Assembly: GCF_002118315.1 (NCBI RefSeq)
Contig: NZ_MTSZ01000006.1
Coordinates: forward strand, 62,001-126,000
Length of the DNA stretch: 64,000 nucleotides
Direction: 5' to 3'
Origin: Kiloniella majae
GTDB lineage: Bacteria; Pseudomonadota; Alphaproteobacteria; Kiloniellales; Kiloniellaceae
Under the pieces are notes generated by a model that was given only the letters and a program-made list of their open reading frames with translations, was not told where the DNA came from and made no database searches. Below are positions 1 through 64,000 of the stretch, piece by piece. Each line of letters opens with the position of its first letter. Positions within the stretch are counted from its first letter, which is position 1. Position numbers and translations under genes: made by a program.

Positions 1-1
1 A

Positions 2-127
2 GATCAGTCTCAATTAGAAGAGCTAGGTTATAGAAATGAAGTTGGATCAAAGAAGTTTTCTGTTGATCGTAATGAGCCATTTATATCAGCTCAAGATTTA
101 ATTATCCAAACCGGTGATGAGATATAA
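2..127 (+). CDS. C-terminal end of an unidentified protein (5' end outside window)
   Basis: An open frame enters from the left edge and stops with TAA at 125-127, giving about 41 residues that end in the acidic tail QTGDEI. I do not recognise the family from this fragment, and no motif or membrane segment is visible. It converges on mazG with only 13 bp between the two stop codons and no obvious terminator there. That it is coding is inferred only from the absence of stops over the short visible stretch and the compact convergent arrangement. Confidence 0.45.
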   Translation, partial: DQSQLEELGYRNEVGSKKFSVDRNEPFISAQDLIIQTGDEI

Positions 128-140
128 AGGTTACAAAACA

Positions 141-989
141 TTATTCATTTTTCTTACTTGATATCCAGATACTTTCCATATATTCCAATGACATGTCTTG
201 GATATTTAATCCATTATCTCGGATTGTTTTTTCGACAGTGCGAAAGCGTTTTTCAAACTTTTGGTTCGTACGTCGCAGTGCTTGTTCAGGATCTATATCC
301 AAGTGTCTCGCCAAGTTTACAACTGAAAATAATACATCACCAAGTTCATCTTCAGCCCGGTCGTGTTGAACCCGGTCATTTTGATCTGGCATATTGATTT
401 GTTGCTCGAGTTGTAAAACATCTTTCAGTTCATCAATTTCTTCGTGAATTTTATCGATAACAGGGGAGAGGTCAGGCCAATCAAAACCAACTTTGGCAGC
501 TCTTTTTTGAAGTTTTACAGCTCGTGTGGCTGCGGGTAGCCCGACTGTTATTCCGTCGAGTACGCTGTTTTCTTCCTTTCCCTGTCTTTTTTCTCGCTCT
601 TTTGCTTTGAGCTCTTCCCACGCGAGTTTTTGTTCTTCGACATTATCGTGAGAGACATCTCCGTATACGTGTGGATGCCTGTTTATCATCTTTTCTGTAA
701 TTGCTTGAGCTACATCTTCAAAATCAAATAAATTTTCATCTTTTGCTATTTGGGCATGATAAACGACCTGTAATAAAAGATCGCCTAGCTCATCTTTGAG
801 CGACACTGGGTCGTTCTTTTCGATCGCGTCAGCAACTTCATAGGCTTCTTCTATGGTATATGGTGCAATTGTACGGAAGTTCTGTTCTATATCCCAAGGA
901 CAGCCGCCATCCGGATCTCTGAGATCTTTCATGAGGTCAATAAGGCGGGAAATACCATTTTTTGTTTCATCTGGAATTTGTTTAGGCAT
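141..989 (-). CDS. mazG: Nucleoside triphosphate pyrophosphohydrolase MazG
   Basis: The 282-residue product matches the full-length two-domain MazG, a cytoplasmic enzyme that hydrolyses (d)NTPs to NMP and pyrophosphate and cleans the nucleotide pool. The N-terminal domain carries the CPWD motif (about residue 30), an EEAYEVADAI helix and the DELGDLLLQVVYHAQ metal-binding helix. The C-terminal domain repeats the pattern with EEIDELKD and DELGDVLFSVVNLARH. The conserved linker around RHPHVYGD is also present. All acidic metal ligands expected of the family can be seen, so the enzyme should be active. It stands alone, convergent with the fragment at the left edge and divergent from the chemoreceptor gene. 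Confidence 0.95.
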   Translation of the reverse strand: MPKQIPDETKNGISRLIDLMKDLRDPDGGCPWDIEQNFRTIAPYTIEEAYEVADAIEKNDPVSLKDELGDLLLQVVYHAQIAKDENLFDFEDVAQAITEKMINRHPHVYGDVSHDNVEEQKLAWEELKAKEREKRQGKEENSVLDGITVGLPAATRAVKLQKRAAKVGFDWPDLSPVIDKIHEEIDELKDVLQLEQQINMPDQNDRVQHDRAEDELGDVLFSVVNLARHLDIDPEQALRRTNQKFEKRFRTVEKTIRDNGLNIQDMSLEYMESIWISSKKNE

Positions 990-1297
990 GAAGCACCATA
1001 ATAATTTGGGAACGGCATTCTCAATCTAAAACTCAAATATACATAGAGCAAAAAATAATGTGATTAATTTTCCAATTTTTGATTTTTCTATATTTCATGT
1101 TCTGAGAACGAAGATAATCAAACTATATGCGGCAGAACGTTAGTAATATCTATTGGGATGATTTACCGCTTTTTAATATCCAGAAGTTACTCTTCCTCTT
1201 CAGTAATTCAGCAATAATCAAATTTATCTTGCTGTGTCACGATTAGTTCTTAGGGCGTTATCGTGTCTGGCTGTTTGGGGAAGATGGAACTACCGAT
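990..1297. other. 308-bp divergent intergenic region, mazG / chemoreceptor 1
   Basis: This AT-rich stretch must hold the promoters of mazG (leftward) and of the first chemoreceptor gene (rightward). I see no convincing sigma-28 or sigma-54 element, no open frame worth reporting and no strong hairpin. A GGGGAAGATGG stretch about 15 bases before the ATG at 1298 may act as the ribosome binding site. A similar GATGGAACT string also precedes the second chemoreceptor gene. Confidence 0.4.
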
Positions 1298-3382
1298 ATG
1301 CTAAATAAATTATCATTAAGCGCAAAACTGACACTCTACAGCGCATTAATTGTTGTTGTCTGTTTGGTCGTCAGTATCTTTCTGATGGCGCGGACAACGG
1401 AAAATACTGTTCGCAACTTAACACTCGATCAAGCCAGAGCTATCGGTGAAGCCGAAGCCAAAGAAGTGCAGCGTCAACTTGATATCGGTATGACTGTAGC
1501 GCACTCTTTGACTCAAACCTTTATAGGTTTAAGGGAGAAAGGGATAACAGATCGCTCTGCCTACGATGAAGTTTTAAGGCAAACCTTATCGACTAACCCT
1601 GTTCTAGCGGGGGCTTGGGCCGGGTATGAGAAAAATGCCCTGGACGGTAAAGATAGTGATTACGTTAACGATGATAACCCAAGCGGTCGATATCTGACTT
1701 ATTACTATAATTTTGGTAAAGGTGTTTTGCCGTCAGTTATTACGGCCTATGACGAAGATCAAACAACGCCGGATACTGACTGGTATTATCTTCCCAAAAG
1801 GACTAAGCAACCAGTTATTGTTGATCCTATCGGGTATGATATTGAGGGTAATATTGTAACTCTGACGTCCTTTGTTTATCCCATATTGGATAATAATAAC
1901 AACTTCCTCGGAGTTGTTGGGGTGGATATGAACCTGAATGATATGGCAGCTTCTTTTAATAAGCTGACCCCTTTTGAAACCGGGACCGTAAATCTGATTT
2001 CAAACAATGGCCAATGGGTGGCTCACAGTGATCCTGAGCTACTTGGAAAACCACTTGTTGATGAAAAAAATAAAAATGAAGTCCTTGAAAAGGCCGTCAG
2101 CTTTGTTGAAAAAGGCGAAGCGTTTGAGCAAAGTGACGGTGATATTTATCGACTTTTTATTCCACTGAATGTCAGAGATTCTGAGGCACCTTGGTCTGTT
2201 CTTATTAATGTACCGACGCACAAACTAACAGAACATGCCACGACAATGGCACAATACACAGTTATTGGAGGTATCGCGTTACTCGTTGTTCTAATTATTG
2301 CATTGCTTGTACTGGGACGTTTAATCATTCGTAACCCGCTACAAGGGTCAATCTCCATTATCACGTCTCTGATGCAAGGAAACTATAATGTAGAAGTGTC
2401 TGGACAGGATCGTGGTGATGAGATCGGTGATATCAACCGTGCACTTGAACAGTTCAAAGCTAATGCAGAGCGGGTTAGCCAGATGGAGGCCGAAAAGCTT
2501 GAAGCGGAAAAACGTGCTTCGGAAGAGCGACAGGAATCTCGGATGCAGATGGCCAATGATTTTGAAGAATCTGTCGGGCAGATTATTTCATCTGTTTCCA
2601 GTTCAGCCCATGAAATGCGATCTTCGGCTGAGACAATGTCTAATGCAGCGTCGCAATCATCCAGCCAAGCATCTGTTGTAACAGATGCAGCTCAGGATGC
2701 TTCTGCCAATGTGCAGTCTGTTGCAGCGGCGACGGAAGAATTGTCTGCGTCTATCAATGAAATTAGCAGCCAGGTACAGCGTTCTGCCGATATTGCAAGT
2801 AATGCCGTTGAAGAAACGTCCAGAACCAATCAAAAAATCGAAGGTCTTGCGAATGCTGCGGATAAAATCGGTGAAGTTGTGAAACTGATCAACGATATTG
2901 CAGAACAAACTAACCTTTTGGCGTTGAATGCAACCATTGAGGCTGCGAGAGCTGGTGAAGCTGGCAAAGGTTTTGCTGTCGTTGCTTCTGAAGTTAAGTC
3001 CCTTGCAAACCAAACAGCAAAAGCGACGGAAGAGATTTCTGGGCAAATCAGTTCTATTCAAGGGGAAACGCGGGAGTCCGTTGAAGCCATTCATGGTATT
3101 TCAAAGACAATTGATTCTATCCATGAGGTAGCGACTGCGATTGCATCGGCAGTAGAAGAGCAGGGAGCTGCAACGGCTGAGATTACCAAGTCTGTTCAAC
3201 AAGCTGCTAACGGTACAGACCAGGTTTCTTCTAATATCAGTCAGGTGCGTGAAGCGGCAAATACAACAGGTACAGCCGCAGAACAGGTACAGAAATCTGC
3301 ATCTGGTCTTGCCGAAGAAGCGCAACAGCTAGAAAGTAAAGTTCATGACTTTATTGGGCACTTAAGGTCAGTAAACGATTAG
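1298..3382 (+). CDS. Methyl-accepting chemotaxis protein 1 (dCache-HAMP-MCP)
   Basis: A 694-residue inner-membrane chemoreceptor. TM1 spans about residues 11-31. A periplasmic double-Cache ligand-binding region follows, with the typical WAGYE...YYYNFG segment near residue 108. TM2 lies at about 321-345, then HAMP (about 346-400), a coiled coil and the MCP signalling domain. The signalling hairpin tip is EQTNLLALNATIEAARAGE near residue 535. No C-terminal CheR-tethering pentapeptide is visible. The last 318 codons are almost identical at DNA level to the next gene, while the sensor halves differ clearly. The ligand is unknown; dCache domains usually bind amino acids, carboxylates or amines. 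A strong terminator follows, so it is transcribed separately from its neighbour. Confidence 0.95.
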   Translation: MLNKLSLSAKLTLYSALIVVVCLVVSIFLMARTTENTVRNLTLDQARAIGEAEAKEVQRQLDIGMTVAHSLTQTFIGLREKGITDRSAYDEVLRQTLSTNPVLAGAWAGYEKNALDGKDSDYVNDDNPSGRYLTYYYNFGKGVLPSVITAYDEDQTTPDTDWYYLPKRTKQPVIVDPIGYDIEGNIVTLTSFVYPILDNNNNFLGVVGVDMNLNDMAASFNKLTPFETGTVNLISNNGQWVAHSDPELLGKPLVDEKNKNEVLEKAVSFVEKGEAFEQSDGDIYRLFIPLNVRDSEAPWSVLINVPTHKLTEHATTMAQYTVIGGIALLVVLIIALLVLGRLIIRNPLQGSISIITSLMQGNYNVEVSGQDRGDEIGDINRALEQFKANAERVSQMEAEKLEAEKRASEERQESRMQMANDFEESVGQIISSVSSSAHEMRSSAETMSNAASQSSSQASVVTDAAQDASANVQSVAAATEELSASINEISSQVQRSADIASNAVEETSRTNQKIEGLANAADKIGEVVKLINDIAEQTNLLALNATIEAARAGEAGKGFAVVASEVKSLANQTAKATEEISGQISSIQGETRESVEAIHGISKTIDSIHEVATAIASAVEEQGAATAEITKSVQQAANGTDQVSSNISQVREAANTTGTAAEQVQKSASGLAEEAQQLESKVHDFIGHLRSVND
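2408..3360 (+). repeat. 953-bp near-identical direct repeat, copy 1 (MCP signalling half)
   Basis: Copy 1 covers the HAMP end through nearly the last codon of chemoreceptor 1. Aligned at a constant offset of 2309 bp with copy 2, only two substitutions were found by eye: 2449 A versus 4758 G, and 2506 G versus 4815 C. Identity falls off abruptly at both edges. Confidence 0.93.
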
Positions 3383-3409
3383 TTTCCCGAGATAAATATT
3401 TAAAAAAAA

Positions 3410-3443
3410 GCCCGTGATGGAAGGTTTCCATCACGGGCTTTTT
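3410..3443 (+). terminator. Rho-independent terminator after chemoreceptor 1
   Basis: A perfect 13-bp stem (3410-3422 with 3426-3438, loop GGT) starts with GCCCGTGATGG and is followed by a run of five T. An A-run precedes the stem, so it could also stop leftward transcription. Confidence 0.93.
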
Positions 3444-3624
3444 GGTTGGAAAAATCACTTTTTCATGCTCTTCGGCTTTATGCGTAGTTGAGGAGATTAG
3501 TTTACTACTTTTTAAGGCGCATTGGATATTGTGTCGGTGAACACAGATATGCCAACGGTGGAATATCTTGAAAGATGTACGCAAATTTTATAATTGCGTC
3601 GTTGTAGGATGATGGAACTGAATG

Positions 3625-5691
3625 ATGCTTAACAAGCTATCTCTGAGCGCGAAACTAACAATAACAAGTGCCCTAATTGTTGTTGTCTGTTTGGCAATAA
3701 GTATTTTCTTAATGTCATGGACAATGCAAACAACCGTTCGTGATCTTACATTGGAACAAGCCCAGGAAGTCGGTGAGGTTGAAGCAGAGAAGGTTAAAAA
3801 CCAATTAGACCAAGCGATGACTGTCGCGCATTCAATTGTACAGTCATTTAAAGCTATCCAGGCGACTAATCCCGAAGACCGTCAAGCCTATCATAATGTT
3901 TTACGGCAGTCTTTAGAGGCCAATCCGAATTTAGCTGGTGCATGGGCGGGTTTTGAACCAAATGCACTTGATGGTAAGGATGACACCTACAAGGACTCTA
4001 AAGAAGGCTATAATGGTGAAGATGGTCGTTATGCAACCTACTATTACAACTTTGGTGAAGGTATAAAGCTGTCATTCCTGACGAATTTTTCAGAGTATTA
4101 TACTATTCCAAGAGACACCAAAGCACCCATCATTATGGAGCCGATCGTTTATGATATTGATGGCGTTGATGTTCTTTTGACTTCATTTGTTTATCCTATT
4201 TTAAATGATAAAGGCGAGTTTATTGGCGTTGTCGGTGTTGATATGAGCCTCAATGACATGTCTGCTGCTTTTAATGAGATACAGCCTTTCGACGAGGGAA
4301 GTTCAGTTAATCTGATTTCCAATCAGGCCAAATGGGTTGCTTTTGAAAATCAGGAAGAGCTGGGAAAAGATTTAAACGCAGAAAACCCTGTTTTTGGTGA
4401 AGCTGCGCCATTAATTGGCAAAGGTGATGTGTTTGGTAAGGAAGATAATGATTTGTATCGTCTTTTTGTACCGGTACAGATCAGAGATTCAAAAGCACCT
4501 TGGTCCGTTCTTGTCAATGTACCTATTAGTCGGTTAACTCAACAAGCTGAAGCAGTACAGCAATATACAATTGTTGGCGGCGTTGTGCTTCTTCTGATTT
4601 TGATTATTGCGCTTCTTCTTATTTCCCGTTTTATGATTCGTAATCCTTTGCAAGGCAGTATGGCGGTTATTACCTCGCTTATGCAGGGGGACTATAACGT
4701 TGAAGTGAAGGGGCAAGATCGTGGTGATGAGATCGGTGATATCAACCGTGCACTTGAGCAGTTCAAAGCTAATGCAGAGCGGGTTAGCCAGATGGAGGCC
4801 GAAAAGCTTGAAGCCGAAAAACGTGCTTCGGAAGAGCGACAGGAATCTCGGATGCAGATGGCCAATGATTTTGAAGAATCTGTCGGGCAGATTATTTCAT
4901 CTGTTTCCAGTTCAGCCCATGAAATGCGATCTTCGGCTGAGACAATGTCTAATGCAGCGTCGCAATCATCCAGCCAAGCATCTGTTGTAACAGATGCAGC
5001 TCAGGATGCTTCTGCCAATGTGCAGTCTGTTGCAGCGGCGACGGAAGAATTGTCTGCGTCTATCAATGAAATTAGCAGCCAGGTACAGCGTTCTGCCGAT
5101 ATTGCAAGTAATGCCGTTGAAGAAACGTCCAGAACCAATCAAAAAATCGAAGGTCTTGCGAATGCTGCGGATAAAATCGGTGAAGTTGTGAAACTGATCA
5201 ACGATATTGCAGAACAAACTAACCTTTTGGCGTTGAATGCAACCATTGAGGCTGCGAGAGCTGGTGAAGCTGGCAAAGGTTTTGCTGTCGTTGCTTCTGA
5301 AGTTAAGTCCCTTGCAAACCAAACAGCAAAAGCGACGGAAGAGATTTCTGGGCAAATCAGTTCTATTCAAGGGGAAACGCGGGAGTCCGTTGAAGCCATT
5401 CATGGTATTTCAAAGACAATTGATTCTATCCATGAGGTAGCGACTGCGATTGCATCGGCAGTAGAAGAGCAGGGAGCTGCAACGGCTGAGATTACCAAGT
5501 CTGTTCAACAAGCTGCTAACGGTACAGACCAGGTTTCTTCTAATATCAGTCAGGTGCGTGAAGCGGCAAATACAACAGGTACAGCCGCAGAACAGGTACA
5601 GAAATCTGCATCTGGTCTTGCCGAAGAAGCGCAACAGCTAGAAAGTAAAGTTCATGACTTTATTGGGCATCTAAGATCTGTAAATGAGTAA
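3625..5691 (+). CDS. Methyl-accepting chemotaxis protein 2 (dCache-HAMP-MCP)
   Basis: A paralogue of the preceding gene with the same architecture: TM1, periplasmic dCache domain (WAGFE...YYYNFGEG), TM2 near residue 318, HAMP and MCP signalling domain. Two ATG codons lie side by side at 3622 and 3625. The second is preferred because it gives the same MLNKLSLSAKLT start as chemoreceptor 1. The sensor domain is only moderately similar to that of copy 1, so the two receptors probably sense different ligands. The cytoplasmic half is essentially the same sequence, so both should feed the same CheA/CheW arrays. Neither gene sits in a che operon here. Confidence 0.94.
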   Translation: MLNKLSLSAKLTITSALIVVVCLAISIFLMSWTMQTTVRDLTLEQAQEVGEVEAEKVKNQLDQAMTVAHSIVQSFKAIQATNPEDRQAYHNVLRQSLEANPNLAGAWAGFEPNALDGKDDTYKDSKEGYNGEDGRYATYYYNFGEGIKLSFLTNFSEYYTIPRDTKAPIIMEPIVYDIDGVDVLLTSFVYPILNDKGEFIGVVGVDMSLNDMSAAFNEIQPFDEGSSVNLISNQAKWVAFENQEELGKDLNAENPVFGEAAPLIGKGDVFGKEDNDLYRLFVPVQIRDSKAPWSVLVNVPISRLTQQAEAVQQYTIVGGVVLLLILIIALLLISRFMIRNPLQGSMAVITSLMQGDYNVEVKGQDRGDEIGDINRALEQFKANAERVSQMEAEKLEAEKRASEERQESRMQMANDFEESVGQIISSVSSSAHEMRSSAETMSNAASQSSSQASVVTDAAQDASANVQSVAAATEELSASINEISSQVQRSADIASNAVEETSRTNQKIEGLANAADKIGEVVKLINDIAEQTNLLALNATIEAARAGEAGKGFAVVASEVKSLANQTAKATEEISGQISSIQGETRESVEAIHGISKTIDSIHEVATAIASAVEEQGAATAEITKSVQQAANGTDQVSSNISQVREAANTTGTAAEQVQKSASGLAEEAQQLESKVHDFIGHLRSVNE
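4717..5669 (+). repeat. 953-bp near-identical direct repeat, copy 2 (MCP signalling half)
   Basis: The partner of the repeat at 2408-3360. The two copies are collinear and uninterrupted, and differ at two positions by eye. The substitutions cause at most a synonymous change in the MCP frame (GAA/GAG and GCG/GCC). Confidence 0.93.
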
Positions 5692-5720
5692 GATTCAAAC
5701 AGATAAGTTTCTGGCTTAAT

Positions 5721-5756
5721 AAAAACCCGTAGTGAAAATATTCGCTACGGGTTTTT
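5721..5756 (+). terminator. Rho-independent terminator after chemoreceptor 2
   Basis: A 16-bp stem begins AAAAACCCGTAG and is closed by CTACGGGTTTTT, with one G-T wobble and an AATA loop. The T-run continues into TTTATTTG. Confidence 0.9.
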
Positions 5757-5981
5757 ATTTGTTTTCATGTTTTACAAAAATAATCTCAATAAAGTAAAAA
5801 ATATAACAAAAGTTTGAGTTGTTTTTAAAGTTCTGTTGTTCCAATTACGAAACAAGAGGATGCTTTTGTACATAACGGCGTAATAAAATTAACGAGCCGA
5901 AAAAGTAACTAAAAAAGTAATTGGGTGCGATCCAGCACAAATGAACAGCATGAGTATACTTCTTGGGAGACGAATACTGTC

Positions 5982-7346
5982 ATGACGAATACAACGAATA
6001 AATTTAAGCTTTCTCGTCGCAAACTTTTAACAAGTGCAGCCGCAGCAGGTGCGGGTGCAGCTGTTTTTAGTGGTGCGACACCATACTCTTTCGTGAAAGG
6101 CGCTTATGCTGCTGATTTCCGGAATGATCCTAGCAGCCAGTCTTTTATCAAGCTTGGCTTTAACGTGCCTCAGACCGGTCCATATGCTGATGAGGGCGCA
6201 GATGAACTGCGTGCCTACCAGTTGGCTGTCAAGCACCTTAACGGTGAAGGTGATGGTGGTATGTTGACAACCATGAAGCCAAGTTCTTTGAAAGGAAATG
6301 GTATTCTTGGGAAGAAGGTCGAGTACGTTACTGGTGACACTCAAACGAAATCTGATGCAGCCCGTGCTTCGGCCAAGCGTATGATTGAAAAAGAAGGCGT
6401 CACCATGTTCTCTGGTGGTTCTTCGTCTGGTGTGGCGATTGCTACACAGTCTTTGGCGCAGGAAATGGGCGTTATCTTTATGTGTGGTTTGACTCATTCA
6501 AACGATACAACTGGTAAAGACAAACGTCGTTATGGGTTCCGTCACTTCTTTAACGCTTATATGTCTGGTGCTGCACTGGGACCGGTTCTGAAAGAAGAAA
6601 TGGGTACTGCGCGTCGGGCCTATCACCTGACTGCTGATTATACTTGGGGTTGGACACAGGAAGAGTCGATCAAAAACACCACTGAAGCTCTAGGCTGGGA
6701 AACTGTAAATACAGTTAAAACTCCTGTGGGTGCGGGTGATTTCTCTCAGTACATTACACCTGTTCTCAATTCTGGTGCTGATGTGTTGATCCTGAATCAC
6801 TATGGTAAGGATATGATCAACTCACTGACTCAGGCCGTACAATTTGGTCTGCGTGATAAGCAAGTTAACGGTAAAAACTTTGAAATTATCGTACCGCTTT
6901 TCTCACGTCTAATGGCACAAGGTGCTGGTGAAAATATCAAAGGTATTCTTGGAACAACAAACTGGAACTGGGCATTGCAAGATGCTGGTTCACAAGCATT
7001 TGTTAAGTCCTTTGGTCAGGAATATGGTTTCCCACCATCACAGGCGGCCCATACGTGCTATGTTCAGACATTGCTTTATGCGAATGCGTGTGAAATGGCT
7101 GGTACATTCTATCCACCAGAAGTGATTAAAGCACTTGAAGGCTTTAGTTTTGATGGTATGGGGAATGGTCCGACTGAATATCGTGCAGCAGATCACCAAT
7201 GCTTTAAAGACGTGCTTGTGGTGCGGGGTAATGCAAACCCATCAACACAGTTTGATCTTCTTGAAATTGTTAAAGAAGTTCCGCGTGCCCAGGTTGAGTA
7301 TGATCCATCTATCTTTGGTGGTGAACTTGGCCCATACGAAGTTTAA
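5982..7346 (+). CDS. Branched-chain-type ABC transporter, periplasmic substrate-binding protein
   Basis: A Peripla_BP_6 / Leu-Ile-Val-binding-type protein and the first gene of a complete HAAT importer operon. An open frame extends upstream to a GTG at 5925. The ATG at 5982 is preferred because it follows a GGGAGA box and places a twin-arginine-like signal (SRRKLL, then an Ala-rich hydrophobic stretch) close to the N terminus. The mature protein would begin near AYAADFRND. Export by Tat rather than Sec is inferred. The ligand cannot be read from the sequence; amino acids, amides or urea-like compounds are all possible in this family. No urease genes lie nearby. A hairpin separates this gene from the permeases. 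Confidence 0.9.
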   Translation: MTNTTNKFKLSRRKLLTSAAAAGAGAAVFSGATPYSFVKGAYAADFRNDPSSQSFIKLGFNVPQTGPYADEGADELRAYQLAVKHLNGEGDGGMLTTMKPSSLKGNGILGKKVEYVTGDTQTKSDAARASAKRMIEKEGVTMFSGGSSSGVAIATQSLAQEMGVIFMCGLTHSNDTTGKDKRRYGFRHFFNAYMSGAALGPVLKEEMGTARRAYHLTADYTWGWTQEESIKNTTEALGWETVNTVKTPVGAGDFSQYITPVLNSGADVLILNHYGKDMINSLTQAVQFGLRDKQVNGKNFEIIVPLFSRLMAQGAGENIKGILGTTNWNWALQDAGSQAFVKSFGQEYGFPPSQAAHTCYVQTLLYANACEMAGTFYPPEVIKALEGFSFDGMGNGPTEYRAADHQCFKDVLVVRGNANPSTQFDLLEIVKEVPRAQVEYDPSIFGGELGPYEV

Positions 7347-7361
7347 TTACTCGTTGTAAAA

Positions 7362-7387
7362 TCTGGTCGCTCGTCAGAGCGGCCAGA
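7362..7387 (+). promoter_or_regulatory. Intercistronic stem-loop behind the binding-protein gene
   Basis: An 11-bp stem (7362-7372 with 7377-7387, loop GTCA, one G-T pair) lies 16 bases after the stop codon and 100 bases before the first permease gene. Only a weak T-rich tail follows (ACTTTAAAC). It looks like a partial terminator or mRNA 3'-end stabiliser, not a full stop. Confidence 0.7.
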
Positions 7388-7486
7388 ACTTTAAACTATG
7401 TAAGCCCTGATACTGTATTGGGATGCAAAGCTCTAAAAGATATCTCGGTTATATCGTAGAGCGAAAACAGCAGCGAAAATAGAACG

Positions 7487-8503
7487 ATGGATGCATTTGT
7501 ATTGCAAATCCTGAATGGCTTGGATAAGGGCGGATCTTACGCTCTTATTGCCTTGGGATTAACACTGATTTTCGGTACGCTAGGCGTTGTGAACTTTGCT
7601 CATGGAGCACTGTTTATGCTTGGTGCTTTTTGTGCCGTTACCCTTAAGAAAATTCTGACCATTTCCAAACAAGTGAAAGATGAAAGCATTACTTTTTTTG
7701 ATGCTTTCAAAGAGGTGCCTTACCTTGAAATTTGGTTCGGGGAAACGGGGGCAGCGATTATTGATTATGCGGTTCCGCTGTCAATCTTACTCGCTATACC
7801 CGTGATGCTTCTGGTTGGTTTGGCGATGGAACGTGGTCTGATTCGTTTTTTCTATAAGCGCACACATGCAGAACAGATCCTTGTCACTTTTGGCTTGGCG
7901 ATTGTTTTACAGGAAATAGTTAAAGCCTTTTTCGGGGCTAATCCTGTACCAATGCCGCCACCAGATTTGCTAACCGGGTCAGCTGATATTGGTGCAGCCA
8001 TTGGGTTGGGTGATTCAGTGATTTATCCGTGGTGGCGCCTGACGTATCTTTTATTTGCTGCAGTTATCATTGCTGCTGTTTTCTGTTTCTTGCAATTCAC
8101 AACTTTTGGAATGGTTGTGCGCGCAGGTATGCAAGACCGTGAAACCGTTGGCCTGCTCGGAATTAATATTGAACGCAGGTTTACGATTGTCTTTGGTATT
8201 GCGGCTGTTGTGTCTGGTCTTGCAGGCGTGATGTACACACCAATTGTTCCGCCGGATTATCATCTTGGTATGGACTTCCTTGTGCTCTCCTTCGTGGTTG
8301 TTGTTGTTGGTGGAATGGGATCTCTTGGTGGCGCTGTCACGGCCGGGTTCCTGTTGGGGATTTTACAGTCATTTGCTTCGATGAATGAAGTAAAAGAAAT
8401 CCTGCCTGGTATCGATCAAATTATAATTTTCCTTGTTGCTGTTGTCATTCTTCTGGTTCGTCCAAGAGGTTTGATGGGACGCAAAGGCGTGATGGAGTCC
8501 TAA
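7487..8503 (+). CDS. livH: Branched-chain-type ABC transporter permease (LivH family)
   Basis: A 338-residue inner-membrane permease with about eight hydrophobic segments. It has the family hallmarks [38 protein letters not shown] at the N terminus and a central [15 protein letters not shown] segment. The C-terminal [14 protein letters not shown] segment is the cytoplasmic EAA-like loop that contacts the ATPases. Relative to the family there is an insertion after TM2 rich in charged residues ([17 protein letters not shown]). It pairs with LivM, encoded 4 bases downstream. The gene symbol denotes the family; the substrate is not established. Confidence 0.93.
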
Positions 8504-8507
8504 TACA

Positions 8508-9668
8508 ATGATTACTGCTACGCCTCGTAAAGATTTACTGCTTATGGGTATTTTTACCTTCGCAGTTCTTACCATGCCAATTTGGTTGGCGCCGATTGGT
8601 GCAAGCTATCCTGATTTATTGCAACGCTTTGCAATATTTGGAATTTTTGCAATTGGATTTAACATTCTCTTTGGCTTGACAGGCTACTTGTCCTTCGGTC
8701 ATGCCGCTTTCTTAGGGGTTGGTTCTTACACCGCAGTTTGGTCATTCAAGCTGTTAAGTATGAGTGTTGTACCCGCGGTTATATTTGGGGTCATTACCTC
8801 TGGGCTATTCGCTGTTGTTATCGGGTATATCAGCCTGCGCAGGTCTGGTATTTACTTCTCAATCCTGACACTTGCTTTTGCTCAGATGTCTTACAACTTG
8901 GCCTATTCTGTTCTAACGCCTATCACCAATGGAGAAACAGGGCTACAGCTTAGTCTGAATGATCCGCGTGCGCTGGATAGTCTTGTCGGTGTTGCAGAAA
9001 CAAGCGGTATTCCACCAACCAATTTCTTTGGTATTGAAATGAGTGGTTATTCCGGGTTTTATTTCTGTGCCATACTTATGATTATCGGGTTTTATATCTC
9101 TATGCGGATCTTCCGCTCACCTTTTGGCATGATGTTGAGAGCCGTAAAGTCAAATTCAAATCGCATGAGTTATACGGGACTAAACATGCGCCCCTATACA
9201 CTGACTGCTTTTGTGATCTCTGGTATGTATGCAGGTCTTGCTGGGTCTTTGATGGCTGTTACCGACCCACTTGCGGGCGCAGAACGCATGCAGTGGACAG
9301 CGTCTGGTGAAGTTGTTCTTATGACTATTCTTGGCGGTGTTGGCACCTTGATCGGCCCTGTTATCGGGGCAGGTGTTATCAAGTACTTTGAGAATATCTT
9401 CTCGGCGATCAATGAAAATGTGCTCCACGGGATTTTCGACTTCCTGCCTGAAGTTCTTCAGGATGGTGCTGTTGCTGTCCTAAGTCTTTTTGTTGGCGAA
9501 GGCTGGCACCTAACGCTGGGTATGTTGTTTATGTTGATTGTGATTTTCTTGCCAGGCGGCATAGTAGAAGGTTTTAGCCGGATCTATGAACGCATTCGCA
9601 ATAAAAATAATAGCACAAATGGTAAAGCCGATGCAGTTGGCTCCGCCAAAGTTCAACCTGGTGAATAG
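8508..9668 (+). CDS. livM: Branched-chain-type ABC transporter permease (LivM family)
   Basis: A 386-residue second permease. Visible marks are the [21 protein letters not shown] motif of LivM near residue 57, multiple TM helices, the loop [17 protein letters not shown] that couples to LivF/LivG, and a short charged C-terminal tail ([11 protein letters not shown]). Translation is probably coupled to livH, since the intergenic gap is 4 bp. The length is slightly above the usual 300-360 residues, partly because of a loop around [12 protein letters not shown]. Confidence 0.93.
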
Positions 9669-9680
9669 AGAGATAATATT

Positions 9681-10436
9681 ATGGGTATTCTTGAAGTTCG
9701 CGATGTGAACAAACGCTTTGGTGGTCTAAAGGCCCTGGACAAAGTCGAACTTGATGTGGAAGAGGGGTCAGTCCACGCTATTATTGGCCCGAATGGTGCC
9801 GGAAAATCCACTTTTCTGAACTGTTTGGTTGGTTTGTTAGTTCCTGATAGCGGCAGCGTTAATTTTAACGGTAATTCTCTTTTGGGAATTAAGCCACATG
9901 AAATTAATCAGGCTGGTGTTTCCCGTGTCTTTCAGACACCAGAAATTTTTGGTGATCTGACACTTCTGGATAATGTGGTTATCCCGACCTTGGCTTCACG
10001 GGATGGTGCCTTCAAATTGAATGGCTGGAAACGTGCGGACCAAGACAGTGAAATCATAGGGCGTGCTGAGCATATGCTTGAGGATGTGGGCTTGATCGAT
10101 AAGCGGAATATGCATGCGGGCAGCCTGTCTCGTGGCGATAAACGTCGTTTGGAACTTGCCATGTGCCTGGTGCAAAATCCCAAACTTTTGCTGCTTGATG
10201 AACCGACGGCTGGTATGTCCCGTGCGGATACGAATAATACGATCGATCTTCTCAAACGTATCGGGGAGAGAGGTATCACCAAAGTGATTATCGAGCATGA
10301 TATGCACGTGGTCTTTTCCTTGGCTGACAAGGTGAGTGTTATGGCACAGGGAACTGTTATTGCAGAGGGAACACCGGAAGGGATTAAAGGCGATCCTCGT
10401 GTTCAGGAAGCTTATCTTGGGGGGGCACATCTATGA
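9681..10436 (+). CDS. livG: Branched-chain-type ABC transporter ATPase 1 (LivG family)
   Basis: A 251-residue cytoplasmic ATPase. Walker A is GPNGAGKST (36-44), the Q-loop is at Q85, Walker B with its catalytic Glu is LLLLDE (169-174), and the switch His is H206 in EHDMHV. The signature is LSRGDKRRLELA (149-160) instead of the common LSxGxQRRLE, a mild deviation that keeps the Gly. The C-terminal segment IAEGTPEGIKGDPRVQEAYLG is characteristic of LivG. The stop codon overlaps the start of livF by 4 bp. Confidence 0.94.
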   Translation: MGILEVRDVNKRFGGLKALDKVELDVEEGSVHAIIGPNGAGKSTFLNCLVGLLVPDSGSVNFNGNSLLGIKPHEINQAGVSRVFQTPEIFGDLTLLDNVVIPTLASRDGAFKLNGWKRADQDSEIIGRAEHMLEDVGLIDKRNMHAGSLSRGDKRRLELAMCLVQNPKLLLLDEPTAGMSRADTNNTIDLLKRIGERGITKVIIEHDMHVVFSLADKVSVMAQGTVIAEGTPEGIKGDPRVQEAYLGGAHL

Positions 10437-11176
10437 GCCGTATGCAACCAATTAAAAGTGAAGGAACAGCGCCGGCATACTTTTCGGCCCATGACCTTCA
10501 TGCCTATTACGGCGAAAGTTATATCGTTCAAGGGGTGAGCTTTGATGTTCGTGAAGGAGAGATCCTTGCTTTACTTGGACGAAACGGTGCGGGTAAGACA
10601 TCAACGCTTCGTGCCATTGCCAGGGCTGTTGATCCTGTCCTGACCCAAGGCGAAGTATGGCTGGACCACAAACCGCTCCACCGTATGAAGGATTTCGAAG
10701 CAGCTCAAAACGGTGTTGCGCTTGTTCCTGAAGATCGTCGAATTATCCCGGGACTGACGGTTGAAGAAAACCTCGAACTTGCCCAGATTGCGGAACCTAT
10801 TGGTTGGTCTATCGAGCGTCTTTATCAGCATTTCCCCCGTCTTGCTGAACGTCGTGACCAAGAAGGAATCACGATGTCGGGCGGAGAACAACAGATGCTT
10901 GCTGTTGCACGTGCTCTGGCCCGGGATGTGAAGTTGTTATTGCTTGATGAGCCCTATGAAGGGTTGGCTCCAGTGATTGTTCATGAGATTGAATCAATTC
11001 TGCAGGAAATTAAAACACACGGTATTACAACAATTATTGTTGAGCAGAATGCTATCGCTGCGCTTCATCTAGCAGATCGAGCCATTATTCTGGATATGGG
11101 ACAGGTTGTTTTTGACGGTACAGCACAGGAAGTTCTGGATAATGAAGAGCTTCGTCAGGAATATCTTGCGATTTAA
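10433..11176 (+). CDS. livF: Branched-chain-type ABC transporter ATPase 2 (LivF family)
   Basis: A 247-residue partner ATPase that ends the importer operon. Walker A is GRNGAGKTS (49-57), the signature is MSGGEQQMLA (148-157), and Walker B is LLLLDE (168-173), followed by PYEGLAP. About 14 extra residues precede the ABC domain. The ATGA overlap with livG indicates translational coupling. A clear terminator follows, so the operon is binding protein, livH, livM, livG, livF. Confidence 0.94.
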   Translation: MSRMQPIKSEGTAPAYFSAHDLHAYYGESYIVQGVSFDVREGEILALLGRNGAGKTSTLRAIARAVDPVLTQGEVWLDHKPLHRMKDFEAAQNGVALVPEDRRIIPGLTVEENLELAQIAEPIGWSIERLYQHFPRLAERRDQEGITMSGGEQQMLAVARALARDVKLLLLDEPYEGLAPVIVHEIESILQEIKTHGITTIIVEQNAIAALHLADRAIILDMGQVVFDGTAQEVLDNEELRQEYLAI

Positions 11177-11208
11177 AAAATAAAAAAATGCAGAGTGTAT
11201 ATAGTATT

Positions 11209-11239
11209 AGGGGCAGCTTTTAGCTGCCCCTTCTTTTGT
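11209..11239 (+). terminator. Rho-independent terminator of the liv-type operon
   Basis: A perfect 10-bp stem AGGGGCAGCT / AGCTGCCCCT (11209-11218 with 11222-11231, loop TTT) is followed by TCTTTTGTT. It lies between convergent transcription units. Confidence 0.9.
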
Positions 11240-11266
11240 TAGGAAGATTAATACCATTTGCGAAAG

Positions 11267-12113
11267 TCAGTTAATTTCTTGAACTTTCATGACTAATTCA
11301 CTCCAGTTTCGCTGGTTTTCTATGTCATGTTCAAGGCCCTGTTCATCCGCGATAGTAAAGCGTTTTACTGCCGGTGTTTTACTTGTTGCCTGATAGAGCC
11401 AATAAGCTTCAGCCTTGAGCGCTTCTTCAATTGGTTTATCGATCGATTCATAAACCATTTGCTTGCAGGCATTAATGGATTCAGAAGGGAACTGCGCGAT
11501 CCGTTGCGCCAGTTTATCAACGTATTCGTCAATTTCCTCTGGTTCCAATGCCTTGTTGATTGTGCCCATGCGTTCTGCGTCATCTGCATCATAGTCCTGG
11601 GCACTCAAAATAATTTCCAAAGCCCGACCCAATCCCGTTTGGCGTGCCATACGAGACGCTCCGCCGCCGCAGGGCAAAATTCCCATACCAACTTCCATCT
11701 GCATGAACTTGAATTTCCCGCGAGCTGCGAAACGCATATCAAGAGCAAGCGCTAGTTCGTGTCCTCCACCTCGGGCAAATCCTTCTAATTTGGCGATTTG
11801 TGGCTTGTGGAACTTTACTAAGGCGCTCACAAATAGATTGAAGGTCCAGTAACTGAGCTTCGTCCCTTGAAACAGCTTCTGTTGACATGTCTTTCAGCAA
11901 TTCCGTGTCATAATGACAAACCCATATTTCAGGATTTGCAGACTGGAAGATTACGACCTTTGTTTTACGATCACGTTCCAAACGCATGGCTAGGCTATTA
12001 AGGTCAGCAAGCATCTCTTGCCCTTGTACGTTGACAGTTCCAAAATTGAACGTAACTGTCGCGATGGCGTTTTGGACATCAACTGTAAATGTTTGAAAGT
12101 TTTCATATTGCAT
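11267..12113 (-). pseudogene. Crotonase (enoyl-CoA hydratase/isomerase family), frameshifted
   Basis: Two overlapping minus-strand frames together make one crotonase. The N-terminal part (down from 12113) reads through to KVPQAT and then goes out of frame. The C-terminal part (to 11267) begins in phase at IAKLEGFARGGGHELALALD. Removing one T from the TTT at 11797-11799 joins them into about 281 residues with intact oxyanion-hole (GGGHELAL) and MEVGMGILPCGGG segments. The frame otherwise looks healthy and has no further stops, so this is either a very recent mutation or a sequencing error. It is the last gene of the CmcJ/LLM/SDR cassette. Its exact substrate is unknown. Confidence 0.82.
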
Positions 12114-12200
12114 TTTGGTATCCTTTGGCTTGCTTAAGGACGAAGCCCGTTTTTTTTGGAGGGCGCGTTTTAGGCGAATGTACTGTTCAACATGAACGCT

Positions 12201-12992
12201 TCAATTTAGTTCAATAAGCATTGCCTCAATTGCTTTTGTAACGTGTTCATTTTTACTCGCGACTAGAGCATCAGGATGCGGGTCAGAAAACTTGCCCTGA
12301 TCGTTATCAAAATAGCGACCGGAAGCGTTGGCGAATTCATCACTCAAGGCAGCACGAACAAGAATATCAGCCCCGATACTCAAATTATTACCTTGCATGC
12401 CATACGCATCTTTGACCATCTTGCTTGCTAGAAATGAGGCTGGGTTGATCGCGATGATAGAGGGACTGTTGTTGCCAAGTGTTGCTGCGAGATGCATGGA
12501 CCACATGGTGAGTGCCAGTTTGCTTTGTCCATAGGCTGCGTTATCGCTTAAATTTGCATTGGGTTTAAATGCCTTCATCTCAACAGCAGTTTGTGCTGCA
12601 GAAGATAAATTTATCACACGTGATTCCGAAGACATTATTGGCAGCAGTAACTTTGTCAGAAGATAAGGCGCGGCAGTGTTAACCATAATGCGTAAATCAT
12701 ATCCATCATCAGTAACTGGATTTGGCATTTTAAATACGCCAGCATTATTAATAAGGACGTCAATTGTCTCATGGTTACTTTGAATCGCACTTGCCAGTGT
12801 TTTTACACCTTTCATGCTGGATAAGTCGGCACAGTAGGTTTCTGTATTACCATCAATGTCAGCTGCAGCATCGCTAAGCTTTTTCTCGCTTCGGCCATGT
12901 AACAAGACATTGTGCCCATTCGCGATCAGCTTCTTTGCAGTTAGCAAACCGATACCATCCGTTGACCCTGTAATGAGAATTGTTTTGCTCAT
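12201..12992 (-). CDS. Short-chain dehydrogenase/reductase
   Basis: A 263-residue classical SDR. The NAD(P)-binding motif TGSTDGIG lies near residues 9-16, NNAG at 82-85, the catalytic Ser in NLSSAAQ (130-131), and the YxxxK pair at Y154 and K158 (YGQSK). It resembles the retinol-dehydrogenase-like or DltE-like SDRs that act on hydrophobic alcohols or ketones; the actual substrate is unknown. It lies 11 bp downstream of the luciferase-like monooxygenase gene and is very probably cotranscribed with it. Confidence 0.88.
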   Translation of the reverse strand: MSKTILITGSTDGIGLLTAKKLIANGHNVLLHGRSEKKLSDAAADIDGNTETYCADLSSMKGVKTLASAIQSNHETIDVLINNAGVFKMPNPVTDDGYDLRIMVNTAAPYLLTKLLLPIMSSESRVINLSSAAQTAVEMKAFKPNANLSDNAAYGQSKLALTMWSMHLAATLGNNSPSIIAINPASFLASKMVKDAYGMQGNNLSIGADILVRAALSDEFANASGRYFDNDQGKFSDPHPDALVASKNEHVTKAIEAMLIELN

Positions 12993-13003
12993 AAAATTTT
13001 CCT

Positions 13004-13972
13004 TTAATGTTTAAATGTAGGAAGCAGCTCGTTTGCCAAACGTTGTAAGGTTGTTTGGATATTGGCTTGATTAAATCGTAGGTTCAGCGCGACGTGATTG
13101 ATGCCTAATTCTTGTAACTGTGTAAGGTATTCTCTTAGAAAACCGACACCGGATTGAAAACCTAGATGTATGGGGCGAGGAGGGGCCTCTGCGTCGTCCT
13201 GTAGGTCGACATATAGTGATTGCATCACTGGTTTGTTCTGGGTGCCTGCATCTGCAATTCTACTTCGATATTCCTTGATAACCCTCGCTTGTGATGACGT
13301 GTCACGCGGATAGGTCATCCAGCCATCTCCATTCTGTGCAACCCAATCAGGCGATTGCTGACTACCACCCGTAATGAGTATTGGAACCTGTCCTCCAACA
13401 GGCTTGGGTAACATGTCAATGTTGCCGGCGAGAACACCTTGCGTACCTTCGTAATGCGGATAACTATTGGCGACTGCGCGGATATAATCAAAGCTATCCC
13501 GAAACCGTTCACCCCGATCAATGAAACTCTTTTGGAGGGCAGGATACTCCTCAGGACGATCACCAGATGCGACGCCGAGTAACAGCCGTCCTCTTGATAA
13601 AACGTCTGCGGTTGCTGCTGCCTTTGCGACATGGGCAGGATGGCGTAACGGCAGAATGATACTTGCGGTCCCTAATGCAATATTCGTTGTAACAGCTGCC
13701 AGTGTTCCGAGATAGACGAAGGGATCAAACATTTGTCCCGCATCGCCAAAACTCGGTACATTGAATGGTACATCCCGTAACCAAAGAGCAGAGAAACCAA
13801 GTTCTTCAGCGAGTTTTGCTGTTTCCAAGTGTGTTTCCATCGCAGGCTCTGCACCAACGGGATAGGCTTCTATGGGAAGTACTAATCCGATACTAAGTTT
13901 ATTCGGTTCAAAGACAGTATTATAAGCTTGATTAATGACCGGAAATTCGCCTGGGTTCGTTCTTTTGAGCAT
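13004..13972 (-). CDS. Luciferase-like (LLM class) flavin-dependent oxidoreductase
   Basis: A 322-residue TIM-barrel flavoprotein of the bacterial luciferase superfamily. Seen in it are the N-terminal LSIGLVLPIEAYP strand, LAEELGFSALWLRDVPF, the TNIALGTASIILPLRHPAHVAKAAATADVLSRGRLLLGVASGD core that binds reduced flavin, and a C-terminal helix pair. It resembles the TIGR03571-type subgroup. Such enzymes use FMNH2 or F420 to oxidise small organic molecules; the substrate is not known here. The gene lies 16 bp after the CmcJ-like gene and 11 bp before the SDR gene, consistent with one operon under the divergent LysR regulator. Confidence 0.88.
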   Translation of the reverse strand: MLKRTNPGEFPVINQAYNTVFEPNKLSIGLVLPIEAYPVGAEPAMETHLETAKLAEELGFSALWLRDVPFNVPSFGDAGQMFDPFVYLGTLAAVTTNIALGTASIILPLRHPAHVAKAAATADVLSRGRLLLGVASGDRPEEYPALQKSFIDRGERFRDSFDYIRAVANSYPHYEGTQGVLAGNIDMLPKPVGGQVPILITGGSQQSPDWVAQNGDGWMTYPRDTSSQARVIKEYRSRIADAGTQNKPVMQSLYVDLQDDAEAPPRPIHLGFQSGVGFLREYLTQLQELGINHVALNLRFNQANIQTTLQRLANELLPTFKH

Positions 13973-13988
13973 AATTTATCTCTCTCGT

Positions 13989-14768
13989 TTAATAACGAAT
14001 GAGTGTTCGACTCTCGATGCTTTTTCGAATTGTATTGATGTTTACATCTTCAATCATATCAAGCGCGCTGTGGGCAATGGAAGGTAGTCCACGGTTGTCA
14101 TAGATATTGAAGATTGCAATCTCGTCCGGGGTCATTTTAGATTGATAAATCCATTCATGGTTCTGGTTCTCAACTAAACCCATGATCTGCCCTCTTCTGT
14201 CTGGATAAATGAGATCAAGAAGCACCCAGTCATGTTCATCAAGGCTAGATGGACGCACAAATCCCAGTGGCGCGCTATTTATGGGGTTTTCAAGTGGGCG
14301 CCAAACATTGATAAAAGCGTAATGCCCCTTGCTCCATTCATGAGCGTGTTCATCGCCCAGAATGTCTATTAGTCTTTGCCTTGCACCATCTTCGCTGTAA
14401 TCACTATGAACATTACGTGCGGGAAGACGCACTGCATCAGGGTCGTCTTCTCTTATCGTATGGTCAAAGATTATGACGTCTTTGACGCGCAGCTTTTCCT
14501 GCAGAAGTGTCGTTAATTCTTGGTCATAAATTTCTCGCCAAGAATTATCTTCGGTCGTGATATTCGTACTGGTTGGTACGTTAGCAAAGGCGAGTGAATC
14601 CTTTGGAAATGAAACTGATCCCCGTTTGGTACGCGCATCTGCAACAGGCACATTTACTGTCCGCAATTCAGGGGAAATCAAATTTCCTTTGATACCATCT
14701 GCATCCAAATGGAACGCTTGCCGTTCAGGTTTGTGTACGTGGTAATTAACCGTTGCTGTCTGAATCAT
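13989..14768 (-). CDS. CmcJ/NvfI-like oxygenase family protein
   Basis: The product resembles the CmcJ/NvfI (also AsqJ/GA4-desaturase-related) family: IIFDHTIR, then ARNVHSDYSEDGARQRL with a candidate iron-binding His-x-Asp, then the family signature FINVWRPL and the SPLGFVRPSS-like segment. Known members are Fe(II)/2-oxoglutarate enzymes or accessory oxygenases of secondary metabolism. The frame opens at an ATG at 14798. The ATG at 14768 (MIQTATVNYHV) fits the family N terminus better and has a GAAAGAAC stretch before it, giving 259 residues. It is the first gene of the four-gene cassette. Confidence 0.72.
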   Translation of the reverse strand: MIQTATVNYHVHKPERQAFHLDADGIKGNLISPELRTVNVPVADARTKRGSVSFPKDSLAFANVPTSTNITTEDNSWREIYDQELTTLLQEKLRVKDVIIFDHTIREDDPDAVRLPARNVHSDYSEDGARQRLIDILGDEHAHEWSKGHYAFINVWRPLENPINSAPLGFVRPSSLDEHDWVLLDLIYPDRRGQIMGLVENQNHEWIYQSKMTPDEIAIFNIYDNRGLPSIAHSALDMIEDVNINTIRKSIESRTLIRY

Positions 14769-14904
14769 TATCTGTTCTTTCGAGTATATGAAACGCACTG
14801 AAAATGAAGGATGTCCTGGAATTTCTAAGAAATAAGATATTGTCTTTATTGTTAGATATAAATGAGCGATAATTATATTCAGTATTCCGATCTTGGATAT
14901 AATT

Positions 14905-15810
14905 ATGGATACCGAAAACCTACGTCTTTTTGTTTTGGCTAGTGAGTTGCTTAATATCAGTGCTGCAGGACGTCAGTTAGGTATGGCACCAGCTGTCTCA
15001 AGTGCCAAACTTGCCAAACTCGAACATCAACTTGGGACGGAACTACTTCATCGTTCGACCAGAAAAGTCTCGCTGTCACTTGAAGGAGAGGAATTTTTAC
15101 CTTTTGCCAGAGAGATCATCACTCAGGAAGAAACTGCTTTTGCCGTATTGGGCAAGGGCCAAACACAAATAAGTGGGACATTGCGATTTACAGCGCCCAG
15201 TACATTTGCCCAGCTATACATCGCCCCCATCATACCGGAGTTTTTGAATGCACACCCTGGGCTCACATTGGATTTAAGGCTCTCCGATATGCAGTTTGAT
15301 CTGATTGAAGGTAGTTATGATCTAGCACTTCGAAACGCCCCATTGACTGACACAAGTCTCAAAGGACGCAAGCTTGCGGATGACAGACGTATTCTTTGCG
15401 CATCTCCCGCATATCTTGAGCAATCTGGCATACCAGAAATGCCGTCTGATCTGAATGACCATAAACTGATTGCATTTCGCGATCAGCAAACCCGTCCTTT
15501 AAAGGGATTGGAAGGTCGGGTCGGCAACTTTGATCCTAGTGTCGCAAACAGCCAGTTAATTGTTGATGACGGACTAAGTTTAAAAAACGCAACACTTGCA
15601 GGAGCTGGCATATCTATGAATTCTCTTTGGAGTGTGCATGCTGAACTTGTCTCAGGCGAGCTTGTTCATATTATGCAGGATTATAGTGGGGCAGATGAAA
15701 CTGTTCTCTGGATGATTTATCCGAAGACAAATGTACTTTCACCGAAGGTTAGGGTCTTTATGGACTTCCTTATTGAGCGGATTGGTAAAAAGCCTGTTTG
15801 GGAAAGTTAA
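14905..15810 (+). CDS. LysR-type transcriptional regulator
   Basis: About 301 residues. The winged HTH (residues 1-60) includes ISAAGRQLGMAPAVSSAKLAKLEHQLGTELLHRSTRKVSLS, followed by a periplasmic-binding-fold effector domain with the usual LRFTAPSTFAQLYIAPIIPEFL segment. A TTG at 14893 would add four residues, but the ATG at 14905 matches the family. It is transcribed divergently from the CmcJ-like cassette across about 136 bp, the classic arrangement for a LysR regulator controlling its neighbour. The inducer is unknown. Confidence 0.92.
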   Translation: MDTENLRLFVLASELLNISAAGRQLGMAPAVSSAKLAKLEHQLGTELLHRSTRKVSLSLEGEEFLPFAREIITQEETAFAVLGKGQTQISGTLRFTAPSTFAQLYIAPIIPEFLNAHPGLTLDLRLSDMQFDLIEGSYDLALRNAPLTDTSLKGRKLADDRRILCASPAYLEQSGIPEMPSDLNDHKLIAFRDQQTRPLKGLEGRVGNFDPSVANSQLIVDDGLSLKNATLAGAGISMNSLWSVHAELVSGELVHIMQDYSGADETVLWMIYPKTNVLSPKVRVFMDFLIERIGKKPVWES

Positions 15811-16039
15811 TTATTTAGCTGATTTCAAAAAATCATTATTCCAGCATAAATACCAAAATAGAATATTGAGCTTTGTATCGTAACTTCGTACTTTAATTTA
15901 TACGCTTTCCGGGCATTTTGATTGGTTGGTTGTACTTTGTCGCAGGATTTTATCTCTTCCTGTATAGGTCCAAATAGATTGACTTTTTTGGAAGTGAATA
16001 AAAAGCTTTGAGAAACAAAGATCATTTCAGGAGAGTGAT

Positions 16040-16675
16040 GTGGATGAGTTGTTAGCCATTGCGAGTATTGTTGGTGTGATCATTATTGGTGCAATGACCC
16101 CGGGGCCCAGTTTTATTGTGGTGGCTCAAATCTCCTTGGCAAACTCGCGCTCTCATGGAATAGCTGCGGCCGTTGGCATGGGCCTTGGCGCTTTGGTCTT
16201 TGCGGGGCTTGCTTTACTTGGATTGCACCTTCTTTTTATGCAGGTTGTTTGGCTGTACGTCGCGTTTAAGATTTTTGGCGGTCTTTATTTGCTTTATCTC
16301 GGCATAAAAATTTGGCGTGGAGCTAAAAACAAGCTGATGTCTGAAGAAAAGGGGAGCACACAACCGCAGGCAGGACAAAGTCTAACGCGCTCCTTTTATA
16401 TTGCCTTTATGACACAGATTAGTAATCCAAAAGCTGCACTTATTTATAGTGGTGTTTTTGCTGTTTTTATGCCGACAGAAACGTCTATCTGGTTTCCTAC
16501 GCTTTTATTGCCAGCGTTACTTTTTGTGGAAACGGGGTGGTATGTTCTGGTGGCTTGTGCCCTTTCAGCCAAAGCATCACGTCAGATATATCTTAAATCC
16601 AAGAGTTGGATTGATCGCATTGCCGGTGGTTTGATGGGGGCTTTGGGGATAAAGCTTCTAACATCAAGTGCCTGA
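16040..16675 (+). CDS. LysE/RhtB family exporter
   Basis: A 211-residue inner-membrane protein with about six TM helices. It carries the family signature GAMTPGPSFIVVAQISLANSR near residue 18 and the conserved QISNPKAALIYSGVF segment near residue 122. The family exports amino acids such as homoserine, threonine, leucine or lysine; this one's substrate is unknown. The GTG start at 16040 is chosen because AGGAGAG lies 6-7 bases upstream. The overlapping ATG at 16038 reads into a stop after five codons. No regulator is adjacent. Confidence 0.9.
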   Translation: MDELLAIASIVGVIIIGAMTPGPSFIVVAQISLANSRSHGIAAAVGMGLGALVFAGLALLGLHLLFMQVVWLYVAFKIFGGLYLLYLGIKIWRGAKNKLMSEEKGSTQPQAGQSLTRSFYIAFMTQISNPKAALIYSGVFAVFMPTETSIWFPTLLLPALLFVETGWYVLVACALSAKASRQIYLKSKSWIDRIAGGLMGALGIKLLTSSA

Positions 16676-16759
16676 GGAAATACTTTAAAGCTTTTACGAA
16701 AATACCTATTTGTGAAATGCTAGATTTTAAACAGGCATTTATACAGGGCGAAAAGAGAC

Positions 16760-17536
16760 ATGGTTGAGCGAAAACCTAACCCGTTTGAGAAGAATTCAGA
16801 TAATGGGGAAGGGGGAAAACCTTCGAGAGGGGGTATTTCGGCTTTTTGGCTCTTTATCATTCTCATCGTTTTAACTGGTCTGGGGGTGTTTTTTCTTGCT
16901 GATCGTTTCCCGGGTTCTCTTAGCAGTGATGATGATCAGATAGATCTTGTTCGAAGCCTTGCAATTTTACTCCTTGTTATGTCTTCGATACTTGGTGTTG
17001 GGCGGCTTCAAAAATCTGATTTACCAAGACATTTACGGGATATCGGGCTTTGGGTGGTTATATTTATCGTTCTTTTTGTCGGCTATAGCTATCGCGATGT
17101 CTTTGAGAATGTATGGGACCGGGTTTCGAACAATCTTGTCCCGGGGCAGGGCTATACAAATCAGGCTGGTGATCTTGAGTTTGCCCGCGCCAGTGATGGG
17201 CATTTTTATATCGAAGCATTTGTTGATGATGAACGTGTTAAATTTCTTGTTGATACAGGCGCAAGTTCAATTGTTTTAAGCCCGGATGATGCACAGCGTT
17301 TGGGGTTTGACTTTGATAAGCTGACTTTCAACCGAATTTTCGAGACGGCAAACGGCACCGGGAGAGGGGCCTCGGCTCAGGTTTATCGAATGACGCTGGG
17401 TGAGAGAGAGTTTCAAGACGTGCGCGTTTCGATAAATCAGGCGCCAATGTCAACGTCCTTACTTGGGATGGCGTTTTTGGAAAAATTCCCCAGTTTCGAA
17501 TTCCGTGGGGATAAGCTTATTCTTAGATCACGATAA
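16760..17536 (+). CDS. TIGR02281-type membrane-anchored retropepsin-like aspartic protease
   Basis: 258 residues. A charged N terminus is followed by three hydrophobic segments (about 27-48, 70-85 and 93-111), then a periplasmic domain with the single aspartic-protease motif FLVDTGASSIVL (catalytic D165). The C-terminal LLGMAFLEKF segment is typical of clan AA 'aspartyl protease' proteins of Alphaproteobacteria. Retropepsin-like enzymes act as dimers, since each chain supplies one Asp. The substrate is unknown. It stands 84 bp after the exporter gene and is convergent with the SLOG gene. Confidence 0.88.
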   Translation: MVERKPNPFEKNSDNGEGGKPSRGGISAFWLFIILIVLTGLGVFFLADRFPGSLSSDDDQIDLVRSLAILLLVMSSILGVGRLQKSDLPRHLRDIGLWVVIFIVLFVGYSYRDVFENVWDRVSNNLVPGQGYTNQAGDLEFARASDGHFYIEAFVDDERVKFLVDTGASSIVLSPDDAQRLGFDFDKLTFNRIFETANGTGRGASAQVYRMTLGEREFQDVRVSINQAPMSTSLLGMAFLEKFPSFEFRGDKLILRSR

Positions 17537-17561
17537 TGTTCATCAATATAGCCAATAAACT

Positions 17562-18137
17562 CTAGGCAAATTTACTGTGATAATCTTCTCGTACTGGCTT
17601 AAGCACTGTAATGGTGTCTTCTTTCAGAAAGCCTTGTTCAATGAGGCCGTTGATTGCTTCTTGCGGTATGGCGGGGGCATCGGGACTGGCAATTTCCCAT
17701 TCCCAATGACTATGTTGGAAAACAAGACGCCCTTTACCTGACCAATAGTAATCCAGAATGGTTTTTTCGGCTTGTTCCATTTCTTGCCAGTCAAAGCCAT
17801 ATATTTGGTGGTGAATTTTTATGCCCGCCTTGGCTGCCTCTCTCAACATACAGCTCGCACCGGGGCTTTTACCGTCCCATAAAAGGATTAATCCATCAGC
17901 ATAGTTTGCCATTTCCCGGTTTCTGAGCTCACCAGCTTCCCGGCCATATTTAACCCAGTCGGCATGAAGTACTTTTTTGGAGATGTCGTTTTTTTTAGCC
18001 CATTGCTCTCCCAATGTATCAACCCCGCGACAGCCACCGGATACCACTTCTTCTATGGGCCAGTCGACGCCCTCAACAAAACTTTCCAGAGCATTATAAT
18101 CATTAATGGTGCGTGAGCCGGCAATAATTACTTTCAT
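17562..18137 (-). CDS. YspA/cpYpsA-related SLOG family protein (DUF2493)
   Basis: About 191 residues. The first half is the DUF2493/SLOG Rossmann-like domain: KVIIAGSRTINDY at the N terminus, VVSGGCRGVDTLGEQWA, then GLILLWDGKSPGASCMLREAAKAG. SLOG domains bind nucleotide-derived ligands, and some act in phage or stress signalling; no activity can be assigned here. The C-terminal 80 residues have no recognised domain. Two adjacent ATG codons (18140 and 18137) follow an AAAGG box. Confidence 0.8.
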   Translation of the reverse strand: MKVIIAGSRTINDYNALESFVEGVDWPIEEVVSGGCRGVDTLGEQWAKKNDISKKVLHADWVKYGREAGELRNREMANYADGLILLWDGKSPGASCMLREAAKAGIKIHHQIYGFDWQEMEQAEKTILDYYWSGKGRLVFQHSHWEWEIASPDAPAIPQEAINGLIEQGFLKEDTITVLKPVREDYHSKFA

Positions 18138-18339
18138 CATGAAACCTTTGTTTGGGGTAGGGATAAATCAGCATTATTGTAGCGATTAAGACAGGCATTA
18201 TAAACGTGGGAAATTGACGCAGATAATAGAAACAGCATAGCTGTAAGTGATCAAATGGTAGATTATAATAAGATAAACGTAATTTAGTTTATAGTCTTTG
18301 TCGGTCTCGATAAAATTTCATTAATATCTCTTACGTAAT

Positions 18340-19188
18340 ATGTGCGTATGTTATGTTGCCGGATACCATTTAAACAAGCGTCTTATCAGTGGAGTATGTC
18401 GTATAAGAAGTCTATTGCCTGGTATCTTTTGTCTTATCTGGTTTTGTAGTGCTTCTGCAGGGATATTATCTGCTGAGGAGCGATCTTCGCTGTCCGGAAA
18501 ATATGTTTTTGCCATTGGTGCTGAAGACTATCCGCCCTATGAATTTGTGGAAGATGGTAAGCTTACTGGATTTCATATTGAGCTTATTCGTGCTGTCGCT
18601 CAGAAAAATAACCTTGAAATAACCTTTGAACGCTATCCCTTTAAACGGGCTCAACAGATGCTCAAAGCAGGGAAAATTGATGCCTTTACTTATTATGGAC
18701 GGACGGCAGAGCGCGAAAAAGATACACGCTATATAGACGGGAATATACTTCACATAGCAAAAATTGTTTATGTGGTACCAAAATCACGAGAGAAAGAAAT
18801 CCTATTCAATGGTAATCTTGAATTACTCCGTGACTATCGTATCGTGACACAAGCGGGTTTTTCCTATGGGCATGAATTTGATAATGCCGATTACCTCAAA
18901 AAATATGCCGCGCCGACGCTTAATGGTTTAAAAGATCTATTACTTAACGGTCGCGGAGATCTTGGCATTGTTTATCTCAGTGATTTTTATTCAGCCTATA
19001 AAGATACAGATATTCTGGACAAATTTACGATCATTGATCCGCCAGTGCTTGAGCGCCCAATGTATATCGGTTTCTCAAGAAAGGCCGAGAAAGATAACAT
19101 CAGCGTTTATTTTGCAGACAAAATGGAAGAGTACAAAGCCACAGAAGAGTACCAGGTGTTGTACAATAAATATTTTTCCGAGGAATGA
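18340..19188 (+). CDS. Orphan family-3 solute-binding protein (PBPb fold)
   Basis: 282 residues. A long hydrophobic N terminus (about 24-42, ending ASAGILSAEE) is probably a Sec signal. The rest is the amino-acid-binding fold: YVFAIGAEDYPPYEFVEDGKLTGFHIELI, FERYPFKRAQQMLKAGKIDAF, then GFSYGHEF and DLGIVYLSDFYSAY. No permease or ATPase gene is adjacent, so it is an orphan binding protein that may serve a distant importer or a sensor. The start is uncertain because the first ATG lacks a clear ribosome binding site. Confidence 0.82.
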   Translation: MCVCYVAGYHLNKRLISGVCRIRSLLPGIFCLIWFCSASAGILSAEERSSLSGKYVFAIGAEDYPPYEFVEDGKLTGFHIELIRAVAQKNNLEITFERYPFKRAQQMLKAGKIDAFTYYGRTAEREKDTRYIDGNILHIAKIVYVVPKSREKEILFNGNLELLRDYRIVTQAGFSYGHEFDNADYLKKYAAPTLNGLKDLLLNGRGDLGIVYLSDFYSAYKDTDILDKFTIIDPPVLERPMYIGFSRKAEKDNISVYFADKMEEYKATEEYQVLYNKYFSEE

Positions 19189-19421
19189 TTTAATTTCCAA
19201 GCTTCAAAAGTGTCTTCGCTAAAGTTGACTTCGTTTATGTAGTAATAATTTTCCATAATATAGATTATGCGAATTAATTGTTTATAAGGCTGTTACTCTG
19301 TTTATTGCCTTAGCTGTCCCGACTGTTAGGCTTCTTATGTCGTTTAGCGATAAGTTGTTTGTTTATGAATTTTGTTCATGTTACGTTCTGGTGTTGGGAA
19401 ATTTTGTAGAAGGAACGTAAG

Positions 19422-19826
19422 ATGATTAATGGAAGTTGTCTGTGTGGCGCGGTTAAGTTTAAAATTTCAGGAGAACCCTCTTCGTTAAGCTATTGTCATT
19501 GTTCAAGATGTCGTAAAGCTGCGGGTGTTTTTTCGGCTGTCTTGATTGGCAAAGCAGATGATCTCAAAGTCACTGCTGGTCAGGAAAAAATAGCAAAAGT
19601 CCCAACCGGACCAGAATGGACGCTAGAGCGATGTTTTTGCAAAGAATGCGGGACGTCATTGGGTGATATGGTTACTGGTGATATTTATGTCGTTGCGGCT
19701 TCTGCATTGGATGACGATCCGGGAATACGGCCAACAGTTCACATTCATACCAAATCAAAACCTGACTGGTACCAAATTGACGATAACCTGAAAAAATTTG
19801 AAGGTGACTATATCCCGGACAAATGA
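19422..19826 (+). CDS. GFA family zinc protein (Gfa-like, CENP-V domain)
   Basis: 134 residues with the zinc-binding pattern of the glutathione-dependent formaldehyde-activating family. CLCGAV lies at residues 5-10, CHCSRCRK at about 26-33 and CFCKECGT at about 72-79. Family members bind zinc through these Cys residues. The formaldehyde link is historic and not general, and this short protein could have another role. An AGAAGGA box precedes the ATG. The gene stands alone between two orphan binding-protein genes; true formaldehyde genes (frmA, fghA) lie far away at 53-55 kb. Confidence 0.87.
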   Translation: MINGSCLCGAVKFKISGEPSSLSYCHCSRCRKAAGVFSAVLIGKADDLKVTAGQEKIAKVPTGPEWTLERCFCKECGTSLGDMVTGDIYVVAASALDDDPGIRPTVHIHTKSKPDWYQIDDNLKKFEGDYIPDK

Positions 19827-19935
19827 AATATATTTCTAAGGCTTTTGGAGAGTACATTCATTAGATTGTCGATTTATCTCTACAAAGTAGGAATTTTGGT
19901 TAGAAATTTTATTTTAAATAATATTTTAATTTATG

Positions 19936-19981
19936 TGCCTGTAGAGTTGAATTAGTTCAAAAATTGAATCAACTCTAGGCA
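19936..19981. promoter_or_regulatory. Long interrupted palindrome upstream of a binding-protein gene
   Basis: The arms pair in three blocks: TGCCT with AGGCA, AGAGTTGA with TCAACTCT, and TTCAA with TTGAA around an AAA loop. A GT bulge and an ATTAG bulge lie on the left side. No T-run follows, and the structure ends about 50 bases before the ATG at 20034. This suggests a leader hairpin or operator, not a terminator. Confidence 0.55.
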
Positions 19982-20033
19982 CCAGTTAGTGTGCATGTTG
20001 CCAAAAATCTGATTTTATTTTGATTGGATTTGA

Positions 20034-20786
20034 ATGATGAAGACTTTCATGTGGGTTCTAGTATGCGCTTTATGTGTTTCAAAAGCTTCTGCAGAAGAAC
20101 TTAAAATTGCTGTTGGATCATCAATACCGCCCTACATTATCCAGAGCGAAAACCGTGGTATTGAATATGATATTCTCAAAGAAACCCTTGAACTCGCGGG
20201 GTACAGGATGAAGGCGCGATACGTCCCCCTCGCCCGAACGCTTGCAGAGTTTCGATCGGGGCGGATGGATGGCATCATGTCTACGGGGTTAGATGATCTT
20301 CCGGGATGTTACACAAACTCTCATATAACCTATCGAAACTATGCTATTACCCTGAAATCAAATAATTTAAAGATCAAGAGTATTGATGGCTTGAAAGGCA
20401 AGCGAGTCATCGCTTTTCAAAATGCCAGTAACTATTTGGGGCCGAACTTCAAGGATTTAACAAAGGATAATGGGTTATATCGAGAAATTGGAGATCAAAA
20501 CACACAAAGCAAAATGCTCTTTACCAAGCGGGCTGATGTAATTATTGCGGATAAGTACATTTTCCAATGGTTTAGTCGTAATTTTGCTAAAAATAATGGA
20601 ACAGAAAACCCTGTTGTAACTTATCATGAATTGTTTCCACCCAGCCATTTCCGATCTGTTTTTGCGAAACAGGAAATATGCGACAAGTTTAACATTGCAT
20701 TGAAAACGATAAAAGAATCAGGTCGTTATAACGAGATCGTAAGGTCATACGGCGTAACTGTTGATGGTGATCCTTTGGTGAATTAA
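20034..20786 (+). CDS. Orphan family-3 solute-binding protein (PBPb fold)
   Basis: 250 residues. A short Sec signal (about 1-20, ending SKASAEE) is followed by the SBP_bac_3 fold: LKIAVGSSIPPYIIQ, GIEYDILKETLELAGY, FRSGRMDGIMSTGL, then KGKRVIAFQNASNY and RADVIIADKYIFQWF. It is distantly related to the gene at 18340 but not a recent duplicate. Two ATG codons lie in tandem (20034, 20037). No transporter partner is nearby. Confidence 0.85.
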   Translation: MMKTFMWVLVCALCVSKASAEELKIAVGSSIPPYIIQSENRGIEYDILKETLELAGYRMKARYVPLARTLAEFRSGRMDGIMSTGLDDLPGCYTNSHITYRNYAITLKSNNLKIKSIDGLKGKRVIAFQNASNYLGPNFKDLTKDNGLYREIGDQNTQSKMLFTKRADVIIADKYIFQWFSRNFAKNNGTENPVVTYHELFPPSHFRSVFAKQEICDKFNIALKTIKESGRYNEIVRSYGVTVDGDPLVN

Positions 20787-20869
20787 TGAATCTGTTATCA
20801 GACTATTAATTTTTCAATTCATTTATTAAAGCAACTAGCTAATCTATTGTAGTTAATTGCTTAAATAAA

Positions 20870-20903
20870 AAGGCACGTACTTAAAAGAACGCGCCTTTTT
20901 ATA
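20870..20903. terminator. Bidirectional terminator between convergent genes
   Basis: The hairpin AAAAAGGCACGT / ACGCGCCTTTTT has one internal mismatch and a T-run on either strand. It lies between the binding-protein gene (plus) and the aminotransferase gene (minus). Confidence 0.8.
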
Positions 20904-20926
20904 CAGATACAAATTGTAGTCGCTAA

Positions 20927-22135
20927 TTATACCGATTTCAGCAAAAGGCCTAATCTGCGGATACCTTCATTGATCGTTTCTTCGTTTGCCTGAGAGAAGC
21001 TCAAACGCATCGTGTTGCGGTTCGATCCATCTGCGTAGAATGCATGTCCGGGAACAAAAGCGACGCGTTGCGTTTCGATTGATTTAGCCAGCAATTCAGC
21101 CCCATCCAGATGTTTGGGCAGGGTTAACCAGATAAACATCCCGCCTTCAGGCTTTGCCCAGCTTACGTCCTCGGGCATGTGTTCTTCCAGTGCGGCAAGC
21201 ATACAGTCACGTCTGGTTGAGTAAGCAGTAAAAATCTTGGCGACCTGTTTATCAAAACCTTTGGACGCAACTTCGTGGATGGCAATCTGGTTAATCGTTG
21301 AACTATGTAGATCTGCAGCCTGTTTCATTAAGACGAGCTTGCTGATCACGGACTGAGCAGCACAGACCCACCCTACTCTTAAACCTGGCGCAAGTGTTTT
21401 AGAAAAACTACCGCAATAGAGCGTTCGGGTTTCGTCAATATGTCCCTTACGTTGAATATCAAGGGCCAGAATTGGTGGAATTGCTTCGCCGTCATACCGA
21501 AGAGATTGATATGCAGCGTCTTCAATAACAGGAATATCAAGCTCTTCTGCCAGATCCAGCAATTTTTCACGACCGGGACGATCAAGAGTTTCCCCGGTTG
21601 GGTTTGCGAAATCTACAGACATATAGGCGAACTTAACTTTGCTATTCTTTTCCTCGGCGGCTTCTTGATATTCTTTCGCAGAGCGGTTGCCATTCGCAAC
21701 CAAACGATCGTAATGGGGCTCATAAGCATTAAAGGCCCCAAGCGCGCCCATATAGGTTGGCCATGTAACGAGTGCCGTATCATTCGGCGACAGTAATAGT
21801 TTGCCCAGATAATCCAGTGCTTGCTGTGATCCAGATGTAATCAGAATGTTATCAATGCTACAGGGAATACCAAGACCTTCCATTTGTTTGGCAATCCACT
21901 GTCGCAATGGGACATAGCCCTCACTTACAGAATACTGCAAAGCAGTTGTCTGTTTGTCACCAGTGAGTGTGTTGGTAAAGGCCTGTTGAAATTCTTCCGT
22001 TGGGAACAGTGCGGGATCAGGAATACCGCCAGCAAATGAGATGATGTCTGGTTGGTCCAGAAGTTTGAGTAACTCCCGAATTTCGGACGCCTTCATACGA
22101 GAAGACCGCGTGGCAAATACTTTTTCCCAATCCAT
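20927..22135 (-). CDS. PLP-dependent aminotransferase (LysN / 2-aminoadipate-transaminase type)
   Basis: A 402-residue fold-type I class I/II aminotransferase related to the MocR C-terminal domain, but without the GntR DNA-binding domain. The Schiff-base lysine is K246 in GSFSKTLAPGLRVGW. N178-P179 (FANPTG) and D206/Y209 (EDAAYQ) would hold the cofactor, and R382-like MRLSFSQ near the C terminus the substrate carboxylate. The N-terminal ISFAGGIPDPALFP segment is typical of 2-aminoadipate or aromatic/branched-chain aminotransferases. The exact substrate is unknown. It is monocistronic. Confidence 0.9.
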   Translation of the reverse strand: MDWEKVFATRSSRMKASEIRELLKLLDQPDIISFAGGIPDPALFPTEEFQQAFTNTLTGDKQTTALQYSVSEGYVPLRQWIAKQMEGLGIPCSIDNILITSGSQQALDYLGKLLLSPNDTALVTWPTYMGALGAFNAYEPHYDRLVANGNRSAKEYQEAAEEKNSKVKFAYMSVDFANPTGETLDRPGREKLLDLAEELDIPVIEDAAYQSLRYDGEAIPPILALDIQRKGHIDETRTLYCGSFSKTLAPGLRVGWVCAAQSVISKLVLMKQAADLHSSTINQIAIHEVASKGFDKQVAKIFTAYSTRRDCMLAALEEHMPEDVSWAKPEGGMFIWLTLPKHLDGAELLAKSIETQRVAFVPGHAFYADGSNRNTMRLSFSQANEETINEGIRRLGLLLKSV

Positions 22136-22266
22136 AAACCATAACTCCTGTAGAATAAGAAGTTACCAGTACTTCAGGAAACTTGATCCTGTCAATAATG
22201 ATAAATTACTTAAAACAGATTCCTGTGAGCATTAAATAAAAATGCTATAGGGCTTTGCGTTTTTTA

Positions 22267-23199
22267 TCAGTTTTGATCAATGATAAATTGACAGATTTCT
22301 TTGGTGATTTTGGGAGCTAGTTCAAGCTTAGGATCTCTATAACTTGCCAGGTTTTCACTAATTGTTAGAGCTTTGTCTTTCTGGACCTTCGGCTGTTTTA
22401 GAATATGATTTACACCGTTAAGTATAACGAGTTTCGATCTCGGTTGGGCTTTCTTTAGTTTGTTCGCATTTTCAACAGAAACCTGAATATCTTGATCTCC
22501 TTGGAGGATCAGTGTGGGGATGTTAATTTCTGATATGAGTTCGACAGGTTCATGAGACATTAAATCAATAAGATAGTCCTGAACAACAGGGGCAAATAAT
22601 TGTTGAAGTGAGGTGTCATATAAAGACATTTCAACGTGTTGACCGTTTTCAAGTTGGTCTATGATAACAAAGGCATCATTCATAACCGTTGTGTTCGAAA
22701 GATTTTGGTTGATTTGTTTTCTCAATAACTGCCCGAAAGATACACCTGATGTGGCAACAAGAATAAGGCCTGATGAGCATGTTGGTGAAATTAGGGTTGA
22801 TTTTAGTGCTATTAGACCGCCCTCACTGTGCCCTAATAGCCAAATGTTTTTACAGCCAAGTTTCTCTTTGATTAGACTGATCCAATCAATGATATCTTCG
22901 ACGTAATCATTTACGGTAACATTGTTTGGATTTTCTGTTGCAGAGCTGCTCCCATAAAGGCCTCTTTTATCAATTCTGAGTGAGCTTATACCCTTTTTAG
23001 CAAGGTCTTCTGCCAGAAGTTTATAGGTTCCTGCTGATACACCCAGCGGATTATTACCGTTTCTATCCGTTGGTCCCGATCCGGGTATAATCAAGACGAT
23101 TTGTTCCATTTGGTTTGTTGTATCAGATTTTAAATATGTTCCTTCTAGGTGCCCATTAACTTTTTGAACATGTAAAGTTTTCTCATGATATGAAATCAT
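22267..23199 (-). CDS. Alpha/beta hydrolase (serine esterase type) coupled to a TRAP permease
   Basis: 310 residues. The oxyanion stretch is IIPGSGPTDRNGN, the nucleophile is S125 in LGHSEGG, the acid Asp probably lies in LQGDQDIQVS, and the His in LNGVNHIL. No signal peptide is seen, so it should be cytoplasmic. The start codon overlaps the stop of the TRAP permease by 4 bp, which implies translational coupling. A reasonable inference is that it hydrolyses an imported ester or lactone. Similar single-domain hydrolases are also annotated as acyl-CoA thioesterase-like or dienelactone-hydrolase-like. Confidence 0.86.
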   Translation of the reverse strand: MISYHEKTLHVQKVNGHLEGTYLKSDTTNQMEQIVLIIPGSGPTDRNGNNPLGVSAGTYKLLAEDLAKKGISSLRIDKRGLYGSSSATENPNNVTVNDYVEDIIDWISLIKEKLGCKNIWLLGHSEGGLIALKSTLISPTCSSGLILVATSGVSFGQLLRKQINQNLSNTTVMNDAFVIIDQLENGQHVEMSLYDTSLQQLFAPVVQDYLIDLMSHEPVELISEINIPTLILQGDQDIQVSVENANKLKKAQPRSKLVILNGVNHILKQPKVQKDKALTISENLASYRDPKLELAPKITKEICQFIIDQN

Positions 23200-24983
23200 A
23201 GGACTAAACCGGGAGCAAAGATAATGATAATGCCAAATAGGATAAGACCTAATTTATAAATCACAGATTTCACGGCAATTAAACCATATGAAATACAGGT
23301 TAGCCCAAGGCCAATCTGTATGAATGACACCAGAGCCAGAAGCGGTGTTTCCGAAAGGCTGAGGATATCGGGGTTCGCGATCATGCCCAGTGGGATAATA
23401 TAGAGACCGACACCTAAAGCCATTGCCGTTAAAGCTACCTTTAACCAGTTTTCCCCGATCATACCGGCGGCGATAAAGACGGCTCCACAGACGGGTGGGG
23501 TAATTGTTGAAAGCAAGGCAAACCAGAAAACAAACAAGTGTGCCTGAAGAGGTGCCAGACCGAGTTGCGTTAACGCCGGGCCTGCTACTGATATACATAT
23601 TACATAGGCTGCGGTGGTCGGAACTTCCATACCCAGTATCAGGCAGGCCAAAGCTGTTAGAAAGAGCGAAGGCCACAGTAAGCCACCAGACCCCGATAGA
23701 ATTAGTGAGGTAATCTTTACGCCCAGACCTGTAATTGAAAGTACGCCAATTATGATAGAGGCACAGAGTATGATCGCAGCGATCATGGATACCTGTTTAG
23801 CTGAGTTAATAACAGCATTTTCAATTCGATAAAGAGTTTGTTTTAAGTCGAATGTGAGCTTTTTTGTGAAAAAGAGTAGCAAAAACCCAGCAATAATAGC
23901 CATACATGCTGCGTACTGAGGTGTGTAGCTGAAATAAAACATGCCCAAAAGCAAAACACTAAAGGGAACCAGAAAGAATGCAGATGTAATAAAGACGTCC
24001 TTTGTATTTGGTCTGTCTTTGTCTTCAATGCCCTTGAGATCCTGATTACGGGCATAGGCATTGATACCAACCCAGACTGCGAGGAAAAAGAGGATCGCAG
24101 GTAGTATTGCTGCACTCATAATGCTGGTATAGGGAGTGCCGGTGAGCTCAACCATCACAAAAGCCCCTGCCCCCATTAACGGTGGCATAATCTGTCCCCC
24201 CGAAGAGGCAACGGCCTCAACGGCGGCTGCAAGACGCTTGGGGTAACCTAGGCGTGTCATGGCGGGCAAGGTAATTGCGCCTGTTGATGCTACGTTTGCA
24301 GAGGCTGATCCGGATATGGAACCAAACAGGGCCGAGGAAATGACAGATACCTTGGCCGCCCCTCCCTTTAAACGTCCGGCAGCCGCAGCGGCAACATTCA
24401 TAAACCCTTGTCCTGCTTCGCCCGCGTTTAATACAGCACCAAAAATGACAAAAATAGAAACAACACTGACGGAAACCCCGGTTAAGCTGCCCCAAATTCC
24501 ACCTTCGGCGATTGTCAGGGTGCCCAGAAAGCTTTTTATGGGTGTGCCGGCGTGACCAAATTCACCAGGTATATGTTGCCCTAACAGGCCATAAAGAAGC
24601 GCGAGTGCTGCTACAATGGGCAAGGGCCAGCCAATGGCACGTCTTGCGGCTTCGAGAACAACGAAAAGTAGGGTCACGGCAATTGCTATTTGGAAATCGT
24701 TTTCCAGAAAACCGTATTGGTCACTTAGGAGATTGTGATTAAAGGTAATCCACAGGGCTGCCCCGATACCTGCTGTGGCAATGATGGCCCCTGTGATACG
24801 TGATATCGCGTCAGTTTGCTTGCCGAGGATCAAAACCCAGGGAAGAATAAAAGCAAGATGAAGGGGGCGGCTAACGAGATTGGGAACCAAGCCTGAAAAA
24901 ATCAAACCGATATGAAAGACAACAAGCAATGTCGCAAGAACAAAGCATATCATGCGCAAGGACTTCGATGGATTTTCAGACAT
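23196..24983 (-). CDS. TAXI-type TRAP transporter fused permease (DctQM-like)
   Basis: A 595-residue inner-membrane protein in which the small 4-TM subunit and the 12-TM large subunit form one chain, the form used with TAXI binding proteins. About 16 or more hydrophobic helices can be counted. The DctM-like signature region includes FGSISGSASANVASTGAITLPAMTRLGYP, ASSGGQIMPPLMGAGAF, then LGMEVPTTAAYVICIS and STITPPVCGAVFIAAGM. It is the second gene of the operon, after the TAXI binding protein, from which a 93-bp gap with a stem-loop separates it. Confidence 0.94.
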   Translation of the reverse strand: MSENPSKSLRMICFVLATLLVVFHIGLIFSGLVPNLVSRPLHLAFILPWVLILGKQTDAISRITGAIIATAGIGAALWITFNHNLLSDQYGFLENDFQIAIAVTLLFVVLEAARRAIGWPLPIVAALALLYGLLGQHIPGEFGHAGTPIKSFLGTLTIAEGGIWGSLTGVSVSVVSIFVIFGAVLNAGEAGQGFMNVAAAAAGRLKGGAAKVSVISSALFGSISGSASANVASTGAITLPAMTRLGYPKRLAAAVEAVASSGGQIMPPLMGAGAFVMVELTGTPYTSIMSAAILPAILFFLAVWVGINAYARNQDLKGIEDKDRPNTKDVFITSAFFLVPFSVLLLGMFYFSYTPQYAACMAIIAGFLLLFFTKKLTFDLKQTLYRIENAVINSAKQVSMIAAIILCASIIIGVLSITGLGVKITSLILSGSGGLLWPSLFLTALACLILGMEVPTTAAYVICISVAGPALTQLGLAPLQAHLFVFWFALLSTITPPVCGAVFIAAGMIGENWLKVALTAMALGVGLYIIPLGMIANPDILSLSETPLLALVSFIQIGLGLTCISYGLIAVKSVIYKLGLILFGIIIIFAPGLVL

Positions 24984-25023
24984 GGGATATCACTGTTAAA
25001 ATATTCGATCGTGTGGATATGAG

Positions 25024-25052
25024 AATCCCGGCTGATTGATACAGCCGGGATT
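25024..25052 (-). promoter_or_regulatory. Intercistronic stem-loop between TAXI binding-protein and permease genes
   Basis: A perfect 11-bp stem AATCCCGGCTG / CAGCCGGGATT (25024-25034 with 25042-25052) lies between the two genes. In the direction of transcription (minus) no T-run follows, so it more likely protects the upstream mRNA or attenuates than fully terminates. Confidence 0.72.
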
Positions 25053-25076
25053 TTTAACTTTATAAAAAAAGAGTAG

Positions 25077-26033
25077 TTATTGTTGCGCGTTAGGGAGCGT
25101 CATACCTTTTTCTTTATAATAACGAACGGCACCGGGATGAACTTTTCCCTCAATGTTTGATAGTAAGTCTTTGCTGACACCATTCCACCATGCTGCGGAC
25201 TGTCCCATTGTCTCTTTTTGTTCCCAATAGGTTTTGGTGAGCTGATAGGCTGTATCGTCGTTCATAGCAGTTGTTGTATAGGCGACAACAGGTAGTGAAG
25301 TTGTTGTTATATCGGCATCTTGCCCGCTATAGGTGCCCGCAGGAATGGTTAACTCTTTGCGCTTGGAAGCTTTGATCTGATCTGGTGTTAAGGAAAGTAC
25401 GTTCACACCTGTTGAGGCCGCCGCTTCTATAACGTTAGGAGCAGGATAAGAACCTGCAGTTACAAAACCGTCAATTTGACCATTTTTCAAGGCTGGGACA
25501 GCGTTTGACAGTTCAACGTTTGCCAGATCTACTTTACCTTCCAGACCAAATAATTTGAGGTATTTGGCCCCCTCCTTGGCCCCAAATGACCCCTTGCCCA
25601 AAAGAATTTTCTTACCTTCCAGGCCTGCAAAATTTTTGATACCGCTGTTTTCAGATACAACAAAATGCATCGTCAATGAAGGAATGGGAAATAAGGCTCT
25701 GATTTCGTTAAATTTGGGATCGCCTTTTCCTTCGAACATTGCTTTTCCAGCCTTGGCCAAACGTACAAGTGCCGGAGGTGTGGTGAAGACGTAGTCTCCT
25801 CCTCTGGCCCTTACTTCCATAACATTTTGAACTGACCCTTGGCTCTCTTCTACGGTAACCACTATATCGCCGGATGAGCCACTTTTCATCGCTTCTGCAA
25901 TTTGTACCGCCATCTGATAATAGGAAGATGTTGTTTTGGCTGATTTATAGGTTATGCGTGTTTCTGCCATTGACGGCATGGCGATAGCCATGGAGGTAAT
26001 AGCAGCAAGACTGATTTTCTTGAGGTGTTTCAT
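25077..26033 (-). CDS. TAXI family TRAP transporter solute-binding protein
   Basis: 318 residues. The Sec signal MKHLKKISLAAITSMAIAMPSMAE is followed by the TAXI fold: ITYKSAKTTSSYYQMAVQIAEAMKSG, VEESQGSVQNVMEVRARGGDYVF, then GLEGKKILLGKGSFGAKEGAKYL and KNGQIDGFVTAGSYPAPNVIEAA. TAXI proteins bind small carboxylates such as glutamate or 2-oxoglutarate, but the ligand here is undetermined. It is the first gene of the operon TAXI protein, fused permease, hydrolase. Confidence 0.93.
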   Translation of the reverse strand: MKHLKKISLAAITSMAIAMPSMAETRITYKSAKTTSSYYQMAVQIAEAMKSGSSGDIVVTVEESQGSVQNVMEVRARGGDYVFTTPPALVRLAKAGKAMFEGKGDPKFNEIRALFPIPSLTMHFVVSENSGIKNFAGLEGKKILLGKGSFGAKEGAKYLKLFGLEGKVDLANVELSNAVPALKNGQIDGFVTAGSYPAPNVIEAAASTGVNVLSLTPDQIKASKRKELTIPAGTYSGQDADITTTSLPVVAYTTTAMNDDTAYQLTKTYWEQKETMGQSAAWWNGVSKDLLSNIEGKVHPGAVRYYKEKGMTLPNAQQ

Positions 26034-26223
26034 CAGAACTTCCTATCAGAGGTATGTGTGTATTCTTGAAGGCAGGTAGAGCGATCGCCGACCTGATAAA
26101 TAATAGAGAGAATGTTAGGTTGCCTGTCCGGGCACTGTCAACTGGCGCAGAACGGCTTTTATATTCTATACAAAATAGATTGCGATTTTGATATTATCTC
26201 GAAAAATATACATTAAAGAAAAA

Positions 26224-26252
26224 TCAGGAAATAACAATGAGTTATTCCCTGA
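26224..26252 (-). terminator. Terminator of the small membrane protein gene
   Basis: The arms are TCAGGAAATAAC (26224-26235) and GTTATTCCCTGA (26241-26252), with one mismatch. In the minus direction TTTTTCTTT follows. This separates the small gene upstream from the TAXI operon. Confidence 0.75.
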
Positions 26253-26286
26253 CTTGAAAGTGAAAAATAATTATGAAAACGCTTGT

Positions 26287-26556
26287 TTACAGTGTTGCTG
26301 GAAAATCCTTGAGCGGATCGCCAAACTTGTGTTCAGTCCACTTGACGATCAGAAAACCGCCTATTGCTATCGTCGCAGCAATCAGGGCGGACATCATAAG
26401 TGGTTCCAGTAATAACTGACTATTTCTCCCGAGCATGGGGAGAAGTGTTGCAAATGCACTAGCAGCAAAAATTGTAGCCAGCAGTGTTCCAATTCGGCTT
26501 AGAACCCAACCAGAAGACTTGAGTATCACTGGTAAATAGGTGGGCTTATTACGCAT
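26287..26556 (-). CDS. Small two-helix membrane protein, unknown function
   Basis: 89 residues from the ATG at 26556 (MRNKPTYLP...). The frame is open up to 26703, but the start at 26556 is favoured by the GAGAAAGG box before it and by the basic-then-hydrophobic pattern. Two hydrophobic helices lie at about 20-42 and 54-75, followed by a hydrophilic tail KWTEHKFGDPLKDFPATL. I do not recognise a family. It lies upstream of the TAXI operon, from which a terminator separates it. Confidence 0.6.
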   Translation of the reverse strand: MRNKPTYLPVILKSSGWVLSRIGTLLATIFAASAFATLLPMLGRNSQLLLEPLMMSALIAATIAIGGFLIVKWTEHKFGDPLKDFPATL

Positions 26557-26919
26557 GATACAACTACCTTTCTCTGTAGTTTGGAATGTTACACTACCTG
26601 TTGTTGAGCATAATTTCAATCCGGTGCGCAATTTTGCCACAGATAAACCGTATTCTAGATAAGTGTTTTCAAGCGGCAAAAAGAAAAAAATAAATCCAAA
26701 CAACGTCTGTTTTCGTAGAAATTTCAGATCCGTATCTGCAAAATTTCGGTTTGCGGCAGGGTGTGAAAAGATTAGAAAAACTCATGAAAAGAATTTTTTG
26801 TTACGATTAAATTTTACCTGACTGTCCGTTGGAGAGCGATTTCCAGAACAGGACGACACAAAGCTTGCTGCTTGCTACTTATCAGGTATTCTTGTGCATA
26901 AATGTATAAGCGTAATTAA
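26557..26919. other. 363-bp divergent intergenic region with a palindrome
   Basis: No credible gene was found here. The region must hold promoters for the small membrane protein (left) and the M14 peptidase (right). It contains an interrupted palindrome at 26718-26747: GAAATTT with AAATTTC outside, and CAGAT-CCGT-ATCTG inside. This could be an operator or leader hairpin. Confidence 0.45.
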
Positions 26920-28068
26920 GTGAGTAATACCCTAATGATCCGTATTTCAAGTAATTTTGATGCAGGCAATATCCGCTGTCTGTCTTCTGATAATCCTTCT
27001 GATATCCAGTTAGAAATCGAATCAGACACGAATTCTCATTTTTATCAGTGGTTTTACTTTCGTCTTAGCGGCGCACAGGATCAGGCTTGTACTTTAAAAA
27101 TTCTCAATGCTGGTGGTGCAGCTTACCCTGGTGGATGGGAAAACTATCAGGCTGTTGCTTCTTATGATCGAGAAACCTGGTTCAGAGTACCAACAACGTC
27201 GTATGACGGAGAAACGTTAACAATTGAATTTACGCCGGGATATAACTCAGTCTATTTTGCTTATTTTGCCCCCTACTCTATGGAACGACACGCAGATCTC
27301 ATCGCTGAAGCTCAGCATGGTCAAGGTGTTAATCTCGATGTCTTGGGACAGACGATTGACGGTCAGGATATTGATCTTTTAACGATCGGCGAAGCGGATA
27401 AGAACAAAAAGACATGCTGGGTGATTGGAAGACAACACCCGGGAGAAAGCATGACAGAGTTCTGGATGGAAGGCTTTTTGGGCCGCCTGCTTGATGAAAA
27501 TGATGCGACGGCACGAGAACTGTTAAAAAAGGCTGTTTTTTATGTTGTTCCGAACATGAATCCGGACGGCAGTCGACGGGGAAATCTTCGCGTTAATGCT
27601 GTTGGATCAAATTTGAACCGTGAATGGCAGGCACCTTCGTTGGAAAAGAGTCCCGAAGTTTATTACGTCCGTCAAAAGATGATGGAAACCGGGGTTGATC
27701 TTATGTTTGATATTCACGGTGATGAGGCTATTCCGCATAACTTTATTGCAGGAACACATGGCATCCCGTCCTTTGATGATCGTTTGTTAAACTTGTTGGA
27801 TCATTTCCAGAGCTATTACATGGAAGCCAACCCCGATTTTCAAACCACTCACGGATATCCTCAGAATGAACCGGGGAAAGCCAATCTTACAATCTGCAGC
27901 AACAATACGGCTGAAACACATGATTGCCTGTCGATGACATTAGAAATGCCTTTTAAAGATACGGCTGATGCGCCAAATGAATTTGAAGGCTGGTCACCTG
28001 ATCGATCTGAAAAGCTTGGCGCCAGTAGTTTGGACCCTATTTACCGGATAATTAATGATCTTCGATAG
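26920..28068 (+). CDS. M14 family zinc carboxypeptidase (cytosolic carboxypeptidase-like)
   Basis: 382 residues. An N-terminal beta-sandwich domain (about 1-120) precedes an M14 catalytic domain. The zinc ligands are H173 and E176 (GRQHPGESMTEFW) and H266 (DIHGDE), and the catalytic base is E342 (LEMPFKD). The arrangement matches the M14D / CCP-like subfamily found in many Proteobacteria. No signal peptide is present, so it should trim peptides in the cytoplasm. The GTG at 26920 is the longest start; an ATG at 26935 (MIRISSNFDAGN) is equally possible. The next gene, 50 bp downstream, encodes a peptide-type binding protein. Confidence 0.9.
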   Translation: MSNTLMIRISSNFDAGNIRCLSSDNPSDIQLEIESDTNSHFYQWFYFRLSGAQDQACTLKILNAGGAAYPGGWENYQAVASYDRETWFRVPTTSYDGETLTIEFTPGYNSVYFAYFAPYSMERHADLIAEAQHGQGVNLDVLGQTIDGQDIDLLTIGEADKNKKTCWVIGRQHPGESMTEFWMEGFLGRLLDENDATARELLKKAVFYVVPNMNPDGSRRGNLRVNAVGSNLNREWQAPSLEKSPEVYYVRQKMMETGVDLMFDIHGDEAIPHNFIAGTHGIPSFDDRLLNLLDHFQSYYMEANPDFQTTHGYPQNEPGKANLTICSNNTAETHDCLSMTLEMPFKDTADAPNEFEGWSPDRSEKLGASSLDPIYRIINDLR

Positions 28069-28118
28069 GATCTTCACGTAAGATAGAGTGCTGGGGTTTC
28101 GGTAGTGTTGAGAGAGAA

Positions 28119-30074
28119 ATGAATAAAATAGCTGGTAAACTTATAAAAACGTCAATCAAATCATTGGCGATATTAAGTATGGTGACAGGAATATCCTCTA
28201 GCTTTGCGGAAACCTATCTCTCTCCTGTCTCTGACTTTAAACCTGAATTACTTCGGGAAGTCCCGGTTTTTGAAGGCAAGGTTATCAATGGTGAGATGCT
28301 TCCCATTGCAAAACGAGTTCCTGAAAATCCCTTTGTTGTTAAGCAAAGCCATCACTGGCAAGCGGGAAAATATGGCGGTTCAATCCGAAGTTTGATTGCG
28401 AAGTCAAAGGATGTTCGACTGTTTTCCGTTTATGGCTATGCCCGTCTTATTGGTTACACACCGGATCTTGGCTTTACCACGGATATTTTAGATAAGCTCG
28501 ACGTCCAAGAAGGCCGTATTTTTACGCTGACACTTCGTAAAGGGCATAAATGGTCAGATGGGCACCCTTTTACGTCTGCTGATTTCAAGTACTTTTGGGA
28601 CGATGTTGCCAATGATAGCAACTTAAGGCCCTTTGGGCCCCCTGCCGAGTTACTGGTTGATGGAGAAATGCCCACGGTGGAAATTCTTGATGAATTAACC
28701 GTTCGGTATAGTTGGTCGGTCCCTAACCCCTTTTTCCTTCCAAGTTTGGCAGCAACACGTCCGCTTTATCTTTTCCAGCCAGCACACTACATGAAGCAGT
28801 TTCATGCAAAATATGTAGATGCTGATGAATTGGAACAACGTGTCACAAAAGCCGGGGCGCGAAACTGGGTACAGCTCCACAATCGTAAAGCACGGCAGTA
28901 TAAATTTACGAACCCTAAACTGCCGACATTACAGCCGTGGGTGAATACGGTGAAGCCGCCTTCGACGCGATTTGTTGGCAAAAGAAATCCCTTCTATCAC
29001 AGGGTAGATGAATTTGGGCATCAACTTCCCTATGCGGATGAATTCATACTTTCAGTTGCCGGAGGGGGATTAATTCCAGCAAAGGTTGGTTCGGGAGATT
29101 CTGATTTACAATCCAGAGGACTTAACTTTTCCGACTATACGTTTTTAAAAGGGAATGATGATCAAAACGGGTATTCCGTGCGTCTTTGGAAGACAGTTCG
29201 TGGATCACAATTTGCGCTCTATCCCAATTTGAACGCAAAGGATCCTGAGTGGCGTAAGTTGAACCGGGATAAAAGGTTTCGTCATGCGCTGTCTCTGGCG
29301 ACTAATCGCTATGAATTAAACCAGGTGCTCTATTACGGACTTGGTCTTGAAGGTAATAACACTGTTTTACCGAGCAGTAGTCTTTATAAAGAAGAGTATT
29401 TCAAGAAGTGGACTGAATTTGATCTGGAAAAAGCCAATGCGCTTTTGGATGAAATCGGCCTGACACAACGAGATGAAGATGGTCTTCGTTTGTTGAACGA
29501 TGGGCGCCCGATGAAGGTTATTATTGAAACGGCGGGTGAAAGTAGTGAAGAGACGGACATTCTGGAATTAATCGCAGATTCCTGGTTGAAAATTGGAGTA
29601 AAACTTTATCCAAAACCTTCCCAAAGAGAAGTTTTACGTAACAGAATTTTTTCTGGCGAAACCAATATGTCGCTTTGGTATGGCAATCTCAATGCGCTTT
29701 TATCACCGCATTCGTCGCCTGCTGAACTGGTTCCTCGACAGCAACAGTCTTTCCAGTGGCCAAAATGGGGACAGTATGTGGAAACCAAAGGTAATGCTGG
29801 CGAAGAAGTTGATATTACTAAAGCAAAAGAACTGAATAATCTTTATATTCTCTGGTTCAGAGCACAGTCAACGGCAGAAAAGAAAGACATTTGGCAACGT
29901 ATTCTGGAAATCAATGCCGAGGAAACCTACACGATCGGACTGGTTGCTGAAATTCCTCAGCCGGTGGCTTTATCAAACAAGCTCATGAATGTGCCGGAAG
30001 ACGGTTTTTACAACTGGGAGCCTGGTGCTCTACTTGGCGTTTATAAGCCTGATGGCTTCTGGTTTAACGAGTAG
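28119..30074 (+). CDS. Family-5 (peptide-type) ABC solute-binding protein, no permease nearby
   Basis: 651 residues. A Sec signal (about 1-29, ending SSSFAE) is followed by SBP_bac_5, seen in FTLTLRKGHKWSDGHPFTSADFKYFWDDV and FRHALSLATNRYELNQ. It belongs to the larger (>600 aa) class of family-5 proteins, which bind oligopeptides, opines or glycosides. The usual dpp/opp permease and ATPase genes are missing here, since the operon ends in a terminator directly after this gene. With the M14 peptidase upstream, peptide use is a plausible role. Confidence 0.9.
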   Translation: MNKIAGKLIKTSIKSLAILSMVTGISSSFAETYLSPVSDFKPELLREVPVFEGKVINGEMLPIAKRVPENPFVVKQSHHWQAGKYGGSIRSLIAKSKDVRLFSVYGYARLIGYTPDLGFTTDILDKLDVQEGRIFTLTLRKGHKWSDGHPFTSADFKYFWDDVANDSNLRPFGPPAELLVDGEMPTVEILDELTVRYSWSVPNPFFLPSLAATRPLYLFQPAHYMKQFHAKYVDADELEQRVTKAGARNWVQLHNRKARQYKFTNPKLPTLQPWVNTVKPPSTRFVGKRNPFYHRVDEFGHQLPYADEFILSVAGGGLIPAKVGSGDSDLQSRGLNFSDYTFLKGNDDQNGYSVRLWKTVRGSQFALYPNLNAKDPEWRKLNRDKRFRHALSLATNRYELNQVLYYGLGLEGNNTVLPSSSLYKEEYFKKWTEFDLEKANALLDEIGLTQRDEDGLRLLNDGRPMKVIIETAGESSEETDILELIADSWLKIGVKLYPKPSQREVLRNRIFSGETNMSLWYGNLNALLSPHSSPAELVPRQQQSFQWPKWGQYVETKGNAGEEVDITKAKELNNLYILWFRAQSTAEKKDIWQRILEINAEETYTIGLVAEIPQPVALSNKLMNVPEDGFYNWEPGALLGVYKPDGFWFNE

Positions 30075-30084
30075 TTATCATGTG

Positions 30085-30122
30085 AAAAAATAGGCGATGA
30101 AATTATCATCGCCTATTTTTTT
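30085..30122. terminator. Bidirectional terminator
   Basis: A 16-bp stem AAAAAATAGGCGATGA / TCATCGCCTATTTTTT with a five-base loop. It lies between the family-5 binding protein and the convergent MBL hydrolase. Confidence 0.92.
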
Positions 30123-30130
30123 ACGATTTT

Positions 30131-30910
30131 CTATTTTACTTCGAAGGTTAGGCCATCATACCCAGGCTCAACACCCTCGGGACATTTTGATAATAAATCA
30201 TCATAGTCCACTTGCTGGTTCATATGGGTAAGGATTGTTCTTTCAGGCTTTAAGCGTTCCACCCAGCTAAGAGTTTTTTCAAAGTGAGCATGTGATGGGT
30301 GCGGCTCATACCGTAGGCAATCGACAATCCAGTGCTTTACACCAGCCAGTGTTTCAAAGGCGCGTTCATCAAGGTCAAAAACATCTGTCGAATAGGCAAA
30401 ATCGCCAAAACGAAATCCGAGAGACGTTGTGTTACCATGGTTTTGATAGAAAGGTGTAATTTCAATCGATCCTACCTTAAAGGGACCATCGATGGTTTTA
30501 TCATCCATCATTGGTGTATAGGTACTTTCAGGATCACACGAAGATGTAAACGCATAGGCAAAGCGGTTTGTAATAATTTCTCTATCTGCTTCGTCCATAA
30601 ATGCTTCAATCGGACCACCAGCTTTATAGGCCAGATACCTTAGTTCGTCCAATCCATGAATATGATCAGCGTGATCGTGGGTATAGAGAACGGCATCAAT
30701 ATATTCTACCCCGGCGTCCAAAAGCTGAATTCTTAGATCTGGACCTGTATCAACCAGGATAGTCGTGTCTTCATGCTCGACAAGGATGGAAACTCTGCGA
30801 CGTCTGTTTTTCGGGTTTTCCGGGTTACAGTTCCCCCAATTGCCACCGGCTGCACCCGAACAAATGGGAACACCACCGGAACCACCGCATCCTAGCATTG
30901 TAATTTTCAT
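30131..30910 (-). CDS. MBL-fold metallo-hydrolase (PhnP-like)
   Basis: 259 residues. The metal-binding motif THDHADH (H78, H80, D82, H83) is followed by IHGLDELRYLAY, with later ligands in a FYQNHGNTTS-like stretch and FAYSTDVFD. The N terminus MLGCGGSGGVPICSG with nearby Cys residues is typical of the PhnP/RNase-Z-like branch. It is the last gene of the metG-tatD block, the same position as in many Alphaproteobacteria. A phosphodiesterase-type role is likely but the substrate is unknown. Confidence 0.9.
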   Translation of the reverse strand: MKITMLGCGGSGGVPICSGAAGGNWGNCNPENPKNRRRRVSILVEHEDTTILVDTGPDLRIQLLDAGVEYIDAVLYTHDHADHIHGLDELRYLAYKAGGPIEAFMDEADREIITNRFAYAFTSSCDPESTYTPMMDDKTIDGPFKVGSIEITPFYQNHGNTTSLGFRFGDFAYSTDVFDLDERAFETLAGVKHWIVDCLRYEPHPSHAHFEKTLSWVERLKPERTILTHMNQQVDYDDLLSKCPEGVEPGYDGLTFEVK

Positions 30911-30912
30911 GA

Positions 30913-31701
30913 TTATGCTGCCGTCGGCCTTTGAGCTTTTGTAAATAGACGATAAAAGTTATCAGTCGTTGCTGTATGAATTTCCTGCAAACTTACCTTT
31001 TTAACATTGGCCAAAGCTTCTGCAGTATGGCGAACAAAAGAAGGTTCATTCTTTTTGCCACGCATTGGAACCGGTGCCAAATAAGGACTGTCCGTTTCAA
31101 TCAGCAAGCGATCAAGTGGTGCTTCGGAAATTGTTGTTCTGATATCTTCGGCTGACTTATAGGTGATAATCCCGGATAGAGATATGTAAAAACCCATTTC
31201 CAAGGATGCTTTTGCTAATTCAGGCCCCGCCGTAAAACAATGAATTAGCGCGGGATAGGCACCTTTGTCGAATTCATCACGCATGATGGCAATGGTATCG
31301 TCATCTGCATCACGGGTGTGAACAACAAGCGGAAGACCTGTTTCTCTTGCAGCTTCAATGTGAGCCCGGAAACTTTCTTGCTGTCGATCTCTGGGGGCGT
31401 GGTCATAGTAGTAATCAAGACCACTTTCACCCAAACCGATTACTTTTGGTTCCTTGGCTTTTTCAATCAGGATCTCCGGAGATGATAGCCCTTCGGTTCC
31501 TGCTTCGTGTGGATGGATGCCAACGGTGCAATAGATATCATTATTTGCATTTGCGATGCCCAAAACTGTATCGAAAGTGGATAGTTTGGTACCGATGGTA
31601 ACCATACAGCCAATTCCAACATCACGGGCACGTGTTAAAGCATCTTCAAGATCACCATCTTTTAGAAAGTAATCGAGATGACAATGAGAGTCGACAATCA
31701 T
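30913..31701 (-). CDS. tatD: TatD family metal-dependent hydrolase
   Basis: 262 residues. Metal ligands are visible as DSHCHLDYF (H6, H8), GLGESGLDYYYD (Glu), VVHTRDADDD, LIHCFTAG and IETDSPYLAPVP (Asp). TatD proteins are deoxyribonucleases or 3'-5' exonucleases. The ATG overlaps the stop of metG by one base, and only 2 bp separate the stop from the MBL gene, so the three are translated from one message. Confidence 0.94.
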   Translation of the reverse strand: MIVDSHCHLDYFLKDGDLEDALTRARDVGIGCMVTIGTKLSTFDTVLGIANANNDIYCTVGIHPHEAGTEGLSSPEILIEKAKEPKVIGLGESGLDYYYDHAPRDRQQESFRAHIEAARETGLPLVVHTRDADDDTIAIMRDEFDKGAYPALIHCFTAGPELAKASLEMGFYISLSGIITYKSAEDIRTTISEAPLDRLLIETDSPYLAPVPMRGKKNEPSFVRHTAEALANVKKVSLQEIHTATTDNFYRLFTKAQRPTAA

Positions 31702-33254
31702 TATGCCCCCTCTTCCTCTATATACCGTGGGAAAACACCCTGCGGTTTATCGATTTCAACGCCCGTAGAAAGTGCAATTTTCAGATCTGAGAAAGTGCGT
31801 GCATCTGCAGGAAGGTTGAGCTGATTTAGCATCGTTTCCATTGATTCAGGCATAACGGGTTGAAGAAGAATTGCTATTTGGCGAATAGTTTCAGTCAGAA
31901 CATACAAAACAGTTCCCATACGGGCCAAATCTGTTTTCTTTAATGTCCAAGGCGCTTGTTCATCAACATATTTATTGGCTGCTGAAATAACGTTCCAAAC
32001 AGATTCCAAACCACGGTGGAAGCTTTGTTTGTCGAAATCATTTCTGAGTTTGTCATGCAACGCAGTTACACTATCAAGGAGTTCCTTGTCAGCATCAGTG
32101 AAATCTCCATGTTCAGGGATTTTACCTTCGCAGTTTTTGAAAACCATCGAAAGAACACGCTGAGCCAGATTCCCAATATCGTTTGCCAGATCTCCGTTCA
32201 TCCGGGAAATCATGGCCTGTTTTGAATAGTCGCCATCTTTCCCAAAGGGAACTTCCCGCATCATAAAGTATCGGACCTGATCGAGGCCGTATTCTTCGAT
32301 AAGGGCGTTAGGATCAATTACATTCCCAACTGACTTCGAAATCTTTTGACCTTCATTCGTCCACCACCCATGCGCAAAGATACGCTTTGGTAGCGGTAAA
32401 TCGGCAGCCATAAGGAAAGCGGGCCAATAGATAGCATGGAAGCGAAGAATGTCTTTTCCAACCATATGAAGATCTGCGGGCCAGAAGTTTTTATATTCTG
32501 TCGCACTTTCATCCGGGTAACCAACTGCAGTCAGATAATTCGTTAAGGCATCGAGCCAAACATACATGATGTGATCATCGTTACCGGGAACCTGAACACC
32601 CCAGTTAAAGGTTGTCCGGCTGACAGAAAGGTCTCTTAAGCCACCTTTGACAAAACTGATCACTTCGTTTCGACGGCTGTCAGGGCCAACAAAAGATGGG
32701 TCGTTTTCGTAAAGCGCTAATAATTCATCTTCAAAAGCAGAGAGTTTGAAGAAATAAGATGGCTCTTCCACCCATTCAACTTCTGCACCCGTTGGTGCGA
32801 TACGCTTGCCGTCGGCATTTTTAGTAAGTTCTGTCTCTGTATAGAAGGCTTCATCGCGAACAGCGTACCATCCGGCGTAACTTCCTAAATAGATAAAGCC
32901 TTTATCTTCGAGGACCTGCCAAAGCTTTTGACATGCTTTCTTGTGGCGATCTTCAGTTGTTCTGATGAAATCATCATTTGAATAGTTACAGGTTTTAGTA
33001 AGGTCTCTGAAATTCTGAGATACCTGATCTGTAAAAGTTTGTGGATCAATACCTGCTTTTTCGGCTGAAGTCTCGACTTTCTGACCATGTTCATCGGTCC
33101 CGGTCAGAAACTTCACATCATATCCATCCAGCCTTTTGAAGCGAGCAAGTACATCGCAGGCGAGTGTGGTATAGGCATGCCCAATATGTGGCTTATCATT
33201 CACATAATAGATGGGCGTCGTGATATAATAGGATCCGTTTTCTGATCCAGTCAT
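31701..33254 (-). CDS. metG: Methionyl-tRNA synthetase
   Basis: A class I aminoacyl-tRNA synthetase that charges tRNA-Met. The HIGH motif is HIGH itself at residues 23-26 (KPHIGHAYTTLACD), and the KMSKS equivalent is KISKS in EGQKISKSVGNVIDP. The anticodon-binding helical domain follows. At 517 residues it lacks the C-terminal EMAP-like dimerisation domain. The frame is open to 33284, but the ATG at 33254 has AGGAG six bases upstream and yields the family N terminus. Confidence 0.96.
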   Translation of the reverse strand: MTGSENGSYYITTPIYYVNDKPHIGHAYTTLACDVLARFKRLDGYDVKFLTGTDEHGQKVETSAEKAGIDPQTFTDQVSQNFRDLTKTCNYSNDDFIRTTEDRHKKACQKLWQVLEDKGFIYLGSYAGWYAVRDEAFYTETELTKNADGKRIAPTGAEVEWVEEPSYFFKLSAFEDELLALYENDPSFVGPDSRRNEVISFVKGGLRDLSVSRTTFNWGVQVPGNDDHIMYVWLDALTNYLTAVGYPDESATEYKNFWPADLHMVGKDILRFHAIYWPAFLMAADLPLPKRIFAHGWWTNEGQKISKSVGNVIDPNALIEEYGLDQVRYFMMREVPFGKDGDYSKQAMISRMNGDLANDIGNLAQRVLSMVFKNCEGKIPEHGDFTDADKELLDSVTALHDKLRNDFDKQSFHRGLESVWNVISAANKYVDEQAPWTLKKTDLARMGTVLYVLTETIRQIAILLQPVMPESMETMLNQLNLPADARTFSDLKIALSTGVEIDKPQGVFPRYIEEEGA

Positions 33255-33299
33255 AGGGAACTCCTGATCAACAGCACTTGCCATGGTACCCTGTGTTAA

Positions 33300-34415
33300 T
33301 CAGGCAGTCAGGGTCTGGAGTTCCGTTAAGGTTGTCACAACGACCTGCTTCTTATCCAGATTAGCACGAGTAGCACGGGCATAATTCTTCGAGCACTTCT
33401 CCCACAGGCCGAGCCATTGCGCAAGACCATGTCGTTCAATTAATGCAGAGATTAGTGTTTGTTCTTCGGGAATAACCATGTCCGGCATAACGCCTTGCCC
33501 TGATGTTTTCGTCAAACGGGCCAGCCACCAAAGGTACAGTTCCATACCTGTTTTAAAGGCGAGCGGATCTGAGCTGGAAAGTTTATCGGCAAAGGCATAA
33601 AGTTTGACCATATCCAGGTTCGGTAAGGTTGAAAGCAAGGAGATCATCTCTCTATAGAGATCAAGGCCTCCACTTTTCCAGAGGTCTAGCGCTTTTCCGA
33701 CTGAGCCTTCTGATAGTTTGGCTAACTGTGCAGCATCACCATCGGAGAGCTCTGGTACTTTATGTCTGAGTAAGGTAATAACCGTGTCTTCTTCCAGTGC
33801 TGCAAGCGGAAGATGACAGCATCTGGAATGGATGGTTTGCAGAATTTGTCCGGGAAGGTGTGATATTAGCAAAAGCACTGTTTTTTCTGGTGGCTCTTCC
33901 AGAACTTTGAGCAGAGCATTCGCTGCATTGGCATTCATTTCCTCTACAGCATCAACAATGACAATGCGCCAGCCACCTTCGATTGATGTCTTGTGAGAAA
34001 AGTTAACAATTTTACGAACTTCATCGACAGGAATTGTCGTTCGCATCTTGCCTTTTTCATCCGAACTTAACTCCAGGGTGACGAGATCGCCATGTGCACT
34101 GGCTGCAATTCTTTTCGCGACAGGATTGTCGGCACCAATATCCAATGTTGTCGGCGGTGCGCTATCGCCAAATAGGCTGTTGCCCTCATCCTCATTGATT
34201 TGATTCATAAGGAAGCGGGCAAAACGATAAGCAAGTGTTGCTTTGCCAATGCCTTTGGGACCTGTAAGCATCCATGCATGCGGAAGCTTGCCGGAATTAA
34301 ATCCCCTTAGAAGAGTTTCTTCTGCTCTTATATGGCCAATCAGGTCTTGTGTTGATCTGGGATGATCAATGATATCAGGTTCGGGCTGTGCCTTTTTTTT
34401 TGTCGCTTTAGCCAT
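33300..34415 (-). CDS. holB: DNA polymerase III subunit delta'
   Basis: 371 residues. A clamp-loader AAA+ fold with a degenerate P-loop GPKGIGKAT (about residues 52-60), WRIVIVDAVEEMNANAANALLKVLEEPPEKTVLLLISHLPGQILQTIHSRCCHLPL containing the conserved arginine-finger-type SRC motif, and a C-terminal collar domain. It acts in the replisome with gamma/tau and delta. It overlaps tmk by 8 bp, the usual alphaproteobacterial coupling. Confidence 0.95.
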   Translation of the reverse strand: MAKATKKKAQPEPDIIDHPRSTQDLIGHIRAEETLLRGFNSGKLPHAWMLTGPKGIGKATLAYRFARFLMNQINEDEGNSLFGDSAPPTTLDIGADNPVAKRIAASAHGDLVTLELSSDEKGKMRTTIPVDEVRKIVNFSHKTSIEGGWRIVIVDAVEEMNANAANALLKVLEEPPEKTVLLLISHLPGQILQTIHSRCCHLPLAALEEDTVITLLRHKVPELSDGDAAQLAKLSEGSVGKALDLWKSGGLDLYREMISLLSTLPNLDMVKLYAFADKLSSSDPLAFKTGMELYLWWLARLTKTSGQGVMPDMVIPEEQTLISALIERHGLAQWLGLWEKCSKNYARATRANLDKKQVVVTTLTELQTLTA

Positions 34416-35049
34416 CGAAAGAACCAGAAAATTTATTGGTTACTGCTTTCCATATCGAACTTTCGACATCATCCAGTGATTGCGTGGCGTCAATAACGAT
34501 GCAGCGTTTTGGCGCGTGTTTTGCTATTGATAGAAAGCCGTCGCGCATTCGTTCATGAAACGATGTTTCCATGCCTTCAAAGCGATTTTCTCCGAGATCG
34601 TGTCCTCTTGTCCGCCCAAGCCCGACGGAAACAGGTAAATCCAATATCAAGGTAAGGTCGGGTTGAAAATCACCAAGAACCCAATCGTGAAGATCTGTAA
34701 TTTTTTTTGCGCCTAAACCATGTCCTATGCCTTGATAGGCGACAGAGGAATCTGCAAAGCGGTCGCAAATTACCCATTCTCCCTTTTCAAGGGTGGGTTT
34801 TATTACCTTTTCGACGTGTTCTTGCCGAGCGGCAAACATCAAAAGAGCTTCTGTTTTGGGTGTCCAGCGGGATGCATCGCCGCGGACCAATAAGTCTCTA
34901 ATAAGTTCGGCCCCTGGCGTGCCTCCGGGCTCTCTTGTACAGGCGTTTTTGTAACCGTACTTGTCAAGACGTTGGGATAAGCGTTTGATTTGCGTGCTTT
35001 TCCCTGCCCCTTCTCCACCCTCAAGGGATATAAAATAACCTTTGGACAT
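34408..35049 (-). CDS. tmk: Thymidylate kinase
   Basis: 213 residues. The P-loop is EGGEGAGKSTQIKRL at the N terminus, the TREPGGT substrate motif and the DRFADSSVAYQG catalytic motif follow, and then the LID segment GRTRGHDLGENRFEG. It phosphorylates dTMP to dTDP. It overlaps holB at its 3' end and lies 5 bp after the carboxypeptidase gene. Confidence 0.97.
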   Translation of the reverse strand: MSKGYFISLEGGEGAGKSTQIKRLSQRLDKYGYKNACTREPGGTPGAELIRDLLVRGDASRWTPKTEALLMFAARQEHVEKVIKPTLEKGEWVICDRFADSSVAYQGIGHGLGAKKITDLHDWVLGDFQPDLTLILDLPVSVGLGRTRGHDLGENRFEGMETSFHERMRDGFLSIAKHAPKRCIVIDATQSLDDVESSIWKAVTNKFSGSFDG

Positions 35050-35054
35050 GGGCG

Positions 35055-36212
35055 TTATGATTTTCCGAATATCAGGTAATTCAGTGCAGAAACTATACGG
35101 CTAAAGCCCCCTTCTCTCTCTACTGAATTTGCAGCAACAAGTGGAACTTCGACTGTATCTATATCAGGCGCAGCAATTGTTAATGTCCCTAGTCTTTCGC
35201 CCTTTTCAATCGGGGTCTGGATCGGTCCAACATAATTGACTGTCGCGGTCATTTTATTTTTTGCATTCCGTGGCAACGTCAAGAGCAGATCGTCTTCAGG
35301 AACCAGATCAATGGTTTTCTCTGTGCCAAGCCAGACATCAGCAGTATCAACTGTTTCGCCTGCTTTAAAGAGTTCAAAATTATCAAACTCTCTAAAGGCC
35401 CAAGAAACCAGCCGCGCTGATTCTTCTGCACGTTCTTTGGCACTGCCCATACCATTCAAAACCATAATGATGCGGCGGTCCCCCTGCTTGGCGGAAGCCG
35501 TTAAACCATATCCAGCTTCTTCCGTGTGACCCGTTTTAAGGCCATCAGCGCCAAGGTTTTTATAAAGTAACGGATTTCTGTTTCCCTGTGTAATGCCGGA
35601 CCAGGTAAAGGATTTTTCCGAATAGACATCATAAAATTCAGGGAAGTCTGTAATAATACGATCAGCAAGGATAGCCAGATCTTTTGCAGTCATTCTCTGG
35701 CCGGGGTCTGGCCAACCCGTTGCATTGGCAAAGGTACTGTTTTCCATGCCAAGCTCGCGTGCTTTTGCAGTCATTTCCAGCGCGAAGTTTTCTTCCGACC
35801 CCCCCAGACCTTCTGCGACAACGATACAAGCATCATTTCCTGATTGAACAATAATACCGCGTAAGAGGTCGTGAATAGAAACTTCTTTGCCGACTTCGAC
35901 AAACATTTTTGAACCACCCTTGCGCCAGGCCTTTTCGCTGACAGGCAGTTTGTCATCGAGGGAAAGCCTGCCATCCTTAAGGCGCTCAAACACCATATAG
36001 GCGGTCATGATTTTACTCATGGAAGCCGGAGGCATAGAAACTTCGGCGTCTTTATTAATCAAAACCGTTTTGGTTGTATAATCAATCAGGTAGGCTTCTC
36101 GCGCTGATGTCTCAATGGCATGGGCTGATTGCGCGATAGCAAAGAGGCATGCGCCACCGAATAAAATAGATTTTAAAGAAGATCTAAAATTTGAATTTAT
36201 TTTGTTTTGCAA
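35055..36212 (-). CDS. dacC: D-alanyl-D-alanine carboxypeptidase (PBP5/6 type)
   Basis: 385 residues. A Sec signal ends at QSAHA (about residue 32). The three penicillin-binding motifs are present: SMSK (S64, K67), SGN (124-126) and KTG (226-228). A C-terminal PBP5-C beta domain follows, then an amphipathic tail (FSRIVSALNYLIFGK) that would anchor it to the periplasmic face of the inner membrane. It trims the terminal D-Ala of peptidoglycan peptides. The symbol is by family; dacA/dacF names are equally used. Confidence 0.95.
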   Translation of the reverse strand: MQNKINSNFRSSLKSILFGGACLFAIAQSAHAIETSAREAYLIDYTTKTVLINKDAEVSMPPASMSKIMTAYMVFERLKDGRLSLDDKLPVSEKAWRKGGSKMFVEVGKEVSIHDLLRGIIVQSGNDACIVVAEGLGGSEENFALEMTAKARELGMENSTFANATGWPDPGQRMTAKDLAILADRIITDFPEFYDVYSEKSFTWSGITQGNRNPLLYKNLGADGLKTGHTEEAGYGLTASAKQGDRRIIMVLNGMGSAKERAEESARLVSWAFREFDNFELFKAGETVDTADVWLGTEKTIDLVPEDDLLLTLPRNAKNKMTATVNYVGPIQTPIEKGERLGTLTIAAPDIDTVEVPLVAANSVEREGGFSRIVSALNYLIFGKS

Positions 36213-36331
36213 TGATCTGACCTGAGTGTCTTAGAGTTTTTTTTGAGAGTAATCTGTTACGTAGAGTTAGATGAGTACGGGGGTTTTGTGGAGAAAATAT
36301 GGCCCCCAGTCAGTATTAACTGACCAGAGCA

Positions 36332-37288
36332 TTAATCCACCACAACACGCGCATCATTATAACCGTTGTCGTGTAGTATTTTTAAAAGCTCGTCAGCCTC
36401 TTGAACATTTGTCAAAGGACCAAGGCGTACACGATAAAACGTACGTTCTCCAACGGCTGCATTAGCTACCTGCGCTGTACCTAGCGGAGATAACCTAGCG
36501 CGAAGACGATCTGCATTATGAACCTGAAGGAATGAGCCAGCCTGAACATATATGCTACTGGGTGCAACAGGCGTCTGAGACACGACGCCATCGGTAAAAT
36601 TTGCAGTAGGCTCAACACTTGCTGTTTGAACGGGTGGAGCTGGTTGGCTTGCCGTCGGTGCACTTGCGACCGGAGCATCCAAAGGTTCTGCCGTAACTGT
36701 CTCTGTTGGCGCAGCCAATGTTGTGTTCTCGCTTGAAGCAACCTGAGGCGTATAGTCTTTCCCCTGTGCCTGCGCCGCAAGTTGCCTGCTCTCTTCTTCG
36801 AGTATTTCAACTTTGACTTTTGCCGTTCCTTGAAGCTCAAAGCCTAGAAGCTGGGCTGAACGACGAGAAACATCAATAATTCGATTGTTAGAGAAAGGGC
36901 CGCGATCATTAATTCGTAGCTTAATGGAACGTCCGTTTCCAAGGTTTGTCACACGTACAAGCGATGGCATGGGGAGTGTTCTATGGGCTGCGGTAAGCGC
37001 ATATTGATCATAGATTTCGCCGTTCGCAGTTTTCTTGCCATCAAACCCTGGGCCATACCATGATGCGATTCCAGTCTCACTATAGCTATAATCTACAGCC
37101 GGATAGTACCAGATGTTCTTGACTTGATAAGGAGAGCCAACTTTGTATCGACCAATGGTTTTTGGTGTATCACTTCTCGTGATGCTTTTGGTTGCATGAG
37201 AGGCAAGCTCAATTTCTGCACACCCACTTAACCCGATACCTATAACGGTAAGGCATGCTGCGAATTTTGGAAATTTATTTAAGCTCAT
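36332..37288 (-). CDS. rlpA: RlpA-like septal ring lytic transglycosylase with SPOR domain
   Basis: 318 residues from the ATG at 37288, which follows GGGGGTCTCA; a second ATG at 37300 adds four residues. The lipobox LSGC puts Cys near residue 22. The double-psi beta-barrel contains GIASWYGPGFDGKKTANGE and INDRGPF with the catalytic Asp. A Pro/Ala/Thr-rich linker leads to a C-terminal SPOR domain (SIYVQAGSF...) that binds denuded septal glycan. It lies upstream of dacC in the same direction, forming a cell-wall block. Confidence 0.94.
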   Translation of the reverse strand: MSLNKFPKFAACLTVIGIGLSGCAEIELASHATKSITRSDTPKTIGRYKVGSPYQVKNIWYYPAVDYSYSETGIASWYGPGFDGKKTANGEIYDQYALTAAHRTLPMPSLVRVTNLGNGRSIKLRINDRGPFSNNRIIDVSRRSAQLLGFELQGTAKVKVEILEEESRQLAAQAQGKDYTPQVASSENTTLAAPTETVTAEPLDAPVASAPTASQPAPPVQTASVEPTANFTDGVVSQTPVAPSSIYVQAGSFLQVHNADRLRARLSPLGTAQVANAAVGERTFYRVRLGPLTNVQEADELLKILHDNGYNDARVVVD

Positions 37289-37365
37289 TGAGACCCCCAT
37301 ACATATACTGTGAAAGATTGTATGCTTCTATCGAAGTCATATCAATCTTATCTAGTGTGATCCCT

Positions 37366-37395
37366 GTGATTAATTTCTTCGTGATTAATTTCTTC
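37366..37395. repeat. Perfect 15-bp tandem duplication
   Basis: GTGATTAATTTCTTC occurs twice in immediate succession (37366-37380, 37381-37395) in the gap between rlpA and the transglycosylase gene. It looks like a slipped-strand duplication. Confidence 0.85.
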
Positions 37396-37429
37396 AACTC
37401 TTTTGGTCTCATCTAATATTTTGTTGCTT

Positions 37430-38773
37430 TCAGGATTTTCTCAGCTTCAAGAGAAGGGCTTCATCAGGATATCCATCACCAGGTAAACCAACTTTCTTTT
37501 GAAAGTTACGAATACCTTCACGTGTTTTCCTTCCTATGATGCCATCAGCTTTACCAACATCGTACCCCAGGTTTGCAAGGAGAGTCTGGATTTCTTCAAT
37601 TTCTGTTCGATGTAAGGGGCGTTCATTTACCGGGCGAGGTGAAATGAGAGGGGCTTTTCCGGCGATACGATCTGATAGATGGCCGACGGCAAGGGCATAA
37701 AGTATAGATCTGTTCCAGTTCAGGATTTTACGGAAGTTGTTGTATACAAGAAAAGCTGGGCCTTTGTGTCCTGAGGGGAGGATAAGCGATGCTTCTAAAT
37801 CAAGTGCAGGTAAATTGTTCCCGGTTATCTTCCTGACGCCAGCTTGTTGCCACTCGACAAGGCTTTTCTTGGTGTTGAGGCCGACTAAATTCCAGTTGAA
37901 ATTCTGAGGTAGTTGAACTTCCCTGCCCCAAGTATATTCATCGTCCCATCCAATTTGTCCAAGATAATTAGCTGCCGATCCAAACACATCTGGCAGGCTG
38001 TGCCATATATCTTTACGACCATCACCATTTTCATCCACGGCGTAGAGATTATAGGTCGAAGGAATAAATTGGAGGTGCCCCATGGCACCAGCCCATGATC
38101 CCTGCATTTTTTCCGGTGTGATATGACCGTCATCTATAATGCGTAAGGCTTCGAGTAACTGGGTTCTGAAAAAATCACTGCGTCGCGTATCATACGCAAG
38201 TGTTGCATCAGCTGCGATGACCGAAAATCCGCCCGTATGTTGACCAAAATTACTTTCCAGCCCCCAGAAAGCGAGTAAAAATCGACTTTGGACACCGTAT
38301 TTATTGCTTATATTATCCAGTAGTTCTTTGTGGGTTTTCTGAAGTTGTTGCGCCTTTTTTATGCGTTGAGTATTTACTGCTCTATCCAGATAGCTCCAGA
38401 AAGTGCGGGTGAATTCTGGTTGTCTGCGGTCATATTCAATGATTTTTGGGATTGGCTGTATGCCCTTAAAGCTTCGGGTCAGGGTTTGTTCTGAAATACC
38501 CTGGCCTCTTGCTTCTATTTTGAACTCATTAAGCCACTGTTCGAATGATATTTTTTCTACGGCCTGTTCAGAGTTGTTCTCAACTGTTTGAGCGTGCGCG
38601 GTTGGAATCAGGGCCGGGATCAGGGGCGTGATCAGGACAGAAGAAATAACCGATGAAAGAAAATACCTGTAGAAAGTAATTTTGGAATTAATGCTATTAT
38701 TTTTTTTAAATTTGAAGTTTCGGCGTAATGAAAGAAACAAAGTAAGCTCCGAATCGCGTATAGATGATCTCAA
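37430..38773 (-). CDS. Lytic murein transglycosylase (MltB/SLT_2 type) with peptidoglycan-binding domain
   Basis: 447 residues. A long basic N terminus and a hydrophobic stretch (about 34-60) end at AHAQT, probably a signal sequence or anchor. The SLT_2 domain has the catalytic Glu in FWGLESNFGQHTGGF and the supporting segments SWAGAMGHLQFIPSTY and DENGDGRKDIWHSLPDV. The C-terminal PG_binding_1 domain is LLANLGYDVGKADGIIGRKTREGIRNFQKKVGL. It cleaves glycan strands to 1,6-anhydro products. The true start may be further downstream than the first ATG, since the leading 30 residues are unusual. Confidence 0.93.
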   Translation of the reverse strand: MRSSIRDSELTLFLSLRRNFKFKKNNSINSKITFYRYFLSSVISSVLITPLIPALIPTAHAQTVENNSEQAVEKISFEQWLNEFKIEARGQGISEQTLTRSFKGIQPIPKIIEYDRRQPEFTRTFWSYLDRAVNTQRIKKAQQLQKTHKELLDNISNKYGVQSRFLLAFWGLESNFGQHTGGFSVIAADATLAYDTRRSDFFRTQLLEALRIIDDGHITPEKMQGSWAGAMGHLQFIPSTYNLYAVDENGDGRKDIWHSLPDVFGSAANYLGQIGWDDEYTWGREVQLPQNFNWNLVGLNTKKSLVEWQQAGVRKITGNNLPALDLEASLILPSGHKGPAFLVYNNFRKILNWNRSILYALAVGHLSDRIAGKAPLISPRPVNERPLHRTEIEEIQTLLANLGYDVGKADGIIGRKTREGIRNFQKKVGLPGDGYPDEALLLKLRKS

Positions 38774-38845
38774 ACATGTTTAAAGAACTCTATCCGAAAT
38801 AATGCGGTAAGCGCTAGCTTGTTTCCAATAATGTTAGTCTAAAAT

Positions 38846-39286
38846 CTATATTCGTTTGTGATAGACACGACAATTCGATGTCCCCTGTCCTTTGAACAGG
38901 TAAATTCTATCTTTTTCGGCAAGCTTTTTGGGATCGTGCAACATATTCCTCTGGTATAGTGCTGCTCCATATTTTCGACCATCAACGACGGCGACATATT
39001 GCATCGACTTAACCTGTTTGAAACGCCCACGTTGGCAAGCTTTGCTTAACCCGACATCTTTTGTAAAGATTTCCTGCAATGGATCTGCGGTACTATATAT
39101 TAGACGACTGCCGAGATAACGTTCTTTTTTGAGTTGCTGATTTGGCAACCCGGGCTTTAACAATGGCTTTCGTGTTATGTTATTGGGAGTTAGATACCCA
39201 TTTTGTGCGACACTGTTGTGCGAAGAAACAATAAAAGCAGTACAGATTAGTGCTGTTGAGATGATTTTTTTCAGATGTTTTCGCAT
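38846..39286 (-). CDS. Secreted protein of unknown function
   Basis: 146 residues with a clear Sec signal (MRKHLKKIISTALICTAFIVSSHNSVAQ). The mature part is basic (SRLIYSTADPLQEIFTKDVGLSKACQRGRFKQVKSM). Two Cys residues, in SKACQRG and TSNCRVY, could form a disulfide. I do not recognise a domain. It lies upstream of the transglycosylase gene in the same direction, with a 72-bp gap and no clear terminator. Confidence 0.65.
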   Translation of the reverse strand: MRKHLKKIISTALICTAFIVSSHNSVAQNGYLTPNNITRKPLLKPGLPNQQLKKERYLGSRLIYSTADPLQEIFTKDVGLSKACQRGRFKQVKSMQYVAVVDGRKYGAALYQRNMLHDPKKLAEKDRIYLFKGQGTSNCRVYHKRI

Positions 39287-39431
39287 AACAATACTTTTCT
39301 TTGTGCTTTATATTTTAAGAACACAAATATAACTGTTAAAAGAAAACGTAGAGTTAACATCTTGTTTTCATTTTTATGGGATCTTACAAGTTATTGTATT
39401 GTTAAATTTATTTTAAGGGTCTCGCCCACGC

Positions 39432-39770
39432 ATGATCAAAAATTTACTAGATAAGCTTTTTGGTAAAAAAGAAATACGCCGCGAAGGTCGTGAATTCGGT
39501 GTTACCGGAACTGTTGCCGTTAAGGGCGTTGATTATTCTTTGGATAATTGGAGCTCCAGTGGCTATGCGATAACGGGGTATGATGGCCCTTTATTACGTG
39601 GTGATCATGTTGATATTCATTTTCGTCTTGAATTGGATGGCGGTGCATTGGAATTTGACTGTAAATCGATTATCGTTCGGATTGAACCGGACAAAGAAAC
39701 ACTGGCAGGTGTTTTTGTTGAAATGAGTCCGGAAACACGAATTCTTATCGCAAATTATTTTGATAGCTAA
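39432..39770 (+). CDS. PilZ domain protein (predicted c-di-GMP binding)
   Basis: 112 residues, essentially one PilZ barrel. The c-di-GMP motifs look intact: RxxxR at R16 and R20, and the second motif at N39-x-S41-x-x-G44 (DNWSSSG). PilZ proteins of this size act as freestanding effectors. The next gene, 55 bp downstream, encodes a FliN-type motor-switch domain, so an effect on flagellar rotation is a reasonable inference. Confidence 0.82.
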   Translation: MIKNLLDKLFGKKEIRREGREFGVTGTVAVKGVDYSLDNWSSSGYAITGYDGPLLRGDHVDIHFRLELDGGALEFDCKSIIVRIEPDKETLAGVFVEMSPETRILIANYFDS

Positions 39771-39825
39771 GATCTGCAAGCCATCGTATTCTGTATGAAG
39801 ATAAATTATATAAGAAGGTAACTTC

Positions 39826-40170
39826 ATGTCTGATGAAGAAGCTATGAACAATGATGATGTCGATGATATGTTCGATTCTGCACCTGCGGAACAGGATACG
39901 ACAGCGTCAGATTCCCCTGAAATAGATGAAAACGTTCCGGCGGTTCATGGCGTTGGGCTGGAAGTCTCCGCGATCCTTGGTACGGCACAAATGCCTGTCA
40001 GTCAGCTATTGAAAATGGGACGTGGCGCGGTTGTTGAGCTTGATAAATATATCGGTGATACCATTGATATCTCTATCAACGATCAAATGATTGCCCGTGG
40101 TGAAGTTATGATTAAAGAAGATCGCCTTTGTGTTGAGATTATAGAAATGATCAAACGAACAGGTGATTGA
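39826..40170 (+). CDS. fliN: FliN-type flagellar motor switch (SpoA) protein
   Basis: 114 residues. An acidic disordered N terminus (DEEAMNNDDVDDMFDSAPAEQD) precedes a SpoA domain, GLEVSAILGTAQMPVSQLLKMGRGAVVELDKYIGDTIDISINDQMIARGEVMIKEDRLCVEI. It has the length and composition of FliN, the C-ring protein that receives the CheY signal. No other flagellar gene is present in the window. Whether this is the only FliN or a second copy cannot be told. Confidence 0.88.
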   Translation: MSDEEAMNNDDVDDMFDSAPAEQDTTASDSPEIDENVPAVHGVGLEVSAILGTAQMPVSQLLKMGRGAVVELDKYIGDTIDISINDQMIARGEVMIKEDRLCVEIIEMIKRTGD

Positions 40171-40220
40171 TATTTTAGCTTTGCCTGTTGGGTAAAACTT
40201 GTCTTCAATGGACAAAAATT

Positions 40221-40246
40221 AAAGGAGCTTTGCGGCTCCTTTTTTC
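40221..40246 (+). terminator. Rho-independent terminator after fliN
   Basis: An 8-bp stem AAAGGAGC / GCTCCTTT (40221-40228 with 40235-40242) is followed by a T-run. Confidence 0.88.
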
Positions 40247-40261
40247 ATTTTTTGCCAGAAA

Positions 40262-40309
40262 AGATAAGAAAAGATAAGAAAAAATAAAAAATGTCATCTT
40301 TTCTTATCT
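40262..40309. repeat. 14-bp perfect inverted repeat with internal direct repeat
   Basis: AGATAAGAAAAGAT (40262-40275) is the exact reverse complement of 40296-40309. The left arm overlaps a tandem direct repeat of AAAAGATAAG (40259-40268 and 40269-40278). It lies between the fliN terminator and the tRNA-Ser gene. Confidence 0.8.
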
Positions 40310-40394
40310 AAGCATTTGACACTACGCTCAAATGGAGATATTTCAGAGCCCGTCGGAACGAGAATAACAGAATATAGTTCTCAAGACGATATGT

Positions 40395-40484
40395 GGAAGG
40401 ATGGCAGAGCGGTTGAATGCACTGGTCTTGAAAACCAGCAAGGGTGCAAGCCCTTCCAGGGTTCGAATCCCTGTCCTTCCGCCA
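40395..40484 (+). tRNA. tRNA-Ser(UGA)
   Basis: A 90-nt class II tRNA. The acceptor stem GGAAGGA pairs with TCCTTCC, and the encoded CCA follows discriminator G. The anticodon loop CTTGAAA holds TGA between stems CTGGT and ACCAG. The variable arm is long (about GCAAGGGTGCAAGCCCTT), and the T-loop is GGTTCGAATCC. It reads UCA and related serine codons. Confidence 0.97.
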
Positions 40485-40497
40485 CTCTCTAAAGAAT

Positions 40498-40526
40498 AAG
40501 CGCCGTTTCCGGCGCTTTTCTTTTTT
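40498..40526 (+). terminator. Terminator of tRNA-Ser
   Basis: A 7-bp stem AAGCGCC / GGCGCTT with a six-base loop is followed by TTCTTTTTT. Confidence 0.88.
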
Positions 40527-40541
40527 GTACTTTTCCTGACT

Positions 40542-41081
40542 TTAACCGTGAAGAGCAATAAGTGCCTCGTGCAATTTCTGCTTCAAGTCTTCGTTCGTAA
40601 GTTGGTTTGCATCACTGTCGAAATTGTCGAAAAAACTTGGAACTGAAAGTGTGCCTTTTATCTCTGCGCCAAAAAACGGTGCTGATGTTTCTGCTGATTT
40701 CAGAACACTGCTTGCGCCGCCTTGCCCCGGTGACGTCGACAGGAAGAGTGACGGCTTACCCTGAAAGACTTTGGTCTCTATCCGCGATGCCCAATCAAAC
40801 AGGTTTTTGTAAGCTGCTGTGTAGGATCCATTATGTTCGGCAAAAGAGATAATAAGGCCGTCAGATTCTTTAATTTTGTTAAAAAAGTTATGAGCCAGCT
40901 GTGGTTGGCCAAGCTCTTCTTCTCTATCGACGCTGAACAGAGGTAGTTCATAATCGTTAATATCAATAACCTCGACAGTAACATCACTCCGCAGTTCTCT
41001 AAGCTGCTCACCTGCATAGGTAACGAGTGTTTTATTGATTGATTTTGTGCTGTTACTGGCTGCAAAGGCGAGTATTTTCAT
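40542..41081 (-). CDS. NADPH-dependent FMN reductase family protein
   Basis: 179 residues of flavodoxin-like fold. The N-terminal phosphate-binding loop is AFAASNSTKSINKTL, then LPLFSVDREEE and a central LIISFAEHNGSYTAAYKNLFDWASR that contacts the flavin. It then has GKPSLFLSTSPGQGGASSVL. Such enzymes reduce quinones, chromate or azo dyes with NAD(P)H. The gene is divergent from a LysR regulator 214 bp away, which probably controls it. Confidence 0.9.
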   Translation of the reverse strand: MKILAFAASNSTKSINKTLVTYAGEQLRELRSDVTVEVIDINDYELPLFSVDREEELGQPQLAHNFFNKIKESDGLIISFAEHNGSYTAAYKNLFDWASRIETKVFQGKPSLFLSTSPGQGGASSVLKSAETSAPFFGAEIKGTLSVPSFFDNFDSDANQLTNEDLKQKLHEALIALHG

Positions 41082-41252
41082 TGTAACTTCCTAAACTGCT
41101 ATTTGTTCTTTTTAACACGGGACCTAAAAATAAAGTCATATAGTCGAATATTGAAGCAAAAGCTTATCGACCCGAACTACTTCTATTCCAGCCCTTAACT
41201 GATTTACAAATGGTTGTTCTAAAATATTTTTGTAGATCTAAATTTGAGATAT

Positions 41253-41274
41253 ATTGTCCTGAAATCAGAACAAT
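41253..41274. promoter_or_regulatory. 22-bp near-perfect palindrome, candidate LysR operator
   Basis: The left half ATTGTCCTGA and right half TCAGAACAAT are complementary except for one pair, around a central AA. A further half site TTGTTCT lies at 41214-41220. It sits 22 bases before the regulator's start, in the divergent promoter region. Confidence 0.6.
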
Positions 41275-41295
41275 GGTCATTAAAAGGGATCTCCA

Positions 41296-42195
41296 GTGAT
41301 TAATTTGAACGATATGGTGCTGTTTGCAAAGGTCGCCGAACTGGAAGGTATTTCGGCGGCAGCAAGAGTGTTGAACATACCAAAATCACGAGTAAGCCGA
41401 CGGATTGCTACACTTGAGAATGACCTGGGAGTGCGGTTAATAGAGCGGACAACACGCGCTGTTCAATTAACGGAAATGGGAGCCATTTTTTTCCATCACT
41501 GCAGACGCATTGTCGAAGAGTCAGAAAGTGCGGTTGAGACTATACACAACATGCGGGAAACGCCGAGAGGGAATCTAAGGGTTAGCGTTTCTTTTGCAAT
41601 TGGTCAGTATCTTGTTGCGCCCTATCTAGGTGAATTTTCTAAACTCTATCCAGATATTAAAATTAGCCTGGACCTTAATAATCGACATGTTGACTTGATT
41701 ACAGAAGGATATGACCTGGTAGTAAGGGTGGGGGAACAAAAAGATTCAAGCTTAATGAGCAAGCTTATTGGACAGGCAAGAGCTAAGCTGTGTGCATCTC
41801 CCGCTTATCTTGAAGAGCACGGGCATCCGACGTCTTTGGAACAATTGCCTGATCATAAAATACTTATGATGAGTGACAGTAATGCACTGAAACAATGGGT
41901 ATTGGAAAATCAATCTGGGAAATTATGCACTGTCGATGTGGTGCCGAATGATAATATCAATGATTTTACGGCCTTGCGTTCCATGATCGAAGATGGGTGT
42001 GGCATTTCGATTATACCTGAATATGTTATTCAGAACTCGATAGATACTGGTAAACTTGTAAACGTCTTACCTGATTGGCAAAGCAAAGTTATCAGCTACT
42101 ATGTTCTTTATCCCAGCCGGAAAGGCTTAACGAAAAAAGCTCGGGCATGGATCGATTTCTTTGAAGAAAAGTTTAAGGCCAATACAAAGTCATGA
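41296..42195 (+). CDS. LysR-type transcriptional regulator
   Basis: 299 residues. The HTH is NLNDMVLFAKVAELEGISAAARVLNIPKSRVSRRIATLENDLGVRLIERTTRAVQLT, and the effector domain (about 90-295) contains GNLRVSVSFAIGQYLVAPYLGEFSKLYPDIKISLDLNNRHVDLI, typical of the DsdC/PecT-like CrgA subgroup. It starts at GTG 41296 with AAAAGGGAT upstream. Its likely target is the divergent FMN reductase gene. Members of this group often answer to electrophiles or quinones. Confidence 0.93.
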   Translation: MINLNDMVLFAKVAELEGISAAARVLNIPKSRVSRRIATLENDLGVRLIERTTRAVQLTEMGAIFFHHCRRIVEESESAVETIHNMRETPRGNLRVSVSFAIGQYLVAPYLGEFSKLYPDIKISLDLNNRHVDLITEGYDLVVRVGEQKDSSLMSKLIGQARAKLCASPAYLEEHGHPTSLEQLPDHKILMMSDSNALKQWVLENQSGKLCTVDVVPNDNINDFTALRSMIEDGCGISIIPEYVIQNSIDTGKLVNVLPDWQSKVISYYVLYPSRKGLTKKARAWIDFFEEKFKANTKS

Positions 42196-42228
42196 AATTT
42201 CGGCAGGGATACAGCGGTAACCCTAGGG

Positions 42229-43542
42229 TTACCGATCCAGTCCAACCCCTATAAAACGCATTTTGACTTTGAAGAAAGCACCAATGTCCAGAAATGGTCG
42301 TGGTGGGATCCATGTGGCGGGGGCAGAGGCAAGACAATCGTCCACTAATTGGGAGGATACGTTACAGGCGTAATCGGCCAAAGCTGCTCCAAAGGCAGTT
42401 CCCCTGCTCACTCCTGAGCCATTATATCCGCCAGCGAGATATATATTTGATGTTTGTTGCCCAAAAAAATTCGTAAAGTTTTGACTGATGCCTTCTACAC
42501 CAGACCAGGAGAATTCAAAGGGAACATGAGCAAGTTGAGGGAAGCGTTTCTCGAAAGCAGCGCGATGAATTTCCCGACGTTTTGACAAGAGCGTATCAGA
42601 CATTAAGACTGCGCCGTGATATTCTGCCGTATTGCGGAGGGAGAAACGATTGTCCTGTGTCAGTCGAACAGTTGCGCCGCCACTGTGAAGAGAAAGAACA
42701 CCCCATTCTTTTAAAGTTCCCAGGCTGGAAAGTTCGTCAGTCGTTAGTTGACGCGTAAAGCTGCCAGATAGAGTGCTCCCCATAATATAGCGTTTTATGA
42801 AACCAAGCTTAGGGGCTTCATAATTTGTTGCGATAATAACTTTATCCGCAGTTATTTTACCGTTTTCAAGATCAAGAACGGCCGGCTCACCTTGATTTAT
42901 TTTTAATACGGGACTGTTCTCATAGAGAGTTACATTGTGAGGCAAGTTATCGCCAAGTCCGTGTACAAGAGCGGCAGGTTGTAAAAGAACCCCCTTGGGA
43001 ACATGAACACCTGATTTATAAAGATTCGTACCCAGGCGCTCTGTCAATTCATCTTGATTTAAGAGTGTGTGCTCATACCCCAATTGATTGAGGTGGTCTT
43101 TGAAATTATCGTATTCTTTGAGTGATTTTTCATCTGCAGCAGTGTGATAAAAACCGTCCTCTTGCCACTGACAATCAATTCCAAGGTCGTTTACCTGTTG
43201 ACGTAACAGGTCGAGACCTTGTGTATTGATACGATTAACACGGCGATAATTAGTTTCCTGGTTTTTATCAAATGCGCCTGAAAATTGGCTAATGGCAACG
43301 GCATAACCGGAATTTCGACCTGAAGCCCCCTGCCCCAGTTTTCTGGCATCTAACAGTATTATCTGATCGTTAGGATTATATTGTGCCAACCGTTTGGCGG
43401 CAGACAGACCTGTTACCCCTGCGCCGATTACAACCCAGGGGACACGATGATCTCCTGACAAAGGACTGGTTGCTTCCCTTTTGGTAAGAAGCTCTGCCCA
43501 CCCATGATTGTCCGTTGAAAAATTATGTGTTGCCAGCGCCAT
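42229..43542 (-). CDS. FAD-dependent oxidoreductase (D-amino-acid-oxidase/DadA-like)
   Basis: About 437 residues. The dinucleotide-binding motif is VIGAGVTGLSAAKRLAQ, followed by DARKLGQGASGRNSGYA (flavin contact) and a C-terminal NIYLAGGYNGSGVSRGTAFG that closes the FAD site. This matches the DAO superfamily, as in gamma-glutamylputrescine oxidase PuuB or glycine oxidase. It oxidises an amine or amino acid, substrate unknown. The frame is open from a TTG at 43608; the ATG at 43542 (MALATHNFSTDNHGW) is preferred, because PuuB-like proteins begin in this way. Confidence 0.86.
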   Translation of the reverse strand: MALATHNFSTDNHGWAELLTKREATSPLSGDHRVPWVVIGAGVTGLSAAKRLAQYNPNDQIILLDARKLGQGASGRNSGYAVAISQFSGAFDKNQETNYRRVNRINTQGLDLLRQQVNDLGIDCQWQEDGFYHTAADEKSLKEYDNFKDHLNQLGYEHTLLNQDELTERLGTNLYKSGVHVPKGVLLQPAALVHGLGDNLPHNVTLYENSPVLKINQGEPAVLDLENGKITADKVIIATNYEAPKLGFIKRYIMGSTLSGSFTRQLTTDELSSLGTLKEWGVLSLHSGGATVRLTQDNRFSLRNTAEYHGAVLMSDTLLSKRREIHRAAFEKRFPQLAHVPFEFSWSGVEGISQNFTNFFGQQTSNIYLAGGYNGSGVSRGTAFGAALADYACNVSSQLVDDCLASAPATWIPPRPFLDIGAFFKVKMRFIGVGLDR

Positions 43543-43650
43543 CAAGACATATCCCGAAAGATTTTTGTTGTTAGAAAAGGCTGTCGCATACCCAGAGCTG
43601 ACGGTCAATATATGTTCGATGTTTTCCTATAGTTATGATTGCCCTGCGCC

Positions 43651-43881
43651 TCAAAATATTTGTGACCTGAAAATCAATTGCTCTGAATAATAACTGTGTC
43701 GGGGAATATCTTTCCATCGGAGATTATTTCTATCATGATTGTTCTCAAGATCAGGTGTTAAGTAACAAAATGCAGGTAACTTATCTTCCGACAGACCTAT
43801 GTCATTTAAAATATGCTTATTGGTAATGGGTAACACGTTGGTTGATTGCCTAGTGAATAGTTTTTTAAACAGGAATAACAT
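43651..43881 (-). CDS. DUF1127-like small protein
   Basis: 76 residues from the ATG at 43881, which follows GTGAGAGATTTAAG. The frame is open further upstream without a better start. The segment HILNDIGLSEDKLPAF resembles the core of the DUF1127 (YjiS) family, which in Alphaproteobacteria includes small RNA-binding or phosphate/stress-related proteins. The C-terminal half (DRNNLRWKDIPRHSYYSEQ) is unlike the short family members. It is divergent from a LysR gene 93 bp away. Confidence 0.6.
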   Translation of the reverse strand: MLFLFKKLFTRQSTNVLPITNKHILNDIGLSEDKLPAFCYLTPDLENNHDRNNLRWKDIPRHSYYSEQLIFRSQIF

Positions 43882-43974
43882 CTTAAATCTCTCACTATCT
43901 GATGCGACTCCCGTTATTTGACTATAAGCTATCATTTCATAAAATTAGCTAATTATGTAACTTGCTATACAAAA

Positions 43975-44859
43975 ATGAATAATATGCATTGGAATGATTT
44001 GAAGGTTTTTGCTGCAGTGGTTCAAAAAGGATCACTCTCTGCGGCTGGGCGATACTTGGGCCTGAGCCAACCAACAATTGGGCGCCATATTGATAGTTTG
44101 GAAAAGGCGTTAAATAAGAAGCTCTTTAATCGTGGCTCGAAGGGATATGTATTAACTGAACAAGGCCTCGAGCTCCTCCCGCATATTGAAGCGATGGAAC
44201 GGGCTAGTCTCGCGATAGAAGAGCACGATCAAAGTGAAATATCGGGCATTGTTAGGCTTTCTCTGCCAGAAATCACCAGCCGTTATCTGGGGAAAAGGTT
44301 GTTACCTCTGCAAAAGCTTTACCCAGATATAAAGCTTGAAATTGCAACATCAAACCAGTTTGTCAATCTATCCCGAAGAGAAGCTGATATTGCGCTTCGT
44401 ACAGAACTTCCAGCACAGGGGGATTTAAGGACAAAGCTCGCTTTTCGTACACAGGCAGCAATCTTTGCAAGCCATCAATATACAAAGCTAAATCCTGCAG
44501 CCTTAACCGAGGAACGATACCAAAAATGTGACTGGATTGTTCCGATCTGGGGACGTGCATCGAAGCAAGCTGAGGATTGGTACAAAGATAAAATGCATAC
44601 ATCCCGTGTTGCTTATCGCTGTGCTTCTTTTCATGTAATGATGGATTTGGCGCTTGCTGGTGCAGGTTTAATCCTATGGACCAGCGGCTATGCCAAAGAT
44701 CATGCGGGATTAGTCCGTGTCTCGGAAGAGATAACAAGCCAGCAACGGGATTACTGGCTTGTGTCACATAGTGGAGCGCTGGAACAGCCAAGGGTTCGCG
44801 CAGTATGGGATTGGATTAGCGCCCTTTTTGAACAAGAGAGGTCAAAATTTATCCTGTAG
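43975..44859 (+). CDS. LysR-type transcriptional regulator
   Basis: 294 residues from the ATG at 43975 (MNNMHWNDLKVFAAVVQKGSLSAAGRYLGLSQPTIGRHIDSLEKALNKKLFNRG). A TTG at 43918 would add 19 unlikely residues. The effector domain shows GIVRLSLPEITSRYLGKRLLPLQKLYPDIKLEIATSNQFVNLSRREADIALR. It could regulate the divergent DUF1127 gene or the oxidoreductase gene beyond it. The ligand is unknown. Confidence 0.92.
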   Translation: MNNMHWNDLKVFAAVVQKGSLSAAGRYLGLSQPTIGRHIDSLEKALNKKLFNRGSKGYVLTEQGLELLPHIEAMERASLAIEEHDQSEISGIVRLSLPEITSRYLGKRLLPLQKLYPDIKLEIATSNQFVNLSRREADIALRTELPAQGDLRTKLAFRTQAAIFASHQYTKLNPAALTEERYQKCDWIVPIWGRASKQAEDWYKDKMHTSRVAYRCASFHVMMDLALAGAGLILWTSGYAKDHAGLVRVSEEITSQQRDYWLVSHSGALEQPRVRAVWDWISALFEQERSKFIL

Positions 44860-44874
44860 GGTGCAAATTTTCTG

Positions 44875-45123
44875 TTAGGGAAGGTTGCCCTTTTCGTGTT
44901 GGTCGACGAGGTATCCTGCCCCTGCTCCCACAGCACCGCCTATAACTGCGCCACAAGTTACACAGCCGCCAGTAACAGCGGTGCCGACAACACCGACGCC
45001 AGTACCTATGGCACCGCCACTTAAAACACGTTGTTGCGTATTTGATAACCCGCTACAGGCACTGAGAATAAGCGTAGCTGCTACAATGATCACGAATTGC
45101 GGTTTTATTTTTGTCATAACCAA
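44875..45123 (-). CDS. Glycine-zipper outer membrane lipoprotein
   Basis: 82 residues. The signal MVMTKIKPQFVIIVAATLILSAC ends in a lipobox (LSAC), so Cys becomes the lipidated N terminus. The mature part is a glycine-zipper (SGGAIGTGVGVVGTAVTGG...GAVIGGAVGAGAGYLVDQ) of the kind in small YMGG/OmpA-like or SlyB-related lipoproteins. The function is probably envelope integrity; not resolved further. A second ATG two codons in may be the true start. Confidence 0.82.
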   Translation of the reverse strand: MVMTKIKPQFVIIVAATLILSACSGLSNTQQRVLSGGAIGTGVGVVGTAVTGGCVTCGAVIGGAVGAGAGYLVDQHEKGNLP

Positions 45124-45374
45124 CCCATTAGATTTAGTAGATGAGATTTGCTTATAAAGACTAGTGGCTGAGAAATCGTGTAGCTAATTTGGTAAATAAA
45201 TGTGTTGAAAATGTGCCGCGTTGAGCTGCCTATTTTCCTAAATGCTTTGCATTCAAAGACATGTAGCTTTTAATTTACTGATGAGCACAAGTAAGATAGC
45301 TGTATATAAAGGATGTATAGATCTTACTTTTTTACGTAATCACCTCAAATTTCTAAAGGCTTAAATAGCGATCC

Positions 45375-47159
45375 ATGTTTTCTTTCACTTATCAATTTTC
45401 CAGACAGGTATTGGGGGGGTGGATCTTTGTTATTGTAATCGGCAGTCTGTCGATCTGGTTGGCAAATTATTGGCTAGGGGCATCTACGGCCCTTGAATTA
45501 AGAAAAACGTCCATAGAACGATTGAGCCTGTATGAGGCAACGCTTCTCGGGGAGTTGGATAAATATCGTTATCTTCCTTTTGTTTTGTCCGGAAACGAAG
45601 ACGTTAAAGAGTTACTGACAACATTTCAGGATGATACCTATTTTGCCAACAAAGTTAGCCAATCCCTTGCTGAGACAAACAATAAGGCCGAAGCCAATGT
45701 TCTCTATATCATGGATAAAAAAGGAAATACGTTAGCTTCTTCAAACTGGCAGGACGAGACAAGTTTTGTTGGGCATAACTATTCGTTCCGACCTTATTTT
45801 CAGGATGCCATAGAAGGTCGAGAAGGTCGTTTCTTTGCGATTGGAACGATATCGGGAATACCCGGTTTCTTTATGTCTCATCCAGTATACGAAGACAGTA
45901 GTATTATTGGGGCCGCGGTTGTTAAAGTAAATTTGACCCCATTGCAACAGCAATGGAATGATGGCGGAGAAAATGTTTTCATAACAGATGGAAATGGTGT
46001 GATCTTTTTGGCCAGTAAAAAAGATTGGCTCTACAAAAGCTTGCGGCCTATTCCCTCAAAACAGCTACAAAAGCTTCATCAAATCAGGCAATACGGCGCC
46101 TCAAATTTTGATATCCTTGGCACCAATCACGTCAGTGTCGCGGGCGATTTGGCAACAGAAATTGAAGGCAACGGGTATCTTGAGACGAAGCAGGATATTG
46201 CAAATACAGACTGGAAAATTCATTACCTTGTGTCAGTAAGTCCAATTACAGAAAACCAACGGACCATCGTCGCAATTGGAATTGGCGTTATTGTAACATT
46301 GCTTGTACTGGCCCTGTTTATAAGAGAAAGACGTCAAAAGGTTATTTCAACTCGCCGTGCATTAGAAGCGGAAAAAATGGAGGATATGAACCGGCAGCTT
46401 GAAATAGAAATAGAAGAGCGTAGACGAACGGAAAAAGAGCTCAGAGCTGCACAGGACGGGTTGGTTCAAGCGGGTAAGCTTGCTGCGCTTGGGCAAATGT
46501 CAGCAGCAATTGCCTATGAAATAAATCAACCGATTGCTGCTATTCAAAATGATGTTTCAAACTGTGTAACCTATCTTAAAGATGAAAATGATCAGGAGCT
46601 TAACAGCTCTTTGACCGAGATTTCGTCTTTGACGGAAAAAATGGGGATGATTACAGCACAATTGAAAAATTTTGCTCGAAAATCTTCAATGAAAATCCGA
46701 CCAATTGATGTTGTAAAGGCCATAAACAGAGCGGGACATTTGATGCAACCCGTTTTAAAAGCACGATCCGTTCATCTTGAGATTAGCACTGCTCCAGAGG
46801 CAATGCTAATATCCGGGGATGAAATCAGGCTAGAACAGGTTTTTGTTAATCTGTATCGAAATGCAGTTGATGCTATGAAATTCATCAAAGATGAAAAGAT
46901 CATATCAATCAATGCATTTGTTATAGATAATCAGGTTAATGTAACTGTATCTGATACAGGAACAGGTCTTGAAGACCATGTTTTAAACAAGCTCTATGAC
47001 CCCTTCTTTACCACAAAATCAAATAGTGAAAGCTTGGGGCTTGGCCTGTCGATTACCTATGGCATTATAAAAGACTTAAAGGGCGAGATACAGGCGTCTA
47101 ATAATCCAGATGGCGGAGCTTGTTTTGTTCTGTCTTTTCCCCGTCATATAGAAAAGTAG
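45375..47159 (+). CDS. dctB: DctB-like sensor histidine kinase with Tyr at the phosphoacceptor site
   Basis: 594 residues. TM1 (about 14-33), a periplasmic PDC/Cache sensor for dicarboxylates, and TM2 (about 297-315) are followed by a coiled coil (EAEKMEDMNRQLEIEIEERRRTEKEL) and HisKA and HATPase domains. The H-box reads LGQMSAAIAYEINQP, where DctB proteins have ...AHEINQP, so the phosphoacceptor His is Y381 (codon TAT at 46515-46517). The ATP-binding N, G1 and G2 boxes look intact (NLYRNAVDAM, SDTGTGLED, SLGLGLSI). The gene lies 9 bp before dctD. If the Tyr is real, normal autophosphorylation would fail. Confidence 0.92.
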   Translation: MFSFTYQFSRQVLGGWIFVIVIGSLSIWLANYWLGASTALELRKTSIERLSLYEATLLGELDKYRYLPFVLSGNEDVKELLTTFQDDTYFANKVSQSLAETNNKAEANVLYIMDKKGNTLASSNWQDETSFVGHNYSFRPYFQDAIEGREGRFFAIGTISGIPGFFMSHPVYEDSSIIGAAVVKVNLTPLQQQWNDGGENVFITDGNGVIFLASKKDWLYKSLRPIPSKQLQKLHQIRQYGASNFDILGTNHVSVAGDLATEIEGNGYLETKQDIANTDWKIHYLVSVSPITENQRTIVAIGIGVIVTLLVLALFIRERRQKVISTRRALEAEKMEDMNRQLEIEIEERRRTEKELRAAQDGLVQAGKLAALGQMSAAIAYEINQPIAAIQNDVSNCVTYLKDENDQELNSSLTEISSLTEKMGMITAQLKNFARKSSMKIRPIDVVKAINRAGHLMQPVLKARSVHLEISTAPEAMLISGDEIRLEQVFVNLYRNAVDAMKFIKDEKIISINAFVIDNQVNVTVSDTGTGLEDHVLNKLYDPFFTTKSNSESLGLGLSITYGIIKDLKGEIQASNNPDGGACFVLSFPRHIEK

Positions 47160-47168
47160 ATCGTATAA

Positions 47169-48566
47169 ATGGCACAGTTAGAAGAGCAAAATGATCAAGC
47201 CGCTATTGATGGCCCGGTTATCCTTATTGATGATGAAAGAGCAATAAGAGTTTCGACAAAACAATGGTTGGAATTGGCCGGACATAATGAAATAGACGAT
47301 TTTCAAGATGCTCGATCTGCGCTGGAAAACTTGAATTGGCATTATCAGGGGATCGTGATTTCCGATGTTAAGATGCCAGGTATGGATGGGCTTTCTCTAT
47401 TAAGGGAGATTAAGAACATCGACGCCAATATTCCTGTGGTATTGGTAACAGGGCATGGGGATGTTTCTATGGCCGTTGAAGCGATGAGAAATGGCGCCTA
47501 TGATTTTATTGAAAAGCCTTTCGAGCCGGAACATTTGCTGGATATTGTTCGAAGGGCGTTAGAAAAACGCGCGCTTGTTCTGGATAACCGCGCTCTCAAA
47601 CGTGACCTTGTTGCTGCGGAAGGTCTGGATGCCCGCTTGGTTGGTGCTAACCCTATTATGCGCGCTCTTAAAAGAGATATTATTGATATTGCGCCGACAA
47701 GTGCTTCCATTCTTATTCAGGGAGAAACAGGTAGTGGTAAAGAGGTTGTTGCCAGTTGTCTGCATGAATTTGGTGAAAATCCAAGTGGAAGTTTTGTAGC
47801 TGTTAACTGTGCCGCTATTCCAGAGCAAATGGCTGAAAGTGAATTTTTTGGACATGAGAAAGGCGCGTTCACGGGGGCACAATCCAGACGAGTGGGGAAA
47901 TTGGAAGCGGCAAATGGTGGTACTTTGTTCCTTGATGAGTTGTCATCCATGTCAATGGATTTACAAGCAAAACTATTAAGAGCGCTCGAGGAACGCAAAG
48001 TTACGCCATTGGGCGGAAATGTTGCAAAATCGGTTCAGTTCCGATTAATAGCCGCCCTTCAGGAACCGCCCGAAGAAGCGATTGCCTCTGGACGATTACG
48101 CGAAGATCTTTATTACCGTATCGCGACCTTTGTTATGGCAATCCCCCCTCTTCGGGCGCGTAAAGATGATTTACCTATTTTATTCAGACTTTTAGCAAAA
48201 CGTGCGGCGGAAACCTTTGGGCGTGAAATCGAAATGCCTGGCCCCGAAGGTATCGCAAGTCTGATGGCACATAATTGGCCGGGAAATGTACGGGAACTCA
48301 GGAATGCTGCTGAACGCTATGCACTGTCTACCCGCCCACCTGAAGAAAAACTTTCGATCATTTTAAATAGCGAAAAAGAAAGTCAGGTTAAAACATCCTT
48401 GCCCCTTATTGAGCAAGTCAGATTATTTGAGCGAAATGTAATCCTTGCATCTTTGGATCGACATAAAGGTAATGTATCTGCTGTTATGGAAGAGCTTTCT
48501 ATTCCCAGGCGTACACTGAATGAAAAAATGGCCAAATATAATCTAAAAAGAAGTGACCACGAGTAA
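47169..48566 (+). CDS. dctD: DctD-like sigma-54-dependent response regulator
   Basis: 465 residues. The receiver domain has acceptor D66 in VISDVKMPGMDG and K116 in EKPFEP. The AAA+ domain has Walker A GETGSGKE (185-192), the sigma-54 contact motif GAFTGA (232-237), Walker B GGTLFLDELSSM and the sensor-type DLYYRIATFVMAIPPLR. The C-terminal Fis-type HTH is GNVSAVMEELSIPRRTLNEKMAKY. All parts needed to activate sigma-54 are present. Its obvious target is the promoter at 48692, directly upstream of dctP. Confidence 0.96.
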   Translation: MAQLEEQNDQAAIDGPVILIDDERAIRVSTKQWLELAGHNEIDDFQDARSALENLNWHYQGIVISDVKMPGMDGLSLLREIKNIDANIPVVLVTGHGDVSMAVEAMRNGAYDFIEKPFEPEHLLDIVRRALEKRALVLDNRALKRDLVAAEGLDARLVGANPIMRALKRDIIDIAPTSASILIQGETGSGKEVVASCLHEFGENPSGSFVAVNCAAIPEQMAESEFFGHEKGAFTGAQSRRVGKLEAANGGTLFLDELSSMSMDLQAKLLRALEERKVTPLGGNVAKSVQFRLIAALQEPPEEAIASGRLREDLYYRIATFVMAIPPLRARKDDLPILFRLLAKRAAETFGREIEMPGPEGIASLMAHNWPGNVRELRNAAERYALSTRPPEEKLSIILNSEKESQVKTSLPLIEQVRLFERNVILASLDRHKGNVSAVMEELSIPRRTLNEKMAKYNLKRSDHE

Positions 48567-48691
48567 AGATTATCAATAAATTCGGCGGATTTTCGCCGAT
48601 TTCCAGTTTTGCTTTCGGCAAGGTTCTGCTAGTCGCAATGAGCGTATTCTAATTTTGTAATATATATCAGCTGGTTATAAAAACACTAAAT

Positions 48692-48707
48692 TGGCACGAG
48701 CTTTGCT
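48692..48707 (+). promoter_or_regulatory. Sigma-54 (RpoN) promoter of dctPQM
   Basis: TGGCACG (48692-48698), four bases, then TTGCT (48703-48707) match the -24/-12 consensus, with the GG and GC doublets 12 bases apart. Transcription would begin near 48718, about 83 bases before the dctP ATG. Confidence 0.93.
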
Positions 48708-48800
48708 GTTACACTTGTTGGTAATGAGTGATCGTTATCTACAAAATTCTTTGTAGTTTCTGTTTATAAAAAATAAAAATTATCCTATGGGAGGATACTC

Positions 48801-49781
48801 ATGCGTAAACTTACTCTTCTTATGGCAGCGGCAGGCGTTGCACTTTCAGCTTTTGCTGCACAGGCTGAACCTATCATCATCAAGCTTAGCCATGTTACAA
48901 AAGAGACAGGCCATCCAAAGGGGGAAGCTGCTGCGCTTTTTGCCAAACGTGTTAATGAAGAATTAGCAGGTAAGGTAGAGGTTCAGGTTTATCCAAATTC
49001 AACTCTTTATAATGATGACAAGGCTCTGGAAGCTCTTCTTCTTGGTGATTTGCAAATGGCTGCACCTTCGCTTTCGAAGTTTGAAAAATATACAAAAAAA
49101 TATCGCATTTATGATTTGCCGTTCCTGTTTGATAACATTCAGGCTGTTGATCGTTTCCAAAATAGTGAAAAAGGTCTAGAGCTTCTTGGTGCTATGGAAG
49201 ATCGCGGCCTTCGTGCACTTGGCTATTGGCATAATGGTATGAAGCAGATTTCTGCAAACAAGCCACTGATTAAGCCTGAAGATGCTGAAGGTTTGAAGTT
49301 CCGTGTTCAAACATCTGATGTATTGGTTGCGAACTTCAAAACTCTTGGTGCCAACCCGCAAAAGATGGCGTTTAGTGAAGTTTATGGTGCCTTGCAGCAG
49401 GGTGTTGTTGATGGACAGGAAAATACTTGGTCAAATATCTACACCAAAAAATTCTACGAAGTTCAGGATGGAATTACAGAGAGTAACCATGGGATTCTTG
49501 ATTACCTAATCGTAACATCATCTGAATTCTGGGATGGTCTTCCTGCTGATATCCGTGGCGACCTAGAGCGTATTCTCGCTGAAGTATCCCAGGAGCGTAA
49601 TTCGATTTCTGCAGAAATCAACCAGGCCAATAAACAAAAAGTTATTGATGCTGGTGGTGTTGTCCGTACCCTAACAGCAGAGCAAAAAGCTGAATGGCGT
49701 AAAAAGCTTGCACCTGTCTGGGAAGAATTCACAGGTGACATTGGTCAGGATATGATCGATGCAGCCCTGGCTTCAAACTAA
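48801..49781 (+). CDS. dctP: C4-dicarboxylate TRAP transporter solute-binding protein
   Basis: 326 residues. The Sec signal (ending AFAAQAEP, about residue 22) is followed by the DctP fold: IIKLSHVTKETGHPKGEAAALFAKRVNEELAGKVEVQVYPNSTLYNDD, GLRALGYWHNGMKQISANKPL, and GLKFRVQTSDVLVANFKTLGANP, where the conserved Arg binds the substrate carboxylate. A GGGAGGA box lies 6 bases before the ATG. Succinate, fumarate or malate are the likely ligands, given the adjacent dctB-dctD. Confidence 0.95.
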   Translation: MRKLTLLMAAAGVALSAFAAQAEPIIIKLSHVTKETGHPKGEAAALFAKRVNEELAGKVEVQVYPNSTLYNDDKALEALLLGDLQMAAPSLSKFEKYTKKYRIYDLPFLFDNIQAVDRFQNSEKGLELLGAMEDRGLRALGYWHNGMKQISANKPLIKPEDAEGLKFRVQTSDVLVANFKTLGANPQKMAFSEVYGALQQGVVDGQENTWSNIYTKKFYEVQDGITESNHGILDYLIVTSSEFWDGLPADIRGDLERILAEVSQERNSISAEINQANKQKVIDAGGVVRTLTAEQKAEWRKKLAPVWEEFTGDIGQDMIDAALASN

Positions 49782-49820
49782 TCCAAGTTTGACCTGAAAA
49801 TCGTTTGATTTCTCAAATAT

Positions 49821-49853
49821 AGGGGCTTGCTGGCAGCAGTTAAGCCCCTTTTA
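49821..49853 (+). promoter_or_regulatory. Intercistronic hairpin between dctP and dctQ
   Basis: An 8-bp stem AGGGGCTT / AAGCCCCT (49821-49828 with 49842-49849) with a 13-base loop is followed by TTTTATTATC. It is a plausible partial terminator 40 bases after dctP and 25 bases before dctQ. Confidence 0.72.
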
Positions 49854-49873
49854 TTATCTGGAAGCAAAGTCCC

Positions 49874-50416
49874 ATGAGCAAATTCATTACGCAAATTGAG
49901 GAAAGCTTCATCTCCCTACTTATGGCAGCGATGGTCTTGGTCACCTTTTCGCAAGTCGTAGCTCGGTATGTTTTTAACAGCGGGGCTTTGTGGGCGTTGG
50001 AGTTAACGACCTATCTATTCGCATGGCTTGTTATTTTTGGTATCTCCTATGGCGTGAAGACCCACATCCATATCGGCGTGGACGCCTTTGTTAAGCTTTT
50101 CAAGACACCCGTACAACGGCTATTTGGTTTGTTGGCTGTTATAGCCTCTATCATCTATGGCGGGATCATGTTTTACGGTGGTTGGATCTATGTGGGTAAG
50201 TTGAAAAAAATCGGCATTGAAACCCACGATATGCCAATTCAAAAATGGTTATTTCTATCTATCCTTGTCATTGGAATGGGGTTGGTGATTTTCCGTTTAC
50301 TTCAAGCTTTTTGGAACATCCTCACTGCAAAAGATGATTTCTCGATCCTTGGGGATGAAAGCAAGGATGCTATCGAGCAGTTTATGGATGACGATAAGAG
50401 CGAGGAACAAAAATAA
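49874..50416 (+). CDS. dctQ: TRAP transporter small permease DctQ
   Basis: 180 residues with four TM helices. The DctQ hallmarks are VTFSQVVARYVFNSGALWALELTTYLFAWLVIFGISYGVKTHIHIGVDAFVK. The acidic C-terminal tail (DDDKSEEQK) is unusual but harmless. The stop codon overlaps the dctM start (TAATGG), giving translational coupling. Confidence 0.94.
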   Translation: MSKFITQIEESFISLLMAAMVLVTFSQVVARYVFNSGALWALELTTYLFAWLVIFGISYGVKTHIHIGVDAFVKLFKTPVQRLFGLLAVIASIIYGGIMFYGGWIYVGKLKKIGIETHDMPIQKWLFLSILVIGMGLVIFRLLQAFWNILTAKDDFSILGDESKDAIEQFMDDDKSEEQK

Positions 50417-51777
50417 TGGCTATTCTTGTTCTCTTTACGCTATTGTTCCTCTTACTTTTGGTGGGAACGCCTATTGCATTTTCTCTTGGTTTGGCAAGCC
50501 TGACAACGATCATTTTCTTTTCAAATGATTCCCTTGGCTCCATATCTCTCAAGTTTTTTGAGACAATGGAACACTATACGTTGTTGGCTATTCCTTTCTT
50601 CATCCTTTCATCTGCCTTTCTTTCGACAGGTGGTGTTGCTCGACGATTAATACGTTTTGCGATGGACTGTGTGGGACACTTGCAAGGTGGTATGGCAATG
50701 GCATCGGTTTTGGCCTGTATGCTATTCGCTGCTGTTTCAGGTTCATCCCCGGCAACAGTTGTTGCGATTGGCTCTATCGTTATTGCTGGGATGCAAAAAG
50801 CTGGCTACTCAAAAGAATTTGCTGCTGGTGTTATCTGTAATGCGGGCACGCTTGGTATTCTCATTCCCCCATCTATTGTAATGGTGGTTTATGCAGCGGC
50901 AACTGATGTATCTGTTGGTCGTATGTTTATGGCAGGTGTTATCCCAGGTCTTATTGCCGGCTTAATGCTGATGATTGGTATTTATGTCGCCGCACGGGTT
51001 AAGAAGCTCCCTCGTCTTCCAAAAGCATCTAGTGCGGAAGTTTTTGCTGCCTTTGGTGATGCGATTTGGGGGCTGATGCTAATCGTGATTATTATGGGCG
51101 GTATTTATGGCGGTGTTTTCACACCAACCGAAGCAGCTGCTGTTGCCTCTGTCTATGCTTTTGTTATTGCTGTATTTGTCTATCGGGATATGGGACCACT
51201 TAAAGGGCGTGATACTTCTGAGTTAGCAGTTAGTGATTATTTGATCGCCATTCCTAAGAGTGTGTTTGATGCGGATGTTCGTAAAACCATTTTGGAAGCA
51301 ACTAAAGTAACAATCATGTTGCTGTTCATTGTGGCCAACGCGATGTTGTTTGCGCATGTGCTGACAACGGAGCGTATTCCACAAACCATAACCAATGCTA
51401 TTCTAGAAGCAGGCCTTGAGCCTTGGATGTTCCTGATTGTTGTGAACATTCTCTTGCTTATCGCCGGGAACTTTATGGAACCATCAGCGATCTTGTTGAT
51501 TATGGCACCTATCTTGTTCCCGATTGCCATGCAACTTGGTATCGACCCAATTCATTTGGGCATCATCATGGTTGTTAACATGGAAATTGGCATGATTACA
51601 CCACCCGTTGGTCTCAATCTCTTTGTGACAGCAGGTATAACGGGAATGCCAATTCTCAAAGTAGTAAAGGCAGCTTTGCCTTGGTTGATGATTTTGCTGG
51701 TCTTCCTGATATTGATTACCTATGTACCTATCATCTCTACTTTCTTGCCGGATCTTGTATACGGTGCACAGAAATAG
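50416..51777 (+). CDS. dctM: TRAP transporter large permease DctM
   Basis: 453 residues, about 12 TM helices. Conserved segments include HYTLLAIPFFILSSAFLSTGGVARRLI, LACMLFAAVSGSSPATVVAIGSIVIAGM, GTLGILIPPSIVMVVYA, EPSAILLIMAPILFPIA and MEIGMITPPVGLNLFVTAGI. It is the sodium-coupled channel subunit that works with DctQ and DctP. Confidence 0.96.
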   Translation: MAILVLFTLLFLLLLVGTPIAFSLGLASLTTIIFFSNDSLGSISLKFFETMEHYTLLAIPFFILSSAFLSTGGVARRLIRFAMDCVGHLQGGMAMASVLACMLFAAVSGSSPATVVAIGSIVIAGMQKAGYSKEFAAGVICNAGTLGILIPPSIVMVVYAAATDVSVGRMFMAGVIPGLIAGLMLMIGIYVAARVKKLPRLPKASSAEVFAAFGDAIWGLMLIVIIMGGIYGGVFTPTEAAAVASVYAFVIAVFVYRDMGPLKGRDTSELAVSDYLIAIPKSVFDADVRKTILEATKVTIMLLFIVANAMLFAHVLTTERIPQTITNAILEAGLEPWMFLIVVNILLLIAGNFMEPSAILLIMAPILFPIAMQLGIDPIHLGIIMVVNMEIGMITPPVGLNLFVTAGITGMPILKVVKAALPWLMILLVFLILITYVPIISTFLPDLVYGAQK

Positions 51778-51785
51778 CATTTAGA

Positions 51786-51813
51786 AAGGGGAGCTTAACC
51801 GCTTCCCTTTTTT
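51786..51813 (+). terminator. Terminator of dctPQM
   Basis: The hairpin AAAGGGGAGC / GCTTCCCTTT has one G-T pair and is followed by TTTTATG. Confidence 0.8.
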
Positions 51814-51853
51814 ATGACATCTTCTTATTTGTACTTTCAGGGATAAATAGTTA

Positions 51854-52297
51854 ATGGAAATGACAGGTCGCTATATAATAAACGCACCTAGAGACAAGGT
51901 GTGGACAGCGATGAATGACCCGCAGGTTTTAAGACAGGCTATTCCTCGGTGTGACGAAGCTATCCGTCATTCGGATACAGAATTTACAGCGGTCTTTTCT
52001 TTTAAGTTAGGTTTTATCAAACCACGGTTGGAAAGCCTGATTTCCCTATCAGATATTGATGCGCCGAATTCGTATGTCATGACGGCTGAGGGTAAGGGGA
52101 AACTCGCAGGGTTAGCCAAAGGACAAGCAAATGTAACTCTTCATACCCAAGAGGAGGATAAAACCCTATTGGAGTTTCATGCCAGCGGAGATATGCAGGG
52201 AACAATAGCAGAGATGGCTTCCAAACTGGTGACAAAAACCGCGCAAAGGCTTGCCGATGATTTTTTTACGCGGTTTGATGAGGTGGTGAGCAGATAG
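51854..52297 (+). CDS. CoxG-like SRPBCC family protein
   Basis: 147 residues of a SRPBCC fold: MEMTGRYIINAPRDKVWTAMNDPQVLRQAIPRCDE is the CoxG (carbon-monoxide-dehydrogenase subunit G) signature, followed by GKGKLAGLAKGQANVTL and a C-terminal helix (MASKLVTKTAQRLADDFFTRF). In carboxydotrophs CoxG anchors or matures CO dehydrogenase, but no coxLMS genes are present here, so the role is open. Confidence 0.88.
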   Translation: MEMTGRYIINAPRDKVWTAMNDPQVLRQAIPRCDEAIRHSDTEFTAVFSFKLGFIKPRLESLISLSDIDAPNSYVMTAEGKGKLAGLAKGQANVTLHTQEEDKTLLEFHASGDMQGTIAEMASKLVTKTAQRLADDFFTRFDEVVSR

Positions 52298-52320
52298 ACG
52301 TAAGATATTATTTTATAATA

Positions 52321-53166
52321 TTATTCTGCTCCGACGTTTTTCATCGTTGGCATCACGTATCTATTCAAAAAGGCGGTAACATCTTTTTCTGCCCCGTGTT
52401 CATAAAGGTCCATATGAAACCCCTTTTCAAAAAAAGCAGCTTTCTTTTCACCTGGGATAGCCTCTAATAACTTGCGGGAAAATTGAACAGGAATAACCCC
52501 GTCTTTTTCGCCATGAAAAATAAAGACGGGTGCTTTGACGCCTTTTATTGCTTCATGAGATTTCCATTTGTCTTTTAATAAAAACCTTGCGGGTAAGAAC
52601 CAGTATTTTGATTGGGCAACATCAGCAATAGAACTATAGGGTGCTTCCAGTATAACTGCTTTGACGGCATGTTGTGAAGCCAACCAAACCGCCATCCCTG
52701 TGCCTAGGGATTCCCCGTACATTATCAATTGTTCGTCGGTATAACCTTGGCTTTTTAGCCACTTCAACACGTCCAGTCCGTCGCTTTTAAAAGCTTGCTC
52801 TGAGGGTGTTCCTCCATGGCCAGCGTATCCACGGTATTCTACTTGAAACAAGCCATATCCAAGATCAGTCAAATAAGACAATTTTTTCAACCGATCACCT
52901 GTATGTCCCGCGTTACCGTGGAATGCAACAATCACAGGATAGCCGGGTTTCTTTACTGGTTGATACCAATGGGTTAATTCTATGCCATCAGATGTTGTCA
53001 GGGTAATTTCCTGTACCCCTGCCCCGCCATATAGCTCTGGCTTCGCGCGTACTTCTGATCCAGGGTAAACCAGTTTTGTTTGCAACAAATACATTCCGAC
53101 GAGTACCAATGTGTAGAATGTTGCTGCAAAAATAAGAAAGTTCATTAACAGGCTCCTGAGACGCAT
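52321..53166 (-). CDS. Membrane-anchored alpha/beta hydrolase (BEM46/ABHD13-like)
   Basis: 281 residues. One N-terminal TM helix (about 8-27) anchors the protein. The hydrolase domain has the oxyanion AFHGNAGHTGDRL, the nucleophile Ser in MYGESLGTGMAVWLA, the acid Asp in FHGEKDGVIPV and the His near EKGFHMDLYEHG. This matches the BEM46-type serine hydrolases of Proteobacteria. The substrate is unknown. It is convergent with the CoxG-like gene, 23 bp away. Confidence 0.88.
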   Translation of the reverse strand: MRLRSLLMNFLIFAATFYTLVLVGMYLLQTKLVYPGSEVRAKPELYGGAGVQEITLTTSDGIELTHWYQPVKKPGYPVIVAFHGNAGHTGDRLKKLSYLTDLGYGLFQVEYRGYAGHGGTPSEQAFKSDGLDVLKWLKSQGYTDEQLIMYGESLGTGMAVWLASQHAVKAVILEAPYSSIADVAQSKYWFLPARFLLKDKWKSHEAIKGVKAPVFIFHGEKDGVIPVQFSRKLLEAIPGEKKAAFFEKGFHMDLYEHGAEKDVTAFLNRYVMPTMKNVGAE

Positions 53167-53390
53167 ACCACTACCTTGTTTTTAAATACCTATAGATCAG
53201 TACCTCATATTCATGATTTTATATATAGTATATGAACGACAAATGTTGTCGGGAAATGACATGAAATAATCGTGAGTATAACGTCATACTTTATATTGAT
53301 TAATTCCTTATTGCCATCCATGGCAGTCGTGTTAATGAATAAACCGAGATAAGAGTTTAATTTACCTAATTCATCAGGGAGTGATAGATT

Positions 53391-54500
53391 ATGGATGTTC
53401 GTGCTGCGGTCGCCTGGGGTGCTGGCAAGCCCATGACAATTGAAACTGTTCAACTGGAAGGTCCTCGTCACGGGGAAGTTCTTGTTGAAATGAAAGCAAC
53501 TGGTGTTTGCCATACCGATTACTTCACTCTTTCCGGGGCTGATCCCGAAGGACTTTTCCCGACAATTTTGGGACATGAAGGTGCCGGGGTCGTGGTTGAT
53601 GTTGGACCGGGTGTAACATCATTAAAAAAAGGCGATCACGTTATTCCCCTCTACACGCCAGAATGTCGCGAGTGTGATTACTGTCTAAATCCGAAGACCA
53701 ATCTTTGTCAGGCAATCCGCTCTACACAGGGGCAGGGATTAATGCCAGATGGGACAAGCCGTTTTTCCATGGACGGGAAAATGCTGCACCATTATATGGG
53801 CTGTTCAACCTTTGCGAATTACAGTGTTCTTCCAGAAATTGCATTAGCAAAAATTCGTGAAGATGCGCCTTTTGATAAGGTTTGCTATATCGGGTGCGGC
53901 GTTACTACAGGTGTTGGTGCAGTTATCAATACGGCCAAGGTTGAACCAGGGTCGAATGTGGTTGTTTTTGGCCTTGGCGGAATTGGCTTGAACGTCATCC
54001 AAGGTGCCAAGATGGTTGGCGCCAACAAAATCATTGGCGTTGACCTGAACGATGATCGCAAGGCACTCGGCGAAAAGTTCGGGATGACGGATTTTGTGAA
54101 TCCAAAAGATATCGACGGCGATCTTGTTGAAGCTCTTGTCGATTTGACAAACGGCGGTGCGGATTATTCTTTTGAATGTATTGGTAACGTGAACACCATG
54201 CGTCAGGCTCTAGAGTGCTGCCACAAAGGTTGGGGCGTTTCAGTGATCGTTGGTGTCGCAGGTGCTGGACAGGAAATCGCGACACGCCCGTTCCAGTTGG
54301 TTACAGGACGCGTATGGAAAGGGACTGCTTTTGGCGGTGCTCGTGGACGTACAGATGTGCCACAGATTGTTGACTGGTACATGGATGGTAAAATCAATAT
54401 CGATGACTTGATCACCCATACAATGCCGTTGGACGATATTAACTCTGCGTTTGATCTCATGCATAGTGGCGAATCAATCAGATCTGTCGTGCTGTATTAA
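53391..54500 (+). CDS. frmA: S-(hydroxymethyl)glutathione dehydrogenase (class III ADH)
   Basis: 369 residues. Catalytic zinc ligands are C40, H62 and C169, with E63 beside them (GHEGAG). The structural zinc is held by C92, C95, C98 and C106 (ECRECDYC...NLC). The Rossmann motif is GLGGIG (194-199). The absence of long insertions and the [18 protein letters not shown] start fit class III ADH. It oxidises the glutathione adduct of formaldehyde with NAD+, and the next gene supplies the hydrolase that completes the pathway. Confidence 0.96.
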
Positions 54501-54515
54501 TTTACATGCACACTT

Positions 54516-54554
54516 GAGGGGCCTTTTTAAATAAAGGGCCCCTCTTCTTTTTAT
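54516..54554 (+). terminator. Terminator-like hairpin between frmA and fghA
   Basis: GAGGGGCC / GGCCCCTC (54516-54523 with 54537-54544) is followed by TTCTTTTTATG. Read-through or a separate promoter for fghA would be needed. Confidence 0.8.
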
Positions 54555-54605
54555 GATCTAAAGTACCTTTCTTTTATCATCAGGCTATAATCAGGTTTCT
54601 TTTCA

Positions 54606-55469
54606 ATGACAGAGCTTAATATTACCGACCTTGATCTAATTAGTGAAAACAAAATGTTTGGTGGTCTACAACGTGTCTACAGCCACCCGTCAAAGGTTTG
54701 TAACGGGTTAATGCGTTTTGCGATCTATTTACCGCCAGCGGCATTGAACGGGAATAAAGTACCTGTCGTAACCTATCTTTCTGGTTTGACCTGTACCGAA
54801 GATAACGTGACGGTTAAAGCTGGCGCACAACGTATTGCCAGTGAGCTTGGTATTATTTTTGTTGCCCCTGATACATCCCCGCGAAATCAAAATATCCCCG
54901 GTGAAGATGACAGCTATGATTTCGGATCTGCTGCAGGTTTTTATCTGGATGCAACCGAAGACCCATGGTCCGGTTCTTATAATATGTACAGTTATATCAC
55001 CCGGGAACTGCAAGATGTTATTTCGGGTAATTTCCTTGAAGCAAATATGAATAGACAGGGCATTACAGGGCACTCCATGGGCGGTCATGGTGCGTTGACT
55101 ATTCATTTGAAGAATCCAGATCTTTTTAAAACCTGTTCTGCTTTTGCGCCGATCTGTGCGCCGATGAGCTGTCCTTGGGGAGAAAAAGCATTGGGTGGAT
55201 ATCTGGGAACAGATAAGTCGAGCTGGATCGATTATGATGCAACAGAGCTCGTAAAAAAATCACCTTCTAGTGCTACTCTTCTTGTGGATCAGGGAGGTTC
55301 TGATACCTTCCTGGTGGAGCAGTTAAAGCCAGAGCTTTTACAGGAAGCTTGCGATAAGTCAGGGCAGAAACTGACCTTGAGAATGCAAGAAGGCTATGAT
55401 CACAGCTATTTCTTTATGGCGACCTTTATCGAAGATCATCTGAAACATCATTTCAATGGCCTGTCGTAG
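54606..55469 (+). CDS. fghA: S-formylglutathione hydrolase
   Basis: 287 residues, esterase-D family. The motifs are YLSGLTCTEDN, the nucleophile S157 in GHSMGGHGAL, an acid Asp in LVDQGGSDTFL and the catalytic His in GYDHSYFFM. It hydrolyses S-formylglutathione to formate and glutathione. The order frmA-fghA is standard for the glutathione-dependent formaldehyde pathway. Confidence 0.96.
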   Translation: MTELNITDLDLISENKMFGGLQRVYSHPSKVCNGLMRFAIYLPPAALNGNKVPVVTYLSGLTCTEDNVTVKAGAQRIASELGIIFVAPDTSPRNQNIPGEDDSYDFGSAAGFYLDATEDPWSGSYNMYSYITRELQDVISGNFLEANMNRQGITGHSMGGHGALTIHLKNPDLFKTCSAFAPICAPMSCPWGEKALGGYLGTDKSSWIDYDATELVKKSPSSATLLVDQGGSDTFLVEQLKPELLQEACDKSGQKLTLRMQEGYDHSYFFMATFIEDHLKHHFNGLS

Positions 55470-55591
55470 GAAGTAAATCTGTCGTAAGGGATAAATTTAA
55501 CACACTTTGCCTCTTGTAAAGGTTTTGGTCATAAATCCCGTGCCATTATCTTTTTCGTATTACAGGTAGTAATAGATGAAAGAGGCAAAGT

Positions 55592-55885
55592 ATGTCTAAG
55601 TTACTCGTTTCTGGTGATAGTTTATCATCCCAAGACATTGAATTAATTCAATCTTTCTATAGAGATAATATAGAAAATGGCCATATTGGTGAAGTTTTGC
55701 CATTGGCGACACAAGACGGTGAACAGGTTGTTGCTGTTCTAACCCCGGATAATAGTAATTTACTGTGCGCATTTGGAAAGGTGTCAGATTGGTATTGTGC
55801 AATCGACACCCATTCTAATGTGCTTGCGAAGGCACAGGTGTTGGGAGATCTCGTCTCTAACCTGTCTCTGGCTTCTCTAAGTTAA
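55592..55885 (+). CDS. Small conserved-looking protein of unknown function
   Basis: 97 residues, soluble and acidic (SSQDIELIQSFYRDNIENGHIGEVLPLATQDGEQVVAVLTPDNSNLLCAFGK). The gene is preceded by an AGAGGCAAAGT box and followed by a strong terminator, which supports it as real. No domain is recognised. Confidence 0.65.
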   Translation: MSKLLVSGDSLSSQDIELIQSFYRDNIENGHIGEVLPLATQDGEQVVAVLTPDNSNLLCAFGKVSDWYCAIDTHSNVLAKAQVLGDLVSNLSLASLS

Positions 55886-55900
55886 GAATTATATTGAGAG

Positions 55901-55938
55901 AACACCGTACTTATATCGTAAGTACGGTGTTTTTTTAT
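55901..55938 (+). terminator. Rho-independent terminator
   Basis: A perfect 13-bp stem AACACCGTACTTA / TAAGTACGGTGTT with loop TATCG and a T-run after it. Confidence 0.93.
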
Positions 55939-56068
55939 GTTCTATGTTGAAGAAAATTCACCAAAACAAAAGATCCCAAGTTAAGACGCAGAGTATGAAT
56001 ATTTTTTGCCAATAGCAAAATATGTTATATTAGCACACTTGTATGCTTAATTAAGATGAGGAGTGAGC

Positions 56069-56794
56069 ATGAAGAAAGAGATTCTTACATTTTTTATGAT
56101 ACTCTTTTTTCTTTGGTCATTTTCCACGCAAGCACAAGAGCAGCTTGTCTTTACAGGGATTGAAAATTCTTCTTACGCCACGATTAGCAAGCGTGTGATG
56201 GAGGAGGCATATAAGCGTTTAGGGCGTGATGTAAAGTTTTCCGATTTACCGGCAGCGAGATCGTTAGCTGTCGCAAATTCGGGAAGAGTTGATGGTGAAT
56301 TATACCGCATTAAAAATATCCATTTAAAATACAAGAACCTCATTATGGTTCCCGTACCCATCGGAATTATGGAAGGCGTTGCTATAACAACAAACCCCAA
56401 AATATCGATACAGAATTGGGACAGTTTAGCTCCATACCGTGTTTGCATTCGCAACGGTGTGAAATTTGCCGAAGCGGGCACCAAAAAAATGACGGTTGAT
56501 GTCAGCAATTCCAATGAGCATCTTTTTTACAATTTGGGCTTGAATAGATGCGATATTATTGTTCTGGCGCGTCTTACAAGTATAAAACTTGCCCAGGATT
56601 TTGAGACGGAGATGAAGCGGCCTGTCCACTATCACGTGATACAAACTTACCCGTTGTTTCATTACCTTCATAAGAAAAACAAGCCGTTGGTTCCAAAGTT
56701 AACGAAAGTTTTGGAAGAAATGCAAACAGACGGCACCATTGCAAAAATACGGGCAAGCTATATTGAAGAGATATCTTCAGCGACTTCTAGCTGA
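56069..56794 (+). CDS. Orphan family-3-like solute-binding protein
   Basis: About 241 residues from the ATG at 56069, which follows GAGGAG (a GTG at 56063 would add two). The signal sequence is MKKEILTFFMILFFLWSFSTQAQ. The mature part has the PBPb pattern: EEAYKRLGRDVKFSDLPAARSLAVANSGRVDGELYRI and KMTVDVSNSNEHLFYNLGLNRCDIIVLA. No transporter genes are adjacent. It resembles, at some distance, the two orphans at 18-21 kb. Confidence 0.82.
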   Translation: MKKEILTFFMILFFLWSFSTQAQEQLVFTGIENSSYATISKRVMEEAYKRLGRDVKFSDLPAARSLAVANSGRVDGELYRIKNIHLKYKNLIMVPVPIGIMEGVAITTNPKISIQNWDSLAPYRVCIRNGVKFAEAGTKKMTVDVSNSNEHLFYNLGLNRCDIIVLARLTSIKLAQDFETEMKRPVHYHVIQTYPLFHYLHKKNKPLVPKLTKVLEEMQTDGTIAKIRASYIEEISSATSS

Positions 56795-56888
56795 TAGTTA
56801 GTACTCGGTTGGGTAATTTGAATGAAATATAAATTAAACGGTTTTCGCCAGAGGCGTGGTATAGTTTAGTTACTTAAAAAAATTGTCT

Positions 56889-57509
56889 TCATGTGTTATC
56901 TCTTAAAAATTCTGCAGAAATTTGAAGCGTGACTTCATCACCAATAGCTGGGACAAGATCAGAGATATTATAATCCGACCGTTTGATTGTGCCTGTGGCA
57001 AAAAAGCCGAGTGTATATTTCCCTGTTAAAAAATTTACTGCTCCACCATTAAATTTTATTGTCATTGAAATTGGTGCTGTAATACCTTTTAAGGTCAAAT
57101 TTCCCTTCATTTCGACTTCTGTGTCACTTACAGGGATAATTTTTGTGCTTTCAAGGTAGGCAAAGGGGTGGTTTTTACTATCAAACCAACTGCGACCACT
57201 AAGTTCAGCCTCAAAGTCTTCGTTATTAACATCTAGACTTGTGACATCAACTTTTGCAAAAAGCTTTGTTGTTTCTGGGGTCTGAGGATCAAAATCTAAA
57301 GACGCTTCTATCGTGTTGAACCTACCGTAATAATCAGAAAACCCCAGATGATTGAGAGAGAAAATTAAACTGGCATGATCAGGGTCTAATTGATAAGCGC
57401 CTTCTCTCCACTCTGAAACTTGTGTTTGCTGGTGATTAGATGGAATAAGGCTGCCGCAAGAGATTAAAAAAAATGTTATTGACGTTATTAAAATATGTCT
57501 GATTTTCAT
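56889..57509 (-). CDS. YceI family lipoprotein
   Basis: 206 residues. The signal MKIRHILITSITFFLISC ends in a lipobox (LISC), so it is a predicted lipoprotein. The YceI lipocalin-like barrel shows YQLDPDHASLIFSLNHLGFSDYYGRFNTIEASLDFDPQTPETT, FEAELSGRSWFDSKNHPFAYLESTKI and NLTLKGITAPISMTIKF. YceI proteins bind isoprenoid-type lipids. It is divergent from two further yceI genes 127 bp away. Confidence 0.92.
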   Translation of the reverse strand: MKIRHILITSITFFLISCGSLIPSNHQQTQVSEWREGAYQLDPDHASLIFSLNHLGFSDYYGRFNTIEASLDFDPQTPETTKLFAKVDVTSLDVNNEDFEAELSGRSWFDSKNHPFAYLESTKIIPVSDTEVEMKGNLTLKGITAPISMTIKFNGGAVNFLTGKYTLGFFATGTIKRSDYNISDLVPAIGDEVTLQISAEFLRDNT

Positions 57510-57636
57510 AAAATTTTCCCTGAATCAAGCAGAACCTATTCAATAATCTATATCACTAAATAGGTAACTTCCTCTCACAAAGCCTTGATAATACTTTTTC
57601 TGATAAATTTTCTTCTTATTTTCCAGATAAGACATC

Positions 57637-58275
57637 ATGATATATTTTTTATTTAAGCTATATTATTGGATTGCCATGCTGAGTTTTAAGGTTTCGAGTA
57701 ATTTTTTTGTTAAACAGCTTTTCCTGTTTTTCTTTGCGTATATAAGCTCCTTTCCTTTTGCCACAGATGCTTTTTCAGCGCCGTCATGGCTGCTTGATCA
57801 AGAGGCCAGTAAACTGGGGTTTCTTGCTGTTCAATCCGGACGCGATGTTGAAGGTTTCTTTGAAGAGTATCAAGCTTCGATAAGTTTTCATCCCGACGAC
57901 CTTACAACAAGTTATATCCGTGTTATCGTTGAGATTGCATCCCTTTCAACACAATCTATTGATAGGGATAAGGTCATTAAATCGGCTGCTTTTCTGGATA
58001 GTGTTTCATATCCGAAAGCTCTTTTCGAGACGTCAAAGATTATAAAAATGGGCAATGATTATCAAGCTGTTGGAACGTTGAATCTGCATGGCATAACAAA
58101 GAAAATTATCCTGCCTTTTAAGGCACAAGTAATTTCGAATAAATTGTTAGCGTCGGGTGTTGTTTCTGTATCGCGGCTTGATTTTAACATTGGTTCTGGC
58201 CAATGGTTAGAGACAAATGTCGTTGGAGATGAGGTTCGAATTATCTTTTCGATAGAGGGGAAAAGCGAACAGTGA
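57637..58275 (+). CDS. YceI family protein
   Basis: 212 residues. A hydrophobic N terminus with a Sec signal ends near TDAFSAPS. The YceI pattern is WLLDQEASKLGFLAVQSGRDVEGFFEEYQASISFHPDD, FLDSVSYPKALFETSKI, then GTLNLHGITKKIILPFKAQV and LDFNIGSGQWLETNVVGDEVRI. It could start instead at the ATG at 57679. The next gene follows after 22 bp, so the two yceI genes form an operon. Confidence 0.88.
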   Translation: MIYFLFKLYYWIAMLSFKVSSNFFVKQLFLFFFAYISSFPFATDAFSAPSWLLDQEASKLGFLAVQSGRDVEGFFEEYQASISFHPDDLTTSYIRVIVEIASLSTQSIDRDKVIKSAAFLDSVSYPKALFETSKIIKMGNDYQAVGTLNLHGITKKIILPFKAQVISNKLLASGVVSVSRLDFNIGSGQWLETNVVGDEVRIIFSIEGKSEQ

Positions 58276-58297
58276 AGAGATCCCCGGGAAGCTTTTT

Positions 58298-58912
58298 ATG
58301 AATATGACGACTGTCACGGAACGAAAGTCACTTAAAAAAAGTACGCTGTGTTTCATATTGGCTTTTTGCTTGGTCGTTGTAGTTCCGGGACAAGCGATGG
58401 CTACGGAAAATTATTATGTCTTTGATAGTGTAAATACAAAAATTGACTTTGGCTTGAGAGTCTTAGGGCTGAAAAAAATTACGGGCGAGTTTGGAAAGAT
58501 CAAGGGAAAAGCGATTATAAGCCGTGATAATCAAAGGCAGAACTTTATTAATATTACAATCTCATCTGACTCTGTTCGTAACGATAGTACTTATATTGAG
58601 AGGCGGATGAAGAGTGATGACTTCCTTAATACTACAGTATTTCCAACCATAAACTTTCAAAGCAATAGCTTTGAATGGACTGCACAGGATGACATTGTAA
58701 TCATTGGTCCCCTTACCCTTCATGGAATTACAAAAGAAATTAAATGGGTGGCCAGGATGGTAAACTCTAGAGAGCTCTCTCAGGAACAGTCGTTTTATCG
58801 TGTGAATGCAGTGATTAGCAGATCAGATTTTGGCATGACGAAAGGGCTACCGTTTATATCTGATAAAATTACGCTGAACATAGAGATACAAGCATCTCTA
58901 CCTCAGGGATAA
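58298..58912 (+). CDS. YceI family protein
   Basis: 204 residues. A Sec signal ends at PGQAMATE. The YceI barrel is seen in YYVFDSVNTKIDFGLRVLGLKKITGEFGKIKGKAIISRDN, MKSDDFLNTTVFPTINFQSNSF and GPLTLHGITKEIKWVARM. GGGAAGC precedes the ATG. It is not nearly identical to its neighbours, so the triplet is an old expansion. The lipid ligand is unknown. Confidence 0.9.
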   Translation: MNMTTVTERKSLKKSTLCFILAFCLVVVVPGQAMATENYYVFDSVNTKIDFGLRVLGLKKITGEFGKIKGKAIISRDNQRQNFINITISSDSVRNDSTYIERRMKSDDFLNTTVFPTINFQSNSFEWTAQDDIVIIGPLTLHGITKEIKWVARMVNSRELSQEQSFYRVNAVISRSDFGMTKGLPFISDKITLNIEIQASLPQG

Positions 58913-58954
58913 TCTTATATTTAAATTTGTCAAAAAAACGCTCAGGAATCAAAA

Positions 58955-58974
58955 AAGCCGCTTAGAAGCGGCTT
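58955..58974 (-). terminator. Terminator of tRNA-Glu, copy 1
   Basis: The stem AAGCCGCTT / AAGCGGCTT is followed, in the minus direction, by a run of T. It also separates the convergent yceI operon. Confidence 0.85.
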
Positions 58975-58983
58975 TGAGCCGAA

Positions 58984-59059
58984 TGGCGACCCCTACGGGA
59001 TTCGAACCCGTGTTGCCGCCGTGAAAGGGCGGTGTCCTAGGCCTCTAGACGAAGGGGTC
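58984..59059 (-). tRNA. tRNA-Glu(UUC), copy 1
   Basis: A 76-nt tRNA with encoded CCA. The acceptor stem begins GACCCCT, the anticodon loop is CTTTCAC with TTC as anticodon, and the T-loop contains GGTTCGAATCC. It is identical in sequence to the second copy. Confidence 0.97.
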
Positions 59060-59327
59060 ATCTTTCGGTGAGCAAGTAATTACCGATTTCAGAGACCCTT
59101 GGCAAGCACCTTTTTCATATAAAGTTCGTTTTTTTAATTTTTCTTTGAAAAACTCTAAAAAAGATCGATTCTAGATTTAATTTCAGCAGGATAGATGTCT
59201 TGATGTCGCCGCGAATCAATTGAAACCATTCCTCCCCTCTTCATTTAATATAACGAATCGTTTTGTCAGAATGCGAGAGTTAGGGGAAGCATATATAAAT
59301 GGGAAATCTATAACCCAGGAATCAAAA

Positions 59328-59347
59328 AAGCCGCTTTAAAGCGGCTT
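59328..59347 (-). terminator. Terminator of tRNA-Glu, copy 2
   Basis: A palindrome AAGCCGCTTTAAAGCGGCTT, followed by TTTT in the minus direction. Confidence 0.82.
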
Positions 59348-59356
59348 TGAACCGAA

Positions 59357-59432
59357 TGGCGACCCCTACGGGATTCGAACCCGTGTTGCCGCCGTGAAAG
59401 GGCGGTGTCCTAGGCCTCTAGACGAAGGGGTC
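59357..59432 (-). tRNA. tRNA-Glu(UUC), copy 2
   Basis: A 76-nt tRNA, the same as copy 1 throughout. It lies directly downstream of the DUF1194 gene in the same direction. Confidence 0.97.
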
Positions 59433-59523
59433 ATCTTTCGGTGAGCAAGGATTTACCGATTTCAGAGACCCTTGGCAAGTAGGTATTTTCGATTCTGTGG
59501 TTTTTTTTCAAATTAGCTTTTGT

Positions 59524-60315
59524 TTATTGGCTCGCCAGCTTGATTTCATTGGCTTTTTGCGCGACGGGCACGCCCCCAATTTCTTTGATCAACTTTTCTT
59601 TCATCGCAGCACCAAAGTCTTCATAGGTCGTTGCAGTTTGAACAAAGGCCCCTGTGCCCCCAATAACAAACTTTTCATAGTACCTATCAATAAAGGGATC
59701 TTCATTGTTGATGGTCAAACCATTAATCACAATGCCCTGTGTTGTGGATTGATTGCGAACAAGTTCCGGTGGAGCGCCCTGATTGGATCGTCCGTCCCCG
59801 GAAATATCGATAACTTTACGTGCGCCTATGAAAGGGTTGATTTCCATTTGGCGCGTTGAATAGGTAATTGCCCCGCCAATAGAAGTACCACCGCCAAAAA
59901 TATATCTCGGGGTTTCATCTACAATGTCAGCAAATTGTGCAGCGCTTTCCTGATCACGTATCAAGAACCAATCTACTGCTACCTTTTGAAGTAGATTGTT
60001 TGCCCACTGGATAACAGCAACTGCCACGCCACGATCCCCGGCAACGGCAATGGCCTGCACGACAGAGGGATCGCGAAAAGCCTGCGCAATCCCCCGCATC
60101 TGTAGATCAAATTCCTGTGCGGAAACGCTTGTAGAGGCATCAACAGCCAAAACAAGTTCCAAGTCAACATGAACGCCTTCTTGTGCAAAGGCTTCGTTTT
60201 TTTGGATGAAGGCAGATGTGATGAAAACGGTTAAAAAAAAGGCAGAAACTACTCTGCCTAAGGAATAAAAATAATTAAAAGAATAGCGTCTGTAAGAAAA
60301 AAACGACTGTTTCAT
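59524..60315 (-). CDS. DUF1194 (von Willebrand A-like) secreted protein
   Basis: 263 residues. A hydrophobic N terminus ends near AFAQE, probably a signal. The VWA-like domain has the MIDAS-type DxSxS motif AVDASTSVSAQEFDLQMRGIAQAFRDPSVV, followed by GGGTSIGGAITYS and IDISGDGRSNQG. DUF1194 proteins are found largely in Alphaproteobacteria and have no established role. The gene follows recJ by 9 bp. Confidence 0.9.
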   Translation of the reverse strand: MKQSFFSYRRYSFNYFYSLGRVVSAFFLTVFITSAFIQKNEAFAQEGVHVDLELVLAVDASTSVSAQEFDLQMRGIAQAFRDPSVVQAIAVAGDRGVAVAVIQWANNLLQKVAVDWFLIRDQESAAQFADIVDETPRYIFGGGTSIGGAITYSTRQMEINPFIGARKVIDISGDGRSNQGAPPELVRNQSTTQGIVINGLTINNEDPFIDRYYEKFVIGGTGAFVQTATTYEDFGAAMKEKLIKEIGGVPVAQKANEIKLASQ

Positions 60316-60324
60316 TTTGTTATC

Positions 60325-62115
60325 TTACCCGTTTATTGGTGCGGCGTCTTCTATAATTATTTGTACACCATCTGGTCCGGACCAGGTATCACGTTTTAGT
60401 TTACCGCAGACATGAATGGGCATCCCCCCCGTATTCAAAAGCAGTTGTCCCAATTCGTTATCAAGAGATCGAAAGGCTATGCCCTTGATCGTTCGTCCAT
60501 CAGAACCGCTTAAAATACATCTGACGTGGCTTTCCCCAACGAGGCCGGGGCGTAGAACGCGTACCGAGGGGAACACGAACCTTGGTTGAGGATTACCAAC
60601 ACCAAAGGGACCACATGAATCCAGCAAGTCGATAAGATCCGTACTGGCGCCACCTGGTTGAAGTGCGCCGTCTATACCGATGCTTGGGGTAAAGGAAACT
60701 TCGGACAAAGCTTTTGAGAGGCGTTCTGATAAGAAGCCGCACAGTTGTTGATAGTTTTCTTGGCGAACTGTTAAACCTGCTGCCATGGCATGCCCTCCGC
60801 CGTTTTCTAACAAGCCGGCCTGCCGTGCGGCAATGATTGCAGCCCCAAGGTCAACACCGGGAACTGAACGACCAGATCCTTTGCCAATCCCTTGTTCATC
60901 AAAGGCGATAACAAGAGACGGCATGTTGTAGCGATCTTTGAGGCGGCTAGCGACAATACCAATAACACCGGGATGCCATCCCTCACCTGACGCAATGGCA
61001 ATGCCTTTTAGCTCCGTTTCGTCCCCGATTGTTCCTAATGCCTGATCCAGAACATCTGTTTCGATGGTTTTGCGCTCTGAATTGTATTCTTCCAGTTTTG
61101 ATGCGATTTTTAACGCTTCGTCTGCATTTTCTGTGGAAAGTAATTTCGCACCGAGCCATGATTGACCAACACGCCCGCCCGCATTTACACGGGGACCTAG
61201 TGTGTAGCCGAGATGCCCGCTGTCAGGTTTCTCTGATAGCTTGGCCACATCTGATAGTGCAACAATGCCGGGGTTATGACGTTTTGCCAGAACTTTAACG
61301 CCCTGACTGACGTAAGCCCTGTTCAGTCCAGATAGAGGAACAACATCACAAACCGTTCCCAAAGCGACAAGGTCCAGAAGCGACATAAGACTAGGCTCTT
61401 TGATGTTTTGCTGGCTGAGCCATCCTGATTCTCTCAGACGTCGGTTTAAGGCAACAAGAACAAGAAAAACCACACCCACGGCGGCCAGAGATCCGTATTC
61501 GCGGGTTTCGTCCTGTCGGTTTGGATTAACCACGGCAACAGCGGGTGGTAACAACGCTTCAGCTTCATGATGATCGATGATAAGAACATCAAGGCCCGCT
61601 TGCTTAGCACCTTCAAGAGCTTCAAACGCTGATGTGCCACAATCAACTGTGATAACAAGTGAGCATCCCTGCTGTTGCAAATTTAACAATGCAGGAAGAT
61701 TTGGACCGTAACCTTCACTTACTCTATCTGGAATGTGTACGGCAATTTCAACACCAATTGCATTAAAGTAACGTATGAGAAGTGCAGAGGAAGTTGCTCC
61801 ATCTACATCATAATCTCCAAAAACAGCAATTTTTTCTTTTTGTTCCAGCGCCTTGAGAAGTCGTTCTGTTGTATCGTCCATTCCCTTTAGAACGGATGGG
61901 TCTGGTAGCCAATCTTTTAGAGTTGGTTTCAAGAATGCTTCGGCTGTATCCAGTGTGACCCCACGGGCGGCCAGCAACCTGCCGATAATTTCAGGTAAAC
62001 CGAGACGCTGACTGAGGGCAAGAGCAGAACGGTGATCCTTTAAACGTTCTTCCCAACGCTTGCCTGTAATCGAGCTTTCAATACCCAAAAAAGTATCTCG
62101 TTCTTCACCCTGCAT
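60325..62115 (-). CDS. recJ: Single-stranded-DNA-specific exonuclease RecJ
   Basis: 596 residues. DHH motifs: GDYDVDGATSS (D101, D103, D105), VDCGTSA (D158) and IDHHEAE (D181, H182, H183). Then DHHA1 with GEGWHPGVIGIVASRL and GNGRSVPG-like GKGSGRSVPGVD, and the C-terminal OB-type domain. It degrades ssDNA 5' to 3' in repair. It lies in the hom-glpX-recJ block, separated from glpX by a terminator. Confidence 0.97.
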   Translation of the reverse strand: MQGEERDTFLGIESSITGKRWEERLKDHRSALALSQRLGLPEIIGRLLAARGVTLDTAEAFLKPTLKDWLPDPSVLKGMDDTTERLLKALEQKEKIAVFGDYDVDGATSSALLIRYFNAIGVEIAVHIPDRVSEGYGPNLPALLNLQQQGCSLVITVDCGTSAFEALEGAKQAGLDVLIIDHHEAEALLPPAVAVVNPNRQDETREYGSLAAVGVVFLVLVALNRRLRESGWLSQQNIKEPSLMSLLDLVALGTVCDVVPLSGLNRAYVSQGVKVLAKRHNPGIVALSDVAKLSEKPDSGHLGYTLGPRVNAGGRVGQSWLGAKLLSTENADEALKIASKLEEYNSERKTIETDVLDQALGTIGDETELKGIAIASGEGWHPGVIGIVASRLKDRYNMPSLVIAFDEQGIGKGSGRSVPGVDLGAAIIAARQAGLLENGGGHAMAAGLTVRQENYQQLCGFLSERLSKALSEVSFTPSIGIDGALQPGGASTDLIDLLDSCGPFGVGNPQPRFVFPSVRVLRPGLVGESHVRCILSGSDGRTIKGIAFRSLDNELGQLLLNTGGMPIHVCGKLKRDTWSGPDGVQIIIEDAAPING

Positions 62116-62198
62116 AATAATGAACCGACCAATTAAAAGTGTTTAAGAAAATAAAGACTGCCTAGGTACTTAGCCTACCGGGCTTCCTATAAAAAACA

Positions 62199-62230
62199 AG
62201 AGGCGCCACATTGGGCGCCTCTTTTATTTC
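62199..62230. terminator. Terminator between glpX and recJ
   Basis: A 9-bp stem AGAGGCGCC / GGCGCCTCT (62199-62207 with 62214-62222) has T-runs on both strands. It should stop glpX transcription before recJ. Confidence 0.87.
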
Positions 62231-62248
62231 TGGTATTTGGGTAAAGGA

Positions 62249-63217
62249 TTATACACCCAGATTGTCATACCATGTTTTGCGGTAGAAGTTGTGAGTTGCA
62301 TCAACAACACGGGATGTGCCAGTTTTAGAACGCATGACAATAGACTGTGTCGTAGCACCGCCTTGGTAACGGCGTACACCGCGAAGAAGGCTGCCATCTG
62401 TTACGCCAGTTGCAACAAACATAACATCACCTTTGGCAAGTTCATTGATTTCGTATTTACGGTCAAGATCTTCGATACCCCAGCGGCGGGCACGGGCAAC
62501 TTCATCGTCGTTTCTAAAGAGTAAGCGGCCCTGGAACTGACCACCAGTGCAACGAAGAGCTGCTGCAGCAAGAACACCTTCTGGTGCACCACCTGCCCCC
62601 ATGAACAGATCAATACCACTATCAAAACGGCTGGTTGCCAAAGCACCAGCTACATCGCCATCACCAATAAGAACGATACGGGCACCGCATTCGCGAACCT
62701 GTGCGATTTTTTCTTCGTGACGCGGGCGATCCATAATACAAACAACCAGGTCACTAATGTCGGTTTTCTTTGCTTTTGCAAGACTGGACAGGTTGTTTAC
62801 GACAGTTTCATCAAGATCAACAACGCCTTCTGGAAGCCCGGCACCAACGGCAATCTTGTCCATATAGGTATCCGGTGCATTCAGGAAATTTCCTGATTCA
62901 GCCATGGCAATAACGCACATTGCGTTTGGACCACCTTTGGCGGTGAGTGTCGTGCCTTCCAAGGGATCCAGCGCAATATCAATGCCAGGACCGCCCTTTC
63001 CAACTTTTTCACCGATATAAAGCATTGGCGCTTCATCACGTTCGCCTTCGCCGATAACAACGGTTCCGTCAATGGCCAAGCCGTTTAAGGCGTCGCGCAT
63101 TGCATTCACAGCAGCTTGGTCAGCTGCTTTTTCGTCTCCGCGTCCCATAAGGCGGGAAGAAGCCAATGCGGCAGCTTCTGTGACACGTACGGTCTCTAGG
63201 GCCAGGTTGCGTTCCAT
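62249..63217 (-). CDS. glpX: Class II fructose-1,6-bisphosphatase
   Basis: 322 residues. The hallmarks are IGEGERDEAPMLYIGE (about 55-70), ALDPLEGTTLTAKGGPNAMCVIA and DGDVAGALATSRFDSGIDLFMGAGGAPEGVLAAAALRC. It converts fructose 1,6-bisphosphate to fructose 6-phosphate in gluconeogenesis. Its place directly after hom is conserved in Alphaproteobacteria. Confidence 0.97.
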   Translation of the reverse strand: MERNLALETVRVTEAAALASSRLMGRGDEKAADQAAVNAMRDALNGLAIDGTVVIGEGERDEAPMLYIGEKVGKGGPGIDIALDPLEGTTLTAKGGPNAMCVIAMAESGNFLNAPDTYMDKIAVGAGLPEGVVDLDETVVNNLSSLAKAKKTDISDLVVCIMDRPRHEEKIAQVRECGARIVLIGDGDVAGALATSRFDSGIDLFMGAGGAPEGVLAAAALRCTGGQFQGRLLFRNDDEVARARRWGIEDLDRKYEINELAKGDVMFVATGVTDGSLLRGVRRYQGGATTQSIVMRSKTGTSRVVDATHNFYRKTWYDNLGV

Positions 63218-63279
63218 ATCTTTGTCCTCTGACTTTGATATCGTTCAATAGTGAACGGTTATTGCTTTCAGATCGTTCT

Positions 63280-64000
63280 TTAAAGGGAAACGATCCGGAT
63301 CATATTTGGTTTTTCAAGTACGCAATCTAGTTGCGAGATTTTTTCAAGGGATCGGCTCATTGCTGTTTCCACCGTTGCCTGTGTTGTAATCACAAGCGGA
63401 ACTGATTTCCCGGGGTTGGATTCATGCTGAATGAGTGACTTTACAGAAATATCTTCGTCCTTGAGGATATTTGATATGTCTGCAATTACGCCTGGACGAT
63501 CTTCGACCTGTAAACGCAGGTAATAGGAACCTTCGCGTTTTTCTACGGGCTGCGCGATTGGTTTTTCAAGCGCGTTTGCCGGAACACCGAAAGTTGGCAA
63601 AATAGTCCCGCGGGCAATATCGACAAGATCGGCCACGACGGCAGAAGCTGTGGGGCCGCCGCCTGCTCCTGCACCTTCGAACATTGTTGTCCCAACGTGG
63701 TTTCCGTTACAGACGACTGCGTTCAAAACACCTTCTACAGAGGCAATTGGCTGGTCTTTGGCAACCATGCACGGGTGAACACGTTGATCGATACCATGTT
63801 CTGTCTTGCGGGCAATACCAAGAAGCTTGATCCGATATCCGAGCTCTTCTGCATTAGCAATATCAAGTGCAGAAATATTTCTGATGCCCTCAATGTACAC
63901 AGCATCAAAATCAACTTCAGTACCAAAAGATACTGAACTTAACAGCGATAGTTTATGCGCAGCATCAACGCCGTCGACGTCAAAACTAGGATCTGCCTCG
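63280..64000 (-). CDS. hom: Homoserine dehydrogenase, C-terminal part (5' end outside window)
   Basis: About 240 residues are visible and the frame runs off the right edge. EADPSFDVDGVDAAHKLSLLSSVSFG and YIEGIRNISALDI belong to the catalytic domain. AYEGAGAGGGPTASAVVADLVDIARG-like sequence (seen as FEGAGAGGGPTASAVVADLVDIARG) follows, then a C-terminal ACT domain (YYLRLQVEDRPGVIADISNILKDEDISVKSLIQ) that gives threonine feedback control. It reduces aspartate semialdehyde to homoserine. Confidence 0.96.
   Translation of the reverse strand, partial: EADPSFDVDGVDAAHKLSLLSSVSFGTEVDFDAVYIEGIRNISALDIANAEELGYRIKLLGIARKTEHGIDQRVHPCMVAKDQPIASVEGVLNAVVCNGNHVGTTMFEGAGAGGGPTASAVVADLVDIARGTILPTFGVPANALEKPIAQPVEKREGSYYLRLQVEDRPGVIADISNILKDEDISVKSLIQHESNPGKSVPLVITTQATVETAMSRSLEKISQLDCVLEKPNMIRIVSL

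Follow-up and report, generated by a model that had tools for sequence, protein, structure and literature searches.

A DctB-type sensor of Kiloniella with tyrosine at the phosphoacceptor position: a probable histidine pseudokinase beside an intact paralogue

Background

To our knowledge, fixed natural histidine pseudokinases of the DivL kind are few. DivL of Caulobacter is the best-studied natural representative with tyrosine at the phosphoacceptor position: a HisKA-type protein with Y550 in that place, described as having neither kinase nor phosphatase activity (PMC4211667). The sensor analyzed here, DctB1-Tyr of Kiloniella, likewise has a conserved tyrosine at this position. However, DivL acts in the cell cycle and binds ATP weakly, whereas DctB1-Tyr is a DctB-type nutrient sensor that is accompanied by a histidine-bearing paralogue and whose nucleotide-binding motif residues are mostly kept (with Ser for Gly at 553).

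With the S. meliloti DctB/DctD system the Kiloniella locus shares the dCache sensor (2zbb/3e4o), the adjoining DctD and paired sites that fit the R. meliloti DctD site; it differs by the absence of the phosphoacceptor His from DctB1-Tyr, by a second DctB encoded elsewhere and by TRAP transporter genes downstream. In ChrS/HrrS of C. glutamicum, one sensor is catalytically dead and a paralogous kinase phosphorylates its regulator, but that sensor owes its state to a CA-domain frameshift acquired during laboratory evolution, whereas the Kiloniella change is natural, fixed and located at the acceptor residue (PMC9491836). Native ChrS and HrrS heterodimerize; the truncated ChrS pseudokinase showed no significant heterodimer, which speaks against the heterodimer considered below for DctB1-Tyr (PMC9491836). 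The streptococcal FasB and FasC are also two sensors for one regulator, appear to heterodimerize and have been proposed to include a pseudokinase; there, however, one partner can do without its kinase domain but not without its His, while DctB1-Tyr has lost the acceptor and kept the kinase domain (PMC12675982). Our literature searches found no published Tyr-type DctB in titles or abstract openings among the matches listed, and one such search found no mention of Kiloniella among the matches listed.

Results

The DctB1-Tyr gene and residue 381

The window is a stretch of 64,000 nucleotides from Kiloniella majae (contig NZ_MTSZ01000006.1, positions 62,001 to 126,000). The sensor gene and its parts are the following:

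45375-47159, + strand: dctB1-Tyr, a 594 aa open reading frame for a membrane sensor with dCache sensor, DHp and HATPase domains
45552-46223, + strand: dCache sensor domain, kin of the S. meliloti DctB sensor (2zbb/3e4o), with Y136, R139, T158, S160 and K184
46515-46517, + strand: TAT codon of Y381, the phosphoacceptor position
46545-46589, + strand: residues 391-405, end of helix alpha-1 and hairpin turn, the expected regulator-docking segment
46818-47054, + strand: ATP-binding region (N, G1, F and G2 boxes; residues 482-560), in which G555 and G557 are retained and position 553 is Ser

The periplasmic sensor is of the DctB type (match to 2zbb/3e4o with E about 1e-30). The H-box reads LGQMSAAIAYEINQP, with tyrosine at 381 in the place of the phosphoacceptor His, and the TAT codon given in the earlier note is borne out. 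In an alignment with FixL-type kinases from the PDB, their His falls on Y381. The protein scores 18.2 bits with Pfam HisKA and misses the gathering score of 26.9 (two His orthologues: 33.5 and 33.4; one DctB2, the paralogue described below: 33.1), while HATPase_c is present with its N, G1, F and G2 boxes. Position H+4 is Gln385, without the Thr/Asn typical of HisKA phosphatases; this Gln is invariant in 15 DctB-type proteins (alignment A2).

An AlphaFold model (mean pLDDT 73.7, below 50 across 345-378) was used only to place residues 391-402 in helix alpha-1 and 403-405 in the turn. Helix alpha-1 (353-402 in the model) contains no His, so that another His as acceptor, which the earlier note named as a refuting result, is rejected; all other DctB-type relatives read have His at this position.

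Spread and origin of the tyrosine

Nine genomes of the marine genus Kiloniella were searched, the window's own included, and eight of them contain a dctB1 orthologue; in the ninth (77% complete) the orthologue was not found. The comparison of this codon across close relatives, which had been proposed along with the original observation, gave Tyr in five of the eight orthologues (G000, G001, G004, G005 and G007; TAT in every case) and His in three (G002, G003 and G008). With the same residue in five genomes, Tyr381 is not a read error, and a single-strain lesion is ruled out as well; the loss of the canonical phosphoacceptor is common to all five members of the clade.

H-boxes could be read in 33 of the 35 DctB-type loci listed (5 Tyr, 28 His). 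In a midpoint-rooted tree of 32 of these 33 proteins, in which all five Tyr rows were among seven flagged for unusual composition, the Tyr proteins are set apart by a branch with 100/100 support and have the His protein of G008 as their neighbour. The stem of the Tyr clade is long (0.65), but in these species DctB2 likewise has a longer branch than in the sister. A search with a DNA pattern encoding Y-E-[FILM]-N-Q-P and three more residues gave hits in 2 of 385 genomes of the class, both of them Kiloniella; with His instead of Tyr the pattern hit 9 of 41 genomes. On the sequences compared, Tyr381 is rare in its motif context, fixed in its clade and of single origin.

Selection and conservation

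Pairwise dN/dS for DctB1 within the Tyr clade is 0.05-0.09 in nine of ten pairs (the tenth is saturated) and 0.012-0.025 for DctD in the same pairs, i.e. DctB1 is less constrained than DctD, although such tests are limited by the five Tyr species and by near-saturated synonymous sites. Averaged across the full-length protein, pN/pS comes to 0.159 for the Tyr clade, compared with 0.243 for the three His orthologues and 0.211 for six DctB2 proteins. By these measures the DctB1-Tyr gene is under purifying selection. Identity to the window's proteins across the Tyr clade is 79-88% for DctB1, 95-97% for DctD and 98-99.7% for DctP (97.6-99.7% for DctP and DctM together); the sensor thus evolves far faster than the adjoining transporter under its control (45375-51777).

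Conservation is unevenly distributed along the protein. Within the same five species, all ten columns from H+1 to H+10 are kept in DctB1 as well as in DctB2, the sensor domains are about equally conserved (179 of 245 columns in DctB1 vs 182 of 245 in DctB2), and the ATP domain keeps 87 of 148 columns in DctB1 vs 98 of 148 in DctB2. The statement that the ATP-binding boxes are intact holds in part: the N, G1 and F boxes are kept in the Tyr proteins together with G555 and G557, but next to the G2 glycines, at position 553, each of the five Tyr proteins carries Ser where the nine His proteins compared all have Gly. This replacement, and the smaller number of columns kept than in DctB2, disfavor a fully working ATP domain. 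One further clade-specific His, H535 (46977-46979), is shared by all five Tyr proteins and absent from the nine His proteins aligned; it belongs to the ATP domain, where it falls between boxes G1 and F.

The rewritten segment 391-405

The nine His proteins used for comparison (three DctB1 and six DctB2) share 219 constant columns; at 29 of them every one of the five Tyr proteins departs, with nine of the 29 in 381-405. In residues 356-390 only one of 26 His-invariant columns is changed in the Tyr proteins, namely H381 itself, while in 391-405 the change affects eight of nine in all five (hypergeometric P 3e-7, with the limits of the segment set after looking). Residues 391-405 are expected to be a part of helix alpha-1 that docks the response regulator. 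Across 392-405, the same five species keep 4 of 14 columns in DctB1 vs 13 of 14 in DctB2 (Fisher P 0.001 in a four-species version of the comparison), and the segment is variable among the Tyr species themselves.

The changed positions include H+11 and H+12, which by count from the His correspond to L254 and A255 of EnvZ, two of the three positions swapped in the conversion of EnvZ to RstB specificity (PMC2991266). In the same paper, alanine substitution at most of the specificity residues of EnvZ, among them A255, did not greatly affect transfer to OmpR, hence the docking changes in DctB1-Tyr need not abolish binding (PMC2991266). Drift in the segment could also signal a new partner. On the regulator side, just two fixed changes, I42V and R79K, separate the DctD receivers of Tyr and His species, and both are conservative.

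The paralogue DctB2 and its locus

Each of the eight genomes encodes a second protein of this type, DctB2, which is 44-48% identical to the window's DctB and keeps the His. Its gene precedes a TAXI-type TRAP operon, and searches of the 10-18 kb stretches that contain it in all eight genomes detected no receiver domain at E <= 1e-3 (downstream side only in G008, where DctB2 lies close to the edge of its contig). A second close DctD that could serve DctB2 is ruled out, with none detected in any of the eight genomes at E <= 1e-60. Sensor positions 158 and 160, which we take to contact the ligand, are Thr/Ser in all eight DctB1 and Ala/Thr in all eight DctB2 proteins; the two sensors may therefore read different ligands. 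Tyr and His species are separated by 30 fixed differences in DctB2 and by 46 in DctB1. Six of the 30 in DctB2 lie in the 35 residues of helix alpha-2, the densest region; these alpha-2 changes may or may not compensate for DctB1.

In G000 and G004 a second dctPQM-like TRAP set is located between dctB2 and the TAXI operon (L048:8097-16978 in the window's own genome), and no dctP was found at the DctB2 locus of G001, G002, G003, G005, G007 or G008. Given its presence in only two of the eight genomes, the set apparently reflects a later insertion or a loss. The genome also encodes a third HE[IL]NQP kinase (L003:229-2289, 686 aa, HELNQP) with a different segment after the His and a long N-terminal domain, presumably CHASE2-like (a guess by eye); no regulator gene was found in the 3.8 kb stretch that contains it. 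A SpeE-like gene near DctB2 in G001 (L051:10496-11646) aligns in three pieces, for which a frameshift, an assembly error or an over-long query start are possible reasons.

DctD and its predicted targets

Downstream of the sensor gene, the window contains the following features (no strand is assigned to the two sites):

47169-48566, + strand: dctD, NtrC-type response regulator; acceptor D66 at 47364-47366
48582-48599: predicted DctD-type site 1, a palindrome centred 101 bases upstream of the -24 element
48618-48629: predicted DctD-type site 2, a core centred 68 bases upstream of the -24 element
48692-48706, + strand: sigma-54 promoter of dctP (-24/-12), TGGCAC-N5-TTGC
48801-51777, + strand: dctP, dctQ and dctM, TRAP transporter genes
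51854-52297, + strand: CoxG-like (SRPBCC) gene, beside dctPQM in seven of eight genomes (the contig of the eighth ends in dctP)

The DctD that adjoins the window's dctB has a sigma-54 domain. Its acceptor Asp and the sigma-54 promoter of dctPQM are indeed intact, as originally claimed: D66 and K116 are identical and the acidic pair is invariant in all eight Kiloniella DctD proteins, and the promoter elements are in place. The gene order dctB-dctD-dctP-dctQ-dctM is found in seven of eight genomes, the G008 contig stopping inside dctP. Every genome has one close DctD (88-100% identical to the window's, E <= 1e-60); other matches at this threshold are 35-39% identical over most of the length, apart from six partial matches to the AAA domain (45-47%).

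Paired sites with the core GCRRN4YYGC occur at -101 and -68 from the -24 element in 16 of 16 dctP and TAXI promoters of the eight genomes. The density of the core, 4.6e-4 per base, corresponds to a chance of about 2e-7 per promoter, with the core itself defined after looking at these promoters. A search of the eight whole genomes for a sigma-54 promoter combined with site 2 returned 14 matches (eight dctP and six TAXI promoters), none outside the dctP and TAXI promoters and none in the reversed control; the G002 and G003 TAXI promoters were missed because their -24 element is TGGCGC. In these pattern searches the TAXI operon is the only other operon found with a DctD-type site and a sigma-54 promoter. 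The core also agrees with TGTGCGgaaatCCGCACA, the DctD site of R. meliloti as given in PMC11077940. The shared promoter architecture and this fit indicate that one DctD most likely serves both operons, with DctB2 as its likely kinase; we consider it very likely that DctD binds these sites and receives phosphate from DctB2. The suggestion that another kinase drives DctD has thereby gained good indirect support, DctB2 being a His-bearing protein encoded beside the TAXI operon with no receiver gene found nearby.

Discussion

We read the whole, with somewhat more confidence than doubt, as a fixed histidine pseudokinase in a two-sensor, one-regulator network, in which DctB2 would be the source of phosphate and DctB1-Tyr a modulator. 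DctB1-Tyr retains its sensor, the helix before the His position and the ATP-binding domain, with the predicted docking face rewritten, and would not be phosphorylated at the canonical site. DctB2, with its His and ancestral docking residues, would pass phosphate to the single close DctD, which would in turn control two transporter operons, dctPQM beside DctB1 and TAXI-TRAP beside DctB2. The ligand signal of DctB1-Tyr would most likely enter the system by way of DctB2, for instance with DctB1-Tyr as its heterodimer partner. This last step, more weakly inferred, we regard as plausible but a little short of probable; a partner acting through DctB2 fits the retention of the sensor, the pre-His helix and most of the ATP boxes along with the loss of the acceptor and the change of the docking face. 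A special form of it, in which DctB1-Tyr (sensor and working ATP domain, no acceptor) phosphorylates the DctB2 His in trans as a "one-armed" heterodimeric kinase, is somewhat unlikely; the change of the residue beside the G2 glycines in all five Tyr proteins counts slightly against it. With both acceptor and docking face lost in one subunit, the heterodimer would in that form be obligatory for the DctB1-Tyr signal. The excerpt of PMC4077058 holds no statement on cis versus trans phosphorylation in DctB.

The phosphatase-only sensor proposed in the earlier note could take the form of a ligand-controlled phosphatase for DctD~P that opposes the kinase DctB2, a bifunctional sensor thus being split in two. 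The ATP boxes largely kept in DctB1-Tyr agree with this, and EnvZ with Tyr at H243 reportedly keeps its phosphatase activity (work of Hsing and Silhavy from 1997). Moreover, CrdS H371A keeps most of its phosphatase activity, the half-life of CrdA~P being 2.6 min vs 0.7 with the wild type and 53.5 without CrdS (PMC3510030). Nonetheless, we judge this explanation unlikely: it is weakened by the alpha-1 docking end, rewritten and variable while the DctD receiver has only its two conservative fixed differences, and by Gln at H+4, since CrdS needs Asn there and its N375Q variant is without measurable phosphatase (PMC3510030). In HK853 the acceptor His260 itself helps to hold the catalytic water (PMC5727384), and DivL, with Tyr in this place, is described as having no phosphatase activity and as stabilizing DivK~P (PMC4211667). 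DivL in turn suggests that DctB1-Tyr could be a reader, which would bind DctD~P or some other regulator and pass its signal on through conformation, or that it has switched to a new regulator; an alphaproteobacterial pseudokinase with Tyr at the same position and such a role is a precedent (PMC4211667), and the docking residues of DctB1-Tyr are changed. This is distinctly improbable in view of the largely kept ATP boxes, as opposed to the weak nucleotide binding of DivL (PMC4211667), and of DctD being the only regulator seen beside DctB1.

The faster divergence of DctB1 relative to DctD and DctP could be taken for the decay of a leftover gene with loss of induction by its ligand, but the frame is open in five species with the low dN/dS reported above, H+1 to H+10 are invariant and the sensor is about as conserved as that of DctB2, which makes decay very improbable. 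The earlier idea that this strain has lost dicarboxylate induction is likewise not supported, because Tyr is fixed in five species in which gene, regulator and promoter are kept. Phosphotyrosine is a poor phosphate donor to Asp, and phosphorylation of Tyr381 itself, with the phosphate handed on, seems to us scarcely credible. The adjoining E382, kept in all five Tyr proteins, would speak for it, its CrdS counterpart being needed for kinase but not for phosphatase activity (PMC3510030); DivL, however, is described as showing no autokinase activity with its Tyr (PMC4211667). As to DctD working unphosphorylated with a partner such as the IIAGlc protein, the Vibrio vulnificus DctD provides a precedent (PMC11077940), but in Kiloniella the acceptor Asp, the Lys and the acidic pair are invariant in eight of eight DctD proteins and every one of the eight genomes encodes a DctB2 with its His, leaving this a highly improbable account.

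Returning to the two-sensor network, a second, intact sensor appears from the comparison of genes and promoters to have taken over the driving of the shared regulator. If the trans-phosphorylating heterodimer were true, two ligands would be combined before one DctD switches two transporter operons. Within the single genus Kiloniella, the same gene occurs with His in some species and with Tyr in others, in an unchanged gene order, together with a His-bearing paralogue, a single close regulator and two predicted target promoters, so that the question of how a sensor keeps its job after losing its acceptor becomes directly testable.
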